Source of the DNA: Bacteroidota bacterium
GTDB lineage: Bacteria; Bacteroidota; Bacteroidia; B-17B0; Aurantibacillaceae
Length of the DNA: 60,104 nt
Assembly: GCA_025363015.1 (NCBI GenBank)
Contig: JANYEQ010000052.1
Location: 1 to 60,104, forward strand
Reading direction: 5' to 3'
The position numbers and the translations under genes are program-made. Below the pieces are notes generated by a model. The model was not told where the DNA came from. It was given only the letters and a program-made list of their open reading frames with translations, and did not search any database. How positions within the stretch are numbered: position 1 is the stretch's first letter; every line of letters begins with the position of its first letter. Shown piece after piece: positions 1 through 60,104 of the stretch.

Positions 1-143
1 ATATGCTTTATCATTATATAGAGATAAACGTTACAAGCTTTCATTTTTCTGGGTAATTACTGCTACAATAAACTCTTTTTTTTTACAAATTGCTCGCAAT
101 ATTTTTTACATCATATTTATAAAAAATAAATAAAATTTATAAA

Positions 144-1247
144 TTATTTATTTACTATAATTTTTTTAGTAAAATCAATAGAACTTGATTTTATATTTAC
201 AAAATAAATACCATTTGTAATATTTTTTAGATTTATATTTTCAATTGAACTTTTAGTATTTGTTTCATAAACTAATTCTCCTATAATTGAATAAACACTG
301 ACCCTAACATTATCATTTATTTCATTTTTAAAATTAATCTCAAAATTACCACAGTTGGGATTTGGATAAATATTAAAATCAGTAACTTCTAATTGATGAT
401 TCGACAAATTTGTTGATAATGAGTTTGGAGCAACAACATTAATATTAATCATAGCATTATTAGCGTTAGATTTATAAATAAAATAATTTGTGCACGTTGA
501 AGCTGTTGCGCCACAAGAAATTGTAACCGTTAAACAAATGGAGTAAGTTGCAGATGAAGAGTATTGATGTGATGCATATAAGCTATTACTTGTACTTCCA
601 TCACCCCAACCCCAAGTTGCTGCGGTTACATTCCAAGGGTATGTAGGAGTTGCAGTCCAATACTGTGCTGTAAATGTTGGTGCTAATGAAAATCCTGAAT
701 TTGCAGTGCAACCTCCAGTACTATTATTTATTACTATAGATTGAATTTTTGATGATATACACGAAAATAAATTAGTATTACTAACCATTAAAATGGTATT
801 ATAAATTCCGTTAACCGAATAAGTATGACTAACTGATAAACCTGCAGCTGTTGTTCCATCTCCAAAATCCCAATTATAAACAGCACTACCATTTGTTCCA
901 GTTGATGTACTTATAAAGTTTACAGTACCATTGCTACCATTTGCATAACTATAATTTGCCATTAAAGTACAATAAGTGGCATTAGTTATAGCAAGAGTTT
1001 GACATGAGGTTGTGGTACAAAACGTACCATTATTAGATGCTGATAAACAGACTGTATAAATACCATTGGTAGTAAAAGTAACTGAAGGGTTAATAAGAGT
1101 GGAGTAAGCTGCACCGCCACCAAATGTCCAACCATAGGCAGTAGTAGAAGTTGTATTTGTAGAAGTATTTGTAAAATTAACTCCACCTCCACTACCTTGG
1201 GTGTAAGTAAAATTAGACAGAGGTGGGGAACTACAAGTACCAGACAA
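144..1247 (-). CDS. C-terminal half of secreted PKD-repeat protein with T9SS type A tail
   Basis: This frame encodes PKD-like modules four to six of a surface protein and a terminal T9SS sorting domain from about residue 290 (IYPNPNCGNF ... NGIYFVNI ... KKIIVNK). PKD modules are Ig-like folds of secreted Bacteroidota adhesins and enzymes; the tail directs export through the type IX system and cleavage or anchoring at the surface. It has no signal peptide of its own. It is in the same frame as the upstream half at 1266-2060, separated only by a TAA at 1266-1268 and six codons, so the ATG at 1247 is probably an internal Met of a gene of about 640 codons. Without readthrough this half would not be exported. 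No enzymatic domain is visible. The family call is sure; whether this half is expressed is doubtful. Confidence 0.8.
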   Translation of the reverse strand: MSGTCSSPPLSNFTYTQGSGGGVNFTNTSTNTTSTTAYGWTFGGGAAYSTLINPSVTFTTNGIYTVCLSASNNGTFCTTTSCQTLAITNATYCTLMANYSYANGSNGTVNFISTSTGTNGSAVYNWDFGDGTTAAGLSVSHTYSVNGIYNTILMVSNTNLFSCISSKIQSIVINNSTGGCTANSGFSLAPTFTAQYWTATPTYPWNVTAATWGWGDGSTSNSLYASHQYSSSATYSICLTVTISCGATASTCTNYFIYKSNANNAMININVVAPNSLSTNLSNHQLEVTDFNIYPNPNCGNFEINFKNEINDNVRVSVYSIIGELVYETNTKSSIENINLKNITNGIYFVNIKSSSIDFTKKIIVNK

Positions 1248-1265
1248 ACTAGATACTGTAATATT

Positions 1266-2060
1266 TTAGCAAAAGGTGTTACTACAAACTGTACCGCTAT
1301 TAGAAACTGTTAAACAAGCATTAAAAGTACCATTAGCTGAATATGTTTTAGTTGGGTTTATAGCTGTGCTAGTACTTCCATCTCCAAAATTCCAAAAATA
1401 AGTGGTAGTAGAATTTGTACCGCTAGATAAGTTAAAAAAGTTGTACAACCCATTACTACCTTGTGATGATGAATAATTAGCCAATAAATTGCATGATACA
1501 GAAGTAACTGCAATTGTTTGACAAATGGTACTATTACAAAAGCTGTTTCCATTGTTCACATTTAAACAAACATTATAATTACCATTTGCTGTAAAAGTTA
1601 AGACTGCATTACTGGTATTTGCATTATTACCAAAAGCTGTATAACCATATTGCGTAGCGGAGTTTGTATTTGTAGAAGTACTTGTAACATTTACTACTCC
1701 ATTATTACCTAATGTGTAAGTAAAATTTGGTGTTGGTATGCAAGTTGCTGAAAGGCTTGATACGTTTATGATTTGGCATGAAGTACTGCTACAATTAGTA
1801 TTAGTATTGTATGCTACTAAGCAAACATTAAATACGTTATTACTCATATAAGTGTATGTTGGTGCAGATGTAGAACCCACATTTCCATCGCCAAACCCCC
1901 ATTGATATACAGTGCCACTATTTGTATTAGTAGATGTACTATTAAAACTTACAACCCCATTACTGCCCTGCAAATAACTGAAACTTGTAACGGGGCTTCT
2001 ACATTGTGTAATGCCTTGTTTGGCAATAAACAATAGTATTAAAAAAATTAAATTTTTCAT
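1266..2060 (-). CDS. N-terminal half of secreted PKD-repeat protein, ended by in-frame TAA
   Basis: The start at 2060 gives a clean signal peptide (MKNLIFLILLFIAKQGITQ); Met codons at 2087 and 2114 lie in frame upstream but would lengthen the n-region. Three PKD-like modules of about 85 residues follow, each with a WxFGDG-like turn and a closing TxCQ motif. Modules 1, 2 and 4 read TSCQ, TICQ and TSCQ; module 3 reads TFC-stop, so a CAA glutamine codon has become TAA. Past the stop the frame stays open to the T9SS tail at 144. This half alone would be exported to the periplasm without a sorting tail and probably be non-functional. The alternatives are a recent nonsense mutation, a sequencing error, or stop readthrough. 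Confidence 0.8.
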   Translation of the reverse strand: MKNLIFLILLFIAKQGITQCRSPVTSFSYLQGSNGVVSFNSTSTNTNSGTVYQWGFGDGNVGSTSAPTYTYMSNNVFNVCLVAYNTNTNCSSTSCQIINVSSLSATCIPTPNFTYTLGNNGVVNVTSTSTNTNSATQYGYTAFGNNANTSNAVLTFTANGNYNVCLNVNNGNSFCNSTICQTIAVTSVSCNLLANYSSSQGSNGLYNFFNLSSGTNSTTTYFWNFGDGSTSTAINPTKTYSANGTFNACLTVSNSGTVCSNTFC

Positions 2061-2216
2061 AGCTATTAATATTTTAAATTGATTCATTTTTTTATTGTTA
2101 ATGTAAAGTAACAATAGGTTTTTACATAGTTATATTATTTTTTTCGATAATTGATTACCATTTAGTTGATATTTAGTACATTATAAAAATTATTCATAAT
2201 ATTAAAATCTATTAAA

Positions 2217-2224
2217 CAAATCTA
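2217..2224 (-). promoter_or_regulatory. candidate -7 box upstream of the PKD gene
   Basis: Read on the minus strand this is TAGATTTG, matching the Bacteroidota -7 consensus TAnnTTTG. It would give a leader of about 150 nt to the start at 2060. No clear -33 TTTG was found. Confidence 0.3.
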
Positions 2225-2342
2225 AAAAAACGCCTTCAATTCTTAAACTACTGTAGTATTTGTTTGGTATAATTTATTGAATTTTATTTTAAAGATTCAT
2301 TTTCAATTAAAAAATCACATATATTTATGATTATTTAGATTA

Positions 2343-3332
2343 TTAATTTACAACAATTTTTTTTCTTAGGTTATTAATTTTATCAATAACAAAATAAATT
2401 CCTGGTGTTAAATTTTCGATTTTGATACCGTTATTAGCATTAATATTTTTCTCTATTATAATTTGCCCCAGCGTGTTTACAATTTTAATTTGCATACTTT
2501 CTTTACCCACTATTGTAAAACTGCCACTATTTGGATTTGGATAAATATCTACCTGTATTTGATTTAATAAAACCCCGTTAATATTATTTACTATATCATT
2601 GCACCTACCGTTACCCATAAATAATTGCTGTATTTCAGAAATATTTAATATTCTATTCCAAATTCCTATTTCATCTATTGACCCATCAAAATAATGGGGA
2701 ATAAAGTAAGGTATTCTACCGAAATTTACCGACCAATTATTAGAAGTATTAATTGGAGCATTTGAATTGTGGGTACTTAAAACAGTTGAAAGTAAAACTG
2801 CATCTTGGTATACTTGTACTGACGTAAAATCTATACCTACATTATATTGATAGACATAATGATGCCAGTTATTATCATTTACCGGAGAGGGAGATGAGTA
2901 TGTAATTGCACAATCAGAACCTATAATTGTAACCCCTGTGTTAGCGTAATTAAAAGCACATTCCCATCTTACACCATAGTTAGGATTTGATTGTTCGTCT
3001 CCCCAACTTACACCACACATAGTGCTGTTAGAATTAGTTGTCCTTGCCCAAAATGATACCGCTCTTGGATTATTTCCCAATACACCTGTCATTGTAGTGG
3101 AGATGAAATCGGAAGTACCATTGAATTGATATGAGTTTGCAGGAATGTTAAATCTATCAGTCGTTAAAATGGCGCCATTAACTGTACCATTATTATTGTT
3201 TCCGCTTACATCATTTGCATTACCACAAAATGGCCAAAAGCCTTTTAATCCATTCGTTGGTACATAGCTCGGTAATTGACTATAACCCATTAAAGTAATA
3301 GACATAAACATTAAACTAAATAATTTTTTCAT
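2343..3332 (-). CDS. secreted LamG/concanavalin-A-like domain protein with T9SS tail
   Basis: The 329-residue protein has a signal peptide (1-19, ending MGYSQ), a LamG_3/concanavalin-like jelly-roll at about 25-238 (GLKGFWPF near the start, the core WHHYVYQY, and the closing strand FDGSIDEIGIWNR), and a T9SS type A tail from about 261 (VDIYPNPNSGSF ... GIYFVIDK ... KKIVVN). LamG domains bind glycans or proteins; no catalytic residues are apparent, so a surface lectin or adhesin role is inferred. It is divergent from a sensor kinase whose extracytoplasmic domain is also LamG, and the 164-bp gap between them holds a LytTR-like double repeat. It is therefore a likely target of that two-component system. 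Confidence 0.88.
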   Translation of the reverse strand: MKKLFSLMFMSITLMGYSQLPSYVPTNGLKGFWPFCGNANDVSGNNNNGTVNGAILTTDRFNIPANSYQFNGTSDFISTTMTGVLGNNPRAVSFWARTTNSNSTMCGVSWGDEQSNPNYGVRWECAFNYANTGVTIIGSDCAITYSSPSPVNDNNWHHYVYQYNVGIDFTSVQVYQDAVLLSTVLSTHNSNAPINTSNNWSVNFGRIPYFIPHYFDGSIDEIGIWNRILNISEIQQLFMGNGRCNDIVNNINGVLLNQIQVDIYPNPNSGSFTIVGKESMQIKIVNTLGQIIIEKNINANNGIKIENLTPGIYFVIDKINNLRKKIVVN

Positions 3333-3351
3333 AGTATTTTATTTTACACAA

Positions 3352-3359
3352 CAAACATA
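3352..3359 (-). promoter_or_regulatory. candidate -7 box of the secreted LamG gene
   Basis: On the minus strand this reads TATGTTTG, a full match to TAnnTTTG. Transcription would start near 3345, giving a leader of roughly 13 nt to the ATG at 3332. The double repeat at 3389-3418 lies about 30 bp upstream. Confidence 0.4.
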
Positions 3360-3388
3360 ATACATTGTTTTTTAATTATTCGTGTCAT

Positions 3389-3418
3389 TTCACAGAAAGT
3401 GCTTTTGAGTTCACAGAA
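3389..3418. promoter_or_regulatory. candidate LytTR operator: TTCACAGAA, 12-bp spacer, TTCACAGAA
   Basis: The nonamer TTCACAGAA occurs exactly at 3389-3397 and again at 3410-3418. The similarity continues downstream (AAGTGC versus ATGTAC). LytTR regulators such as AgrA are known to bind two roughly 9-bp direct repeats separated by 12-13 bp, on one face of the helix, just upstream of the promoter. The gene for a LytTR regulator is the second gene downstream, and TAnnTTTG boxes lie on both sides at 3352-3359 (minus) and 3442-3449 (plus), so one operator could serve both directions. The geometry is seen directly; the binding protein is inferred. Confidence 0.6.
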
Positions 3419-3441
3419 TGTACGTTTCAATTTATATCGTG

Positions 3442-3449
3442 TATATTTG
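3442..3449 (+). promoter_or_regulatory. candidate -7 box of the LamG kinase / LytTR operon
   Basis: TATATTTG matches TAnnTTTG and is followed by C. It lies 23 bp after the second operator repeat and about 48 bp before the TTG start at 3497. No clear -33 element is present, as expected for a promoter that depends on an activator. Confidence 0.45.
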
Positions 3450-3496
3450 CACTAAAATTTTATAGGTAAATTCGTGTTAATTTTAAAAATATATAG

Positions 3497-4993
3497 TTGA
3501 ATTTATTGATTAAATATTTTCTTTTTTTATTTAGCATCCAGTGCTCAATAGCACAAATGGATACAAATCTTGTGTTAAAATTTCATTTTGATGATTACGA
3601 GTCTTCTTTATCTAATGATAATCTTATCAGAAAAGTAGGAGTATCATCTTCTTCCGATCGCTTTGGAAATCAGAATGCAGCCTGTTATTTTCAAGGTAAT
3701 ACCCAAAGTTATGTAAATTTGGGTACATCGCATAAATTAAAACCAAAAAAAGGCACTATTAGTTTGTGGTTTCGTTTAGATGAGGTTGTTTTTAGTGGAC
3801 AAGGATATACTCATAATGTAATTATTTTAACTAAATCTCATGTTGGAAATGATTTTTTTGAAGGTTACATGATAGACTACGACTACCAGGGGAAACGAAT
3901 CATTGGTGCGGTGACACAATCGTCATTAAATCAACTTTCTATTCGTAGCACAGACACTTTGAATATTGGTAAGTGGTACCATAGTGTACTAACATTCGAC
4001 GATAACTATTTATGTTTATATGTAAATGGTGTTTTACAAAATAAACTTATAAAAAAATTTCCTAATTTTTTTTTGGAGACAGACTCCGTAATGCTTGGAA
4101 ATTCGGCAAATTTAAAAAATTTACGATTTTTCAATGGGGCAATTGATGATGTAGAAATTTATCATCGAGTTTTAAATGAAAAAGAAATTTTAAAATTATA
4201 TAACGCTTCTAACCCTAATCGTAATAGCGTTTTTATGCATTGGATATTGTTAATCTTAATAATCATTATCTTCATAATAATTACGATATTTTTTATAAAA
4301 ATTAGAATAAGAAATATTCTTAAAAAGAAAGATGAAAAAAATCAAATCCTACTTCACTCACTTGAACAAGAAATAAAAATGCTTCAAGCGCAAATGGATC
4401 CACACTTTATATTTAATTCACTAAATACAATTTTACAATTTATATTAACAAAAGAAAATGAGAAGGCAGAACTTTATCTGACAAAATTTTCTAAACTTAT
4501 ACGTAAAATTATAGAGAGCAATATTAACGAACAAATAAGTTTAAAAGATGAATTATATATTTTACAGAATTATATAGATATAGAGTCAATTCGTTTTGAT
4601 AAGATTATTACACCATCGATAGAGATAGATGAAGATATTGATACGGGTTTTATTTTTATTCCTCACATGATGATTCAGCCTTTCGTAGAAAATGCTATTT
4701 GGCATGGATTTCGCTTAAAAGAAGGGGAACGAAAACTAAATTTAAGCTTTAAAAAACAAGACAAAAACACTTTGTGTGTTACTGTTGAAGATAACGGAAT
4801 AGGCAGGCATAATGAACTTAAAAACAAAAAACGAGAGGGTCGATCTTTAGCTATTAATTTTATTGAGCAACGTTTGCAGTTAATGAATAAAAAATATAAT
4901 AATTTTTATAAATTAATAATTATTGATAAAGAAAAAAATGCCGGTACTATTGTAAAAATAACCATACCAATAATTGAAAAAACAAATGAGTAA
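3497..4993 (+). CDS. LytS/YehU-type sensor histidine kinase with extracytoplasmic LamG domain
   Basis: The start is TTG, directly after an in-frame TAG at 3494, so no longer version exists. The order is signal-like segment 1-20; LamG_3 domain about 21-238 (KGTISLWF, KWYHSVLTF, FFNGAIDDVEIYHRVL); one membrane helix about 247-270; a short coiled coil; a His_kinase (PF06580) dimerisation motif QMDPHFIFNSL with the phospho-accepting His303; and an ATPase domain with N-box PFVENAIWHG and G-box EDNGIG at about 390-490. A lectin-like domain as the sensor suggests detection of a glycan or surface protein. The gene overlaps the LytTR regulator by 8 nt, so the two are co-translated partners. The LamG sensor is unusual; kinase identity is secure. 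Confidence 0.92.
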   Translation: MNLLIKYFLFLFSIQCSIAQMDTNLVLKFHFDDYESSLSNDNLIRKVGVSSSSDRFGNQNAACYFQGNTQSYVNLGTSHKLKPKKGTISLWFRLDEVVFSGQGYTHNVIILTKSHVGNDFFEGYMIDYDYQGKRIIGAVTQSSLNQLSIRSTDTLNIGKWYHSVLTFDDNYLCLYVNGVLQNKLIKKFPNFFLETDSVMLGNSANLKNLRFFNGAIDDVEIYHRVLNEKEILKLYNASNPNRNSVFMHWILLILIIIIFIIITIFFIKIRIRNILKKKDEKNQILLHSLEQEIKMLQAQMDPHFIFNSLNTILQFILTKENEKAELYLTKFSKLIRKIIESNINEQISLKDELYILQNYIDIESIRFDKIITPSIEIDEDIDTGFIFIPHMMIQPFVENAIWHGFRLKEGERKLNLSFKKQDKNTLCVTVEDNGIGRHNELKNKKREGRSLAINFIEQRLQLMNKKYNNFYKLIIIDKEKNAGTIVKITIPIIEKTNE

Positions 4994-5693
4994 AATAATT
5001 ATAATTGATGATGAATCATCAGGCGTTAACATTTTAAAACTAATGATAGAACGTTTACAAATGAATTTAAACATTGTTGCAACAACTACATCTTCCGAAA
5101 AAGGGATTGAACTTGTTAATTTTCATAAACCAGATATTTTGTTTTTAGATGTTCAAATGCCAAAGTACTCAGGCTTTGAACTTTTAGAAAAAATAAATTT
5201 TAAAGATTTTAAATTGGTATTTACTACAGCTCACCCTCAACACGCAATAAAAGCTATTAAACTTAGAGCTTTTGATTATCTTCTAAAACCAATTGATAAA
5301 GTAGAATTAAAAACCTGTATAGAACATATATTGGACTCTGAACCTAAAACTATTAACCAATCTTTACGAAATGTTCTTGAGATAGCTGTAAGTGATGGCA
5401 TTTTAATGATAAAAAAAGATTTAATAATTAGACTTGAAGCTGAGGGCAGTTATACCTTTTTATACATGAAAGACGGATCTAGGCACGCAGTATCAAAAAA
5501 CATAAAACAATTTGAAAATATATTAGACCCACGTAGTTTTTATCGATGTCATAATTCGCACATAATAAATTTAAATGAAATTACAAAATTTATAATTTCT
5601 GACGGCTATTATACTTTAATGAGTAACGGTGAAAAAGTAAATGTTACAAGGAAAAGTAAAGATGATTTAATAGTGAGATTAAAAACACTTTAA
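4986..5693 (+). CDS. LytTR-family response regulator
   Basis: The ATG at 4986 lies inside the last codons of the kinase gene; a TTG at 4974 is an alternative giving four more residues. The receiver domain (1-115) has the acidic pair D8/D9, phospho-acceptor D55 in LFLDVQMP, T80/T81 and K101 in LLKPID. The C-terminal LytTR DNA-binding domain spans about 135-233 (RLEAEGSYTFLYM, FYRCHNSHIINL). LytTR domains bind paired direct repeats as dimers. The repeat at 3389-3418 upstream of its own operon is the obvious candidate site, which implies autoregulation and control of the divergent LamG gene. The fold assignment is firm; the regulon is inferred. Confidence 0.93.
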   Translation: MSKIIIIDDESSGVNILKLMIERLQMNLNIVATTTSSEKGIELVNFHKPDILFLDVQMPKYSGFELLEKINFKDFKLVFTTAHPQHAIKAIKLRAFDYLLKPIDKVELKTCIEHILDSEPKTINQSLRNVLEIAVSDGILMIKKDLIIRLEAEGSYTFLYMKDGSRHAVSKNIKQFENILDPRSFYRCHNSHIINLNEITKFIISDGYYTLMSNGEKVNVTRKSKDDLIVRLKTL

Positions 5694-5819
5694 AACCAAC
5701 AACTTATTATACAACAATAATTCGTTCATTAAAAATTTGTATAATCTTGCTATTTCTTCAATGTCTTTTTTTTGTACTTTCTCAAAAAGTATATTTACTC
5801 TTTATTACGTTACTCTGTT

Positions 5820-6245
5820 GGGAATGGGCGTGTTGAAAAAAGAGTGTGTAAAGTATTTACAGATTTGTCTCATGTTGAGAATAAGGAAAGATGGACGAAA
5901 CTAAAATGTATTGTAGTGCTTGAATCAACACGTTATCTAAAATCGACACAACAAGAACAAAAACAAACCCGTTTCTATATAAGCAGTGCTAAGCCCAACG
6001 CAAAAGTATTACAACAAATTATCAGAGACCATTGGGCGGTAGAAAACAATTTGCACTAGGTACTTGATGTAGCCTTTAACGAAGACATAAACACAAATGA
6101 AAATGCAGTTCAAAATTTTTTCGCTTTAAACCGAATAGCCTTGAATTTAGTAACGAATGAGAAATCTAAAAAAAGAAATGTGAAAGGCAAAAGACTCGAT
6201 GCTGGATAGAATAACGACTACATAATCAAAATACTAAAAAATTAA
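5820..6245 (+). pseudogene. ISAs1-type (H-repeat) transposase remnant, 5'-truncated, with two in-frame stops
   Basis: The frame reads GNGRVEKRVCKVF ... RFYISSAKPNAKVL ... IRDHWAVENNLH-stop-VLDVAFNED ... KRLDAG-stop-NNDYIIKILKN, which is the C-terminal half of ISAs1/H-repeat transposases, including the ENxLHWxLDV block around the last catalytic acidic residue. Both internal TAG codons (6057-6059 and 6207-6209) fall where the family has Trp, so TGG became TAG twice. The N-terminal half and any terminal inverted repeats are missing. A longer frame begins at 5772, but its first residues are not transposase-like. The element is dead and can no longer transpose. Confidence 0.8.
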
Positions 6246-6426
6246 GATGCGTTTGCCCTGAAACTTCTAGTACATAATTTGGTATTTCGGGTAATTTGTA
6301 TAATTGATAAGGGTATTACATTTACAGTATAAGTTTGTTGCAAACGGTAAAGCTTAATTATTGATGGCAAAACTATTGAAGCTAAAAAAATGCTAAAACA
6401 ATAAATAATTTAATACTTTTACAACT
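6246..6426. other. gene-free stretch after the transposase remnant
   Basis: No intact gene lies here. Short fragments read like protein (for example LIIDGKTIEAKKMLKQ ending at a TAA near 6402, with FVANGK in another frame just upstream), so this is probably decayed coding sequence of unknown origin. Nothing else was recognised before the hairpin at 6427. Confidence 0.3.
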
Positions 6427-6457
6427 AAAAAGCTGTACAAACCGTACAGCTTTTTTT
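6427..6457 (+). terminator. intrinsic terminator hairpin
   Basis: A 12-bp perfect stem (6427-6438 with 6444-6455) closes a 5-nt loop and ends in a T run. It may once have ended the kinase-regulator transcript, now separated from it by the IS remnant, and it insulates mazG. Confidence 0.7.
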
Positions 6458-6547
6458 ATTCAATATTATAAAAAACTATTATGCTATAAATATTTAACTT
6501 AATTTAATAAAACATACCTTTAGTATTATTTATTAAATTTACAAGCT

Positions 6548-7321
6548 ATGGATAATCGTGCCGAATCATTTTTACGCTTACTTAAAATTATGGATGAATT
6601 GCGAGAGCAATGCCCATGGGATAAAAAACAAACTATTGAAAGTTTACGACACCTTACCATTGAAGAAACATACGAACTAAGCGATGCCATTTTAAAAAAT
6701 GATTTAACTGAAGTTAAAAAAGAGTTAGGCGATATTTTATTACATATTGTTTTTTATACCCGTATTGCCAGCGAAACAAATACTTTTACTATTACAGATG
6801 TTATAGATGGATTATGCGAAAAATTAATTTACCGCCACCCACACATTTATAGCAACGTAAAAGCCGATACCGAAGAGCAAGTAAAACAAAATTGGGAACA
6901 ACTAAAACAAACCGAAAAAGGCGGTAATACCAGTGTATTAAGCGGTGTACCAAATAGCATGCCCGCCTTATTAAAAGCCTATCGCATACAAGAAAAAGCC
7001 CGTGCCGTTGGTTTTGATTGGGACGAACCCTCGCAAGTGTTTGAAAAAGTAAAAGAAGAGTTAAATGAATTTGATGCTGAAATAAAAAACAAAAACCAAA
7101 CTTTGGCCGAAAAAGAATTTGGCGATGTGCTATTTTCGTTAATAAACTATGCGCGTTTTTTAAATATTAATCCTGAAGATGCTTTAGAGCAAACCAATAA
7201 AAAATTTATTAAACGATTTGGTTATATGGAAAAAAAAGTAAAAGCACAAGGTAAACAAATTGCCGATTGTAAATTAGAAGAATTAGATACATACTGGAAC
7301 GAAGCTAAAAACCAACATTAA
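6548..7321 (+). CDS. mazG: nucleoside triphosphate pyrophosphohydrolase MazG
   Basis: MazG hydrolyses (d)NTPs to the NMP and pyrophosphate, a cytosolic housecleaning role. The 257-residue length is that of the two-domain form. Near the N-terminus CPWDKKQT is followed by the all-alpha NTP-PPase metal site: E39, E40 and E43 in IEETYE, then E59 and D62 in KELGDILLH. The second, degenerate repeat has KEEL and EKEFGDVLFSLIN. The TAA at 7319-7321 is followed immediately by the TTG start of the PAP2 gene, suggesting translational coupling and an operon with the next two membrane proteins. Confidence 0.95.
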   Translation: MDNRAESFLRLLKIMDELREQCPWDKKQTIESLRHLTIEETYELSDAILKNDLTEVKKELGDILLHIVFYTRIASETNTFTITDVIDGLCEKLIYRHPHIYSNVKADTEEQVKQNWEQLKQTEKGGNTSVLSGVPNSMPALLKAYRIQEKARAVGFDWDEPSQVFEKVKEELNEFDAEIKNKNQTLAEKEFGDVLFSLINYARFLNINPEDALEQTNKKFIKRFGYMEKKVKAQGKQIADCKLEELDTYWNEAKNQH

Positions 7322-7981
7322 TTGAAATATTTTTTAAAAAATAATGCTCTTATACTTTTAATTTACATTGCTGTAATTTTTACATCTATTTATTTTTTAT
7401 TAAGTTATGATAAATCAACTATTCATATTTATATTAATCAAATAGTTGGTAATAAAATTATTGATACTTTCTTTTTTTATATTACTTATTTGGGTGATGG
7501 AACTGTGGCTCCAATTTTAGTAGTATTAATTTTAGTTTATAATATAAGGTTAGGCATTTACACAGCTGTTTCGGTAATTTTATCCACTTTAACATCTACA
7601 CTTTTAAAATTTTGTTTTTATGACGAAATTATGCGCCCCGCTTTTGTTTTTAAATGGTACAACCACAGCCCCATAAAATATGTAGTGGGAGAGCATATGC
7701 ACATTCACAATAGTTTTCCTAGTGGCCACTCAACGCAAGTATTTGCTATTTTTATGTGCTTAGTTTTTTTTTCTAATAATAATTCTATAAAACTTTTATT
7801 TTTTTTATTGGCATTATTAACCGCCTTTAGTCGCACCTATTTATCGCAACACTGGTTGGTAGATATTATTGTTGGCAGTATTATTGGTACAAGTTTTAGT
7901 TTGCTGTTTTATTATATATTTATTTATAAAAATAAATTAGGCAAACTAAATAAACCATTATTAAAAAATTTAAATTATTAG
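7322..7981 (+). CDS. PAP2-family membrane phosphatase
   Basis: This 219-residue polytopic protein carries the lipid phosphatase signature: PSGHS at 133-137, and SR at 170-171 with His177 and Asp181 (SRTYLSQHWLVD). The first motif (KX6RP) is not clear. PAP2 enzymes dephosphorylate undecaprenyl diphosphate, phosphatidate or lipid A-type substrates at the periplasmic face; the substrate here is unknown. The start is TTG abutting the mazG stop. Its own TAG (7979-7981) overlaps the probable start of the next gene, a GT39-like glycosyltransferase, so it plausibly recycles or modifies that enzyme's polyprenyl carrier. Confidence 0.85.
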   Translation: MKYFLKNNALILLIYIAVIFTSIYFLLSYDKSTIHIYINQIVGNKIIDTFFFYITYLGDGTVAPILVVLILVYNIRLGIYTAVSVILSTLTSTLLKFCFYDEIMRPAFVFKWYNHSPIKYVVGEHMHIHNSFPSGHSTQVFAIFMCLVFFSNNNSIKLLFFLLALLTAFSRTYLSQHWLVDIIVGSIIGTSFSLLFYYIFIYKNKLGKLNKPLLKNLNY

Positions 7982-9695
7982 CTTTTTAAAAAATAATTAT
8001 AGTGTTGGTTTACTAATTGCTTTAATTGCAGCAGTAATATTTATACCTTTTATTGGTAATTGCCCGTTGTTTGATTGGGACGAAGTAAATTTTGCAGAGT
8101 GTGCCCGCGAAATGATTATTTCTAAAAATTATGCCGAAGTACAATTAAACTACCGCCCCTTTTGGGAAAAGCCCCCTCTGTTTATATGGATGCAAGCTGC
8201 TAGCATGAATGTTTTTGGCGTTAACGAATTTGCAGCACGCTTACCAAATGCATTGTGTAGTATTTTTACCTTGCTTAGTTTATTTATTATTGGTAAAAAA
8301 TTTCATTCACAAAAATTTGGAATTATTTGGTGCTTGCTTTATACAGCAACACTTTTACCACATTTGTATTTTAAATCGGGGTTAATAGATCCTTGGTTTA
8401 ACCTTTTTATTTTTATTTCGGTTTATAATTGCATTCAATTTATAAATAATCCAAATGGCAAACAACAGTTGTTAAATGCTTTATTTGGAGGTGTTTGTTT
8501 GGGCTTAGCTGTTTTAACAAAAGGCTATGCCGCTTTGGTAATTGTAGCATTATTATTTTTGGTGTATTTTATTTTAAGTAAATCGTTATTATTATTAAAA
8601 ACAAAATCGCTTTGGTTATTTATTATTACAACCTTATTAGTAAGTGGTAGTTGGTTTTTGGTAGAATTTTTAAGAGGAAATCAAAATGTAATTAAAGAAT
8701 TTATTACCTACCAAATACGTTTGTTTAAAACCGAAGATGCTGGGCATGGCGGCCCTTTTATTTATCATTTTATTGTGCTTTTATTAGGTTGCTTTCCCGC
8801 TTCGTTAATATTTATTGCTTCTTATTCAAAAAAAGAAGGCCTTACCCCCTACCAACTTTTATTTAAAAAAATAATGCTTATTTTATTTTGGGTGGTAATT
8901 ATTTTATTCTCTATTGTAAAAACAAAAATTGTACACTATTCTTCGCTATGTTACTTTCCAATTACCTTTGTTTCAGCAATGGGCTTAACTTTATTTTTTA
9001 ATCAACTCAAACTAACCTCTTACTTAAAGGTAATTTACTGGGCGATCTCCTTTTTAATATCTGCTTTATTTGTGGTTGTTGGCTTTTTTAATTTGTTTAA
9101 AGATAAACTCATAAATAGTAATTTAATTGATGATGTTTTTGCAAAAGAAAATTTAAAAGCAAACGTAAATTGGACAGGTGTGGAGTGGATTGTAGGCGTT
9201 ATTTTTTTTGTAGGTAGTTTACTTTTATTTATGGCAATTACTAAACAAAAAAATAAATTAATGTATTATAGCTTAGTATGCTATGTGTTGTTTATTTATT
9301 TTGCAATAATTTTAGTAATACCAAAAGTTGAACAATATACCCAACACGCTGCTATTGAGTTTTATAAAAATTGTTCTACAAAAAAATGTTATGTTGAAAC
9401 CCATCGCTTTAAAAGTTATGCCTATTTGTTTTATAGTAACAGATTACCATCAGATTATACAAACCCAAATCAATTAAAAGACATTGAAGAATTTTTAATA
9501 GGTAACGAAAAATTAGGGCACTCGCGTTACAGCAGTTTTGCTAACGCTAATGCTGAGTGGATGAAGAATGGAAAAATTGATAGACCTGTTTACATCGTTA
9601 CAAAAACACAGGACGAAAAAGAAATGTTTACCAATCTTACGTTTAAAAAATTATACTCAAAAAATGGTTTTAGTTTTTTTGAAAGAAGACCTTAA
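7977..9695 (+). CDS. GT39/ArnT-like polyprenol-dependent glycosyltransferase
   Basis: This polytopic glycosyltransferase of the PMT/ArnT class has the Asp-Glu pair expected in the first periplasmic loop (PLFDWDEVNFAECARE), then RPFWEKPPLFIW, and about ten hydrophobic segments. The family moves sugars from polyprenyl phosphates onto lipids or proteins. The first usual start codon in frame is TTG at 8067, but that begins just before the catalytic DE and removes the first helix (YSVGLLIALIAAVIFIPFIG), which is encoded in frame from 7977. The frame is closed by TAA at 7971, leaving only ATT codons (7974, 7977) as starts that include the helix. The ATT at 7977 overlaps the PAP2 stop by one base. 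I therefore place the start at 7977 with reserve. Confidence 0.75.
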   Translation: MSFLKNNYSVGLLIALIAAVIFIPFIGNCPLFDWDEVNFAECAREMIISKNYAEVQLNYRPFWEKPPLFIWMQAASMNVFGVNEFAARLPNALCSIFTLLSLFIIGKKFHSQKFGIIWCLLYTATLLPHLYFKSGLIDPWFNLFIFISVYNCIQFINNPNGKQQLLNALFGGVCLGLAVLTKGYAALVIVALLFLVYFILSKSLLLLKTKSLWLFIITTLLVSGSWFLVEFLRGNQNVIKEFITYQIRLFKTEDAGHGGPFIYHFIVLLLGCFPASLIFIASYSKKEGLTPYQLLFKKIMLILFWVVIILFSIVKTKIVHYSSLCYFPITFVSAMGLTLFFNQLKLTSYLKVIYWAISFLISALFVVVGFFNLFKDKLINSNLIDDVFAKENLKANVNWTGVEWIVGVIFFVGSLLLFMAITKQKNKLMYYSLVCYVLFIYFAIILVIPKVEQYTQHAAIEFYKNCSTKKCYVETHRFKSYAYLFYSNRLPSDYTNPNQLKDIEEFLIGNEKLGHSRYSSFANANAEWMKNGKIDRPVYIVTKTQDEKEMFTNLTFKKLYSKNGFSFFERRP

Positions 9696-9732
9696 TTATT
9701 TTTTTAAAACACCTTAATTATTTTTTTTAAAT
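9689..9732. repeat. 22-bp tandem duplication at the junction of convergent genes
   Basis: Two near-identical 22-nt copies sit head to tail (9689-9710 and 9711-9732), each beginning ACCTTAATTATTTTTTT. The plus-strand GT39 gene takes its stop codon from the first copy and the minus-strand gene from the second. This looks like a slippage duplication. Confidence 0.6.
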
Positions 9733-11198
9733 ATTGGCAAATAATACAACGCCGATAATAAAATAAAAATAACTACTAAGCTTCGGTAGCGAACAATTGC
9801 CCCACTATTTGGCGTTGTAATCCCTATTAAATAACATACAAAAAATACAACTGTAATTAAAGCAACAGGAATAAATTTATTTTTTTTAGATTTTATTAAT
9901 CCTACACCAACAATAAGTAATGACAGAATGATAACTATATTTTCTAACGAAGCAATAAGTTGTAAACTATTTTTTGCATTAAAAAATAAAGGGTAAGCCA
10001 ATGTGTAATAAAAACTAAACATGCTTAATTTTAAAAATGAGTTTGGTAACTTAACGTTAGACCCACTTTTAGCAATTTTAAAATCTAAATCATACTGTGT
10101 TAAGGTATCCTTATTTGCGTAGCATATTAATGTATCTTTTATGTGGGAGAGTTCACAATACTTAAAAGGCACATTTAATTTTATGATATATACATTTGGC
10201 ATAGCTGGTACTCTTTTAACCAAGCTAGTATCGTAATTTAAACGAATAAATTTTTTACTATTCTTTAAAAAAATACCCCCTGTTGAAGCATCGGCAAATA
10301 CCCTTTGCCTGCTTATAGCCACGGTGTAAAGCGACCTATTTTTTACTAATAACGATAGTACGTTTGTAGATATAATACCCACTAAAATAATTGTAAAATA
10401 AACTAATAATTTATTATTTATTTTTTTTGAATAATAAATTTTAAAAATTAATGTAAAGCACATAAACGAAAACAGTAATATATAAGGCTTTAAAAGAAAA
10501 GCTATAAAAGCTATAAATATTAAAAATAAAATAGAGGTGAATTTATATTCTTTTAAGCCTATTTTATTTAATTGATAAATGCCACAACCTAAAAAAAACA
10601 GTGTTAAACCTTCTTTTAGTAATGCTCCTGTATAAAACCAAAGTGTAGGAAAAAAACACAAAGTTAATAATACCCAAATATATTTATTTACAAAAAATTG
10701 TTTTAGTGCTTTGTATAAATAAACAATACCAATAAAACTTAAAAAACAATTAAATAAAGCATGTACAAAGTAAGAGTTAAAAGCAATAAAATGTAATAGA
10801 GAATGAATACGAATTACAATTCTATTATCGTTATAAAAAAAATCACGAATTTGCCCGTTATCCCAATTGTTGGTATAAATAAGGCAGGTATTATACACGT
10901 ATGATCCCTCGTTATCGTCTTGCAAACCAAACATCATTTTTAAATATTCTAAAAAGTTAGTACTTGCAAATTCATTAACGGTTTTTGCATTACGATAAAA
11001 ATTACCTGAATCAAAATTATTTATACCACCATAAAAATGCTGGTAAACAGTATAAAAAATAGGTATGGCTAAAGCTTTAAAAAAAAATAACAGTGTAAAT
11101 GTTTTGGCCGAAATATCGTTATCTTTTATAATACCAAAAAAATTAGTTTTATAAATTAATATTAATATAAGCGCAAAATATATTAAAGCTACCAGCAT
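9714..11198 (-). CDS. polytopic membrane protein, possibly Wzy/EpsG-like or glycosyltransferase
   Basis: The 494-residue protein has roughly ten to twelve membrane segments and one large extracytoplasmic loop of about 110 residues between about 285 and 395. The N-terminal loop carries FDSGNFYRNAKTV and a region rich in Asp, Asn and Tyr. The overall plan resembles O-antigen polymerase/EpsG or GT-C enzymes, but I see no diagnostic motif, so function is not assigned. It is the last gene of a minus-strand operon; its start lies 2 nt from the GNAT stop. The facing PAP2 and GT39 genes support a role in assembling a surface glycan. Confidence 0.75.
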   Translation of the reverse strand: MLVALIYFALILILIYKTNFFGIIKDNDISAKTFTLLFFFKALAIPIFYTVYQHFYGGINNFDSGNFYRNAKTVNEFASTNFLEYLKMMFGLQDDNEGSYVYNTCLIYTNNWDNGQIRDFFYNDNRIVIRIHSLLHFIAFNSYFVHALFNCFLSFIGIVYLYKALKQFFVNKYIWVLLTLCFFPTLWFYTGALLKEGLTLFFLGCGIYQLNKIGLKEYKFTSILFLIFIAFIAFLLKPYILLFSFMCFTLIFKIYYSKKINNKLLVYFTIILVGIISTNVLSLLVKNRSLYTVAISRQRVFADASTGGIFLKNSKKFIRLNYDTSLVKRVPAMPNVYIIKLNVPFKYCELSHIKDTLICYANKDTLTQYDLDFKIAKSGSNVKLPNSFLKLSMFSFYYTLAYPLFFNAKNSLQLIASLENIVIILSLLIVGVGLIKSKKNKFIPVALITVVFFVCYLIGITTPNSGAIVRYRSLVVIFILLSALYYLPIFKKNN

Positions 11199-11200
11199 GC

Positions 11201-11638
11201 TTAGTAACTTTCAAAAGGTTTTATTTCCATAAATCTATCAGGCGTTAACAGTGGCGTAAAGCCAAATTTTGAATATAATGTATGCGCATCTTTTGTGGCT
11301 AACATAAAACGACGCAACTTTTTTAACATTGGATAATCAAATACATAGTGCATGAATTGAATTGATAAGCCTTTACCTCTGTAGGCTTCTAAAATAAATA
11401 CATCTGCTAAATAAGCAAAAGTGGCATTATCTGTTATTACCCTACAAAAACCTATTTGCGTGGTATTATCATAAATCGCAAAACACAAGCTACCATCAAT
11501 GGCTCTTTTTAATATTTCAAGCGGAATATTTTTTGCCCAATAACTTTCATTGGCCAGGTAATTATGAATAACAGGTATTTGTAGTTTTAATTTATCGTTG
11601 CTGAATAAAAAATCTTCTATCTGTATTTCGTAATTCAT
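11201..11638 (-). CDS. GNAT-family N-acetyltransferase
   Basis: This 145-residue single-domain GNAT has the acetyl-CoA-binding motif A EAYRGKGLS after the strand ATFAYLADVFIL, and a C-terminal HTLYSKFGF segment typical of the subfamily. GNAT enzymes transfer an acetyl group from acetyl-CoA to an amine. The substrate cannot be told from sequence. It is packed between a PD40 protein (2-nt gap) and a polytopic membrane protein (2-nt gap), so it is certainly co-transcribed. An amino sugar or a protein are both possible acceptors. Confidence 0.9.
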   Translation of the reverse strand: MNYEIQIEDFLFSNDKLKLQIPVIHNYLANESYWAKNIPLEILKRAIDGSLCFAIYDNTTQIGFCRVITDNATFAYLADVFILEAYRGKGLSIQFMHYVFDYPMLKKLRRFMLATKDAHTLYSKFGFTPLLTPDRFMEIKPFESY

Positions 11639-11640
11639 GT

Positions 11641-12510
11641 TTATAAATTATCTACTACCGTTAAATAATTATTTTTTAGATCAAAATTAAAGCGCGTAAT
11701 TTTTTTTAGACCATAAGTACTTAAATCAAAAAGTAATTGCCATTCATTTTTAGTAGCATCAAAGCGAAGTATTTTAAGCCCTTCTGATTTTAATAAACCC
11801 CATTGTGGATGCCAAATTATATCTTCGTTGGTTGAATTATAGTCACAATATTTTTCGCTTTTATGCAATATAAAATCATATTTATAAAAGGTAACTTTTG
11901 CTGTATCTTTTAAACCATAAATTAATGTATGCCTATTTATAGCTTTAAAACCTCTAATGGGTTGGTAGCCCAGCCATTTATCTTCGCTAGTTGAACTACA
12001 ATAATAACGTAGGCTGTGTGGTTGTGTTAATTTGTAATAAATAATAGTATCGGCATTTAAAAAAGTAAAGTAACCTACCGAATCGGCATTAATAATTTGC
12101 GTTGTTTTGCATATTAAATCATTTTTATTGTATGTTAGTTGTTGTATTACCTGCGAACTATCTTTTAATACTGTAACGCAGGTAATACTTTTTTTATCAA
12201 GCATTTCTGTGGGCGAATATTCACTTTCTGGCGTTTTAGTAAGTTGAATTGTTTTTTTGCTACCTAAATCGTAATAATAAATATCGGCTTGTTTATCTTC
12301 TTTAATACTTACAAAATATATTTTTTTACTATTGGCACTAAAGCAGGGTTGGTTATCATATCCATTTCTATTGGTAATGTTTTTGCTTAATTTAATGCTT
12401 ATAACTTGCTTTTTAGTTTGTAATTTAAACAACCAAATATCAGTATTTGGTAATTGCGCTTTTACAATAAAACAAATAAATAAATTAATTATTAGTAGTG
12501 TGTACTTCAT
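11641..12510 (-). CDS. exported PD40/TolB-like beta-propeller protein
   Basis: The 289-residue protein has a signal peptide (MKYTLLIINLFICFIVKAQ) and PD40-type repeats such as NQPCFSANSKKIYFVS and ADIYYYDLGSKKTIQLT followed by EYSPTEM, as in TolB-like propellers. These usually act as periplasmic protein- or ligand-binding modules. No enzymatic motif is visible. Its first 26 bp overlap the end of the upstream PAP2 gene, so the pair is translationally coupled. What it binds is unknown. Confidence 0.8.
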   Translation of the reverse strand: MKYTLLIINLFICFIVKAQLPNTDIWLFKLQTKKQVISIKLSKNITNRNGYDNQPCFSANSKKIYFVSIKEDKQADIYYYDLGSKKTIQLTKTPESEYSPTEMLDKKSITCVTVLKDSSQVIQQLTYNKNDLICKTTQIINADSVGYFTFLNADTIIYYKLTQPHSLRYYCSSTSEDKWLGYQPIRGFKAINRHTLIYGLKDTAKVTFYKYDFILHKSEKYCDYNSTNEDIIWHPQWGLLKSEGLKILRFDATKNEWQLLFDLSTYGLKKITRFNFDLKNNYLTVVDNL

Positions 12511-13072
12511 TTAATTTAAAAAAGTAGTTGTTAAAAATATAAAACACCAAAATGCCAAAAAACACACCATCTATCATCCCTACAAAAATATCGCTTGGGT
12601 AATGTGCGCCTAAGTACATTCGGCTATACACTACAATTAACGGATAAATAAAAAATAACAATCGTTTTTTTCGCTGTATCCATGTAGCGCATAAAAAAAT
12701 AAACGTAGTAATAGCAAAGGTATTAGCCGAATGACCTGAAAAAAAGCCATATTTACCCCCCTCATAATTATTCACTTTATGAATTTGCGCTTTAATCTCT
12801 AAATTATGTGTAGGCCTATAGCGCTTAACAGCGTGCTTTATAGCATTACTACTTAAATCGGCACAGGCAAAAACAACAACGCAGCCCAAAATAAACTCAA
12901 CAACTTTTTTTTGCCCAAATTTTTTATAAAACAAAAATGCAAATATTAAAATAAGTGCAACGGTTGGTATTATACTGCTAAAACCCCACATGAGTGTATC
13001 TAAAAAAGGATTGTTATGCTGGTTAATATACAGTAATAAATTACGGTCTATGGTTTTAAGTTGACTAAACAT
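12485..13072 (-). CDS. PAP2-family phosphatase, undecaprenyl-diphosphatase-like
   Basis: All three PAP2 motifs are present in 195 residues: KX6RP (K79 to R86-P87), FSGH (111-114) and SRX5HX3D (S150-R151, H157, D161). Five or six membrane helices are predicted. Small PAP2 proteins of this form in Bacteroidota dephosphorylate undecaprenyl diphosphate or lipid A; I cannot choose between them. It is the first gene of the four-gene minus-strand operon and faces, across the GT39 gene, another PAP2 gene at 7322-7981. Confidence 0.9.
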   Translation of the reverse strand: MFSQLKTIDRNLLLYINQHNNPFLDTLMWGFSSIIPTVALILIFAFLFYKKFGQKKVVEFILGCVVVFACADLSSNAIKHAVKRYRPTHNLEIKAQIHKVNNYEGGKYGFFSGHSANTFAITTFIFLCATWIQRKKRLLFFIYPLIVVYSRMYLGAHYPSDIFVGMIDGVFFGILVFYIFNNYFFKLNEVHTTNN

Positions 13073-13198
13073 TTTTAAATATAGTTTGTATTAATGGTAA
13101 ATATAAGTATTTACTTGTTTTACAAAAATTTAGTATTTTTTAATAACTGAAAATAAAAAATAATATTTATATTTACTTAACTAAAAACAAAAAAAATT

Positions 13199-14293
13199 AT
13201 GGGATTATTTGATAAAATTAAAAACGAATTTATAGATATTATTGAATGGGTTGATAATACAAAAGATACCATTGTTTATAAATTTCCACGATACCAAAAC
13301 GAAATTAAAAATGGTGCAAAACTTACTGTACGCGAAAGCCAAGTAGCTGTATTTATGAACGAAGGTAAAATTGCCGATGTGTTTCAGCCTGGTATGTACG
13401 ATTTAACTACAAATAACATGCCCATACTTTCAACGCTTAAAGGTTGGAAATTTGGTTTTAATAGTCCCTTTAAAGTTGATGTTTTTTTTATTAGCACAAA
13501 ACAATTTATTGATCAAAAATGGGGCACTAAAAACCCAATTACCTTAAACGATGTGCGTTTTGGCTTTATTGAATTACGCAGCTTTGGTAGTTTTGCCTTT
13601 AGAGTTACCGATGCTGCTAAATTTATTAAAGAAATTGCAGGTACTAACGAAAGCTTTACAACCGATGAAGTAGCCGAACAATTACGCAGTATGATTGTTA
13701 CCAAATTTACAGATGCCGTAGGAGAAGGTAATATTCCAGTAGAAAAATTTGCTGCCAATATGGAAGAACTCTCTAAATTAGGGCAAGATAAATTAAATAC
13801 CGATTTTTTAGAATATGGTTTAACCATTACTAAGTTTTTAGTAGAAAATGTGAGTATGCCTGATGAGTTAAAAAAAGAAATATTTAACTACTCGCGTTTA
13901 AACGCTATTGATATGAATAAACTAGCACAATTTAATACCGCTAACGCAATTAAAGATGCCGCTAATAACCAAGGTTTGGGTGGCGCAGGTATTGGCATGG
14001 GCGTAGGTATGGGCATGGGCAATATGATGACAAATATGTTTAACCAAACGGGAATGAACAATCAAACAAACGGTACGGTACCACCGCCGCCGCCAATTAT
14101 ACAGTTTCATGTAGTAGTAAATGGTGCGCAAGCAGGGCCTTTTAATTTACAACAATTACAAGCAATGGCAGCAAGTGGACAATTAAATAAAACAAGTTTA
14201 GTTTGGAAAAATGGATTAGCAAATTGGTTAGCTGCCGATACACAGCCCGAGTTAGCCGCTTTGTTTATGAATGTACCACCACCAATTGTTTAA
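13199..14293 (+). CDS. SPFH/Band-7-type protein with C-terminal GYF_2 domain
   Basis: The N-terminal two thirds (about 1-250) match the virion-core-like SPFH proteins (MGLFDKIKNEFIDIIEW, LTVRESQVAVFMNEGKIAD, FQPGMYDLTTNN). A Gly/Met-rich linker at about 255-285, a proline run and a GYF_2/DUF4339 domain at about 300-356 (FHVVVNGAQAGPFNLQQL ... SLVWKNGLANW) follow. The linker repeats GVGMGMG. Proteins of this architecture are thought to be cytosolic or peripheral scaffolds in stress or membrane domains; no enzymatic role is known. It stands alone, with its stop directly abutting the convergent gene at 14294. Confidence 0.9.
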   Translation: MGLFDKIKNEFIDIIEWVDNTKDTIVYKFPRYQNEIKNGAKLTVRESQVAVFMNEGKIADVFQPGMYDLTTNNMPILSTLKGWKFGFNSPFKVDVFFISTKQFIDQKWGTKNPITLNDVRFGFIELRSFGSFAFRVTDAAKFIKEIAGTNESFTTDEVAEQLRSMIVTKFTDAVGEGNIPVEKFAANMEELSKLGQDKLNTDFLEYGLTITKFLVENVSMPDELKKEIFNYSRLNAIDMNKLAQFNTANAIKDAANNQGLGGAGIGMGVGMGMGNMMTNMFNQTGMNNQTNGTVPPPPPIIQFHVVVNGAQAGPFNLQQLQAMAASGQLNKTSLVWKNGLANWLAADTQPELAALFMNVPPPIV

Positions 14294-14629
14294 TTACTGT
14301 TTATCATAAATTAAAGGCAATTCAATTAATTTTTTATAAGCATCATCGCTACCAGCCCTAAATACTACCCACACGTTTAAACGCTTGTAAAGTTTATCTT
14401 CCATACGGCAAAAAATAGGTTTTTTATTTTGATGACTTTGTTTAGCAAAGCAATAATTTGTTTGCAAGTAAAATGGTAAACCTTCATTATTTATGAATAA
14501 AAATGGTTTGGTGGCTACACTAAAGCTTGTTTTAATTACAAAAGGTACAAACTTGGTTTGTTGCCCATAGCCATTTATAGCATATATAAATGTTAGAAAA
14601 AACAATACACGTTTTAGTGTTATTAACAT
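14294..14629 (-). CDS. small exported protein of unknown function
   Basis: The 111-residue frame begins with a convincing signal peptide (MLITLKRVLFFLTFIYAINGYGQ). The mature part has two Cys (NYCFAKQ and IFCRMED) that could pair, and no recognised domain. Its stop is contiguous with the SPFH gene's stop on the other strand. Codon use resembles the neighbours, so it is likely real. Function unknown. Confidence 0.65.
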   Translation of the reverse strand: MLITLKRVLFFLTFIYAINGYGQQTKFVPFVIKTSFSVATKPFLFINNEGLPFYLQTNYCFAKQSHQNKKPIFCRMEDKLYKRLNVWVVFRAGSDDAYKKLIELPLIYDKQ

Positions 14630-14777
14630 TAACCTAAGTTACAAAAAAAAATTAAAACCTAACTAAATTTTAATAAGCTAAAATAATATTATAATGTTGG
14701 TAACAATGTTAATACAAATTTTTAAAAGCCTAATAAATGTGCGTTAATAAATACGATTTTTAACCTACAACACACAA

Positions 14778-15800
14778 ATGAAAATTAAACTGTACATAAA
14801 TTTAAATTTAACACTTTTAATTGCGTGTTTTTTACAAATTACAGTTAGTGCCCAGGTATTATTACCAAGCCCCGAAACCGCTTTTGAAAAACAACACAGT
14901 TTTAACCCCGAAGTAATTAAAACTAAAAACATTAAAAAAATAACTTTTGAAATTGTAGATAAAAAAGATTTTGAAACCGTAGTAGATAAAAATTTAATTG
15001 AAACCTATGAATTTGATACCAATGGCCTTATAACCCGTTATTATTACACCACCATTGTAAAAACAGTTGAGCGTCAAATTTCTACTGGTACAGTTTATAA
15101 GGGACGAAAAAGAATTAATAATGTCAATAGTTATTTTATTAACGATTATGTTTACGATACCATTAGTACATCTTATTTTTACCAAAACAATTTATTAAAA
15201 TTAAAACGCTACCACGATGGGGCTAACTATTACGAAAGCCGCTATTACCGATATAATGAAAACAATCAATTAACAAAAGAGTTACGCTTTAAAGAAACCA
15301 ATAATAGTAAAGATAAATCTATTTTTATTTTAGGAAACCAAGTATTATTAAGTGAAGATAGTTTTCAGTACAAAAAATATAGTAGTGGGCAATTAAAATG
15401 TACTTTTTTTAATAACGAAAATCGTTCGTATAAAGAACAAATTACAAACTATGATAGTTTAGGTAATAAAAAAATGGTATTTGAAAACTATACCGCTGCC
15501 AGTTGGATTGTGCAGGAACAAAACTTTACCTACAAAAACAACCGTTTGAGCAGTGCCCAGTTTAAAGGAAATGCCAATAATGATGTGATCTTAAAACGCA
15601 CCTACGAATTTGATGCTAAAAAAGAATTACTTACCGAAAAACAATTTAAAAACAATGTGCTTTTAAAAGAAGTAAGTTATGTAGCCGATAGTAACAATGG
15701 TTTATTAAATTCGTTTATTATACGTGATAGCATTAATAAAACTATGCGCATAGTAAAATTAAAATACGATTTTGGTATGCTTAGCAAATTGCAAAATTAA
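14778..15800 (+). CDS. exported protein with YD/RHS-like beta repeats, function unknown
   Basis: A signal peptide of about 26 residues (ending TVSAQ) is followed by about 300 residues of short strand-turn units such as YEFDTNGLITRYYY, YYRYNENNQLTKEL and YEFDAKKELLTEK. These resemble the YD-like repeats of Bacteroidota surface or periplasmic proteins. No sorting tail or lipobox is present, so it should be periplasmic. It overlaps the convergent gene by 4 nt. Not recognised beyond the repeat pattern. Confidence 0.7.
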   Translation: MKIKLYINLNLTLLIACFLQITVSAQVLLPSPETAFEKQHSFNPEVIKTKNIKKITFEIVDKKDFETVVDKNLIETYEFDTNGLITRYYYTTIVKTVERQISTGTVYKGRKRINNVNSYFINDYVYDTISTSYFYQNNLLKLKRYHDGANYYESRYYRYNENNQLTKELRFKETNNSKDKSIFILGNQVLLSEDSFQYKKYSSGQLKCTFFNNENRSYKEQITNYDSLGNKKMVFENYTAASWIVQEQNFTYKNNRLSSAQFKGNANNDVILKRTYEFDAKKELLTEKQFKNNVLLKEVSYVADSNNGLLNSFIIRDSINKTMRIVKLKYDFGMLSKLQN

Positions 15801-16387
15801 TTATTTGATGCCACCAAGCACTTTGCTGTTACCCATTTTTTTGTAGTAAACACAATAATATTTCCGATACAGTCAATATAATTACCGCTTTTATTGCGTT
15901 TAACAATTACAGCCTCGCCATTTTTAATAGCCATAATAACTACTTGTGCTAGTTCTTCTAAACTTTTAGTTTTATGCTTTTGTGCAATAAAAAAACCCAA
16001 AGTATTATTTTTTAAATCCATTACAGTTGCTATGCTATCAGGTAATTCGTTGTTTTCAAACTCGTTTTTTAAATACTGTTTATAATTGCCTTTTTCGTGG
16101 GCAATACCTAATTTACTAAGTTTTTTTACTTTTATTTTTTGAGCAAAAGCGGCCATAAAAAATACATGCCTAAAAGCATCTAAGGTACCGCCATTACTAT
16201 AGGCATCTAACTCTTTATTAAATATAATTTTATTGTAAATTTTAAAACAACGTTTACTTATTTTTTTAACGTTTGTTGCAGCAAAGGGGTGCTGTATAGC
16301 CCAGCATTTTTCGTAGCTCGAAAGCTTTTGGCTTTTTATAAAAAAGCTAAATAGTACGCTCAACAAAATTGTAAAAACAAGCTTCAT
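15797..16387 (-). CDS. exported DUF6973-like protein
   Basis: The 196-residue protein has a signal peptide (MKLVFTILLSVLFSFFIKSQ) and a helical core with NGGTLDAFRHVFFMAAFA and, 20 or so residues on, LGIAHEKGNY. The pattern of a conserved DAFRH and a later HE is that of the DUF6973 family, whose His and acidic residues might form a metal site. Biochemical role unknown; secretion is likely. The match is from memory and moderate. Confidence 0.65.
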   Translation of the reverse strand: MKLVFTILLSVLFSFFIKSQKLSSYEKCWAIQHPFAATNVKKISKRCFKIYNKIIFNKELDAYSNGGTLDAFRHVFFMAAFAQKIKVKKLSKLGIAHEKGNYKQYLKNEFENNELPDSIATVMDLKNNTLGFFIAQKHKTKSLEELAQVVIMAIKNGEAVIVKRNKSGNYIDCIGNIIVFTTKKWVTAKCLVASNN

Positions 16388-16497
16388 ATTGGGGCTTAAA
16401 AATATGCTCGTCTAAAATTAAGTATAATTAACAGGTAATTGTTAGTACTATAATCTAAAACTTATAAAAAACAACTTTAAAGCCTTTATATTTACAC

Positions 16498-16770
16498 GTG
16501 AAATTGAATACAGAACTTATATCAAAATTAATAACTGAAAAATCTACTGGTTTAGTTACTAGTATTAATGATTTACGCGATAAAGAATTTAGTGGTGTAA
16601 AATTATCGGCTGAAGAAAAATTTGCCTTATCTAATTTTGATAAATATCGCATTAATAGCCTTAATGCTTTAGAAGATGAAACTAAATTTCATAACCATTA
16701 CCGCCAATTACAAGTAATTGCTAACCTCAGCGATTGGAAAGAGTTTTTATCAGAAGATTTTAGTAACTAA
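16498..16770 (+). CDS. small conserved hypothetical protein
   Basis: This 90-residue, charged, mostly helical cytosolic protein uses a GTG start. A TATATTTA box ends only a few bases before the GTG, so the message may have little or no leader. No domain was recognised. It lies 92 nt upstream of fbp in the same direction and may share regulation with it, but fbp has its own TAnnTTTG box. Reading frame quality and lack of overlap on the other strand support a real gene. Confidence 0.6.
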   Translation: MKLNTELISKLITEKSTGLVTSINDLRDKEFSGVKLSAEEKFALSNFDKYRINSLNALEDETKFHNHYRQLQVIANLSDWKEFLSEDFSN

Positions 16771-16802
16771 CATCTTTTATTTCCATTTTCAAGCATTTTT
16801 TT

Positions 16803-16810
16803 TACATTTG
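16803..16810 (+). promoter_or_regulatory. candidate -7 box of fbp
   Basis: TACATTTG matches TAnnTTTG. It would give a leader of about 45 nt before the fbp ATG at 16863. Confidence 0.45.
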
Positions 16811-16862
16811 AGTAAATTAAACTTGGTTTAATTAATACTAACTATTACTAAAATTTAAAATA

Positions 16863-17876
16863 ATGACAGTGAAAACATTAGGTCAATTTATAATCGAAAA
16901 ACAATCCGATTTTCCATTTGCAAAAGGCGAGTTAAGCCGCTTATTGCGCGATATTGGTATTGCCTCCAAAATTGTTAATCGCGAGGTTTCAAAAGCAGGT
17001 TTGGTTGAAATACTAGGAGAAACAGGCGAAACAAACATACAAGGCGAAAAAGTAAAAAAATTAGATGTGTTTGCTAACGAACAATTTATAGCTGCTTTTA
17101 AGGCGGGTGGCGAAGTTTGTGCCATTGCCAGTGAAGAAACAGATGAGATTATTCCAATAGACTCTGAAATATCAAAAAATGCCCGTTATGTGGTAGCTAT
17201 GGATCCTTTAGATGGCTCTTCAAATATTGATGTAAACGTTTCGGTAGGTACTATTTTTTCTATCTATCGTCGTATATCGCTAAACGGCCCTGGCACTTTA
17301 GAAGATTTTATGCAGCGTGGTACTGAGCAAGTTGCCGCAGGATACATTATTTACGGTAGCAGCTGTATGTTAGTTTACACAACTGGCAAAGGCGTTAATG
17401 GTTTTACGTTAGATCCCAGCATTGGCGAATTTTGCCTATCGCATCCAAACATGAAAACCCCACAAAATGGTAATGTATATTCGGTTAACGAGGGTAATTA
17501 TTTACACTTTCCCGACGGTGTAAAAAAGTTTATTAAATATTGTCAAGAAGAAGATAAAGAAAGTACTCGCCCCTACTCTAGCCGTTATATTGGAAGCGGT
17601 GTGGCTGATATACATCGTAATTTAATTACAGGCGGTATTTATATTTATCCTACCACTACAAAATCGCCTAAGGGTAAATTACGTTTACTTTATGAATGCA
17701 ACCCCTTAGCTTTTATTATTGAACAGGCGGGTGGAAAAGCCAGTACAGGTAGTAAACGTATTATGGATATTGATTTAAAAGAATTACACCAGCGCACTCC
17801 TTTGTTTATAGGTAGTGCCAATATGGTAAATGTAGCCTTAGATTTTATGAAAAAATATAGTGTAGAGTTAGCTTAA
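16863..17876 (+). CDS. fbp: class I fructose-1,6-bisphosphatase
   Basis: The enzyme hydrolyses fructose 1,6-bisphosphate to fructose 6-phosphate, the committed step of gluconeogenesis. The 337 residues match the family length. The metal-binding signature is DPLDGSSN at 114-121, with the upstream acidic cluster EETDE at 91-95 and the downstream Glu in [25 protein letters not shown] is the substrate-binding region. It is a full-length single gene, followed by decayed DNA. Confidence 0.97.
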
Positions 17877-17911
17877 ATACCCCAATAAAACCAAAACTAT
17901 AAGGGCAGTTT

Positions 17912-17974
17912 TTTTACCATAGCTATAAGTACAATTACCATAGGTGTAGGCACAATTACCATAGGTATAGCTAG
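17912..17974. repeat. 21-nt tandem repeat, three copies
   Basis: The core ACCATAG recurs at exactly 21-nt steps (17916, 17937, 17958). The second and third copies differ at about three positions. In the frame entering the T9SS relic region it translates to TITIGVG-type heptads, suggesting the repeat of a former surface protein. Confidence 0.65.
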
Positions 17975-17991
17975 TATTACTGTACTAAATA

Positions 17992-18128
17992 GTGTATAAC
18001 AAAACGGTAGTTGAAGAAACTAATGAAGCCACTTTTAATATAAACGAATTACCCAACGGTATATACTTTTAAACCATTATAATAATGAAGGTGTATTAAT
18101 TTGAAGTAACAAAATAATTAAAAGCTAA
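17992..18128 (+). pseudogene. relic of a T9SS type A sorting tail
   Basis: The frame from 17992 reads VYNKTVVEE then NEATFNINELPNGIYF, the second half of a T9SS tail. After it a one-base loss in a T run near 18067-18070 shifts the frame to LNHYNNEGVLI, an in-frame TGA (18102-18104), and SNKIIKS followed by TAA. The NGIYF core and the closing basic Lys-Ile-Ile-Lys element are diagnostic. The rest of the parent gene is gone. Confidence 0.7.
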
Positions 18129-18370
18129 ACTCACTACCCCCTCATCTTTAATTTAAGCTTAGCACAAACAATTATGTTTTAGAAGAATACCCCTAGGGTT
18201 AAATAAAAAAATTAAGAACCTTGTTAGGAGTTATTACAAACGCAGTAAAGCAATCTCTAAACTAAAAAAATACTTTACTCGTGCCTCCCTATTTATGGCT
18301 ATACAAGCCCTCTTCATCGCAACAAAGGAATCAATCTAAATTAAAAGAGAAAGGCAAATGCTAAATTAAA

Positions 18371-18402
18371 AAAAGGAGTTGGTATATAAGCCAACTCCTT
18401 TT
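18371..18402 (-). terminator. intrinsic terminator of the lipoprotein gene at 18426
   Basis: A 12-bp perfect stem (18371-18382 with 18391-18402) closes an 8-nt loop. On the minus strand it runs into seven T residues, 24 nt after the stop of the lipoprotein gene. Confidence 0.75.
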
Positions 18403-18425
18403 ATTTATTTAAAAAAATAATATAA

Positions 18426-18974
18426 TTAATTACAACTCATATTACCACTAATGGTAACTGTTGGAAAATTAAACGTAGGTTGTACACAGGTTACAGAGTT
18501 TAATATTAAGCTAATACCAGCTGTGGTTGTAGATACAGTAACTGTACCCGATTTACCATTCCAAACTACACCAGCAGGTTGGTTAGGGGCATTGTTTGCT
18601 ACAACCGTGCAATAGCCACTGCCTACGCTTGGCGCTACTTGATAAATACCATTAGTAGGTACCGAAGCAAAGGAAACCGTTACATCTACATTACCATTTA
18701 CTGCTTTTATAGATGTACTATTTGTAGAAGCACATGAAGGATATAAAAAGCCACTGCTTGTGTTAATACTTGAGTTTTGGCTGGCAGGGTTGGTTAATGG
18801 AGTAGTATTACCCGTTACAGTAACATCGTTTTTAAGGGGGTTACCGCCTGTGCCATTAGCCTCTTCTTTATAAGTGGGAGTAATAGCATTACTATTATTT
18901 TTTTTAGTACACGCTACAAATACTAAGGTAAGTGTAAGCGCTATACTTGCTGTAGCTATTAAATACTTTTTCAT
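18426..18974 (-). CDS. lipoprotein of unknown function
   Basis: A type II signal peptide with lipobox LVFVAC places the lipidated Cys near residue 22. A Thr/Asn/Ser-rich disordered segment follows, then a beta-rich domain of about 110 residues with four spaced Cys (SCAS, GYCTV, VTCVQ, MSCN) that probably form disulphides. The residues after the lipid Cys are TKKNN, so surface or periplasmic facing cannot be decided. It is monocistronic with its own terminator. No known domain. Confidence 0.8.
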   Translation of the reverse strand: MKKYLIATASIALTLTLVFVACTKKNNSNAITPTYKEEANGTGGNPLKNDVTVTGNTTPLTNPASQNSSINTSSGFLYPSCASTNSTSIKAVNGNVDVTVSFASVPTNGIYQVAPSVGSGYCTVVANNAPNQPAGVVWNGKSGTVTVSTTTAGISLILNSVTCVQPTFNFPTVTISGNMSCN

Positions 18975-19120
18975 TTTATTTAGTTTTAAATTTAAACCAA
19001 TAACATTAGTTAGGGTAAAGATAATAAACTAATTTTAAACAAACAAATACTTAGGCTTTGAATGAGTGAGCGTAGGGTTTTAATGAGGGGGTGGCAAATG
19101 ATAAATTTTAAATGCTACCA

Positions 19121-19537
19121 TTACTGGTATAATTTTAGGGCCCAGTTTTCTTTTTTACGCATTTTTAAAGCTAAGGCAGGGCTTTTATCGCCATAGCCGC
19201 ACAGATGTAATACGCCATGTATAATTACGCGATGTTGCTCTTCATCAACTAATACATTAAATTTTTTTGCGTTTTGGTTTACACGTTCAACGCTTATAAA
19301 AATATCGCCACTAATTTTGTTTTTTTCGCTATAATCAAAGGTTATAATATCGGTAAGAGTACTGTGCTTTAAAAACTGTATGTTTTTTTTAAGAAGCTCT
19401 TCATCAGTTGTAAAAATAAAATTAAGTGGCCCAACTACTTTTTTTTCGAGGTGTGCAATTGTTTTAATCCAATTTTTTAATTTGGTTTTGTTTTTTAAAA
19501 CAAATTCAATGTTTTCGTTATAAAAATTAATAGCCAT
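19121..19537 (-). CDS. ybeY: endoribonuclease YbeY
   Basis: YbeY is a zinc-dependent RNase for 16S rRNA 3'-end maturation and ribosome quality control. The 138 residues contain LTDIITFDY and the zinc motif HGVLHLCGYGDKSP, with ligands H107 and H111. The usual third His of HGxLHLxGYDH is replaced (Asp117 or Lys118). I recall related Bacteroidota proteins with GYKDKT at this place, so this is probably lineage-typical rather than a defect. The start abuts the stop of the upstream lipoprotein gene, in one minus-strand run with serS. Confidence 0.93.
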   Translation of the reverse strand: MAINFYNENIEFVLKNKTKLKNWIKTIAHLEKKVVGPLNFIFTTDEELLKKNIQFLKHSTLTDIITFDYSEKNKISGDIFISVERVNQNAKKFNVLVDEEQHRVIIHGVLHLCGYGDKSPALALKMRKKENWALKLYQ

Positions 19538-20128
19538 TTACAATGCTATAGTGTCTTTTACAATGGTGGGTAATTGCCCATTGTTTTTGGTTTTTATTAA
19601 TTCTTCAACCAAGGGTAAAGCGTTTTTAAATTGCTGTAAATTGGTATTAAAAAGTTGTTGTTGTAAAAAGCTTTTTTGTATTACATCGTTAGCTTGCTCT
19701 TTTTCGGCAAAGGTAAATTCTTGTAATTGTTTTTGCTCAATTGTGTTTTGGTTAATATCTAACATTAATTTAGTAAGCTGTGTGTTTACCAGTTGTGCAC
19801 GCGCTAAAATAGTTTTTCTGTTTATAAAAAAATTCTCAAGGATAGTGCCGCTTGCAAAAAATTGTTGCACCGCATCGGCTTCTTTTTTTGTAACCGTATC
19901 GTTTATATTTTGCTTAATAAATTGCTTGTAATTATTAAATTTGGTTAAGGCTTTTTCTAAAATAAGTGTATCTATTTTTTGTAGTTCAATTACTTTTTGA
20001 TTTAAAGCGCCGCTAATACTATCTAACGATTTTATTTGTTTAGCCTGCTCGTTACTGTTAGTACAAGAAGAAAAAAATAGAGTGCAAAATAGAGGATAGA
20101 AAATGGAAAATAAAAAATAATTTTTCAT
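19538..20128 (-). CDS. coiled-coil lipoprotein of unknown function
   Basis: I start it at the Met at 20128 (MKNYFLFSIF); a Met three codons upstream at 20137 is the alternative. The lipobox FFSSC gives a lipidated Cys near residue 22, followed by about 170 residues of Lys/Gln/Leu-rich helix with heptad character. No domain was recognised. The start overlaps the end of serS and the stop abuts ybeY, so it is co-transcribed. A periplasmic or envelope scaffolding role is only a guess. Confidence 0.8.
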   Translation of the reverse strand: MKNYFLFSIFYPLFCTLFFSSCTNSNEQAKQIKSLDSISGALNQKVIELQKIDTLILEKALTKFNNYKQFIKQNINDTVTKKEADAVQQFFASGTILENFFINRKTILARAQLVNTQLTKLMLDINQNTIEQKQLQEFTFAEKEQANDVIQKSFLQQQLFNTNLQQFKNALPLVEELIKTKNNGQLPTIVKDTIAL

Positions 20129-20129
20129 T

Positions 20130-21404
20130 TTAATCAATTATTTCAAAGCCACAATAAGGTACCAATACTTTGGGGATAACAATGCCTTTTGGGCTTTGAT
20201 TGTTTTCTAACAAAGCGGCTACAATACGGGGTAATGCCAAAGCACTACCGTTTAAACTGTGCGCCAATTGCGTTTTACCAGTACCATCTTTATACCTACA
20301 TTTTAAACGGTTGGTTTGAAAGGTTTCAAAATTACTAACGCTACTTACTTCTAACCAACGGCTTTGTGCAGCACTATATACTTCTAAATCGTAAGTAAGG
20401 GCGCTACCAAAACTCATATCGCCACCACACAGTTTTAAAATACGAAAAGGCAATTCTAACTCCTTTAGTAAGCCGGCCACGTAATCGCGCATTTCTTCTA
20501 GTATTTGGTAGCTTTTTTCGGGCGGGGCTATTTGCACAATTTCTACTTTATCAAATTGGTGTAAGCGGTTTAAGCCTCGCACATCTTTACCATAACTTCC
20601 TGCTTCGCGTCTAAAACAAGGTGTGTAGCCACAATTTTTTATAGGTAAATCGATTTCTTTCACTATCACATCGCGGTAAAGGTTGGTAATAGGCACTTCG
20701 GCAGTGGGTATAAGGTATAACTTATCTTCGCCAATAAAATACATTTGCCCTTCTTTATCGGGTAATTGCCCTGTGCCATAACCACTCTCTTCGTTTACAA
20801 CTATTGGTGGTTGTACTTCTAAATAACCTTGTGCAGTGGCTCTATCTAAAAAAAAGTTTATTAAGGCCCGTTGTAAACGAGCACCTTTGCCTTTATAAAC
20901 CGGAAAACCAGCACCCGCAATTTTAACGCCCAACTCAAAATCTATTAAATTATACTTGGTAGTTAAATCCCAATGCGGTGTATTGCCCTCGTATAAAGTA
21001 GGTATGGTGCCATGTTCTAAAATTGTAATATTATCTTCGGGGGTTTTACCTGCTGGTACACTTAAGTGTGGCGTATTAGGCACTTGTACTAAAATATCGT
21101 GAATTTCTTTTTCGATAGTTGCAAGTTCCTCATCAAATTCTTTTTCGCTTTGTTTTAATTGCCCTGTTTTAAGTTTTAAGTTTTCAGCTTCCTCTTTTTT
21201 ACCTTCTTTCATTAACATACCAATTTGTTTGGCTATGATGTTGGCTTCGGCTTTAACGGCATCGGTACTTTGTTGTATGGCACGGCGTTTAACATCTAAT
21301 TGTAACACCGAACTAATAATCGTTTCGGCATCTTTAAAATTTTTAATGGCTAGGCGTTTTAAAACGTCGGCTGTGTTTTCGCGAATGTAATTAAGTTGTA
21401 ACAT
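20130..21404 (-). CDS. serS: seryl-tRNA synthetase
   Basis: This class II synthetase charges tRNA-Ser. The N-terminal long alpha-helical hairpin (about 1-110) binds the tRNA variable arm. The catalytic domain has TAEVPITNLYRD, then motif 2 CFRREAGSYGKDVRGLNRLHQF and a motif 3 region with NGSALALPRIVAALLENNQ. The 424 residues are full length. A TAnnTTTG box at 21421-21428 gives a very short leader. It leads a run with a lipoprotein gene and ybeY. Confidence 0.98.
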   Translation of the reverse strand: MLQLNYIRENTADVLKRLAIKNFKDAETIISSVLQLDVKRRAIQQSTDAVKAEANIIAKQIGMLMKEGKKEEAENLKLKTGQLKQSEKEFDEELATIEKEIHDILVQVPNTPHLSVPAGKTPEDNITILEHGTIPTLYEGNTPHWDLTTKYNLIDFELGVKIAGAGFPVYKGKGARLQRALINFFLDRATAQGYLEVQPPIVVNEESGYGTGQLPDKEGQMYFIGEDKLYLIPTAEVPITNLYRDVIVKEIDLPIKNCGYTPCFRREAGSYGKDVRGLNRLHQFDKVEIVQIAPPEKSYQILEEMRDYVAGLLKELELPFRILKLCGGDMSFGSALTYDLEVYSAAQSRWLEVSSVSNFETFQTNRLKCRYKDGTGKTQLAHSLNGSALALPRIVAALLENNQSPKGIVIPKVLVPYCGFEIID

Positions 21405-21420
21405 AAAATTATTTAGCTTA

Positions 21421-21428
21421 CAAAAATA
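21421..21428 (-). promoter_or_regulatory. candidate -7 box of serS
   Basis: On the minus strand this reads TATTTTTG, matching TAnnTTTG. The start codon is 16 nt further on, so the leader would be only about 10 nt. Confidence 0.4.
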
Positions 21429-21477
21429 GTTTAATTTTTAATAAATGGGAGAGTAATAAAAGCAGATGGATGTAAGC

Positions 21478-22308
21478 CTAAATATATTTATTTACTAAGT
21501 TGTGTATTTCTATTAATGGTTTTAAAAATTCTTCTAAATCGTACACACAAAGTTGTGAAGCGGCATCGCACAAGGCTTTTTCGGGGTTTGGATGCGTTTC
21601 AATAAACACACCATCAACACCACTTGCTACACCTGCACGGCTTAATACTGGTAAAAATTCGCGGGCACCACCTTTGGCATCGCTACTTGGTATGCCATAT
21701 TTACGCACACAATGCGTAATATCGTGCACTACAGGAAAACCTAATTGGTTCATATGGTAAAAACTACGAGGGTCAACTATTAAATCGTTATATCCAAAAC
21801 TATAACCTCGCTCAGTAAGAATTAATTGGTCGTTTCCACTATCAATACACTTTTGTAAGGGGTGCTTCATATTATCAGGCGCTAAAAATTGCCCGTGTTT
21901 AATATTTACAACCTTGCCTGTTTTTGCCGCCGCTACTAATAACGAGCTTTGCATACACAAGTAAGCGGGTATTTGAAGTACATCGCACACTTCGGCAGCA
22001 GGGGCTGCTTGGTGGCTTTCGTGTATATCGGTTAATACCGGAAAACCAAATTGCTCTTTTACCTTTGCAAGTATTTTAATACCAGCCGCTAAGCCCGGAC
22101 CATCGTAATAACTAAGGCTACTGCGGTTATCTTTTAAAAAACTTGATTTATAAATTATTTTAATATTTAGTTTTTCGCCTACTTCTTTTAGTTTTTCGGC
22201 GGTTTGCATCATTATTTTTTCGTCTTCAATTACGCAAGGGCCGCTAATTAAAAATAAATCTTTTGCGCCACACTCTACGTTTCCAACTTTTATTATTTTT
22301 TTGCTCAT
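21478..22308 (-). CDS. kdsA: 3-deoxy-8-phosphooctulonate synthase
   Basis: KdsA condenses phosphoenolpyruvate with arabinose 5-phosphate to KDO 8-phosphate for the LPS inner core. The 276 residues have the family blocks LISGPCVIEDE, YKSSFLKDNRSS, PVLTDIHESHQA, NIKHGQFLAP and SDAKGGAREFLPVLSRAG. Asn is present at the position that marks metal-independent enzymes when it replaces Cys (NVECGAK lies at the start, but the catalytic-site segment is KSSFLKDN); I would not rule on metal dependence. kdsB lies 23 kb away at 45353. Confidence 0.97.
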   Translation of the reverse strand: MSKKIIKVGNVECGAKDLFLISGPCVIEDEKIMMQTAEKLKEVGEKLNIKIIYKSSFLKDNRSSLSYYDGPGLAAGIKILAKVKEQFGFPVLTDIHESHQAAPAAEVCDVLQIPAYLCMQSSLLVAAAKTGKVVNIKHGQFLAPDNMKHPLQKCIDSGNDQLILTERGYSFGYNDLIVDPRSFYHMNQLGFPVVHDITHCVRKYGIPSSDAKGGAREFLPVLSRAGVASGVDGVFIETHPNPEKALCDAASQLCVYDLEEFLKPLIEIHNLVNKYI

Positions 22309-22362
22309 AGTTAATTATTTGGGTAAAGTTAATTAAATAAAATAGATTGGTTTAATCTCAAT

Positions 22363-22381
22363 ACTTAACAATTACTTAACA
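22363..22381 (+). promoter_or_regulatory. candidate PHO box upstream of the phosphate porin gene
   Basis: ACTTAACA occurs at 22363-22370 and again at 22374-22381, an 11-nt step. A further TTAACA lies at 22406. PhoB/PhoP-family regulators bind direct repeats at 11-bp periodicity, and the Bacillus PhoP half-site is TTAACA-like. The same pair precedes the Pit gene at 23798. Confidence 0.6.
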
Positions 22382-22436
22382 TTAATTTTATATTAATTTT
22401 ATTTATTAACATTTAATTTGCTAAAAATTAATTTTA

Positions 22437-23795
22437 ATGATAAAAATAATAACAATAAATTTTCTTTTTGCGGCTATTTCTATAAATACGCTTGTGGCTC
22501 AAGAGGTTAGTAACATTCCTAATAACGATAGCTTAAATAAAATTGTAGTTGGGTTAAAAAAAGATGTAGATGTATTAAAAAATCTTAAAGTTACTGGTTG
22601 GGTACAAGCTCAATTTCAAATTGCAGATACAATGGGTGTTAAAAATCTTGACGGCGGAGATTTTCCAAGTAATTCTAATAATCGATTTATGATTAGAAGG
22701 GGTCGAATAAAATTTACATATGGTCAAAAAAATTCTCAATATGTTTTGCAAATTAATGCTACAGAGAGAGGTGTGAATGTGGCAGATATGTACGGCAAAT
22801 ATACCGACCCTTGGCTACATGCTTTTTCAATTAGTGGAGGCGTAATGAATAGACCCTTTGGATATGATATTCAATATTCATCAGCCGATCGTGAAAGCCC
22901 TGAACGCTCTAGATGGACTCAGACTTTTTTACAAAACGAAAGAGATATTGGTGCTATGGCATCTTTTCAACCAGCAAAGGGTAATAAACTGAATGGATTA
23001 AAAATAGATGCTGGTTTTTTTAATGGTACAGGAATTGCGGTTCCAGGAACTGGAATTCCAGCAGGTTCAACAGCTGCAGTTGGTATTACAGGCGTAAATG
23101 GTTTTACAGATTTTGATAAATATAAAGATTTTATAAGTCATGCCGTATTTTATAAAACCACAAAAAATGAAAAAATAAGATATGGTTTGGGTACATCATA
23201 TTATAATGGTGGTTTTGCTCTTCAAAATAATAAAATTTATAATTCTATTACTAAGGACTCTTTAGGAAATAATATTTGGGTGATTGCTGATACAATTAAT
23301 AAAAAGTTTAAAGATACAAAAGCACCAAGAATTTATTATGGTATTGAAGCATTGTTTTCTATAAAAAGTATAATTGGAACAACTACAATAAGAGGTGAAT
23401 ATTTTATGGGAACTCAAACAGGAAAAGATAATGATACCAGAAGCCCTCAATTTACGCCCAACCCAGCTAGTGCTATGTATATTAGAAATTTTAACGCAGG
23501 ATATGTTTATTTTATTCAAAGAATAGGTAAATCAAAGCATGAGGTAGTGTTTAAATATGATTTTTACGACCCAAATACTAAAATTGTATCGGCAGATTTA
23601 AACGGTAAAAATGGGATGAAAGAAGGCGAAATAAAGTACACCTCCGTAAGTTTTGGATATAATTTTTATTTAGATAATAATGTGAAATTTATGCTAAACT
23701 ATAACATTGTAACAAACGAAGTTACAAAAATTACTGGTTACTCAAGAGACCTAAAAGACAATATACTAACTATAAGAATGCAATACCGTTTTTAA
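22437..23795 (+). CDS. phosphate-selective porin O/P-like outer-membrane protein
   Basis: The 452-residue protein has a signal peptide (ending NTLVAQ), a short coiled segment (about 30-50) as in the OprP/OprO trimer, and a 16-strand-like barrel rich in alternating strands ending in the typical aromatic terminus LTIRMQYRF. Family features are VTGWVQAQFQ, NRFMIRRGRIKFTYG and GVMNRPFGYDIQYSS. It precedes the Pit phosphate permease by 64 nt, and both carry the same ACTTAACA double repeat. Outer- and inner-membrane steps of phosphate uptake therefore seem co-regulated. Confidence 0.9.
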   Translation: MIKIITINFLFAAISINTLVAQEVSNIPNNDSLNKIVVGLKKDVDVLKNLKVTGWVQAQFQIADTMGVKNLDGGDFPSNSNNRFMIRRGRIKFTYGQKNSQYVLQINATERGVNVADMYGKYTDPWLHAFSISGGVMNRPFGYDIQYSSADRESPERSRWTQTFLQNERDIGAMASFQPAKGNKLNGLKIDAGFFNGTGIAVPGTGIPAGSTAAVGITGVNGFTDFDKYKDFISHAVFYKTTKNEKIRYGLGTSYYNGGFALQNNKIYNSITKDSLGNNIWVIADTINKKFKDTKAPRIYYGIEALFSIKSIIGTTTIRGEYFMGTQTGKDNDTRSPQFTPNPASAMYIRNFNAGYVYFIQRIGKSKHEVVFKYDFYDPNTKIVSADLNGKNGMKEGEIKYTSVSFGYNFYLDNNVKFMLNYNIVTNEVTKITGYSRDLKDNILTIRMQYRF

Positions 23796-23797
23796 GA

Positions 23798-23816
23798 ACT
23801 TAACATTAACTTAACA
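23798..23816 (+). promoter_or_regulatory. candidate PHO box upstream of the Pit gene
   Basis: ACTTAACA at 23798-23805 is repeated at 23809-23816, again at an 11-nt step and with a 3-nt spacer. It begins directly after the porin stop and ends 43 nt before the Pit ATG. Confidence 0.6.
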
Positions 23817-23859
23817 TAACCAAAAAAATAATAAATTAACCTTACACAAAAATTAAACT

Positions 23860-25263
23860 ATGTTCGGATTAACAACAGGCTTAGCCATATTACTAATTGC
23901 ATGTTTATTATTAGCATGTATTTTCGAATTTATTAATGGCTTTCACGACACTGCAAATGCTGTAGCTACTGTAATTTACACCAATAGCATGAAACCCACA
24001 GCTGCGGTTATTTATTCGGGTTGTTTAAATTTTTTAGGAGTATTAACTGGTGGCATTGGCGTAGCTATGGGCATTGTTAATTTATTACCTATGGAGGTGT
24101 TAGTTGATAGTAACGTTTATCATGGGGTAGCAATGATATTAGCCTTATTACTATCGGCCATTATTTGGAATTTTGGTACTTGGTATTTTGGCTTACCAGC
24201 GTCAAGTTCTCATACATTAATAGGCTCAATATTAGGTATTGGTTTAGCATTTTATTTTTTACCGGGTACTATTGGCGGAAATGCTGTAAATTGGGATAAA
24301 GCCAAAGATACTGGTTGGGCATTACTAATATCGCCTTTTGCAGGTTTTGCAGCAGCCATAGTTATAATGTTTGTTTTTAAACGCTTTGTAAAAAACGATT
24401 TATTTTACAAAGAACCAATACCAGGCAAAAAGCCACCATTACCAACCAGAATATTACTTTGGTTTACCTGTGGCTTGGTTAGTTTTTTTCATGGACAAAA
24501 CGACGGACAAAAAGGTGTAGGTTTAATAATGATGATTTTAATTGCCATTATGCCAGCCTATTTTTCGTTAGATAAAAATATTAGTTTACAAAGCATAAAT
24601 ACAAATGTTATTGTAATTGAAAAATTAATTTCAACTACTGATACCTCTCAATTTGGAAAAGAAGAATTTAAAAATTTTAATAGTGTAAAAAAACATACTC
24701 AACATTTTAGCGCTACAACATTAGGTAAAACAAACGCTGAAGCTATTGGTGAAGCAGATAGATTTGAATTACGTAAAGACATTGTTAAAATTACAAAAGG
24801 TGCCGAAAAATTATTAAAAAGTGAAAACGTAGCCATATCTAAAGCAGATGCTACTTTATTAAAAAAAGAAATTAGTAGTGCTAAAAAATTAGTAGAATTT
24901 GCGCCAAATTGGGTAATTATTCTGATTTCGATTTGCTTGGGTTTAGGAACTATGATAGGTTGGAAACGTATTGTGAAAACAATTGGCGAAAAAATTGGCA
25001 AACAACACATGAGTTATGCTCAAGGTGCAAGTGCCGAAATAGTTGCTGCCATTGGAATTGGAATAGCCACAGCATATAAAGCACCTGTAAGCACAACTCA
25101 CATGCTAAGTTCAGGTATTATGGGAAGTATGGTTGCTAAAAAAGGTTTAAAAAACTTACAACGTGGTACTATAACCAATATTTTACTGGCTTGGGTATTA
25201 ACATTACCAGTAACTATACTGTTATCGGGAGGTTTATTTTTATTGTTTAGGGCTATACTTTAA
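23860..25263 (+). CDS. Pit-family inorganic phosphate transporter
   Basis: The protein (467 residues, about ten helices) is a low-affinity, proton-coupled phosphate permease of the PiT family. The N-terminal signature GFHDTANAVATVIYTN and its inverted-repeat counterpart APVSTTHMLSSGIMGSMVAKKGL are both present, as is the central GQNDGQKGVGLIMM. A hydrophilic insertion of about 110 residues at about 240-350, rich in Lys and Glu, separates the two halves and is cytosolic or periplasmic. Its neighbour is the phosphate porin. Confidence 0.95.
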   Translation: MFGLTTGLAILLIACLLLACIFEFINGFHDTANAVATVIYTNSMKPTAAVIYSGCLNFLGVLTGGIGVAMGIVNLLPMEVLVDSNVYHGVAMILALLLSAIIWNFGTWYFGLPASSSHTLIGSILGIGLAFYFLPGTIGGNAVNWDKAKDTGWALLISPFAGFAAAIVIMFVFKRFVKNDLFYKEPIPGKKPPLPTRILLWFTCGLVSFFHGQNDGQKGVGLIMMILIAIMPAYFSLDKNISLQSINTNVIVIEKLISTTDTSQFGKEEFKNFNSVKKHTQHFSATTLGKTNAEAIGEADRFELRKDIVKITKGAEKLLKSENVAISKADATLLKKEISSAKKLVEFAPNWVIILISICLGLGTMIGWKRIVKTIGEKIGKQHMSYAQGASAEIVAAIGIGIATAYKAPVSTTHMLSSGIMGSMVAKKGLKNLQRGTITNILLAWVLTLPVTILLSGGLFLLFRAIL

Positions 25264-25301
25264 ATAATTTTAACTTAAACCTAAAAACCCAAAAATAATT
25301 C

Positions 25302-25309
25302 TATTTTTG
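25302..25309 (+). promoter_or_regulatory. candidate -7 box of the MBOAT operon
   Basis: TATTTTTG matches TAnnTTTG, 16 nt before the ATG at 25326. Confidence 0.4.
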
Positions 25310-25325
25310 TGTACCTTTTTAATGT

Positions 25326-26738
25326 ATGGTTTTTAGTGGTATAACGTATTTAATTTATTTTTTGCCAGTATTTATTTTACTGTACCATTTAGTACCTCAT
25401 AAATTTAAAAATGCGGTAATTTTAATTGCCAGTATATATTTTTATAGCTGGGGTGGGCCAAAATTTATACTCGTTATTTTAGCTACTACTTTTTTAGATT
25501 TTTATTTGGTTAATGCTATGCACAACCAAAAAACACAAAATGCTAAAACTAAATTTTTAATTGTTTCGCTGTGTTTAAATGTAGGCTTACTCTTTTATTT
25601 TAAATATTGTAATTTTTTTATAGAGAATATTAACGCGTTGTTGGGCACCCAAGTTACTTGGCTAAAAGTAGCCTTACCCATTGGTATTTCGTTTTATACG
25701 TTTGAGAGTTTAACCTACGTTATTGATGTTTACCGTGGTATACACAAACCATTAAAAAATGTATGGCATTACCAAACTTACATTTTATTATTCCCTAAAT
25801 TAATTGCGGGACCTATTGTGCGGTATAATGATATTGCTGACCAAATTACTAATCGCGAAAAAAACTACACCCCTAATATTAAACTAAGTGGGTTTTTGAT
25901 TTTTTGCTTAGGCCTTGCTAAAAAAACAATTATTGCAAACACATTGGGTATGCAAGCCGATGCTGTTTTTAAATTAGCCCCCGAACAAATAGATACCGCT
26001 GCAGCTTGGGTGGGCGCATTAGCATATACCTTTCAAATTTATTTTGATTTTAGTGGTTATAGCGATATGGCCATTGGCTTAGCTAAAATAATAGGTTTTA
26101 AATTACCCGAAAACTTTAATAATCCTTATACATCAAGCAGCATAACCGAATTTTGGCGCCGTTGGCATATTACTTTAGGAACTTGGATGAAAAACTATCT
26201 CTACATTCCTTTGGGTGGCAATAAAACATCTTCAGCAAAATTATACCGCAACTTAATAATTGTGTTTTTACTCAGTGGCTTGTGGCATGGTGCCAGTTGG
26301 AATTTTGTATTATGGGGCGCTTACCACGGTTTATTTTTAGTATTAGAACGTTTATTTTTAGGCAAAGCCTTTACAAAAATGGGCAAGTTTATTGCCATAC
26401 CAATTACCTTTATTATTATTATTACAGGCTGGGTATTGTTTAGGTGCGAAGATTTAAAATTAGCCACCCACGTTATAAAACAAATGTATGCCTTTAATTT
26501 TTATGATGGAAAATTTGCTTTAAATAACGATTTTATGTTTATGGCAATTTTGGCAACTATTATTTCGTTTTTCACACTTTTTCAAAAAACAAAAAATATA
26601 CAACTTCGTTTGTATGGCGAAACATTTTCTAATTCAGGTAAATGGCTGGCTTTATTAAGTGGTATTATTTTATTTTATATCTCTTTAAGTTTTGTGTCTG
26701 CTTTAGATTTTAACCCTTTTATTTATTTTAGATTTTAA
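25326..26738 (+). CDS. MBOAT-family O-acyltransferase (AlgI-like)
   Basis: The 470-residue polytopic enzyme has the AlgI/DltB-type core: PIGISFYTFESLTYVIDVYRG, FPKLIAGPIVRY, ITEFWRRWHITLGTWMKNYLYI and the invariant His in LSGLWHGASWNFVLWGAYHG. These proteins pass acyl groups across the inner membrane for O-acetylation of exopolysaccharide or cell wall glycans. Its TAA shares its last base with the ATG of an AlgX/AlgJ-like gene, the usual partner that completes the transfer in the periplasm. The polymer modified is not known. Confidence 0.95.
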   Translation: MVFSGITYLIYFLPVFILLYHLVPHKFKNAVILIASIYFYSWGGPKFILVILATTFLDFYLVNAMHNQKTQNAKTKFLIVSLCLNVGLLFYFKYCNFFIENINALLGTQVTWLKVALPIGISFYTFESLTYVIDVYRGIHKPLKNVWHYQTYILLFPKLIAGPIVRYNDIADQITNREKNYTPNIKLSGFLIFCLGLAKKTIIANTLGMQADAVFKLAPEQIDTAAAWVGALAYTFQIYFDFSGYSDMAIGLAKIIGFKLPENFNNPYTSSSITEFWRRWHITLGTWMKNYLYIPLGGNKTSSAKLYRNLIIVFLLSGLWHGASWNFVLWGAYHGLFLVLERLFLGKAFTKMGKFIAIPITFIIIITGWVLFRCEDLKLATHVIKQMYAFNFYDGKFALNNDFMFMAILATIISFFTLFQKTKNIQLRLYGETFSNSGKWLALLSGIILFYISLSFVSALDFNPFIYFRF

Positions 26739-28054
26739 TGGCTAAAACAAAAACATACTCTATACATTGTGTTATAGCATTAATGGCCATTGCTTTACCT
26801 CTATTTATTTCCTTTATAAAAAAAGAAAACAAACCAAACTTATCAGGCTTAGTTATTAATGATGAAAAGCCAAAATTTTCAACTGCTAATTGGTTTGATG
26901 GCTCTTATCAAACCGAAATGGAAGATTATAATAACGACCATTGGGCCTTTAAAGAAAAAATGGTACGTATAAATAATCAGTTTTATTATAATGCCTTTCA
27001 TCAACTACGCGTTAATGGTTTTGTAAGTGGTAAAGAAGATTATGTGTTTAGCGAAAATTATATTTTCTCGGCCTTTGGCGATGACTTATTGCCCGAAGAA
27101 AAAATTGCAGACTTATTACAAAAAGCAAAAGTAGTGCAAGATACCTTAAAGAAAAAAGGAATTGATTTGTTATTAGTGTATGCCCCAGGCAAAGGCGCTT
27201 ATTGTAGAGAGTTAGTGCAGAATAAATACGTACACCCAATTAAAAACACAAACCACAATTTATTTGTAAGCAATAGCAAAACATTGCAGGTAAACTATTT
27301 GGATTTATATACGTATTTCGAAAAATTAAAACCAACATCACCTTACGCATTGTTTCCAAAATTTGGGCATCATTGGAGTTACTACGGTGCCTGTATTGCC
27401 AGCGATACCATCATCAAACATATTGAAAAATTACATGGTAAAGATATAGCAAATATTGGCTGGACAGACATTACAGTCATTGATTCATCACTTGGTACTA
27501 CCCGCGATGCCGACGTTTTAAAAAGTATGAATTTATTAACATCGCCCAATCAAAACATGAAATTAGCCTACCCACAAATTGGCTTTGAAAACGATAGCCT
27601 AAAAAATACAACACGCGTACTAACTATTAGCGATAGTTATTGGTACGACCAAATGTACATGGGCCTGCCACAACAATGTTTTGCAGGTGGGCAGTTTTGG
27701 TATTATTACAACAAAGTGATTCCATCGCCAATACCAGGCGAAAAAGTAGAGGTTTGGCAATTAGATTTAAAACAAGAAATTGAAAGTAACCAAGTAATTA
27801 TGTTGTTGTACAGCGATGGTAACCTTCCTAAATTTGGTAATAATTTTATTTACGATGCTTACGAATTATATACCTCTCCAAAAACCTACTATGCACGAAA
27901 CGAACGTAATAAGCAAATACAAACCTTCGCCAAACAAATTCGCGAAGCCCCATTATTACTAAAAAAAGCAACAACAAAAAGCAACACCTTACAGATACCG
28001 TTAGATAGCGCCATTCTATTAGAGGCTATGAAAATGGCGGGATTTATAAAATGA
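26738..28054 (+). CDS. AlgX/AlgJ-like SGNH-type acetyltransferase partner of MBOAT
   Basis: A single N-terminal membrane helix (about 8-28) anchors a periplasmic SGNH-hydrolase-like domain. Recognisable blocks are NDHWAFKEKMVRINN, LLLVYAPGKGAYCREL, FPKFGHHWSYYGA and the Ser-containing RVLTISDSYWYDQMYM. In AlgX/AlgJ the catalytic triad uses DTHW; here the segment reads GHHW, so the Asp is Gly, a variant I believe is common in Bacteroidota homologues. It overlaps the MBOAT gene by one base and forms an O-acetylation module with it. Confidence 0.85.
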   Translation: MAKTKTYSIHCVIALMAIALPLFISFIKKENKPNLSGLVINDEKPKFSTANWFDGSYQTEMEDYNNDHWAFKEKMVRINNQFYYNAFHQLRVNGFVSGKEDYVFSENYIFSAFGDDLLPEEKIADLLQKAKVVQDTLKKKGIDLLLVYAPGKGAYCRELVQNKYVHPIKNTNHNLFVSNSKTLQVNYLDLYTYFEKLKPTSPYALFPKFGHHWSYYGACIASDTIIKHIEKLHGKDIANIGWTDITVIDSSLGTTRDADVLKSMNLLTSPNQNMKLAYPQIGFENDSLKNTTRVLTISDSYWYDQMYMGLPQQCFAGGQFWYYYNKVIPSPIPGEKVEVWQLDLKQEIESNQVIMLLYSDGNLPKFGNNFIYDAYELYTSPKTYYARNERNKQIQTFAKQIREAPLLLKKATTKSNTLQIPLDSAILLEAMKMAGFIK

Positions 28055-28102
28055 TAAATTAAAAATTATAAATTATAAAAAAATCTTACTTTTATATTAC
28101 AA

Positions 28103-30250
28103 ATGAAAAAACTATTAATCTTATTAACCCTTACATCCTTTATATCTAAAGCAGACGAAGGCATGTGGATGCCTCAATTAATTGAAGCTTTAAACATTAA
28201 AGACATGAAAAAAAATGGCTTTAAACTTAGTGCCGAACAAATTTACAGCATTAATAAAGCCAGTATGAAAGATGCAGTTGCCATATTTGGCGGTGGCTGT
28301 ACTGGCGAATTAATTTCTAACAAAGGTTTAATTTTAACCAACCATCATTGTGGTTTTAGCTCAATTGCTGCCTTAAGTACCGTTGATAAAGACCATTTAA
28401 AAAATGGCTATTGGGCCATGAAAGCCAATGAAGAACTATATTGTAAAGATTTAACCGTTGTATTTATTAAACGTATTGAAGATGTTACTACTAAAGTAAT
28501 TGCAAATTTAAAAGCAAATTACTCCGAAGTTCAAAAAGATTCTGCTATAAAAGCAACTATAAAAAATTTAGAGATTCAAGCAAAAAAAGATTCGCAATAC
28601 GATGCGTTTATTCGTCCGTTTTTTTACGGTAACGAATATTACTTATTTATAACCGAAACGTTTAAAGATATTCGTTTAGTAGGCACACCGCCTGAAAGTA
28701 TTGGTAAATTTGGCGATGAAACTGATAATTGGGTATGGCCACGCCATAATGCCGATTTTAGTATGTTTCGTATTTATGCTAATAAAGATAATAAACCCAA
28801 CGAATACAGCGAAAACAATGTGCCGTATGTACCTCAACATTCATTTCCTATTTCGTTAAAAGGTTACGAAAAAGGCGATTTTACAATGGTTTACGGCTTC
28901 CCTGGCCGTACACAAGAATATTTAACCTCGTATGCCGTTGATTTGTTAATGAACCAACAAGACCCTATTAAAGTAAAGTTACGCGAAAAACGTTTAGCCA
29001 TTATGGAAGCCGATATGAAATTTAACGATACCATTCGCCTTATGTACACTGCCCGTTATGCAGGTGTTGCCAACTATTATAAAAAATGGAGTGGCGAAAT
29101 GATAGGTTTAAAAAAATCGAACGCCGTGCAACGCAAACAACAATTAGAACAAGAATTTTTAAATTCAATAAGTGGCGATGTTCCCAAAAAAGAAAAATAC
29201 AGCACTTTATTAAACCAATTTAAAAAAATATATTTAGAGTTTGCACCATTAAGTAAACAGTATGATTACTTTACCGAGTGTTTGTGGGGTATTGAGTGCT
29301 TTAAATTTGCATCTACTTTTCAAAATTTATTTAATGAATTAAAAAAGAAACAAGTGGGGCTTGATAATAAATTTGATAAACTTTTAAACGATACAAAAGC
29401 ACTTATACCTTTTAAAAATATTAACCCCGAAACTGATAAAAAATTATGTGCCGCTATGTTAACTATTTACGCACAGGATGTAGAATCTGCTTTTCGCCCA
29501 CCTTATTTAGATTCTATTTTAACTACTTACAAAAACGACGGACAAAGTGTGGCTAATTTTTTATATAGCAATAGTAATTTTACAAATAATAAAAAAGCAA
29601 AATTAATGCTCGATGATTTTGAAAAAAATTATCAATTATATGAGCGCGACCCTTTATTTTTATTAGCGACCGATGTTTTAAAATATTATCAAAAAACAGT
29701 AATACCACAAGTAAATTATTTTGAATTACAAATTACCGAATTACAAAAAGAGTATGTAAAAGGTTTGCGCGAAAACTTAAAAAACAAAAAGTTTTATCCC
29801 GATGCTAATGGCACTTTACGTGTAGCCTATGGTAAGGTTGATGATTACTCACCTAAAGATGCGGTACAAAACTTACATTATACTACCATTGATGGCTTAG
29901 TAGAAAAAAATAAAATGGGTATAGAAGATTACTATGTAAAACCTCGTTTATTAGAACTATACGATAAAAAAGATTTTGGAAACTATGTTGATAAAAATGG
30001 CAAACTACGTATTGCTTTTATAGCGAGTAACCACACAACTGGTGGAAATAGTGGTAGCCCTGTAATTAATGCCAAAGGCGAATTAATAGGTACAAATTTT
30101 GATAGAAATTGGGAAGGTACTATGAGTGATATAAATTATAACCCTGCCTTTTGCCGTAATATTGTGTTAGATGTGCGCTTTACCTTATGGATGATTGATA
30201 AATACGCAGGAGCAGGCTATTTATTAAACGAAATGAAATTAGTAAAATAA
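28103..30250 (+). CDS. S46-family dipeptidyl-peptidase, DPP11-like
   Basis: The 715 residues match the S46 family (DPP7/DPP11), periplasmic serine dipeptidyl-peptidases that feed peptide-fermenting Bacteroidota. A short signal peptide (ending FISKA) precedes the conserved DEGMWMP. The catalytic His lies in LILTNHHCG (81-82) and the Ser at about 650 in GGNSGSPV. Arg at about 668 in NFDRNWEG corresponds to the Arg that gives DPP11 its Asp/Glu specificity; DPP7 has Gly there. No sorting tail. Specificity is inferred from one residue. Confidence 0.93.
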   Translation: MKKLLILLTLTSFISKADEGMWMPQLIEALNIKDMKKNGFKLSAEQIYSINKASMKDAVAIFGGGCTGELISNKGLILTNHHCGFSSIAALSTVDKDHLKNGYWAMKANEELYCKDLTVVFIKRIEDVTTKVIANLKANYSEVQKDSAIKATIKNLEIQAKKDSQYDAFIRPFFYGNEYYLFITETFKDIRLVGTPPESIGKFGDETDNWVWPRHNADFSMFRIYANKDNKPNEYSENNVPYVPQHSFPISLKGYEKGDFTMVYGFPGRTQEYLTSYAVDLLMNQQDPIKVKLREKRLAIMEADMKFNDTIRLMYTARYAGVANYYKKWSGEMIGLKKSNAVQRKQQLEQEFLNSISGDVPKKEKYSTLLNQFKKIYLEFAPLSKQYDYFTECLWGIECFKFASTFQNLFNELKKKQVGLDNKFDKLLNDTKALIPFKNINPETDKKLCAAMLTIYAQDVESAFRPPYLDSILTTYKNDGQSVANFLYSNSNFTNNKKAKLMLDDFEKNYQLYERDPLFLLATDVLKYYQKTVIPQVNYFELQITELQKEYVKGLRENLKNKKFYPDANGTLRVAYGKVDDYSPKDAVQNLHYTTIDGLVEKNKMGIEDYYVKPRLLELYDKKDFGNYVDKNGKLRIAFIASNHTTGGNSGSPVINAKGELIGTNFDRNWEGTMSDINYNPAFCRNIVLDVRFTLWMIDKYAGAGYLLNEMKLVK

Positions 30251-30273
30251 TTTTTATAAAAACTATTCAATCT

Positions 30274-30690
30274 ATGTTACTATGTTGTTTAAAGAATAGA
30301 ATACTGTTTTTATGTTTTATAATAACTGCTGCTTTTTCTTTTGCACAACAACCACAAACCATTAAAGTTAAAAGAGAAAGTAATTTAGTAAAAGTAGTAT
30401 TTGATAATACTGAATTTAAATTAATGGCTGTAGATAGGTTTGGTAACCCAAAAGAAAATAAAATTGTATCCTACAAACTATTCGTAAAAACTAAAAAAGA
30501 CACTAAAGAATTTACAGGTTTTAATAATAGCTTAAGCCCCGAAATGATTAACTATTTAAATAAATTAACCAAAGCAGCTAAACTTTTTTTTACCGAAATT
30601 AATGTACAAAACGATGACTCGCATTTAACCAAATTACCCGATGTTATTGAGCCCTGGTTTCCTAACTGCAAAAATTGTAACCCTAACTAA
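30274..30690 (+). CDS. small exported protein, possibly related to GldM C-terminal domain
   Basis: The 138-residue protein has a signal peptide (ending AFSFAQ) and a beta-rich mature part (ESNLVKVVFDNTEFKLMAVD, NKIVSYKLFVK) ending in a Cys-rich PNCKNCNPN. The repeated use of strands ending in KLFVKT is weakly reminiscent of GldM-like C-terminal domains, but I would not name it. It lies 24 nt after the S46 gene and 17 nt before a DUF4286 gene, so the three may be one transcript. Confidence 0.7.
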   Translation: MLLCCLKNRILFLCFIITAAFSFAQQPQTIKVKRESNLVKVVFDNTEFKLMAVDRFGNPKENKIVSYKLFVKTKKDTKEFTGFNNSLSPEMINYLNKLTKAAKLFFTEINVQNDDSHLTKLPDVIEPWFPNCKNCNPN

Positions 30691-30706
30691 TTAAAAAAAT
30701 TATACT

Positions 30707-31006
30707 ATGTTTATTTATAACGTAACCGTAAATATTGCCAGCGATGTAACTACCCAATGGGTAGCTTGGATGAAAGAAATTCACATGCCAGATGTTATGA
30801 AAACTGGCTGTTTTATTGATTGTCAACTTTTAAAAGTATTGTATGTAAATGACGAAGGCAACACTTATTCTGCCCAATACAAATTTTTAGAAATGACAGA
30901 TATTGAACGTTATCAAAAAGAATTTGCCCCAGCCTTGCAGCAAGAACATACCCTAAAATTTAAAGATAAATACTCGGCTTTTAGAACCTTGTTACAAGTT
31001 ATTTAA
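30707..31006 (+). CDS. DUF4286 family protein
   Basis: The 99 residues match DUF4286 throughout (MFIYNVTVNIASDV, WVAWMKEIHMPDVMKTGCF, YSAQYKF). It is a small ferredoxin-fold-like cytosolic protein found across Bacteroidota. Its function is unknown. It ends the plus-strand run before a strong bidirectional terminator. Confidence 0.9.
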   Translation: MFIYNVTVNIASDVTTQWVAWMKEIHMPDVMKTGCFIDCQLLKVLYVNDEGNTYSAQYKFLEMTDIERYQKEFAPALQQEHTLKFKDKYSAFRTLLQVI

Positions 31007-31017
31007 ACACCCTACTT

Positions 31018-31070
31018 TTACTTATACAAAAAAGGCTAAACAATATGTTTAGCCTTTTTTGTATAAGTAA
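31018..31070. terminator. bidirectional intrinsic terminator
   Basis: A perfect 21-bp stem (31021-31041 with 31047-31067, loop AATAT) can be extended by three more pairs. Runs of six A on one side and six T on the other make it work for both converging transcripts. Confidence 0.85.
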
Positions 31071-31084
31071 GTTTTTAAATGTAA

Positions 31085-34000
31085 CTATTTTGTTACCACT
31101 AATTTAGCAACACGTTTAATACCCGAAGTACTATTTATATTTACAATATACATTCCACTTGTTAAACTCGAAGCATCTACTGAGGCTGAAATTTGACCAG
31201 TATATAATTTACCTAAGTATTGGGTTAACATTACTTTACCAGTAATATCCATTACAGTAACCGTTGCTGTTTCGCCATCAATAGCATTAAAATTTAAAAA
31301 TACCTCGCCATTAGTTGGGTTAGGGTATAAACTTAAATTATTTTCAGCTTTTGCATCTTTACTGTTTTCTTTTACCGAAATTACATTTGACGCAAAATAA
31401 TTATTAGTTAACCATACACCTCGCCCATTAGTAGCTACATATATTTGCCCAGAGTTATAACACTCAAAGTTTTGTAAGGTTTGTTGCTTAATATCAAATA
31501 TTTGAGCCGTAGGTAAATTAACATTAACGGTGTTAGACCAAACAGGGTTATTTACAGTAATATCTGGTGTATAGTATAAACCAATATCAGTACCTACAAA
31601 AGCAGTTTTGTAAGGTGGTGTTTTTTCAATTAACGAGCAATTTACTTTAGAACCAGTTGCACCTAAAGCAGTCGCTAAATTACCAGTGCTTGAGGTAAAG
31701 CCTACATTACTAAAATCAGATGTGCTAACATTAACTGTATTTGTCATAACAGAGGTGCCTGTTGGGTCGTTAAAAGTAAGCGCCATTAAAGTGTTACTTT
31801 CTGCAATACTAATACTTGTAATTGGTTTAGTAAATGTACCTAACAGGGTAGTACGATAAGGGCAATTAGGGTTAGGTGTACCAGCTGCTAAAAATTTAAA
31901 GTAATTTGTATGTAATTTACCATTGTAGTTTCTGGCAGTAGAATCTAACAAAGTATGCAAATGCGAAATTCTATACAATTTGTTATCATCAGTAGCATAA
32001 TACAATTCTAAACCTGTTTTACTCCACTCTAAAATAGTAGGTTTACCGGGTATAGTTATAACAGAATTTGTTTTAGTACCCGTGTTGTCATCTGTTAACG
32101 CACCATTACCGCCCACTGCAATAAAGGATAATGGATCGTTTAAGCTTAAATGATTTGTACTTACATAAATACGGTTAAGAATTCCCGCAAAAGCCATACG
32201 TGACGAATAAGCAGAAGGTACTGTTTCAGTATTACGTTTACGAATAATATCATTTATATCAGAAGTTACTGTACTTGTAATACCCGCCGTATTTCTCCAA
32301 CTTAAATATTTATCAACAACAACAGTATAAGTAGCTGTTTTGGTAGATATGGTATTATCTATAATATTTACAGTATCGCTCACCTTATATTTATAAAATA
32401 CCGTACAAAATACACGGTAATAACCTGGGTTGGTTGTAGTAGCTGTAAAATTTGCGTATGGTGCCGTAGAAAAAGTAACGGCAATGTTATCGGTTAGGGT
32501 GCTTTGGTTTAGCGTAATAGTATTATTAGTAGTACAAATACTTGATGTGGGTGGCGTAGTTACCGTACCCCCACCTTGGTAGGCCATAACCGGCGCAAGA
32601 ATTGGCGCTACAATTGGCACAGTATTGTTTGGGGCTGCAGGGCTTGCGGTATAATTTGCAACAGTAGCAATGTGTATTTGTTTAAGATTATTTCCAGTAA
32701 AAGATGGAGGGTTTCCCGAAGGTAATACCACGGTACCTGTTCTAATAATTACCATATCAATTAAGGCAAATTTATTTGGACGTGGTGCCGAAAAGTTAAA
32801 TAACGTTTGGGTGCTTAATGTGCTTGCGCTTGAAAACGAATAAGAAAATCTTAACGAATCGTTATAAAACACTAAGCTATCGGGCGTGCCAGGGTTTGGC
32901 GTAAAGGTGGGGGTTGGATTACGTTGTCCGTAATTTTCCCACAATTTAAACGGAGTACCTGTTACTGAATAAGCAGTATTTGCAAATGGTATTGCCGCTT
33001 GTGCTGTAAGAACGCTACCACTATATGTATTTTTAATCATATCTTTTTGAGCAAAAGCACCTGTTTTAATGTCGGAGTTTAAGTATAATTTGCCATCTGA
33101 TGTTGAAGCGTAAACCACACCTGGTAATATTTTTGATAATTCGGCGGCATCTACTTCGCCACCAATAAAACTGTTTTCTAAGGTTACGCTTGGGTAACTA
33201 CCACTAAAATAATTTAAACCTGCATTGCTAGTACCACCTATAAAACCACTATATGGCGTAACACTACTGCCACTAGCTGTAGGAATAACACCTACCGGAA
33301 AGCGCTCAATACTAACGGTATTAAACTGCCCAGTAACTATACCTTGGTAAAATGGTTGAAAGGTTAATAAATTATCAACCGAACGGAATATACCTGCATC
33401 TGTTACAATATATGATTTAGAAATAGAACCACCCGATGTTGTAAATTTAACATCATGCACATTTTCGTGAATATATAATTGAAAGTTTGGTATAAAATTT
33501 AAACCTATTTTTTGCCAATTTCCAACAGGGTTAGCATTGCTACCGTTGTTACGCGTCCATGAATATAACTGGTAACTACCAATAAATACTCTATCAGAAT
33601 TAAAAGGGTCAACCGTTAAACAATGTGCTTTATCGCCCGAAGCTGCTGTACCACCATTTCCTAAAGGATCTAACTGTGCCGAGCCAATTGATATTAGAGC
33701 CCAAGTACTACCAGCATCATAAGACACCATAAAAGCTTGTGTAGTAGATGAAGCGCGGTTAGTAGATTTAAATTTATTAGCACACGATGCGTAAATTACA
33801 TTGTTATTAGTTGGCGCAACGCCTAACTCAATACGTCCAAAATTTAAAACGGGTATACCTGTTAAGCTAGTAGGCGTAATATCTGTAAAGCTAGTAACAT
33901 TAGTATTTGATTTTAAAATTTTAGAATATACGTTTGCGTTTCCAGCAGGTGCATCAAAATTTTCGTTACCAATGGTACAATATAAAATACCATTGTTATC

Positions 34001-34585
34001 AAATTTTAAATCTTGCCCTGTAATTACATCAGTAGCTGTTGGAATACCAGCAGGAACTGCAAAAGTAGTACCGCCATCTGTTGAAATTAAAATACCATTT
34101 GAACCTGCAATGGCAATAATATTTGCATTTACGGGGCTACACGCTACTTTAGTAATTACGCTGCCTGTAACGCTGGCGTTTGCAGTTTGTACTAAATTAC
34201 CCGATACTATTTTATATAAACCACTACCTGGTTGTGCTTTTAATTTTTCGCTTGCACGTAAAAAACCTTCGCCTGTGGCTACAAAAATATCGCCATTTGA
34301 GGCTTGTGCCATATAACTTACTACCCTGTTAGCTACGTTAGATGGTAAACCCACCCAATTTGTACCACTGTTAGTAGATGTAAATACGCCACTAGTAGTG
34401 CTACCTACATACAAGGTACTGCCCGATGCATCGGTTTTATCAACAATCATGTTGCGTATTCTACCAACAGTGTATAATGGTCCTGCTGGAGCCCAAGATA
34501 TTTGAGCTTGTGCAAATGTGCTGAATGCGGTTAAAGCAACAATACCTGTTGTTTTAACTAATTTATTAGATAAGTATTTAATCAT
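31085..34585 (-). CDS. large secreted protein with Asp-box propeller and T9SS type A tail
   Basis: This is the largest gene in the window (1166 residues). A signal peptide (1-28, ending AQAQ) precedes a propeller region with BNR/Asp-box units (FTSTNSGTNW, LISTDGGTTF, MVSYDAGSTW) as in sialidase and VPS10-type domains, then a long beta-rich centre and a T9SS tail from about 1090 (LSLYPNPTNGEVFLNF ... SGMYIVNI ... RVAKLVVTK). Catalytic sialidase residues were not identified, so a surface or secreted binding role is as likely as an enzyme. An unusual 21-nt-spaced double repeat lies 99 bp upstream. Confidence 0.9.
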   Translation of the reverse strand: MIKYLSNKLVKTTGIVALTAFSTFAQAQISWAPAGPLYTVGRIRNMIVDKTDASGSTLYVGSTTSGVFTSTNSGTNWVGLPSNVANRVVSYMAQASNGDIFVATGEGFLRASEKLKAQPGSGLYKIVSGNLVQTANASVTGSVITKVACSPVNANIIAIAGSNGILISTDGGTTFAVPAGIPTATDVITGQDLKFDNNGILYCTIGNENFDAPAGNANVYSKILKSNTNVTSFTDITPTSLTGIPVLNFGRIELGVAPTNNNVIYASCANKFKSTNRASSTTQAFMVSYDAGSTWALISIGSAQLDPLGNGGTAASGDKAHCLTVDPFNSDRVFIGSYQLYSWTRNNGSNANPVGNWQKIGLNFIPNFQLYIHENVHDVKFTTSGGSISKSYIVTDAGIFRSVDNLLTFQPFYQGIVTGQFNTVSIERFPVGVIPTASGSSVTPYSGFIGGTSNAGLNYFSGSYPSVTLENSFIGGEVDAAELSKILPGVVYASTSDGKLYLNSDIKTGAFAQKDMIKNTYSGSVLTAQAAIPFANTAYSVTGTPFKLWENYGQRNPTPTFTPNPGTPDSLVFYNDSLRFSYSFSSASTLSTQTLFNFSAPRPNKFALIDMVIIRTGTVVLPSGNPPSFTGNNLKQIHIATVANYTASPAAPNNTVPIVAPILAPVMAYQGGGTVTTPPTSSICTTNNTITLNQSTLTDNIAVTFSTAPYANFTATTTNPGYYRVFCTVFYKYKVSDTVNIIDNTISTKTATYTVVVDKYLSWRNTAGITSTVTSDINDIIRKRNTETVPSAYSSRMAFAGILNRIYVSTNHLSLNDPLSFIAVGGNGALTDDNTGTKTNSVITIPGKPTILEWSKTGLELYYATDDNKLYRISHLHTLLDSTARNYNGKLHTNYFKFLAAGTPNPNCPYRTTLLGTFTKPITSISIAESNTLMALTFNDPTGTSVMTNTVNVSTSDFSNVGFTSSTGNLATALGATGSKVNCSLIEKTPPYKTAFVGTDIGLYYTPDITVNNPVWSNTVNVNLPTAQIFDIKQQTLQNFECYNSGQIYVATNGRGVWLTNNYFASNVISVKENSKDAKAENNLSLYPNPTNGEVFLNFNAIDGETATVTVMDITGKVMLTQYLGKLYTGQISASVDASSLTSGMYIVNINSTSGIKRVAKLVVTK

Positions 34586-34683
34586 ACCAATTGGTGTTAA
34601 TTTATTGTTTAGTAATTTTTAACAAAAATGTGTTTTTTTATTCAATTTACAAAACGTTATTTGATAAATTGTATAAATTTTTT

Positions 34684-34715
34684 AATAACTGGTAGCTTTT
34701 TACCAATAACTGGTA
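34684..34715. repeat. direct repeat AATAACTGGTA, 21 nt apart, upstream of the large T9SS gene
   Basis: The 11-mer occurs exactly at 34684-34694 and 34705-34715. On the minus strand its core reads CCAGTT, like the CAGTT core of several LytTR sites (VirR, AgrA), and the step of 21 nt is the LytTR spacing. TTACC...GGTAA inverted pairs overlap it, so other readings are possible. Confidence 0.4.
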
Positions 34716-34739
34716 AAACTGTAAAATTTTAATGGAAGA

Positions 34740-34823
34740 GGTAAAAGGGAAAATGTAGTATAGAAATAAGCAACCCTTCGACTCTGCTCAGGATGACAAA
34801 TAATCACCATTTTCTCTTTTACC
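34740..34823. repeat. short inverted-repeat element, about 84 bp
   Basis: GGTAAAAGGGAAAATG (34740-34755) and its near-perfect reverse complement (34808-34823, 15 of 16) flank a core containing CCTTCGACTCTGCTCAGGAT. The core resembles a short sequence I remember as dispersed in many bacterial genomes. No coding. It may be a miniature repeat; copy number cannot be judged from one window. Confidence 0.4.
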
Positions 34824-34829
34824 TTTTAA

Positions 34830-35249
34830 TTAAAAGCGTTCTAAAGCTGAAAAAAAGAAGTTAGGTTCTATTTCAGCATTTTCGTCGCTATCGCTACCAT
34901 GCACAGCGTTTGCGGCAATGCTTTTAGCAAATGTTTTACGTATGGTGCCTTCATCAGCTTTTGTAGGGTCGGTAGCGCCAATTAAGTTACGATAATCTGT
35001 TACGGCATTGGTTTTACTTAAAATAGCCGCTACAATAGGGCCTGAGCTCATGTATTGTACTAATTCGCCATAAAATGGGCGCTCTTTGTGAACTGCATAA
35101 AATAAGCCCGCTTGCTCTTTAGTAAGTTGCATATATTTCATTGCTTTAACGGTAAAGCCTGCTTTGTTAATCATTGCTAAAATAGGTCCAATGTTATTTG
35201 CTTCCACCGCATCGGGTTTTAACATTGTAAAAGTTGTGCTTCCTGCCAT
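34830..35249 (-). CDS. ndk: nucleoside diphosphate kinase
   Basis: Ndk transfers the gamma phosphate between nucleoside di- and triphosphates by a phospho-His intermediate. The 139 residues are full length, with K11 in [10 protein letters not shown], the [15 protein letters not shown] segment and the active-site His117 in NAVHGSDS. It stands alone with a TAnnTTTG box at 35301-35308. Confidence 0.98.
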
Positions 35250-35465
35250 AAAAAATTAATGTTTGGTTTAATTATTAGTTTATACTTTTTTTTAAGGGCA
35301 CAAATTTAAGGTTTTATTTTTAATGCTTAATTTTTTTTATTAATAACACTGTGAAGTTAAACCCCATCGAGATGCGTTAAAAGCTCATTTAAACCAATTT
35401 AAGGCTAATATTATCGCTTTAATGTTAATCATTGCCATTTTAACCAAAGGGCAAATGGTTTTAAC
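35250..35465. other. intergenic DNA with a possible decayed frame
   Basis: The ndk promoter lies at its left. On the plus strand an open stretch from about 35345 reads HRDALKAHLNQFKANIIALML without an own start, which looks like a protein fragment. I could not identify its family. Confidence 0.25.
35301..35308 (-). promoter_or_regulatory. candidate -7 box of ndk
   Basis: On the minus strand this reads TAAATTTG, matching TAnnTTTG, with a leader of about 45 nt. Confidence 0.4.
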
Positions 35466-35466
35466 T

Positions 35467-35499
35467 AAAAAAGGCTATCCATTTAAGATAGCCTTTTTT
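35467..35499 (-). terminator. intrinsic terminator of the OmpA-family gene
   Basis: A 13-bp perfect stem (35467-35479 with 35487-35499, 7-nt loop) ends in T runs in both directions, 31 nt after the stop of the gene at 35530. Confidence 0.75.
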
Positions 35500-35529
35500 G
35501 TTATATTTTATAGAGTAAAAACAAATGTT

Positions 35530-37596
35530 TTATTCTTCGTCATCTTCTTCTGTTGGTTTTTTAGTAGGGTTTGTTTTGCTTGGGTCTTTTTTAGGAGCAT
35601 TAGGATCCACATAATCAAAACTTAATATACTAAAGTTTGTACGACGGTTTAAGGCGTGTAAAGCTTCTTTTTCTTGTTTAGTTTTTGCTTTAGCAATTAC
35701 ATCGTCAGTAATTAAAAGCATTGTTTTACCAAAACCTTTAGCACTTAAACGGGCGGGTGCAATTTTCTTTTCGTTTACCAAATAATCAACACAACTTTGA
35801 GCACGACGTTGAGATAATTCTTGATTTTTTTTCGCATCGCCACGGCTATCTGTATGTGCATTTAATTGGCAAATAATATTAGGATTATCAACCAAAGTTT
35901 GGTAAAGGAAGTTTAACGAATCTTTAGATTGAGGTAATAAATCTGCTTTGCCTAATTCATATAATACTTGAGGCATACGAATTTCTCTTTCTACTGGCTT
36001 TAATTCAAAATCGGCAATAAAATCTTTTGATTTATCTAATCCAACGGTAGAAATTACGCGTTTATCTTGTGAGTTAAAATAGCCATCTTTTGTAAATGTA
36101 GCTGATTTTGAGTTTTTACCTGCTTCGGTGGTAATGGTGTAAGTATTTTTTTCTTTTAATTTAAAGGTATAGCTACCATCTTTTGTAGTATTAAATTCGT
36201 TAATAGTACCATCGCTACCTACAATTTTAATTTTAACGTTTTCAACAGTTTCGCCTTTACCAGCACCTGTGCGGCTAGAGCCTGAGCTTAAACCTAAACC
36301 TTTACAGCTAAAGTTTAATGGTGGTAAATTAAAGCTATAAATATCATCACTACCTTTTCCACCTTCGCGGTTACTAGTAAAATAGCCCCGTTGTTTTTTA
36401 CCTTCAAAAATAATTCCAAAATCGTCAAACGAAGAGTTTATAGGCGATTTTAAGTTTTCAACGGCTTTGTTAAATTTACCATCAGCACTTAGTTCAGCCA
36501 TAAAAATATCTAAACCTCCCATACCTGGGTGGTAATTTGAAGAAAAATATAATTTTTTGTTGTCATCTGTAATAGTAGGGTACATTTCATCGCCTTCGGT
36601 ATTTACAGCAGGACCAGCATTTACTGGTTGCCCCCAAGCGTTTGCTTTTACATCAAACGTACACGACCAAATATCTAAACCACCATAACCACCACTTTTA
36701 CGAGATGTGAAGTACAAAACAGTACCTGTAGAGTTTAAACATGGGTGACCAAATTGAACAGTATCATTATTAAATGGTAACTTAGTGGCTTCGCCCCAAG
36801 TACTACCTTGTTTTTTAGCCATATAAACGGCACATTTTGCTTGTTTGTTGCTTTCTTCTGGGCAGCGTGTAAAAAATATTAAATCGCCTTTTTTGCTAAC
36901 CCAAGCAGTAGCTTCGTTTACTGGTGAAGAAATGGCTGGAGGTAAAATAGTAGGGGTTGACCATTTACCATCTTTTGGGTTAAGTTTAGTTTCGTAAATA
37001 TCTGAGTGGTTTGTACCTAAGTTTAATTCTTGTGCACCTAAAGCGCCCTCGCGGCGAGAGGTAAAGGTAATTGTTTGGTATTTTTTATCGCTAAAACTTG
37101 GAGAAAAATCACTTTCTTTAGAGTTGATTAACGACATATTTTCAATTTTGTAGCGCTGTGGAGCATCTTTCCATTGTTGAGAAAGTTCGCACGATTTTAC
37201 GCCTAAATCGGCTTTTTTACCATCGCCACCTTTTGCTTTATAGTTATTATATTCTACAATGGCTTCAGGGTACTTTAATTGATTTTTTAAAACCTCTGCT
37301 AAGTGTAAATATACTGCTGGATCGTCAAAGCTAGCTGTAATCGCTTTTTGGTAATAGGTTTCGGCGGCCTTATAATCGTTAATTTCTTGACTAGCAACAC
37401 CAGACTTGTACATTATTAACGCTTTTTTATCTTTTGGAGCTTGAGCATAAGCTTGCTTGTACATTTGAATAGCCTTATAGTATTGATGAGCTTCAAAAGT
37501 AGCATCGGCTTTTTTTAATAGTTTTTGCGAAAAACCATTGGCACTAATCATAACAACAGCAAGGGCTGTTAAAGTAAGTTTAGTAATTTTTTTCAT
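35530..37596 (-). CDS. TPR-PD40-CarboxypepD_reg-OmpA protein (PorE-like)
   Basis: A signal peptide (1-23, ending NGFSQ) is followed by TPR repeats (about 25-130), PD40 propeller repeats (about 160-415; SPSFSDKKYQTITFTS, GHPCLNSTGTVLYFTS, YPTITDDNKKLYFSSN), a carboxypeptidase regulatory-like domain (about 440-525) and a C-terminal OmpA peptidoglycan-binding domain (about 540-665; LNAHTDSRGDAKKNQELSQR). That order is the one known for PorE, a T9SS component that ties the machinery to peptidoglycan. Unlike PorE, no lipobox is evident, and Bacteroidota carry several such paralogs, so the PorE identity is likely but not certain. The C-terminus is an acidic Thr/Glu/Asp tail. Confidence 0.85.
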   Translation of the reverse strand: MKKITKLTLTALAVVMISANGFSQKLLKKADATFEAHQYYKAIQMYKQAYAQAPKDKKALIMYKSGVASQEINDYKAAETYYQKAITASFDDPAVYLHLAEVLKNQLKYPEAIVEYNNYKAKGGDGKKADLGVKSCELSQQWKDAPQRYKIENMSLINSKESDFSPSFSDKKYQTITFTSRREGALGAQELNLGTNHSDIYETKLNPKDGKWSTPTILPPAISSPVNEATAWVSKKGDLIFFTRCPEESNKQAKCAVYMAKKQGSTWGEATKLPFNNDTVQFGHPCLNSTGTVLYFTSRKSGGYGGLDIWSCTFDVKANAWGQPVNAGPAVNTEGDEMYPTITDDNKKLYFSSNYHPGMGGLDIFMAELSADGKFNKAVENLKSPINSSFDDFGIIFEGKKQRGYFTSNREGGKGSDDIYSFNLPPLNFSCKGLGLSSGSSRTGAGKGETVENVKIKIVGSDGTINEFNTTKDGSYTFKLKEKNTYTITTEAGKNSKSATFTKDGYFNSQDKRVISTVGLDKSKDFIADFELKPVEREIRMPQVLYELGKADLLPQSKDSLNFLYQTLVDNPNIICQLNAHTDSRGDAKKNQELSQRRAQSCVDYLVNEKKIAPARLSAKGFGKTMLLITDDVIAKAKTKQEKEALHALNRRTNFSILSFDYVDPNAPKKDPSKTNPTKKPTEEDDEE

Positions 37597-37756
37597 ATCT
37601 TAAGGTAAGTATTATAAGGCGCTAATATAATAAAATTTATTATAATGACAGAAAAAATAAAAAAAATGTTATTTTACTATTAAATTACAATTTTTATTAA
37701 AATTACAATTATTGGTTTGTTATTATTACCTTTATTTTAATTACTAAAAAAGCCTT

Positions 37757-38473
37757 ATGGCAAACGACAGTTTTGCGTTTAAACAATTTACAATAAAACA
37801 AAATAAATGTGCCATGAAAGTGAGCACAGATGCCGTTTTATTGGGTGCTTGGGTAATACCCAATGGCAGTAATTTTATTTTAGATATTGGCACAGGCACA
37901 GGCGTTATTGCCTTAATGCTAGCACAAAAAAGCAACGCTACAATTTTAGCCATTGATATTGATAAGGATAGTACCGAACAAGCAACACATAACGTGGCAC
38001 AAAGTATATTTAATACAAGAGTAAATGTGGTGCATGCGTCGTTTCAAGAAATTACAAAAACACATACTCAAAAATTTAATTTAATTGTTACTAACCCACC
38101 CTACTTTGTTGACTCGTTAAAAAGTACTGGCGATAATAGAAAATATGCGCGGCACAATGATTTATTACCTTTTGATGAATTAATTGACGGCGTAAAAAAA
38201 TTATTAGAGGATAAAGGTAAATTTTGTTTAATACTACCCAAAAACGAAGCCATTATTTTTAGAGAATTGGCACAGCAAAAGGGTTTATATTTATCAAAAT
38301 TAATGCGGGTGCGCACCAAACCCAACGTTGAAACCGAAAAAAGACATTTAATGCAATTTGAATTTAAAGAAACTGAATTTAGCGAAAGCACTTTAATTAT
38401 TGAATCAGAAAAACACTTTGATTATACCCAGGAGTACAAAACCCTCACTAAAGATTATTACTTAAATTTTTAA
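37757..38473 (+). CDS. trmN6: tRNA1(Val) (adenine(37)-N6)-methyltransferase
   Basis: TrmN6 (YfiC) methylates A37 of tRNA-Val with SAM. The 238 residues start with FAFKQFTIKQNKCAMKVSTD, which is typical of the family. The SAM site is LDIGTGTG (42-49) and the catalytic N6-adenine motif NPPY is at 113-116. The next gene begins 1 nt after its stop, so the two are probably co-transcribed. Confidence 0.95.
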   Translation: MANDSFAFKQFTIKQNKCAMKVSTDAVLLGAWVIPNGSNFILDIGTGTGVIALMLAQKSNATILAIDIDKDSTEQATHNVAQSIFNTRVNVVHASFQEITKTHTQKFNLIVTNPPYFVDSLKSTGDNRKYARHNDLLPFDELIDGVKKLLEDKGKFCLILPKNEAIIFRELAQQKGLYLSKLMRVRTKPNVETEKRHLMQFEFKETEFSESTLIIESEKHFDYTQEYKTLTKDYYLNF

Positions 38474-38474
38474 A

Positions 38475-39065
38475 ATGACATCTAAATTTATAATTACCTT
38501 TTTATGCGTTTTTGCATTTACCTTTTTAAACGCCCAAACCGATGATGTTTACTACGGCACTAACAAAACAGATACCACCAAAATTAAAAAAACAAAAAAT
38601 ACAGATTGGCTTAAAAAATTTACTTACGGTGGTAATTTTTCGGTTTATTTTAATAATGCAACCTATATTAATGTAACCCCTACTATTGGTTACAATGTTT
38701 TTAAAAATCTAAATGTGGGTACAGGTTTTATTTACAATTATTATAGTAAAGATTATGGAGGGCAATATGGACGCGTGACACAAACTATTTATGGTGGCAG
38801 GGTATATGCTCGCTACCTAGTAACACCCACTTTGTTTTTACAAGGCCAATACGATAAACTATTGCAACCTGATTTTTATAACACAACTAACCCAAAGCAA
38901 AAAGTGTGGGTAGACTATATTTTTGTAGGCGGCGGTTACCGCTATGTTTTGGGGAATAAAGCTGCATTAGTAGCTACGCTTTTATATAATTTAACTTACA
39001 ACCCATTACTATCCATATATCCTAGCCCACTTGTGTTTCAACTAAGTTTTGTGGGTGGCTTTTAA
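38475..39065 (+). CDS. outer-membrane beta-barrel-like protein, function unknown
   Basis: A signal peptide (ending FLNAQ) precedes about 175 residues of alternating amphipathic strands (FTYGGNFSVYF, YINVTPTIGYNVF, NVGTGFIYNYY, VYARYLVTPTLFLQG, YIFVGGGYRYVLG), ending in FQLSFVGGF. This is the pattern of a small eight-strand outer-membrane barrel. No specific family was recognised. It follows trmN6 directly, which is probably positional only. Confidence 0.8.
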   Translation: MTSKFIITFLCVFAFTFLNAQTDDVYYGTNKTDTTKIKKTKNTDWLKKFTYGGNFSVYFNNATYINVTPTIGYNVFKNLNVGTGFIYNYYSKDYGGQYGRVTQTIYGGRVYARYLVTPTLFLQGQYDKLLQPDFYNTTNPKQKVWVDYIFVGGGYRYVLGNKAALVATLLYNLTYNPLLSIYPSPLVFQLSFVGGF

Positions 39066-39101
39066 GCAACAATTTTTTAAACGAGTTGATTGCCAGATGG
39101 A

Positions 39102-39126
39102 ATAAAATGTAAAAAAAACATTTTAT
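39102..39126. terminator. weak stem-loop between convergent genes
   Basis: A 9-bp stem (39102-39110 with 39118-39126) closes a 7-nt A-rich loop. It lacks a trailing T run, so its terminator role is doubtful. Confidence 0.3.
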
Positions 39127-39193
39127 GTAATAACAAAATTACAAGAAATTTTTAAACTAAAATTTAGCGTTAATATTTGGGTTTTGATAGGAT

Positions 39194-41245
39194 TTAATTA
39201 ATACTTTTTCCTAAAAAATCAAGCATAATTAATTCTTCTAAAGTATAGCGTTTACCATCTATAAAAGCTACAATCCAAGCATCGGTTTGGCCTTTGGCTA
39301 TTGCTTTTTGGCGTTGTACTTCGGCTTCGTTTATGGTTTTAAATTCTAATTGTGTAAAGCGGGTAATGCCATCAGGGTAATTTACAACTTCGGGTTTACC
39401 AAATTGGTTTAAATGATCGTACTTATAATTATTTGGTTTGCGGTAAGCAGCAATTTGAACCTTAAATATTAATTTACTAGCACAATAATTTCCTACAGTA
39501 CTTAATAATTGTTTATAATTAGCAATATCGTTTAACGATTTACCTTTTAAGAGTGTAAAATCAGGTAATTTAGAATCATTGCAGGGTAAAGATGCTACAG
39601 TTGGTGTACTAATTATTTTATTGGCAGTATCAACTATTGCTAAAGTACCCTGTTTAACACTATACAAATAAAAATCTTTATTTGTTTCCATAAATTTATT
39701 TAAGTTTTCGGTATCTAAATCTTCTTCAATGGGGTCAAATCCTTCGGCTATTACTCTAATACGGTATAAAAAACCAGGGCTAAGAGCCATTAGATATTTA
39801 CCAGTAGTATTGTTGGTATAAAAGGGGCCAATGTTTTCTTTTTGTACAATTTTAAAAACTTCAATTTTTGCTTCAACGGGTTTATCGTTACCATAAACTA
39901 TTCCTTTTAGTAGAGCTACAACAGGTTTTTCGCCTAAAATACCAGGAGTTACTTCATAAATATCTTGCTTACCAATACCCCCCGACCCTGACCTATTGCT
40001 GCTAAAATAGCCTTTACTGCCGTTGGAGTTGATAACATAATAACGGTCGTCTTCGGTGGTGTTTAATGGTAAGCCCATACTTTGTGGTTCCAGCCATTCG
40101 TTATCTTTTTTTATCGAAAACATAATATCATATCCTCCAATACTTTGATGCCCTTTGCTACTTAAAAATAGAGTTATACCATCGGGGTGAATAAAGGGAG
40201 CATCGTCATCATAAGGTGTATTAATTTTTGGCCCCATATTAATAGCAGGGCCCCAATCGTTATTTACTTGCTCGCTAACATAAATATCTCTACCACCTAG
40301 GCCGCCAGGGCGCTCACTAGCAAAGTAAAGGTAACGTCCATCGGCGGATATAGAGCATGAACCTTCCCAATAGTTAGGTGTGTTGATGTTTTCGTTAAGA
40401 GCTTGTGGTTTACTAAATTCGGGTCCATTAAGTTTACTCACATAAATATCGCCCTCGTTTTTATTGGTACTAAAAAAAGTAAATATAGTTTGACCATCGG
40501 GCGAAATAGAAATAGCGGCATCATTACCTTTTGTATTAATAGAGGTAATACTTTTTGGGGCAGACCATGATGAATCGGTCTTACGAACAGATATGTAAAC
40601 ATCTTCTAAATATTCTCCATTGGCTACATCTGGCTCTAGATTTGTATTTAATTTACCACCCACACTATTTTTTCCGCGATAAGTGTATATCATAACCGAT
40701 TCATCGGTAGTAATAGCAGGTACATACTCATCTTCTTCCGTATTAATGGACGTGCCAATATTTTTGATATTAGCTATTACTTTATTGTTAACAAGCATAA
40801 TGCCATTATCACAGTTTTTAAGTACAAGGATGGCATCCTCTAACAAAATTTGATCTTCTTTGCTTGGTTTGTTACCAACACGGGCAATAAAAGCACTTAG
40901 TAAGGGTTTAGCTTCAGTAAATTTGTAATTAATGTGGTAGGCTTTTCCTAAATAATAATCGGCATCAATTATTTTTGAATTTTTAAGAGATTGGAAAATT
41001 TCAATGGCTCTATCTTTACGTTCGGGGTATCGTAGGCAACAAATACCTAATTTTACTTTATAATCTTCTTGTTTAGGGTATTTGGCATTAAGATTATCAA
41101 ATAATTTATAGGCGGCTTCGTAATTACCATCGTTTAACGCATTGTATGCTTTTTCTTCTAATTCTGATTGAGATTGGGCAAAAGCACTATTGTTTGTAAT
41201 GAATACAAACGTTAAAATGCTTAAGAAAAATATAAGTTTTTTCAT
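39194..41245 (-). CDS. TPR-PD40-SPOR envelope protein
   Basis: I start at the Met at 41245, which gives a clean signal peptide (ending SAFAQ); the frame opens four codons earlier at 41257. The order is TPR repeats (about 25-140), PD40 propeller (about 180-440; YVPAITTDESVMIYTY, GSCSISADGRYLYFAS, DDAPFIHPDGITLFLSS), a regulatory-like beta domain (about 455-540), and a C-terminal SPOR-type domain from about 605 (FKVQIAAYRKPNN ... RFTQLEF ... DAWIVAFIDGKRYTL). It parallels the OmpA protein at 35530 but binds peptidoglycan through SPOR instead of OmpA. Likely part of envelope or T9SS-related assemblies. Confidence 0.88.
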   Translation of the reverse strand: MKKLIFFLSILTFVFITNNSAFAQSQSELEEKAYNALNDGNYEAAYKLFDNLNAKYPKQEDYKVKLGICCLRYPERKDRAIEIFQSLKNSKIIDADYYLGKAYHINYKFTEAKPLLSAFIARVGNKPSKEDQILLEDAILVLKNCDNGIMLVNNKVIANIKNIGTSINTEEDEYVPAITTDESVMIYTYRGKNSVGGKLNTNLEPDVANGEYLEDVYISVRKTDSSWSAPKSITSINTKGNDAAISISPDGQTIFTFFSTNKNEGDIYVSKLNGPEFSKPQALNENINTPNYWEGSCSISADGRYLYFASERPGGLGGRDIYVSEQVNNDWGPAINMGPKINTPYDDDAPFIHPDGITLFLSSKGHQSIGGYDIMFSIKKDNEWLEPQSMGLPLNTTEDDRYYVINSNGSKGYFSSNRSGSGGIGKQDIYEVTPGILGEKPVVALLKGIVYGNDKPVEAKIEVFKIVQKENIGPFYTNNTTGKYLMALSPGFLYRIRVIAEGFDPIEEDLDTENLNKFMETNKDFYLYSVKQGTLAIVDTANKIISTPTVASLPCNDSKLPDFTLLKGKSLNDIANYKQLLSTVGNYCASKLIFKVQIAAYRKPNNYKYDHLNQFGKPEVVNYPDGITRFTQLEFKTINEAEVQRQKAIAKGQTDAWIVAFIDGKRYTLEELIMLDFLGKSIN

Positions 41246-41314
41246 AGTATAAAACACTAATAATTAGTACTTTAAATATTATACTATTTTTTAGAGATTT
41301 AAAAACGCTAAGCA

Positions 41315-41322
41315 CAAACTTA
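41315..41322 (-). promoter_or_regulatory. candidate -7 box of the TPR-PD40-SPOR gene
   Basis: On the minus strand this reads TAAGTTTG, matching TAnnTTTG, about 60 nt upstream of the start at 41245. Confidence 0.4.
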
Positions 41323-41430
41323 TTAAGATTAGGTTTTTAATAACTACAATAACGACAATTTGGTGTATAAAAGCATTTTATATTGTGTGAAACGGTTAAA
41401 ATCTAACTAAACAATAAACGTTAAACACAT

Positions 41431-42246
41431 TTAAACAACTTTAAATACCGTTTTATTTACTTGTAAAAAACTAAGTGTGGCGCCAATTACAGCAATGGCT
41501 GGCCCAAATAGAAGGCCTATTACATCGCCAATAAAAAAAGGTAATGCCATACACACACTATATACAAAACCAATACCACAGGCATAACCACGGTTTTGTT
41601 TTATAAACTTTATGCTTTGACTAATGCCAAATTTATAACGCTCACAATTATAATCTATTAAAGCAAAGCCAATATAGTACCAACCCAATACAAATAAAAA
41701 TGGCGTGGTAATAAAAAATAAAGGTGGGAAAAATAAGTTTAATATAAAGCATAGAAAAATAAAAAGGTATTCTAAAATCATATTTCGTAAGCTAATGGCA
41801 ATGCCTCTAAAAATATCTTTTACTAATTGTTTAAAATTTAAAACAAAGTGTATACCTGTTAGTTTTTGGTCGGCTTTTTCTGATAAAAGCGCAAATACTG
41901 GCGATAACACCATTAACAAAACATACTTAACAAAGGTGCCACCAATAAACCAAAAAATAAGTTTTAAAATCCAGCCAATAAGTAAAGCCATTTTACCAAC
42001 AAGTAAGGGGCGAGCAAACGATAGCCAATGTCCCGTTTGGGGAATAGCTTCAGCATTTATAAAAGCACTTAGCCAATTTGATACGTAAGATGCCAACGAC
42101 ATAAAACCATATATACTAGCAAGCCATAATACTACCCAAACAATAAGTGGGTAAAACATATATGGCCACAACCCTTTTTCAAATAAAATGCTAAAAGCTT
42201 GAAAACAGTTAGCAATGGCTTTAAAAAAATTAGAAAAAAATTTCAT
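41431..42246 (-). CDS. EI24-domain membrane protein (CysZ-like)
   Basis: The start at 42246 (MKFFSNFFKAIANC) fits the family better than the frame opening at 42276. About 270 residues contain four to six hydrophobic segments in the EI24/CysZ arrangement, including the amphipathic N-terminal helix before FEKGLWPYMFYPLIV and the VLLMVLSPVFALLSEKAD segment. CysZ proteins of other phyla import sulphate; Bacteroidota members are uncharacterised. It is the last gene of a run of sugar genes, with 42 nt to the upstream stop. Confidence 0.85.
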   Translation of the reverse strand: MKFFSNFFKAIANCFQAFSILFEKGLWPYMFYPLIVWVVLWLASIYGFMSLASYVSNWLSAFINAEAIPQTGHWLSFARPLLVGKMALLIGWILKLIFWFIGGTFVKYVLLMVLSPVFALLSEKADQKLTGIHFVLNFKQLVKDIFRGIAISLRNMILEYLFIFLCFILNLFFPPLFFITTPFLFVLGWYYIGFALIDYNCERYKFGISQSIKFIKQNRGYACGIGFVYSVCMALPFFIGDVIGLLFGPAIAVIGATLSFLQVNKTVFKVV

Positions 42247-42288
42247 ATAAATATTGCATAATATCCTTAAACCCAAATAAGTGTTTTA

Positions 42289-42879
42289 TTAACACATAAT
42301 TTTTTTTAAGGTTTTAAAAATAATTTTTATATCAACAAACACATTATTATTTGAAATGTATTTTTTATTCAACTCTAATTTTGCTGGCATTATTTGGTGA
42401 ATGTATGTGTATTCTGGTTGAGTGGATTTAGCTAATAATTCGTTTTCGCTAAAATATTCTAAGGAAGCAAAATCGGTAATGCCTGGTTTTACTACTAATA
42501 CTTTTTTTTGTTCTTCGTTATATAAGTCCACATATTTCCTCACTTCGGGGCGTGGGCCCACTAAACTCATGGTGCCAAAAAAAACATTTAACAGTTGTGG
42601 TAATTCGTCTAATTTATAGTTGCGCAAATAATAGCCAACTTTAGTAATCCTTGGGTCTCGCCCCCCAACGGTTAATAAGCCTTTTTTATCGGCGCCATTT
42701 TTCATAGTTCTAAATTTAAACAAACCAAAATCTTTATTATTTTTCCCTACTCGTTTTTGAATAAAAAAAACAGGTAAACCACTTGTGATAACAATTGCAA
42801 TTGATATTAAAATTAAAAGTGGTGTTAATATAATTAAACCTAAAAAAGAGCAAATAATATCAAACGCACGTTTTAACAT
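42289..42879 (-). CDS. monotopic phosphoglycosyl transferase (PglC-like sugar transferase)
   Basis: The 196-residue enzyme has one N-terminal re-entrant helix and the bacterial sugar transferase core: RVGKNNKDFGLFKFRTM, KVGYYLRNYKLDELPQLLNV (catalytic Asp-Glu pair), and MSLVGPRPE. It transfers a sugar 1-phosphate to undecaprenyl phosphate, the first membrane step in glycan assembly. It overlaps the DegT aminotransferase gene by 7 nt, so the nucleotide sugar made by that aminotransferase is a plausible substrate, as in the PglE/PglC pair. Confidence 0.94.
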   Translation of the reverse strand: MLKRAFDIICSFLGLIILTPLLILISIAIVITSGLPVFFIQKRVGKNNKDFGLFKFRTMKNGADKKGLLTVGGRDPRITKVGYYLRNYKLDELPQLLNVFFGTMSLVGPRPEVRKYVDLYNEEQKKVLVVKPGITDFASLEYFSENELLAKSTQPEYTYIHQIMPAKLELNKKYISNNNVFVDIKIIFKTLKKIMC

Positions 42880-44078
42880 ACTTTGTTTACAGCGTTAATT
42901 ACAGCATTTACAACAGTTTTAATTTGCTCATCTGCTAAATCGTAAAAAATTGGTAAGCTAATTTCTCTGCTAAAATTATCGCAAGTTATTTTGTAGTTCA
43001 TTACATCGTAACCTAAGCTTTTATAAAAACTTGTGGCTGGCACTGGAATAAAATGAACATTTACACTTACATCTGCATCAAAAATATGTTGCATAATAAC
43101 ATCTCGTTGCTGTTCTGTAATATTTTTTATTCTTAGTGGATATAGGTGGTAACAGCTTATTTTAGTTTGAGTTTCAAAAATTGGTAATTCAAAACGTGCA
43201 TCATTTTTTAATAAATTAGTATAGGTATTAACAATATGTTTGCGTTTAATTAAGGTATCGTTATCGTAACGTTCAATTTCAATTAAGCCTATGGAGGCCG
43301 TTAAATCTGTCATGTTACATTTATAACCAGCTTCTACAATATCGTATTTCCAGTTTCCTTTTTGTGTTTTAGCAAGGGCATCTTTATTTTGCCCGTGTAA
43401 TGTTTTTATGCAAAGTTGTTTATAAATCTGTTCATTATCAAAAGGCTCGGGTAAATTTAAAGCAACAGCTCCACCTTCTGCAGTAGTTAAGTTTTTTACA
43501 GCGTGAAAGGAGAACACACTTACATCCGTTAAACTACCCGTTTTTTTACCGTTATCACTTGCCCCAAAAGAGTGGGCGGCATCGCTTAAAATTAAAATTC
43601 TGCCTAATGTTTTTTGAATATCATTGATGGCATTAAATTTATTTTTATATTTTACCGCTAAGGCATTTATTTCTCTATAATCACAAGGTAATCCTCCAAA
43701 ATCAACAGGCATTATTACTTTTGTTTTGGAGGTAATTGCTTTTTCAATTTCGGTAACTGAAATATTAAAATCGTTTGCATTTACATCTACAAAAACTGGT
43801 ATAGCACCGCAATGTATAATAACATTGGCGGTTGCGCTATATGTGTAAGCGGGCAAAATTACTTCATCGCCCTGCCCTACTCCAAACCAACGCAACATAA
43901 TTTCTAGCCCTGCCGTAGCAGAATTTAAACACAAAGTATTTTTATTACCACAATACTCCGTAATTTTTTTTTCGAATAATTTAGTGCGAGGTCCGGTAGT
44001 TATCCAACCACTTTTAAGGGCAGCTACAACTTCGTTACAAATTTTATCATCTATACGTGGTGGAGAAAAAGGAATCAT
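42873..44078 (-). CDS. DegT/DnrJ/EryC1-family PLP sugar aminotransferase
   Basis: The 401-residue enzyme has the family N-terminus IPFSPPRIDDK, the substrate segment KSGWITTGPRTKLFE, ILSDAAHSFGA, and the PLP-binding Lys in SFHAVKNLTTAEGGAV. It aminates a nucleotide-linked keto-sugar. The direct downstream gene is the phosphoglycosyl transferase, so the amino sugar probably enters a lipid-linked glycan. kdsB and queA lie just upstream on the same strand. Confidence 0.95.
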   Translation of the reverse strand: MIPFSPPRIDDKICNEVVAALKSGWITTGPRTKLFEKKITEYCGNKNTLCLNSATAGLEIMLRWFGVGQGDEVILPAYTYSATANVIIHCGAIPVFVDVNANDFNISVTEIEKAITSKTKVIMPVDFGGLPCDYREINALAVKYKNKFNAINDIQKTLGRILILSDAAHSFGASDNGKKTGSLTDVSVFSFHAVKNLTTAEGGAVALNLPEPFDNEQIYKQLCIKTLHGQNKDALAKTQKGNWKYDIVEAGYKCNMTDLTASIGLIEIERYDNDTLIKRKHIVNTYTNLLKNDARFELPIFETQTKISCYHLYPLRIKNITEQQRDVIMQHIFDADVSVNVHFIPVPATSFYKSLGYDVMNYKITCDNFSREISLPIFYDLADEQIKTVVNAVINAVNKVC

Positions 44079-44129
44079 AGCACTAAATTAAATATTATTT
44101 ATTTGTATAGTTAATTAATATAAAAAAAA

Positions 44130-45353
44130 TTACTCCGTAAATAGCAAGGAGCTATCGCCATAACTTAAAAATCTAAAATTATTTTGTAGAGCGTAATTAT
44201 AAATTGTTTTCCAATTATTACCAACAACCGCACTAATTAATAATAGCAAGGTGCTTTGTGGTTGATGGAAATTTGTAATTATAGCTTTTACTATTTTAAA
44301 TTTATATGGTGGCGCAATTAAAATTTGTGTTTTGCAAACTAAACTTTGCAAATTATTAGTTTGTAACCAATCCATTAAATGGCTTAAACTTTCGGGAACA
44401 GATACGTTACTTTTTAATTCATACGCGTCCCATTGTTTAATTTCTATATCCAAAAGAGAAGCGTTTTTATTTATACTTGCTTTAACGCCCATCCAATAAA
44501 GTGTTTCAATGGTTCGTAAAGATGTGGTACCAACCGCAATAACTTGTTGATTTAAACTTAAATGTTTAATTGTAGTTATATCAACATCTATCCACTCGGC
44601 ATGCATGGTGTGTTCGCCAATAGTGTCAGTTTTAACAGGTTTAAAAGTGCCTGCGCCAACGTGAAGAGTAACGTTTAAATTGGTAATATTTTTTGTTTTT
44701 AAACTCTTAAATACAGCCTCTGTAAAGTGCAAACCAGCCGTGGGAGCTGCTACTGAGCCCTTATGTGTTGCATAAACTGTTTGGTAGCGGATGGTATCTA
44801 AGGCCTCACTATCACGTTTTATATAGGGTGGAATTGGCAGAATTCCAATTTTTTCTAATACTTCGGCAAAGCATAAATCTCCAGATGAAGAAGAAATAGT
44901 ACTTGTCCAAACAAAATCAATTAAAACGTATTCGTTTGTTTTTTTAACTTGTGTTAGTGTTAAATTTATTTCGTTTTTTGTAAGAACTAAACTTTCTTCT
45001 TTCCATTTTTTTAAATTACCTACTAAGCATTTGTATCGCACATTATGAGTGGAAAGCATCGCTGCACTTACATCTTTATAGGCATCATCGGGCTCTAAAC
45101 AAAATACTTCTATCGCTTGATTAGCGGACGTAAAAAAATGCAACCGTGCTTGAATTACTTTTGTATTGTTAAGTATTAACGTACAATTTTCGGGTAAATA
45201 ATCTACTAAATTTTTAAAATTAGTTGTTGTAATATTATTTTTATTATACACTAATAGTTTGCTTTCATCCCTATTTTGCAAAGGATAATTTACAATTTTT
45301 TCAATTGGCAACTCGTATGTAAAATCTTTTATTTGTAATTGAGAAGGATGCAT
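44130..45353 (-). CDS. queA: S-adenosylmethionine:tRNA ribosyltransferase-isomerase
   Basis: QueA forms epoxyqueuosine in tRNA from preQ1 and SAM. Family blocks are ESKLLVYN, LILNNTKVIQARL, GSVAAPTAGLHFTEAV, LHVGAGTFKPV and AVGTTSLRTIETL. I use the ATG at 45353, which shares its A with the kdsB stop TGA; a GTG one codon upstream (45356) is the alternative. At 407 residues it is longer than the usual 340-360, because of an insertion after the first third. Confidence 0.95.
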   Translation of the reverse strand: MHPSQLQIKDFTYELPIEKIVNYPLQNRDESKLLVYNKNNITTTNFKNLVDYLPENCTLILNNTKVIQARLHFFTSANQAIEVFCLEPDDAYKDVSAAMLSTHNVRYKCLVGNLKKWKEESLVLTKNEINLTLTQVKKTNEYVLIDFVWTSTISSSSGDLCFAEVLEKIGILPIPPYIKRDSEALDTIRYQTVYATHKGSVAAPTAGLHFTEAVFKSLKTKNITNLNVTLHVGAGTFKPVKTDTIGEHTMHAEWIDVDITTIKHLSLNQQVIAVGTTSLRTIETLYWMGVKASINKNASLLDIEIKQWDAYELKSNVSVPESLSHLMDWLQTNNLQSLVCKTQILIAPPYKFKIVKAIITNFHQPQSTLLLLISAVVGNNWKTIYNYALQNNFRFLSYGDSSLLFTE

Positions 45354-46105
45354 CACTTGGTATTAATATTCATTAAGCGTAATACTTTCTCAATATCTTC
45401 GGGGGTATCAATGCAATGGCTATCATAATTTGTAACCACACATTTTATTTTAAAGCCATTTTCTAACCAACGTAATTGTTCTAACGATTCTGCCTTTTCT
45501 AAATTAGAAACGGGTAGTTTTGTAATTTGCTCCAACACGTCTATTCTGTATGCATACATGCCCACATGACGATAATAATCAAAGTGTTGATGCCAATTTT
45601 TTTTACCCACATTTTTTATAAATGGAATTACGCTTCGGCTAAAGTAAAGCGCTTCGTTCTTATCATTCAAGGTAATTTTTACTTCGCCTATATCAAACAA
45701 AACATCGTGACTAGTGCATTTAATCATTTGTGTGGCTATTTGGGTTTGTCCATCACAAATTTGAGCTAACGAATTTATTTGATTGGGGTGTAAAAAAGGT
45801 TCGTCGCCTTGTATATTTATTATATAATCAAACGTTTTATTTAAAAGTTGATAGGCTTCAAAACACCTATCCGTGCCGCTTGGGTGATTAGGGTTCGTAA
45901 TAACAACTTCTGCGCCAAAACTCTTCGCGTGTTCTTCAATACGTTCATCATCTGTAGCAATTATAATTTTTGTAAGTAATTTACTAAATTGTGTTTGTTC
46001 ATATACTCTTTGCAACATTGTTTTACCATTAATCATCACCAAGGGTTTTCCCGGAAAACGAGAAGAGGCATAACGAGCGGGTATTATTCCTAAAATTGTA
46101 CTCAT
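45353..46105 (-). CDS. kdsB: 3-deoxy-manno-octulosonate cytidylyltransferase
   Basis: KdsB activates KDO as CMP-KDO for LPS core synthesis. The 250 residues show the N-terminal nucleotide-binding loop IIPARYASSRFPGKPLV, IATDDERI, VQGDEPF-type IINIQGDEPFLHP, and HVGMYAYRIDVL. It is coupled to queA by a TGATG overlap. kdsA lies at 21478. Confidence 0.97.
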   Translation of the reverse strand: MSTILGIIPARYASSRFPGKPLVMINGKTMLQRVYEQTQFSKLLTKIIIATDDERIEEHAKSFGAEVVITNPNHPSGTDRCFEAYQLLNKTFDYIINIQGDEPFLHPNQINSLAQICDGQTQIATQMIKCTSHDVLFDIGEVKITLNDKNEALYFSRSVIPFIKNVGKKNWHQHFDYYRHVGMYAYRIDVLEQITKLPVSNLEKAESLEQLRWLENGFKIKCVVTNYDSHCIDTPEDIEKVLRLMNINTK

Positions 46106-46150
46106 GTTTTTATTTAAGTAAGAAGTAAAATGGCTAATGTAAATTGGGAG

Positions 46151-46741
46151 TTATGTATTTTCTTTTCCATCTTCCGTTTTCCCTCTTACATTTTCCATTT
46201 CTTTATTCTCTTTTTCTCTATTTTTTTTATAGAGAAATACACATAGCATTAAAATTCCTGCAAAGGCAAACATGCCCAATAAGCCCCAAAGCATGCCTGC
46301 TGAAGATTTTACAATCACTAAAAAAACAATAGCTACCAAAAAAACAGTACCTAGCTCGTTAAACAACCGCAATTTAAATGATGAATATTTAAATACACCT
46401 TGTGTTTGTTGTCTGTAAATACGTTGACATTCTAAATGATATAATGCTAATAAACCCACACAAATTAATTTTAACCACATCCAAGGCATTGATAATAAAG
46501 CCATATTTGAAAATAACATCCAAAAACCAAAAATAAAAGTGCCAATCATTGAAGGCCAACCAATAATATACCACAATTTTTTTTGCATAATTAACAATTG
46601 TTGTGTTAAAATAGGTTTGGCTATTTCGTCTTTTTTTTGGGCTTCGGTGGTATAAATAAACAGGCGCACTATGTAAAATAAGGCTGCAAACCAACATACC
46701 ACAAAAATTATATGCAACGACATTAAGTATCTATAATCCAT
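46151..46741 (-). CDS. hemJ: HemJ-like protoporphyrinogen oxidase family membrane protein
   Basis: This four- to five-helix protein has the HemJ/UPF0093 features: LHIIFVVCWFAALFYIVRLFIY with the conserved His near the N-terminus, KLWYIIGWPSMIGTFIFG, WMWLKLICVGLLALYHLEC and RLFNELGTVFLVAIVFLVIVK. HemJ oxidises protoporphyrinogen IX in haem synthesis. The C-terminal 25 residues are an unusual charged tail (KKNREKENKEMENVRGK) encoded by purine-rich DNA similar to intergenic sequence elsewhere in the window. A TACATTTG box ends 4 nt before the ATG, so the message may be leaderless. Confidence 0.88.
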   Translation of the reverse strand: MDYRYLMSLHIIFVVCWFAALFYIVRLFIYTTEAQKKDEIAKPILTQQLLIMQKKLWYIIGWPSMIGTFIFGFWMLFSNMALLSMPWMWLKLICVGLLALYHLECQRIYRQQTQGVFKYSSFKLRLFNELGTVFLVAIVFLVIVKSSAGMLWGLLGMFAFAGILMLCVFLYKKNREKENKEMENVRGKTEDGKENT

Positions 46742-46745
46742 AAAA

Positions 46746-46753
46746 CAAATGTA
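46746..46753 (-). promoter_or_regulatory. candidate -7 box very close to the hemJ start
   Basis: On the minus strand this reads TACATTTG, matching TAnnTTTG, with only TTTT between it and the ATG at 46741. If used, transcription would start at or beside the start codon. Confidence 0.3.
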
Positions 46754-46764
46754 ATTATTATACT

Positions 46765-46772
46765 TAAATTTG
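46765..46772 (+). promoter_or_regulatory. candidate -7 box of the acyl-CoA thioesterase gene
   Basis: TAAATTTG matches TAnnTTTG, about 87 nt before the ATG at 46859. The intervening leader is AT-rich, with imperfect 10-nt repeats of AATTTGTAAT around 46835-46855. Confidence 0.35.
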
Positions 46773-46858
46773 TATTAATTATTAATGGTTAGTTATTGAT
46801 TAAAAATTTTTAATTATGAACCTTTAATCTTGAATTTGTAATTTGTAATTTTTAATTT

Positions 46859-47374
46859 ATGAAATCTAAAACACCCTCACAATCTCTTACCATAAATACC
46901 GAAGTGGTTTTACCTAACGATACTAACCATGTTGGCAACTTATTTGGTGGTAAATTATTACAGTGGGTTGATATTACTGCGGCAATTGCTGCTCAACGGC
47001 ATTGTTCACGCGTAGTAGTAACTGCTGCTATTAACCATGTTAGCTTTGATAATCCAATAAAACAAAACAGTGTAGTAACCTTAGAAGCTAAGGTTAGCAG
47101 AGCTTTTAGTAGCAGTATGGAAATTTTTGTAGATGTATTTGTTGAAGATACCGTTACTGGGAAAAAAACTAAATGTAACGAAGCCATTTTAACCTTTGTA
47201 GCTATTGATCAAAATGGCACTCCTTTGCCTGTACCCGAATTAATACCAGAAACCGACACCGAAAAAAAACGATTTGAAAGTGCGCTGCGTCGCCGACAAC
47301 TATCACTTATTTTAGGTGGGAGAATGAAGCCCGAAGAAGCCACTGAATTAAAAGCCTTGTTTTTAAAAGATTAA
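46859..47374 (+). CDS. acyl-CoA thioesterase, hotdog fold
   Basis: The 171-residue protein has the single-hotdog layout of YciA/ACOT-like enzymes: VLPNDTNHVGNLFGGKLLQW with the active-site Asn/His/Gly loop, DITAAIAAQRHC, and INHVSFDNPIKQNSVVTLEAKV. It hydrolyses acyl-CoA esters in the cytosol; chain preference cannot be told. The C-terminal 40 residues are charged and helical. The gene is followed after 8 nt by an exported protein on the same strand. Confidence 0.93.
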   Translation: MKSKTPSQSLTINTEVVLPNDTNHVGNLFGGKLLQWVDITAAIAAQRHCSRVVVTAAINHVSFDNPIKQNSVVTLEAKVSRAFSSSMEIFVDVFVEDTVTGKKTKCNEAILTFVAIDQNGTPLPVPELIPETDTEKKRFESALRRRQLSLILGGRMKPEEATELKALFLKD

Positions 47375-47382
47375 ATACATTA

Positions 47383-48081
47383 ATGAAGTTAAGTGCCTTT
47401 ATACTTATTTATTTTTTACCAATAAGTTATTTGTTTTCGCAACAAGTAATTAATGGTAAAATTGTTGATAGAGATAGTAGTAGTGCGATGCCTTTTGTGT
47501 ATATAATTAATAAAGGCAATGGCAATGGCACTATGAGCGATAACAACGGTAATTTTAGTTTGTACTTAAAAACCGAAGATACGTTGATATGTAGTTATAT
47601 AGGTTATGCAAAATTAATTATTCCGTTTAAAAATATTTTAAAACAAGCTAATGGTGTATACAAAATTATTATGACTCAAATGCCTGTAAATTTAAGCATG
47701 GTAACCATTACATCGTTTAAAATAAAACCTTACGAACGCGATTATATGAATAAAATAATTGACGAAAGTAAAATTAAAACATTAGATTATTTTAATAGTC
47801 CTATATCAGCACTTTATGCACAATATAGTAAAGAGGGGCGTCAAATACGAAAACTTGCTCGTATTTTTGAAGATTTATTAGTAGAAGAACAAGTACAACA
47901 AAAATTAAGTGCCGAAATTTTACGAAAACTAACTGGTGATGATAAAATAGATTACGATGCGTTTAGAAAGTATTGTTACGAATGCAATAACCAATTTATT
48001 ATAAGCCATGATGGCGTTGATTTATACAGCCGAGTAATGACTTGCTACAAACGTTGGGTTACCGAAAAAGGGAAACGTTAA
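47383..48081 (+). CDS. exported CarboxypepD_reg-like domain protein
   Basis: A signal peptide (ending YLFSQ) is followed by a carboxypeptidase-regulatory-like beta-sandwich (about 20-100; VINGKIVDRDSSSAMPFVYI, GTMSDNNGNFSLYL, DTLICSYIGYAKLIIPF) and a helical C-terminal domain of about 125 residues with two close Cys (RKYCYECNNQF). Such proteins are common in Bacteroidota envelopes, and many are the plug-less relatives of TonB-dependent receptor N-termini. No barrel or lipobox is present. Exact role unknown. Confidence 0.85.
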   Translation: MKLSAFILIYFLPISYLFSQQVINGKIVDRDSSSAMPFVYIINKGNGNGTMSDNNGNFSLYLKTEDTLICSYIGYAKLIIPFKNILKQANGVYKIIMTQMPVNLSMVTITSFKIKPYERDYMNKIIDESKIKTLDYFNSPISALYAQYSKEGRQIRKLARIFEDLLVEEQVQQKLSAEILRKLTGDDKIDYDAFRKYCYECNNQFIISHDGVDLYSRVMTCYKRWVTEKGKR

Positions 48082-49323
48082 TTACTCTTCCTTAAATGGG
48101 TTACGAGCTATCCACTCGCTAGGTTGTAAAAAACTAATAAAAGGTTTTTGTATTATTTTTGAAATTGTATTTTGAGGTTTTATATAACAAATTAAATCTT
48201 GTGCTTTGGCACCAACCGTAGTTTTAATTTCAGCAGCCGTTCTACCTAAATTTACCTGTTGTTTTTTATTAACAATGGCACAATCAATCATGCTATATAA
48301 AATATTTTGGTACAACTCGTACTCAACATTTAACTCGTAATTTAAACCAATATAATGGGCCTCTAAAACAGTATTACTAAGAAAAAAACTACTGCTAAAA
48401 GCCACTAAAGTATTGTTTAAAAAAAAGCCTTTTACTAAAAAATGTTGCGGAAATATTTTTTTTGTTTCAAAAAAATAATGTTTAGGTAATTTTATTAATT
48501 TAAACTTAGCCCGCTCATATATATTTTCGTACAAAACATACATTTCGTTTTGTAAGTTTTTTATGTCGTTAGCTTCTAAATATTTTTGAGTAATAATGCT
48601 CCCTTTTTTTAAAATAGATTTTGCTCTATTTCTGTATTTTTTAGAAAACAATAGTAAATATTCATCAATACTTTTAATGCCATCAGGCACATCTACTACC
48701 AAATTTGGTTCTACTAAAAATTGAGTATATTTTTGGTTATCAAATAGCGTTTTGGGTTGTAGTTGCGTTTCAAAATCTTTAATTAAAATAGCCGAAATAG
48801 CTCCGCTTAATTTTTCTTCTTTACCAATAACATCAATTACTTGTACTACTAATTCTGATTGCTTTTGTTTTTTTATTTGTGGCAAAAACAAAAAACCATA
48901 TTCGCCACTTACCAAATTATTACCACAAGTAAATAAGCGCAAAATAGTTTCGTTTTTATGAGTATCTAAATATTTTTCAAATAAGTTTAAACGAGTAGAT
49001 TTTATATTTTCTACCTTATCTACCAAAATACTTCCAAAAACCTCGGCTTTAAAATCTATTATTTGAAAATAAATAATACCACAAGGCACTTTATTTTCAT
49101 ATACTATAATGTATCGCGACAGCAAAAGTGTACTTTCACATTGTTCTAATAATTGTAAAAAATCAATTTCTAAAAAAATAGATTGCTGGTGTGTAATGCT
49201 TTGCCACTCGTTTTTATCAACTAAACTTGCTTTATCAAATAGCGAAAATGAAAAATCGGCATTAATTTCTCTAAAAGGTTTAAAGCGTTTTTTTGACGAA
49301 ACTGGTTTACAAAAACTAAGCAT
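48082..49323 (-). CDS. FemAB/BioF2-like acyl- or aminoacyltransferase domain protein
   Basis: The 413 residues contain the second GNAT-like domain of the FemAB/acetyltransferase_6 superfamily: KKYRNRAKSILKKGS (the family's Lys/Arg-rich helix), YERAKFKLIKLPKHYF, LVAFSSSFFLSNTVLEAHYIGLNYE and a closing VNLGRTAAEIKTTVGAK. Members transfer amino acids or acyl groups to cell wall or polysaccharide precursors. Substrate unknown. It converges with the exported gene at 47383 with no gap. Confidence 0.82.
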   Translation of the reverse strand: MLSFCKPVSSKKRFKPFREINADFSFSLFDKASLVDKNEWQSITHQQSIFLEIDFLQLLEQCESTLLLSRYIIVYENKVPCGIIYFQIIDFKAEVFGSILVDKVENIKSTRLNLFEKYLDTHKNETILRLFTCGNNLVSGEYGFLFLPQIKKQKQSELVVQVIDVIGKEEKLSGAISAILIKDFETQLQPKTLFDNQKYTQFLVEPNLVVDVPDGIKSIDEYLLLFSKKYRNRAKSILKKGSIITQKYLEANDIKNLQNEMYVLYENIYERAKFKLIKLPKHYFFETKKIFPQHFLVKGFFLNNTLVAFSSSFFLSNTVLEAHYIGLNYELNVEYELYQNILYSMIDCAIVNKKQQVNLGRTAAEIKTTVGAKAQDLICYIKPQNTISKIIQKPFISFLQPSEWIARNPFKEE

Positions 49324-49403
49324 AATTCGGCTAAAGATAATTATATCAAAACAATTAAATTACTAAAAAATTATAAAATAATTGTTACTTTTAAACTTGC
49401 ATT

Positions 49404-50300
49404 ATGACACTAGATTTTAATCATTCGCCAACAATAGATCAAGTAGGTATTGAAGAACGGGTTGCTCGTTTTAATACTCGAAGTATTAAAAAACAAACCA
49501 AAGTGAGTGGCTTAAAGTTAGCCCTTAACATGATTGATTTAACAACCCTTGAAGGTAAAGATACAGAGGGTAAAGTAAAACAATTGTGTATGAAGGCTAT
49601 GCATCCAGCCGATGACATTATTGGTTTACCAACCGTAGCAGCTGTTTGTGTCTATCCAAGTTACGTTAGCATTGCTAAAAAAACATTGGGCAAGAGTGGT
49701 GTAAAGGTAGCTTCCGTTTCTACGGCTTTTCCAAGTGGTAATTCTACCCGCGAAATAAAATTAAGTGATACCAAATTTGCTGTTGATAATGGTGCCGATG
49801 AAATTGATATGGTGATTAGCCGTGGCGAATTTTTAAAAGGCAATTACAATTTTGTATTTGACGAAATTGCCGCCATTAAACAAGCCTGCGGTAAAGCTCG
49901 CCTTAAAGTAATTTTAGAAACCGGAGAACTTTCAACGCTTGATAATATTCGTAAAGCCAGCGATATTGCCATTTATGCAGGAGCAGATTTTATTAAAACA
50001 AGTACTGGGAAAATTCAACCTGCCGCCACCATGCCCGTAACATTAGTAATGTTAGAAGCCATTAAAGATTATTATTTAAAAACAGGGGTAATGATTGGTA
50101 TGAAACCCGCAGGAGGAATTTCAACTGCCAAACAAGCCTTACAATATTTAGTAATGTTATACGAAACTTTAGGTCCTAAATGGATGAGCAACGAGTGGTT
50201 TCGCTTTGGTGCTAGTAGCCTTGCAAACGATTTAGTGTTACAATTAGCCAAAGAACAAAAGGGTGTTTATTACAGTAAGGATTATATTAGTATTGATTAA
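49404..50300 (+). CDS. deoC: deoxyribose-phosphate aldolase
   Basis: DeoC splits 2-deoxyribose 5-phosphate into glyceraldehyde 3-phosphate and acetaldehyde, in nucleoside catabolism. The 298 residues form the longer variant with an N-terminal extension. The Schiff-base Lys198 lies in ADFIKTSTGK and the second Lys168 in LKVILETGEL. EIDMVISRGEFLKGNY is also typical. The aldehyde dehydrogenase gene follows 164 nt later and may use the acetaldehyde. Confidence 0.97.
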   Translation: MTLDFNHSPTIDQVGIEERVARFNTRSIKKQTKVSGLKLALNMIDLTTLEGKDTEGKVKQLCMKAMHPADDIIGLPTVAAVCVYPSYVSIAKKTLGKSGVKVASVSTAFPSGNSTREIKLSDTKFAVDNGADEIDMVISRGEFLKGNYNFVFDEIAAIKQACGKARLKVILETGELSTLDNIRKASDIAIYAGADFIKTSTGKIQPAATMPVTLVMLEAIKDYYLKTGVMIGMKPAGGISTAKQALQYLVMLYETLGPKWMSNEWFRFGASSLANDLVLQLAKEQKGVYYSKDYISID

Positions 50301-50464
50301 ATAACTTGATAATCACTTAAGTTTGACAATGAAAGTTACGATGAAAGTTAAAACGAAAAAAACATAAAGTAAGAAAAAGCAGATTTAGATGACACTCCAA
50401 GTTTTGCAAAAATTTTGATAAACTTATGCATCTAGAAGTGCAGAATAAAAAACTTAATAAAACT

Positions 50465-51931
50465 ATGAGCATTACCAAAGGAACACCAAACACAGATTTT
50501 AACTGGGAATACGCCCCGGCACCAGAAGCTAAAGACCACGCCAAACTAAAAAAACAATACGATTTGTTTATTAATGGTGAGTTTGTAAAACCAAATTCTA
50601 AAAAATACTATAATACTATTAACCCAAGTAACGAAGAAGTTTTAGCACAAGTTGCTGAAGCTAATGAGAAAGATGTGGACTTAGCAGTTACTGCAGCTCG
50701 AAATGCTTATGAAAAATATTGGAAAAAAATGCCTGCCAAAGAGCGTGCAAAATATATTTTTCGTATTGCACGAGTTATACAAGAGCGTAGCCGCGAATTA
50801 GCCGTTATAGAGAGTTTAAACGGTGGCAAACCCATTCGCGAAAGCCGAGATTTTGATATACCAACAGCCGCTAATCATTTTTTTTATTACGCTGGTTGGG
50901 CCGATAAGTTAGAATATGCTTTTCCAAATCGTCATCCGCAATCATTAGGAGTGGCGGCGCAAATCATTCCTTGGAATTTCCCTTTACTAATGGCTGCTTG
51001 GAAAATAGCACCAGCATTAGCAACAGGCAATACTGTAGTTTTAAAACCTGCCGAAAGTACACCCTTAACAGCCCTTAAATTAGCCGAAATTATTCAAGAC
51101 TGTGATTTACCACCTGGTGTTGTAAATATTATTACAGGCTTTGGTAACACAGGCGCAGCAATGGTTAAGCACCCAAACGTAAATAAAATTGCATTTACTG
51201 GAAGTACCGATGTAGGTAAAATTATTCAAAAATCAATTGCTGGAACAACTAAAAAAATAACCTTAGAATTAGGCGGAAAAGCTGCTAACATTGTATTTGA
51301 AGATGCTCCCATTAACCAAGCCGTTGAAGGAATTATAAACGGTATTTTCTTTAATCAAGGTCATGTGTGTTGCGCAGGTTCACGTTTATTTGTACAAGAA
51401 GGGGTTGCGGAAGAAGTTATTTCAAAACTAAAAGCACGTATGGAAACCCTTATTGTGGGTGACCCTTTAGATAAAAATACCGATTTGGGCGCCATTAACA
51501 GTAAAGAACAATTAGAAAAAATACAATCATTTTTAAAAATTGGAGTTAATGAAGGTTTAGAGATGTATCAATCTTCGTGCAGCCTTCCTAAAAAAGGATT
51601 TTTTTGTAAACCTACTTTATTTATAGGTGCTGCGCAAAGCAATCGTGTAGTGCAAGAAGAAATTTTTGGCCCAGTATTAACCATACAAACTTTTAGAACC
51701 ATTGAAGAAGTGATTGAAAAAGCCAACAATATACCCTATGGGTTGAGTGCTGGTGTTTGGACAGATAAAGGATCAAAAATATTTAACCTTACCTCTAAAT
51801 TACGAGCTGGTGTAATTTGGGCAAATACCTATAATAAATTTGACCCAACTTCGCCCTTTGGCGGTTACAAAGAAAGTGGTTTTGGAAGAGAAGGTGGCTT
51901 ACACGGATTAATGCCATATTTAAAATTTTAA
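50465..51931 (+). CDS. aldehyde dehydrogenase, NAD(P)-dependent
   Basis: I start at the ATG at 50465 (MSITKGTPNTDF); the frame opens with an ATG 13 codons upstream at 50426. The family features are IIPWNFPLLMAAWKIAPALATGNTVVLKPAE, FTGSTDVGK, the general base Glu in LELGGKAANIVF, and the nucleophile Cys in NQGHVCCAGSRLF. The C-terminal FGGYKESGFGREGG is present. Downstream of deoC, an acetaldehyde or glycolaldehyde substrate is plausible but not shown by sequence. Confidence 0.94.
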   Translation: MSITKGTPNTDFNWEYAPAPEAKDHAKLKKQYDLFINGEFVKPNSKKYYNTINPSNEEVLAQVAEANEKDVDLAVTAARNAYEKYWKKMPAKERAKYIFRIARVIQERSRELAVIESLNGGKPIRESRDFDIPTAANHFFYYAGWADKLEYAFPNRHPQSLGVAAQIIPWNFPLLMAAWKIAPALATGNTVVLKPAESTPLTALKLAEIIQDCDLPPGVVNIITGFGNTGAAMVKHPNVNKIAFTGSTDVGKIIQKSIAGTTKKITLELGGKAANIVFEDAPINQAVEGIINGIFFNQGHVCCAGSRLFVQEGVAEEVISKLKARMETLIVGDPLDKNTDLGAINSKEQLEKIQSFLKIGVNEGLEMYQSSCSLPKKGFFCKPTLFIGAAQSNRVVQEEIFGPVLTIQTFRTIEEVIEKANNIPYGLSAGVWTDKGSKIFNLTSKLRAGVIWANTYNKFDPTSPFGGYKESGFGREGGLHGLMPYLKF

Positions 51932-51962
51932 TTTTTAACGTATAATTTTTAATCAAAAAATA

Positions 51963-52991
51963 ATGAACAGCAACTTAGATGCCCAAGACGAAAATTTAAG
52001 TAGCACTGATAAAGAAATTGAACGCGCCCTGCGTCCTATACAATTTGATGATTTTAGTGGGCAAGAAACCGTGGTGGACAATTTACGCGTGTTTGTTGCA
52101 GCAGCTAAACAACGTAACGAAGCCTTAGACCATGTATTGTTACACGGCCCTCCAGGCTTAGGTAAAACAACTTTAGCACATATTATTACCAATGATTTAG
52201 GCGTAAATTTACGAGTAACCAGTGGCCCCGTACTGGATAAACCAGGCGATTTGGCAGGTTTATTAACTAATTTAGAACCTTACGATGTTTTGTTTATTGA
52301 CGAAATTCATCGCCTAAGCCCCATTGTAGAAGAGTATTTATACTCTGCCATGGAGGATTATAAAATAGATATAATGATTGATAGTGGGCCTAATGCACGC
52401 ACCGTTCAAATAAAATTAAATCCTTTTACATTGGTAGGCGCTACCACTCGTAGTGGCTTGCTAACGGCGCCTTTACGTGCACGCTTTGGCATTACAAGTA
52501 GATTAAATTATTATAATAGTAAAGTACTAACAGGTATTGTACAACGCAGTTCTGCTATTTTAAAAGTTGAAATTAAAGATGAGGCCGCTTATGAAATAGC
52601 CCGTCGTAGCCGCGGTACACCACGTATAGCAAACGCATTATTAAGAAGAGTAAGAGACTTTGCTCAAATAAAAGGTAATGGAAAAATTGATATAGAAATT
52701 GCAACCTATGCCTTAAAGGCTTTAAACGTTGATAAGAATGGATTAGATGAAATGGATCACCGTATTTTATTATGTATTATTGAAAAATTTAAAGGTGGCC
52801 CTGTAGGTATTAATACCATAAGCACCGCTGTAGGTGAAGAAGCTGGCACCATAGAAGAAGTTTACGAACCTTTTTTAGTGCAAGAAGGCTATTTAGTGCG
52901 CACACCAAGAGGAAGAGAAGTAACCGAAATGGCATACAAACATTTAGGTAAAAGCATTGTAAAACGTAATGGTGGTTTATTTGGCGATTAG
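51963..52991 (+). CDS. ruvB: Holliday junction branch migration ATPase RuvB
   Basis: RuvB is the hexameric AAA+ motor of the RuvAB complex. The 342 residues have Walker A GPPGLGKT (62-69), Walker B FIDEIHRL (111-118), sensor 1 [20 protein letters not shown], sensor 2 [18 protein letters not shown] and the winged-helix C-terminus with [21 protein letters not shown]. Full length, monocistronic in appearance, followed by the convergent rsmG. Confidence 0.98.
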
Positions 52992-52995
52992 TGCG

Positions 52996-53619
52996 TTACA
53001 TTTTATAGTACACAACCTTTTTAGTTTCAAAAAACTCTTCGGTAAAATAATTTTTTAAATCGTAAAATTGAGCTTTAGAATAAAAGTGTTTAAACTCTTC
53101 TTTTAAATTGCCTCCTTTTAAATACAAAATACCATTTGGTAATTGATTAAAATTAGTAGTTAAAAATTTATTTTTTACCCATGAATAAAATACTGGAAAT
53201 TCGGTAACCGCTCGGCTTACCACAAAATCAAATTTTTGATTTACTTCTTCTGCACGTTGATGTTTCCCTACTAGATTTTTTAAACTAAGTGCTGTGGCTA
53301 CTTCGTTAACCACTTTTATTTTTTTACCAATACTATCTACCAACAAAAAATTACTTTGTGGAAACAAAATTGCCAACGGTATGCCAGGAAAACCACCACC
53401 AGTGCCAACATCTAAAATTTGCGTACTAGGTTGAAAATTCATCACCTTTGCTATGCCCAATGAATGAAGTACGTGGCGTTCAAAAAGAAAATCAATATCT
53501 TTTCGCGAAATAACATTTATTTGACTATTCCAAAAACTATACAACTCAAATAATTGTTCAAATTGTTGTTTTTGAAGCGGTGTTAAATCCGTAAAATATT
53601 TTGTAATAATACTTATCAA
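52996..53619 (-). CDS. rsmG: 16S rRNA (guanine(527)-N7)-methyltransferase
   Basis: RsmG (GidB) methylates G527 of 16S rRNA with SAM. The 207 residues contain RKDIDFLFERHVLHSLG, the SAM site DVGTGGGFPGIPLAI and VVSRAVTEFPVFYSW. It is the last gene of a minus-strand run after the sigma factor (10-nt gap). Confidence 0.96.
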   Translation of the reverse strand: MISIITKYFTDLTPLQKQQFEQLFELYSFWNSQINVISRKDIDFLFERHVLHSLGIAKVMNFQPSTQILDVGTGGGFPGIPLAILFPQSNFLLVDSIGKKIKVVNEVATALSLKNLVGKHQRAEEVNQKFDFVVSRAVTEFPVFYSWVKNKFLTTNFNQLPNGILYLKGGNLKEEFKHFYSKAQFYDLKNYFTEEFFETKKVVYYKM

Positions 53620-53629
53620 TTTAAAATAC

Positions 53630-54250
53630 TTAAAATTTTTTATGTTTATTTTTTAATGCCGAAAATAATAAATCACGTGCTCTAAATAATTGCGCTTTAA
53701 TAGTACCAATTGGTAAATCTAATTTTTGAGAAATTTCTTCATGCGTCATTTCTTGAAAATAAAACATTTCAATCATTTCTTTATATTTTGGCTTTAGCTT
53801 ATTTACAAAAAGCCTAATGTTTTCTATTTTTTGTTTTTTAATAAAGGTTTCTTCGGGGTTTAATACACCCGATTTTAAGTTGGCAGAATGGTCACTTCCT
53901 TCGTTATTATTTGCTTTTGTATCAATAGAAAGTGCTGCCGTTTGTTTCTTTTTTCGTAAAAAATCAATCGCATTATTACTCGCAATTTTAAAAAGCCAAG
54001 TACTAAATGCAAATTCGGGGTTATATTGCTCTAAGCGTTTAAAGGCTCTGCCAAATGCTTCAATCGTTAAATCTTCGGCATCATCTTTATTATTACACAT
54101 TTTTAGCATCATATAAAACACGCTTTCGTGGTAGCGTTGCAAAAGCTCAGCATAGGCCTTTTGATTATTTTGTAATGCTAATTGCACTAAATTATAATCG
54201 TAAACGCCTTTGGTAGAGAGGTGTAAATGTGTGTTGTTTAGTTCGTCCAC
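53630..54250 (-). CDS. ECF-type RNA polymerase sigma factor
   Basis: The 206-residue protein has sigma-70 region 2 (about 25-95; AYAELLQRYHESVFYMML, DDAEDLTIEAFGRAFKRL, FSTWLFKIASNNAIDFLRK), a linker of about 35 residues, and region 4 (about 145-200; YKEMIEMFYFQEMTHEEISQ, LPIGTIKAQLFRARDLL). No anti-sigma gene is adjacent. It overlaps the end of a GT2 glycosyltransferase gene by 13 nt and lies 10 nt before rsmG. Regulon not inferable. Confidence 0.95.
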   Translation of the reverse strand: MDELNNTHLHLSTKGVYDYNLVQLALQNNQKAYAELLQRYHESVFYMMLKMCNNKDDAEDLTIEAFGRAFKRLEQYNPEFAFSTWLFKIASNNAIDFLRKKKQTAALSIDTKANNNEGSDHSANLKSGVLNPEETFIKKQKIENIRLFVNKLKPKYKEMIEMFYFQEMTHEEISQKLDLPIGTIKAQLFRARDLLFSALKNKHKKF

Positions 54251-55380
54251 TTATTTTGCTTAAAAAATAATTTTGATAAATGAAAGATAGGATAAATTAT
54301 TAAAAGAAGCAATTCGTAAATTACACTTCCTACTAACAAATCGGGTTCATTTAAGCGCTTGGTAATTTTGCTTAAAATTATCCATTGCACTAGCATTTTT
54401 AAAACTAACACAGCAGGTGCTACTAAAATAGTATTAAACGCAAAGCATAAAGGTATTAAGGCACAATAAAAAAAATACTGACTAAAATAATTAAAAAATA
54501 ATTTAGTTTTTGTTTGATTTTTATAATAAGGAGATGTTGTTAAATGCCTCGATTTTTGAATGCGCCAATCTCTAAAACTTTTCTTTGGTTTAGAAACAGT
54601 TATAGCTAAAATATCAGCACAAATATTAGTATTAGTGCTATTTGCAGCTTCGTTAACAAATAAATCATCATCTCCAGAGTTAATATGATAATGACTTTTA
54701 AACCCATTTTGTTTAAAAAATAAATCTTTAGTATAAGCTAAATTACGCCCAACACCCATATACGGTTTGTTTTTTATGGCAGCCGATAAATAATTGGAAG
54801 CAATGCAAAAAGTATCAAACCTAATTAACTTATTAAGTATACCTGATTGTTTTTCGTAAGCACCATAACCTAAAACTATTTGTTTATTAGTTGTAAACCC
54901 TGCCGCCATTTGGCTTAACCAATTATTACTTGTAGGATAGCAATCTGCATCAATAAATACTAAGCGGTTATGTGTAGCAGCTTTAATACCTACTAACATT
55001 GCAAATTTTTTGCCGTGTTTATAATAGCTATCTTCTTTAATATTGGCTTTTCGCAAGTTTGAGAAAATTTTAGCATACTCATCAATCACATGCTCCGTAT
55101 TATCATTACTACAATCGTTTACAACAATTACTTCAAAATTTAAATAGTTTTGAGTTAATATTTTTGGTAAAAATTCGGTTAAATTATCATCTTCGTTTTT
55201 AGCACAAATTATAACCGAAATGGGCTCGTTAGAAGTTTCGATTTCCAAATGCATGTTTTTTAGTTTCGCAAGGGGCAAATAATTAATTAAATAATTAATT
55301 AAAATTAATACAAAAGCAAACGCACTTATAATGCAAAATATTTCAGATAAACCAATGGTTTTAAATTCGGGCAAATACAT
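54238..55380 (-). CDS. membrane-associated glycosyltransferase family 2
   Basis: The 380-residue enzyme has an N-terminal helix (about 10-30), a GT2 domain (about 52-270; ISVIICAKNEDDN, VVNDCSNDNTE, FIDADCYPTSNNWL, NSGDDDLFVNEAA, and a late RDWRIQKSRHL in the QxxRW position), and two or three C-terminal membrane helices. It resembles processive or polysaccharide-type GT2 enzymes. Acceptor unknown. It leads a run with the sigma factor and rsmG and shares a palindromic promoter with the divergent HAD gene. Confidence 0.92.
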   Translation of the reverse strand: MYLPEFKTIGLSEIFCIISAFAFVLILINYLINYLPLAKLKNMHLEIETSNEPISVIICAKNEDDNLTEFLPKILTQNYLNFEVIVVNDCSNDNTEHVIDEYAKIFSNLRKANIKEDSYYKHGKKFAMLVGIKAATHNRLVFIDADCYPTSNNWLSQMAAGFTTNKQIVLGYGAYEKQSGILNKLIRFDTFCIASNYLSAAIKNKPYMGVGRNLAYTKDLFFKQNGFKSHYHINSGDDDLFVNEAANSTNTNICADILAITVSKPKKSFRDWRIQKSRHLTTSPYYKNQTKTKLFFNYFSQYFFYCALIPLCFAFNTILVAPAVLVLKMLVQWIILSKITKRLNEPDLLVGSVIYELLLLIIYPIFHLSKLFFKQNKWTN

Positions 55381-55415
55381 AAGTACAAAAGTAATTTTAG
55401 TGTTGTTTGTTAAAT

Positions 55416-55427
55416 CAAATATATTTG
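55416..55427. promoter_or_regulatory. palindromic divergent -7 element CAAATATATTTG
   Basis: The 12-bp palindrome reads TATATTTG on both strands (plus 55420-55427, minus 55416-55423), each a full TAnnTTTG match. Leaders would be about 19 nt to the HAD gene at 55453 and about 29 nt to the GT2 gene at 55380. Confidence 0.5.
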
Positions 55428-55452
55428 CAAATACTTAACAAACTAATTAACA

Positions 55453-56118
55453 ATGCAAAATGCAATAAAAGCTGTGATTTTTGATATGGATGGCGTACTA
55501 ATTGACAGCGAACCTTTATGGCGAATGGCTATGATTAAGGGATTTTCAGCCATTGGCATACCTTTTACAGAAAGCGATTGTAAGAAAACAATGGGTATGC
55601 GATTTACCGAAGTAGTGCAAATTTGGTTTACTCATTTTAATATTACCACTATTTTAGAAGCCGATTTTGAAAATAGTGTTGTAGAGATTTTAATTGATTT
55701 AATTAACGAAAAAGGTAAAACTATTGATGGCGTTTTGGATGTATTAAACTATTGCCAACAAAAAAAATTAAAAATTGGTTTAGCAACATCCTCATCCATA
55801 AAAATAATGAATGCCGTTTTAAATAAACTACAATTACAGCCGTATTTTAACGCAATAGTTTCAGCACAATTTATGACGTATGGCAAACCTCACCCAAAAG
55901 TATTTTTAGTTTGCGCACAGCTATTAAACGTTAATCCTAATAATTGCTTAGTTATAGAAGATTCTGTAAACGGAGTGATTGCAGCCAAAGCAGCTCTAAT
56001 GCAAGTGATAGCTGTACCTGATGCCGAACATTTTAACAATAAAAAATTTGCTATTGCCGATTATAAATTTTCAAATATACACGAAGTTGTACAAAAAATA
56101 AAGTATCTTTTAAACTAA
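55453..56118 (+). CDS. HAD-superfamily phosphatase (beta-phosphoglucomutase/HxpB-like)
   Basis: The 221-residue protein has motif I VIFDMDGVLIDSEPLW (D11, D13), a helical cap, motif II LATSSSIKIM, Lys in YGKPHPKVFL and motif IV VIEDSVNGVIAAKAA. It belongs to the subfamily containing YniC (2-deoxyglucose 6-phosphatase) and beta-phosphoglucomutase. The WRMAMIKGF and MGMRFTEVVQ cap residues favour a sugar-phosphate phosphatase over a mutase. Substrate not certain. Confidence 0.93.
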   Translation: MQNAIKAVIFDMDGVLIDSEPLWRMAMIKGFSAIGIPFTESDCKKTMGMRFTEVVQIWFTHFNITTILEADFENSVVEILIDLINEKGKTIDGVLDVLNYCQQKKLKIGLATSSSIKIMNAVLNKLQLQPYFNAIVSAQFMTYGKPHPKVFLVCAQLLNVNPNNCLVIEDSVNGVIAAKAALMQVIAVPDAEHFNNKKFAIADYKFSNIHEVVQKIKYLLN

Positions 56119-56160
56119 AAAATTAGCTATTATCAGTATAAATATTTAATTCAAAATCAC

Positions 56161-56195
56161 AAAAAAATTGTATTTTTATAAAACACAATTTTTTT
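56161..56195. terminator. stem-loop just before the exported paralog gene
   Basis: An 11-bp stem (56161-56171 with 56185-56195) ends in seven T residues. It could terminate the HAD transcript or form a hairpin in the leader of the gene starting 2 nt later at 56198. Confidence 0.4.
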
Positions 56196-56197
56196 AA

Positions 56198-57574
56198 ATG
56201 ATGAATAATAATATAAAACTAATTTTATTTTTTTTAATACTAAATAGTATTTGTATTGCCCAAAACTGGCAACTTAAACTGAGTAGCAATGTATATTTAC
56301 GCACCTGGAAATTAGACACCAAAGCCACTAAAGAGGAAAATTTAATTGGTGGGGCAACTATTATACTTTATCAAAACAACAAGCAAATAGCACAAACTAC
56401 CAGCAATGCTGATGGCGAGTTTACCATTATGGTACCTCCCAATGGAAATTATTATTTAAGCGTATCCTATGCAGGCTGTAATACTAAACGTATGGCTGTA
56501 AATACGGAGGGCGTGCCCAATACTATTTTTAACGATAACTCTAAACCTTCTTTTAAAATTACTGGTGGCTTTATTATGGTAAAACCTTATCCTGGTATTG
56601 ATTATAGCGAATTGAGTCAGGATTTAATTCGAGTAGAATATTTATCTAATAAAAAAGCTTTTGATGATACCCCCGAAGGAACAGATAAAGGTTTAAGTAT
56701 TGTTTCAAAAATATACAGTGCCGAAGACGATTTATTTAAACGCTTTTGCACCACAAATAAAGAAGGCGATGTAGCATTAGCAAAACCCGATTGCCCTTTA
56801 GCTAAAATGCTTTACGAAAAATCAATAGCAATGATTCCCGGAGAACAGTACCCCGTTATTCAACTTGCAAAAGTAGGCTTATGTTTAAAAGATAAGGCAG
56901 AAGCCGAAAAAAAAGCTGCAGAAACTAAAAAAGTCGAAGAACAAAAAAAACTTGCAGAGAAAGAAAATAAAGAAAAAGCGGCACTTGAAAAAGCAGAAGC
57001 TGATAAAATAGCTAAAGAGAAAAATCTGGCAAATAAAACCGAAACCGATAAAGCTGCAAAAGAAAAAGCTGAAGCCGATAAAATAGCCAAACAAAAAGCA
57101 AATCAAGAAAAAACAGAAGTCGCCAACAATCAAACCAAAGAATTACAAGCTGAAGAAAAAACCATAGAAGAGAAAAAGTTAGCGAAAAAATTAGAAAAAG
57201 AAAAAGCAGCTCAAGAAAAAGCACAAAAGCAAAAAGAAGGTTTAGCAAAAGTTAAGGCTGAAGAACTTGCCGAAGATGAAGCCCGAGCAAAAAAACGCGC
57301 TGCTGATAAGGCTGAAAAAGAACGATTAGCCTACGAAACCAAACAAAAAGATAGCGACCCCGAAACTGGGCATGGCAACAGTAAATACAGTATACCACAA
57401 AAAATAGGTGTAAATAAGTATAAAGAAACGATTACCAAAGCTGATGACGATTTTAAATTTAAACGTTATAAAGAAGCAAAAATAAATTATCAAGAAGCTT
57501 TAAAACAAAAACCCAACGATGCTTACGCTATAAAAAAAATAGCAGATTGTGATATGTTTTTGAACCCAAAATAA
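56198..57574 (+). CDS. exported protein with Lys/Glu/Ala-rich linker and TPR-like C-terminus (paralog 1)
   Basis: The 458 residues form a signal peptide (1-22, ending CIAQN), a carboxypeptidase-regulatory-like beta domain (about 25-100; NLIGGATIILYQNNKQ, NADGEFTIMVPPNGNYYLSV), a region with paired Cys (about 100-235; RFCTTNKEGD, KPDCPLAK), a highly charged KAEAEKKAAE-type helix of about 150 residues, and a TPR-like end (KYKETITKADDDFKFKRYKE). The linker resembles the periplasm-spanning helix of TolA. A degraded tandem copy follows 17 nt later. The family is known to me only as Bacteroidota exported proteins; function unknown. Confidence 0.82.
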   Translation: MMNNNIKLILFFLILNSICIAQNWQLKLSSNVYLRTWKLDTKATKEENLIGGATIILYQNNKQIAQTTSNADGEFTIMVPPNGNYYLSVSYAGCNTKRMAVNTEGVPNTIFNDNSKPSFKITGGFIMVKPYPGIDYSELSQDLIRVEYLSNKKAFDDTPEGTDKGLSIVSKIYSAEDDLFKRFCTTNKEGDVALAKPDCPLAKMLYEKSIAMIPGEQYPVIQLAKVGLCLKDKAEAEKKAAETKKVEEQKKLAEKENKEKAALEKAEADKIAKEKNLANKTETDKAAKEKAEADKIAKQKANQEKTEVANNQTKELQAEEKTIEEKKLAKKLEKEKAAQEKAQKQKEGLAKVKAEELAEDEARAKKRAADKAEKERLAYETKQKDSDPETGHGNSKYSIPQKIGVNKYKETITKADDDFKFKRYKEAKINYQEALKQKPNDAYAIKKIADCDMFLNPK

Positions 57575-57591
57575 TTTAAACAAATTTATTA

Positions 57592-57861
57592 ATGAAATTA
57601 AAATTTTATTTTTTTATACCTTCTTTATTTCTTTGCTTTATATCTATTTCTCAAAACTGGACATTAAAATTAACAAGTACCATTGAGTTACGAACTTGGC
57701 GATTGACTACATCTGCTCAAAAATTAGAAAAGACACTTTTTGGTGCCACTATTACGTTATTTAAAGATAAAACACAAATAGGTCAAACTACTAGCAACTC
57801 AACAGGTAATTTCGAAATTGATATTCCGGCACAAGGTGAATTTATTCTCACCATTGCTTAA
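57592..57861 (+). pseudogene. N-terminal part of paralog 2, ended by in-frame TAA
   Basis: Signal peptide (ending CFISISQN) and beta domain copy paralog 1 closely (WTLKLTSTIELRTWRL against WQLKLSSNVYLRTWKL). The TAA at 57859-57861 falls where paralog 1 has Tyr (LSVSYAGCNTK against LTIA-stop-TACNTK), so a TAT or TAC codon became TAA. The frame continues without shift into the piece at 57916-58704. Confidence 0.78.
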
Positions 57862-57915
57862 ACAGCTTGTAATACTAAAAAGTTTTATGTTACCACAAAT
57901 GGCGTTCCTGAAAAT

Positions 57916-58704
57916 ATGGGTAAAGATAATTATAAACCCACTGTAAATATTACAGGTTTCTTAATGTCTAAACCCATTAAAGGAGTTGATTATATTGGCT
58001 TAAACGAACCTTTAGTAAAAGTAGAATATAAAGAAAACGAACAAAATTTTGATAAAGACCAACCTGTAACAAATAATGGACTAAGTATTCTTTCTAAAAT
58101 ATATGATGCAGAAAATATAATTATTGAAAAATTTTGTGCTGCCAATAAATCGGGCGATGAGGCATTAAAAAAACACAATTGCATTTTAGCTAAAGAATTT
58201 TATGACAAAGCCATTAATTTAATTCCGAGCGAGCAATATCCAATAGATCAAAAAGAAAAGGCTGAATTATGTATAAAAGATAAAAAAACAAAAGAAGAAG
58301 CTGTTGCTCAATTAAATGCCGAACAAGTTCAAGCCGTAAAAAAAGAGAATGAAAAGGCTATTGCAAAAAAAAACGAAAAAGATAAAGTACAATTTAATAA
58401 AAACTTACCCGCAAAAACAAATACAACCACTGCCGTTACAACTTCACAAAACAATAACACCTCTGAAAATAATAACGGTACAAGTAAACACAGTATTCCA
58501 CAAAAATTTGGTACAGATAAATACAAAGAAGCCATTACAAAAGCTAATAATTATTTTAAAACCAAACAGTACATCGAAGCAAAAAAACAGTACGAAGTTG
58601 CGTTAAACCAAAAACCTAAAGATGTGTATGTTACCAATAAAATTGCCGAATGCGAAAAACAATTCATGTTTGACGCTATCTGTTCTCTGTCCGTTTTGTT
58701 GTAG
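57916..58704 (+). pseudogene. remaining part of paralog 2, with altered 3' end
   Basis: The frame carries on from the internal stop (GVPENMG, VNITGFLMSKPIKGVDY, IEKFCAANKSGDEALKKHNC) and ends in the TPR-like unit KYKEAITKANNYFKTKQYIE. Its charged linker is only about 60 residues, against 150 in paralog 1. The ATG at 57916 is an internal Met; this piece has no signal peptide. After CEKQ (about 58660) the last 13 residues are not homologous and are the antisense of the truncated gene on the minus strand, so the native end is lost. Confidence 0.75.
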
Positions 58705-59009
58705 TAAATAATATTCAGTAGCTAATACGCCAATATAATAACCTAAATAACTTGTAGCATCTCCCCAATTCATGAATGTATTAGGTCTGCGTTTGATTGT
58801 GTACCAAAAGTACCTGTAGAATTGTCCGCACCTCTCTGCTGAGCAGGAATACTTTCGCCAGCGTTTAAACCAACTTTTACAAAATCGTTATTTAGCCTAC
58901 TTTTGTAATACCAATATTTACGATGGTTATCATTATCTGTTTGAGCTTTGCTAACTTGTACAATACAAATTAAAGCAATTATTATTCTTCTAATTAAATT
59001 GTATTTCAT
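58651..59009 (-). pseudogene. truncated and frameshifted secreted-protein gene
   Basis: The 5' part (58770-59009) encodes a signal peptide (ending VSKAQ), then HRKYWYYKSRLNNDFVKVG and ends prematurely after QSNADLIHS. One base earlier in frame, the minus strand continues as PNTFMNWGDATSYLGYY and IGVLATEYYLLQQNGQRTDS up to ELFFA (58651), a pattern I know from large Bacteroidota secreted proteins. Loss of one C in the GACCTAAT run (near 58784) explains the shift. The rest of the gene is missing, cut off where it meets paralog 2. Confidence 0.7.
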
Positions 59010-59502
59010 ACTTATTGCCGTTAGTTAATGTTGTTTCAATTTTAAAAGGCCCAGTTTTTTCAGTTAGTCGAATTATTTTCCAATCTGCATCCATAAATAT
59101 ATTCCTTTTTAAAATTGATGTATCTATTCGAGTTTCTATAAAAACATACTTTTTATGATTTTTAAATGTAATAGTAGCAACAGCAAGATTAGCAAAAGGT
59201 GGAAAAACTATATTGTATTGGGGTGCTTTATCATAAGTATCTGCGGAAAATCTAAATTCAGCTTTACTAATATCTTTTATTAAATAAGGGGATCCAGAGT
59301 AGTTACCAAAATAAGAATCCATTAAATGTAAACTATCAATTCCATTAACGTTATACTTAGTAATATAGCCTTTTAGTGGCTGTAACTTTTTTGGGTTTTT
59401 AAACCACAGTGTATTTTCAGGGTACTTTTTGCAAGTGCTAAGAGTAAAAACTATAGCAACTAATACAGCTATAATAAAAATATATTTTATTTGTTTTTGC
59501 AT
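58990..59502 (-). CDS. lipoprotein of unknown function
   Basis: The 170-residue protein has a lipobox-like LSTC at about 21-24 after a hydrophobic stretch (YIFIIAVLVAIVFT), then a beta-rich domain (LKGYITKYNVNGID, KAEFRFSADTYDK, KYVFIETRIDTSIL). No domain was recognised. Its last 20 nt overlap the start of the broken secreted-protein gene at 59009, so the two were probably an operon. Confidence 0.8.
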   Translation of the reverse strand: MQKQIKYIFIIAVLVAIVFTLSTCKKYPENTLWFKNPKKLQPLKGYITKYNVNGIDSLHLMDSYFGNYSGSPYLIKDISKAEFRFSADTYDKAPQYNIVFPPFANLAVATITFKNHKKYVFIETRIDTSILKRNIFMDADWKIIRLTEKTGPFKIETTLTNGNKYEIQFN

Positions 59503-59591
59503 TATAAATATAGTTGTTTGAGGTTAGTTATTTGTTGTTTGAGGTGTTTCTACTTAATTGGCTTTGCTTAGAACAAGTTGCACAACGCAAC

Positions 59592-60104
59592 TTATTTTTT
59601 AGCCTCAAGTAAAAGTTTATTTTTGGCTTCTAACTTTTCTATACGTTTGTTTTGTTCAACAATGTATAAGTAAAGCTCCTCTACCTTTTGCAAAAGAGTG
59701 GCATCCATTTCGGTAGTGTTAATTCCGTTTTCTTTTACTTCAGCTTCGCTAGGCACATCTTTTAGGTGTTTGTTTTTTAAGTAATAGGCTTCTACTTCGT
59801 TTAGTGGTGTAAGTTTATAAGTGGGGTTAAAAACAAAATCTGCCCATTTGGTAGGGTCAACAACAACTAATTCCTTACACGCAATTTTACCCCAAAATTG
59901 AAATTCAGAATTTGCGTGTATATGCGTATTTTGTATGCGTTGTGCACCAAAGTAAGCATTACCATTGCCATAAACAGTAAACGGCGAAGTTGCAAAATTA
60001 CTATTAGCCACGCTTATAAGTGGCATAGTATTATTATAGGTATTAAACCTAATGCCTTTGCCCGCCGCTGTGTAAATATCTAAACTTGTATTAGCAGCAT
60101 CGGT
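59592..60104 (-). CDS. C-terminal part of a tail-fibre-like surface protein (5' end outside the window)
   Basis: The frame is open to the right edge: TDAANTSLDIYTAAGKGIRF precedes the internal Met at 60026. The end shows the common Bacteroidota pattern LTPLNEVEAYYLKNKHLKDV, then PSEAEVKENGINTTEMDATL and a coiled-coil close (VEELYLYIVEQNKRIEKLEA). It resembles the terminal region of phage tail fibres and repeat-rich surface proteins, where the coiled coil drives trimerisation or an intramolecular chaperone step. The size of the full protein is unknown. Confidence 0.85.
   Translation of the reverse strand, partial: TDAANTSLDIYTAAGKGIRFNTYNNTMPLISVANSNFATSPFTVYGNGNAYFGAQRIQNTHIHANSEFQFWGKIACKELVVVDPTKWADFVFNPTYKLTPLNEVEAYYLKNKHLKDVPSEAEVKENGINTTEMDATLLQKVEELYLYIVEQNKRIEKLEAKNKLLLEAKK

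Follow-up and report, generated by a model that had tools for sequence, protein, structure and literature searches.

The gap between two divergent genes in the window, i.e., the whole stretch of 60,104 nucleotides of Bacteroidota DNA analyzed here, holds a short direct repeat, and this raises the question whether the repeat belongs to an operator read by the LytTR regulator encoded next to it and, if so, which of the two genes such an operator would serve.

Gene Arrangement and the Nonamer Repeat

ORF coordinates and Pfam matches agree with the gene order given in the original prediction, namely a gap of 164 bp between a LamG kinase/LytTR operon that starts at 3497 on the plus strand and the gene of a secreted T9SS protein (2343-3332, minus strand) (Table 1). 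The HATPase domain (PF02518) of the kinase (3497-4993) scores just under the cut-off (22.4 vs. 26.4). A regulator with a LytTR domain (4974-5693) is thus encoded near the repeats, as is typical of direct-repeat LytTR operators. Downstream of the regulator lies a short ORF (5772-6059), which resembles a transposase remnant and for which the Pfam search gave no match.

Table 1. Features of the intergenic gap and of the genes on either side (positions refer to the window).
Feature	Position	Strand	Basis and remarks
Predicted target gene: LamG (PF13385) and T9SS sorting tail (Por_Secre_tail, PF18962)	2343..3332	-	ORF and Pfam
-7 box of the divergent gene, TATGTTTG, perfect TAnnTTTG	3352..3359 (first base 3359)	-	26 bp from unit 1, an offset recurrent elsewhere
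Three-unit direct-repeat array, proposed LytTR operator, 21-bp step	3386..3435	+	Aligned units and 16-column models
Unit 1, CATTTCAC	3386..3393	+	In-register alignment; nearest to the -7 box of the divergent gene
Copies of TTCACAGAA noted in the original prediction	3389..3397 and 3410..3418	+	Exact sequence search
Unit 2, GAGTTCAC	3407..3414	+	In-register alignment; leave-one-out 29-mer match of 15.7 bits begins at 3407
Unit 3, CAATTTAT	3428..3435	+	In-register alignment; 29-mer search
Candidate -7 box on the kinase side, TATATTTG, perfect TAnnTTTG	3442..3449	+	6 bp from unit 3; offset not recurrent
Sensor kinase: LamG (PF13385), His_kinase (PF06580) and HATPase (PF02518)	3497..4993	+	ORF and Pfam; signal peptide by eye
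Response regulator with LytTR domain (Response_reg and LytTR, 2.8e-15)	4974..5693	+	ORF from TTG 4974; ATG at 4986

The nonamer TTCACAGAA is present twice at 3389-3418, exactly with the 12-bp spacer and the 21-nt step that had been predicted, and the pair has the form of direct repeats about two helical turns apart (10-13 bp spacer, step 21). A genome-wide search for the exact spaced repeat, TTCACAGAA-N12-TTCACAGAA, found the window copy to be the sole one both in the window and in the 3.33-Mb source genome, and one further place (C53:22302-22331) emerged in that genome when up to three mismatches were allowed. Dinucleotide shuffling of the gap produces an exact repeat of at least nine nucleotides at step 21 in 0.385% of cases and at any of the steps 20-23 in 1.5%, and the 60-kb window contains ten exact repeats of at least nine at step 21. 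In view of these rates and of the ten such repeats, the nonamer repeat by itself is suggestive only, and it is the comparative evidence that carries the case. With at most two mismatches the nonamer pair was found at 27 places in 18 of the 40 genomes of the genus (source genome included) vs. 11 for a backward control; among them the window's own place is the sole one at a LamG-kinase operon, and these matches were judged to be background rather than a conserved site.

A Three-Unit Array Conserved in Register

LamG-kinases with 33-52% identity over nearly the full length are present in other genomes of the same genus. The sensor part was detected in 11 of 395 genomes in a class-wide search (E ≤1e-20), a kinase search across a wider set of genome contigs gave no match, and the regulator search in the wider genome contigs revealed at least 80 loci (at least 562 relatives), 78 of the listed loci being at 43% identity or below. 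In total, 37 kinase loci were collected, two of them from outside the genus, while G045:C5, two further G041 copies and the split G012 copies were left out. A three-unit pattern was derived by eye from upstream sequences and then subjected to in-register alignment.

Eight operons (those of the window, L098, L099, L012, L102, L103, L017, and L100) feature three units with the consensus yAGTTTRT at an exact step of 21 bp, the units being 8 bp and the spacers 13 bp long. As far as the geometry of a LytTR operator is concerned, the original prediction is therefore supported by in-register conservation at related operons, but it had described two repeats where there are actually three units, the third having been overlooked because its letters differ from TTCACAGAA. 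A similar distinction applies to the proposed search for the repeat at related operons and genomes: the exact nonamer pair is not conserved, whereas yAGTTTRT at the 21-bp step is. Relative to the aligned unit, TTCACAGAA corresponds to the core TTTRTAGAA, which has C for T at two positions in units 1 and 2 of the window (TTCAC instead of TTTRT), and each TTCACAGAA is at the same time a near-palindrome (TTCnnnGAA). The spacer is conserved in part, several arrays sharing, as judged by eye, the unit TAGTTTGTrGAATGnnGGTTT. An extra T-rich match at 3365 (6/8) was taken as chance. The array G042_C2 (L150, about 5925-6008) comprises four units at step 21, with no ORF within reach on its unit-1 side.

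Leave-one-out analysis with 8-column half-sites gave a score peak at step 21 in all eight operons, and in seven of them the score was equaled by none of 300 shuffles, the window being the exception (23/300). The triple score of the window in this analysis, 7.6, falls inside the range of 28 loci from outside the group (up to 12.6), and with the 8-column model built from the seven other arrays position 3386 is absent from the top five of the 60 kb. With a 16-column model of the seven other kinase-linked arrays, the width of which was picked after the aligned flanks had been seen, 3386 comes out above every other place on either strand of the 60 kb, with 20.9 bits against 11.8 for the runner-up. 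The same place ranks first with a 16-column model of 12 other arrays (21.6 bits, next 9.3), from which the window was excluded, yet five of these 12 arrays had been found via R1, a model that included the window (see below). The score of 20.9 was attained by one of 200 column-permuted models, and the best place fell within 3380-3394 in one. The arrays at G042:C61, G022:C522, and G000:C108, which belong to the set of 16 arrays introduced below, were excluded from the half-site models. Comparison of the 16-column with the 8-column results indicates that the core of the window array has diverged and that its kinship with the others shows when the flanks are considered along with the core.

A mere chance repeat in AT-rich DNA would fit the post hoc nature of the observation, its rate of 0.4-1.5% in shuffled gaps, the ten step-21 repeats of at least nine in the window and the fact that the 8-column model does not rank 3386. 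We consider this extremely improbable, since 16-column models free of the window pick 3386 out of 60 kb and since a perfect -7 box lies at the distance that recurs in other arrays (0.6% by chance).

Distribution of Arrays and Regulator Clades

The regulator tree contains 35 regulators of the 37 loci; it lacks L099, where the frame is broken in the assembly, and L108, where no regulator was found. Three clades are apparent: clade A with eight rows (support 95/93, window included), clade B with 14 (88/93) and clade C with nine (97/95). Outside the clades, L115, L022, and L045 are located beside clade A, and L046 stands apart. L099 was placed with clade A by kinase and regulator similarity, outside the tree; in its assembly, a frame change near the start interrupts the regulator beside the kinase. 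Seven of the eight clade-A rows of the tree possess the array. Conservation at orthologous operons extends to eight operons in register, the core of the window having diverged, with the exception of L018, a ninth clade-A kinase (G022) that has no array beside it, the arrays of G022 being located elsewhere.

R1, a sequence-only array model with the window included, was searched in 40 genomes of the genus. Matches at E ≤1e-7 were confined to eight genomes, all with a clade-A-type regulator (seven of them had contributed to R1, G022 had not), and the best value in the remaining 32 was 3.7e-4. The source genome has one strong array copy. The R1 matches G000:C53, G054:C614, G023:C38, and G053:C58 were dropped, their units being not threefold-aligned or inside ORFs. 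Regulators of the clade-A type occur in ten of the 40 genomes, i.e., the eight R1-positive ones, G053 and G051, where the call rests on at least 54% identity to the L102 regulator for nine genomes and on the tree for the source genome; G017 (51%) and G001 (49%) fall outside clade A in the tree, and G051 and G053 were assigned by identity, outside the tree. Strong arrays are thus present in eight of the ten genomes with a clade-A-type regulator and in none of the 30 without. In G053, a weak array (half-sites 23.5 bits; R1 E 0.045) precedes the regulator by about 140 bp; here the regulator lies beyond unit 3, there is no box at 25-27 bp, and no kinase adjoins within the stretch examined. In G051 (L190), the clade-A-type regulator has no array alongside.

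These data bear on two alternatives. Firstly, the array could be a dispersed intergenic tandem repeat, i.e., a minisatellite or the trace of a mobile element, with no regulator involved. The partly conserved spacer and the four units in G042_C2 would be in line with such an origin, as would the seeming position of some arrays between convergent genes, an argument that loses weight in two of these cases, where a small ORF starts past unit 1 (at +86 and +132, respectively). It is highly unlikely, though, that a repeat of this kind would have strong copies in eight of ten genomes with the regulator clade and in none of 30 without, a single strong copy in the source genome, and a recurring polarity and distance to a -7 box. 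Secondly, the operator could belong to another regulator, either one of the seven other LytTR proteins encoded in the source genome or a non-LytTR activator. In view of these seven proteins the binding partner was assigned by linkage only, and the near-palindrome in TTCACAGAA might be readable by other families. On the other hand, the array type tracks the regulator clade, with a different motif at a different fixed distance in clade B, and the weak array in G053 precedes a clade-A-type regulator even with no kinase adjoining in the stretch examined, which makes a foreign regulator distinctly unlikely.

Polarity and Predicted Target Genes

If the array is read by the neighboring regulator, its orientation relative to promoters should point to the gene concerned. 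In Flavobacterium psychrophilum, promoters of the primary sigma factor carry TAnnTTTG as their -7 box, which spans -12 to -5 (PMC9723704). We scanned outward from both ends of 16 arrays, eight of them kinase-linked and eight chosen from the R1 matches, many weaker R1 matches lying outside this sample, for TAnnTTTG-like boxes with at most one mismatch. A box is located 25-27 bp past unit 1 in eight of the 16 arrays (resampling mean 0.84) and is not found at this distance in the other eight. The same holds for five of the eight kinase-linked arrays, six of 12 strict ones and nine of 18 when two later arrays are included, and neither for the full set nor for the subsets was the count matched in any of 5000 resamplings each. 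Addition of the four dropped matches to the two later arrays resulted in 9/22, a count that was again matched in none of 5000 resamplings. No preferred box offset was detected on the unit-3 side of the 16 arrays (best 3/16, equaled in 81% of resamplings). Within the window, the perfect box on the divergent side lies at the common distance, 26 bp (chance 0.6%), and the start codon of the divergent gene (2343-3332) is 53 bp from the array. The array is therefore positioned just upstream of the promoter on the divergent side and not on the kinase side.

In 14 of the 16 arrays the first ORF past unit 1 begins at +52 to +260, a count without shuffle control; G022_C330 and G042_C2 have no ORF within reach on that side. 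The 14 ORFs encode five proteins with a T9SS tail (three LamG, one SprB-repeat, one CBM4_9), three kinases and six others. LamG/T9SS proteins are found in the window and in L099, a LamG/PKD/T9SS protein in L100, a SprB-repeat/CHU_C protein in L098 and a CBM4_9 (just under the cut-off)/T9SS protein at G041_2229. In L102, L103, and L017, whose arrays have the reverse orientation, the ORF is the kinase itself. The remaining six are a 399-aa protein without Pfam match (L012), a BNR/Sortilin-type lipoprotein-like protein (G022_C522), a response regulator (G042_C61), a DUF1003 protein (G000_C108), a 77-aa lipoprotein-like protein and an 82-aa protein. At L149 (about 7354-7470), a GC-rich hairpin with a T run follows the array, and the 77-aa lipoprotein-like ORF lies on the other side, +86 from unit 1.

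According to the original prediction, full TAnnTTTG boxes flank the repeat on both sides and the regulator drives both genes. The first part is correct, both boxes being perfect (3359 minus, 3442 plus), a configuration seen in 3.2% of resampled gaps. The second part is not sustained, as the recurrent box distance exists on the unit-1 side only, that is, toward the divergent LamG/T9SS gene. Activation of the kinase operon together with the secreted gene could be argued from the two perfect boxes and from the kinase promoter being on the unit-1 side in L102, L103, and L017, and since the array is turned round in these three, autoregulation is indeed expected by geometry in part of the clade. For the window, such a dual role is unlikely: the unit-3 side is without a preferred box offset, the kinase-side box and the end of unit 3 are 6 bp apart, and by chance one strand of the AT-rich gap should contain 0.17-0.23 perfect boxes.

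Candidate Operator Forms of the Other Clades

The motif TATAAGTGGTnnGGTTTaTTGAGTG is present upstream of clade-B kinases. Across the 37 loci, at least 17 of 23 positions match at 12 upstream sites, all of them at clade-B kinases; seven of these 12 are followed, at exactly 40 bp in the direction of the kinase, by a TAnn(A/C)TTG box (maximum of four at any offset in 1000 resamplings). TATAAGTGGTnnGGTTTaTTGAGTG was found upstream of the kinases at L013, L041, L105, L106 (two kinases), L107, and L110, and shorter or weaker forms were noted by eye at L016, L019, and L104. Upstream of the clade-C kinases at L111, L112, and L113, inspection by eye suggests a third operator form, CCACTTAT/AAGTGG.

A gene whose product starts with KIIIGTRGS, presumably hemC-like, lies downstream of the clade-B kinase/regulator pair at L016, L019, L021, L041, and L042. 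In G022 (L148), it is a clade-A array, not a kinase/regulator pair, that precedes the hemC-like gene.

Comparison With Known LytTR Systems

RcoM-1 is a one-component regulator, and the sites of AgrA show two-turn spacing. The canonical LytTR site consists of a pair of 9-bp repeats with 10-13 bp spacing, and three-repeat operators are described for RcoM-1, with 8-bp direct repeats spaced by 12-13 bp and read by the LytTR domain, and for CoxC, a single-component CO sensor that requires all three repeats and represses, its repeats overlapping the -35 region (PMC11347149). The arrays reported here share the three direct repeats and the spacer length with these operators, as well as a LytTR regulator, the binding of which is predicted. 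They differ in sequence (consensus TTCNNGCA/TTNNNGCN there, yAGTTTRT here and TTCACAGAA in the window), in the presence of a receiver domain and an adjacent kinase, in Bacteroidota, instead of a single-component sensor-regulator, and in the recurrent location upstream of the target promoter instead of across the -35 region (PMC11347149).

AgrA contacts DNA through R198, N201, and S202 of its FFRCHNS motif (PMC4227749), and RCHNS is also found in the LytTR domain of the regulator from the window. A PDB search with the whole regulator yielded mostly receiver domains among the best 60 of 141 matches, and the LytTR profile matched 3d6w and AgrA. The AgrA sites at agr P2/P3 are likewise intergenic direct repeats upstream of promoters, but they have two repeats per site, another sequence and a location upstream of both P2 and P3 (PMC4227749), whereas three units are present in all eight kinase-linked arrays. 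HdrR/BrsR, first described in Streptococcus mutans, resemble the present case in having repeats, mostly separated by 12 bp, close to and upstream of the promoter of the adjacent operon and in a repeat sequence that diverges while the geometry is kept; they differ by repeat pairs, by a membrane inhibitor in place of a kinase and by autoactivation (PMC6193735). Three-repeat LytTR operators are already known; the novelty lies in lineage, regulator type, sequence, and output. A literature search covering mainly titles and abstract openings, as well as text from two papers (PMC5395568, PMC10057207), revealed neither a LytTR operator from Bacteroidota nor a case in which T9SS cargo is under LytTR control.

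Proposed Mechanism and Implications

Taking gene order, array conservation and polarity together, 3386-3435 is probably the operator from which the LytTR regulator encoded at 4986-5693 activates the divergent gene for the secreted LamG/T9SS protein. When the LamG domain of the kinase receives a signal outside the cell, the regulator would become phosphorylated, and its subunits would then occupy the three half-sites on one helix face every 21 bp. Unit 1 would set the subunits just upstream of the divergent promoter core (-7 box 3359-3352), and the bound subunits may recruit RNA polymerase for transcription of 2343-3332. On the kinase side, use of the 3442 box would put the array across roughly -68 to -19 of the promoter, and as CoxC represses from repeats overlapping -35, we expect either no effect there or repression (negative feedback), not activation. 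The LamG parts of the kinase and the secreted protein share just a short alignable stretch (11/26 identical, E 2e-5), and a common ligand is therefore speculation.

A broader reading, which we put forward tentatively and as possible rather than probable, is that LamG-kinase/LytTR pairs radiated with private operator codes, i.e., three AGTTTRT units 26 bp from the promoter in clade A and a single TATAAGTGGTnnGGTTTaTTGAGTG exactly 40 bp from the promoter in clade B. Sensor and secreted target in clade A could then both be LamG proteins, the former switching on the latter, possibly in a surface circuit with a shared ligand or with detection of its own product. In the window, where two of the three units have TTCAC in place of TTTRT, operator and regulator may have changed together. 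The two operator classes that track regulator clades would make this family a natural system for testing changes of LytTR specificity. For a Bacteroidota LytTR two-component family, the analysis offers a prediction, made from sequence, of operator, polarity and target gene, the predicted output being secreted type IX cargo.
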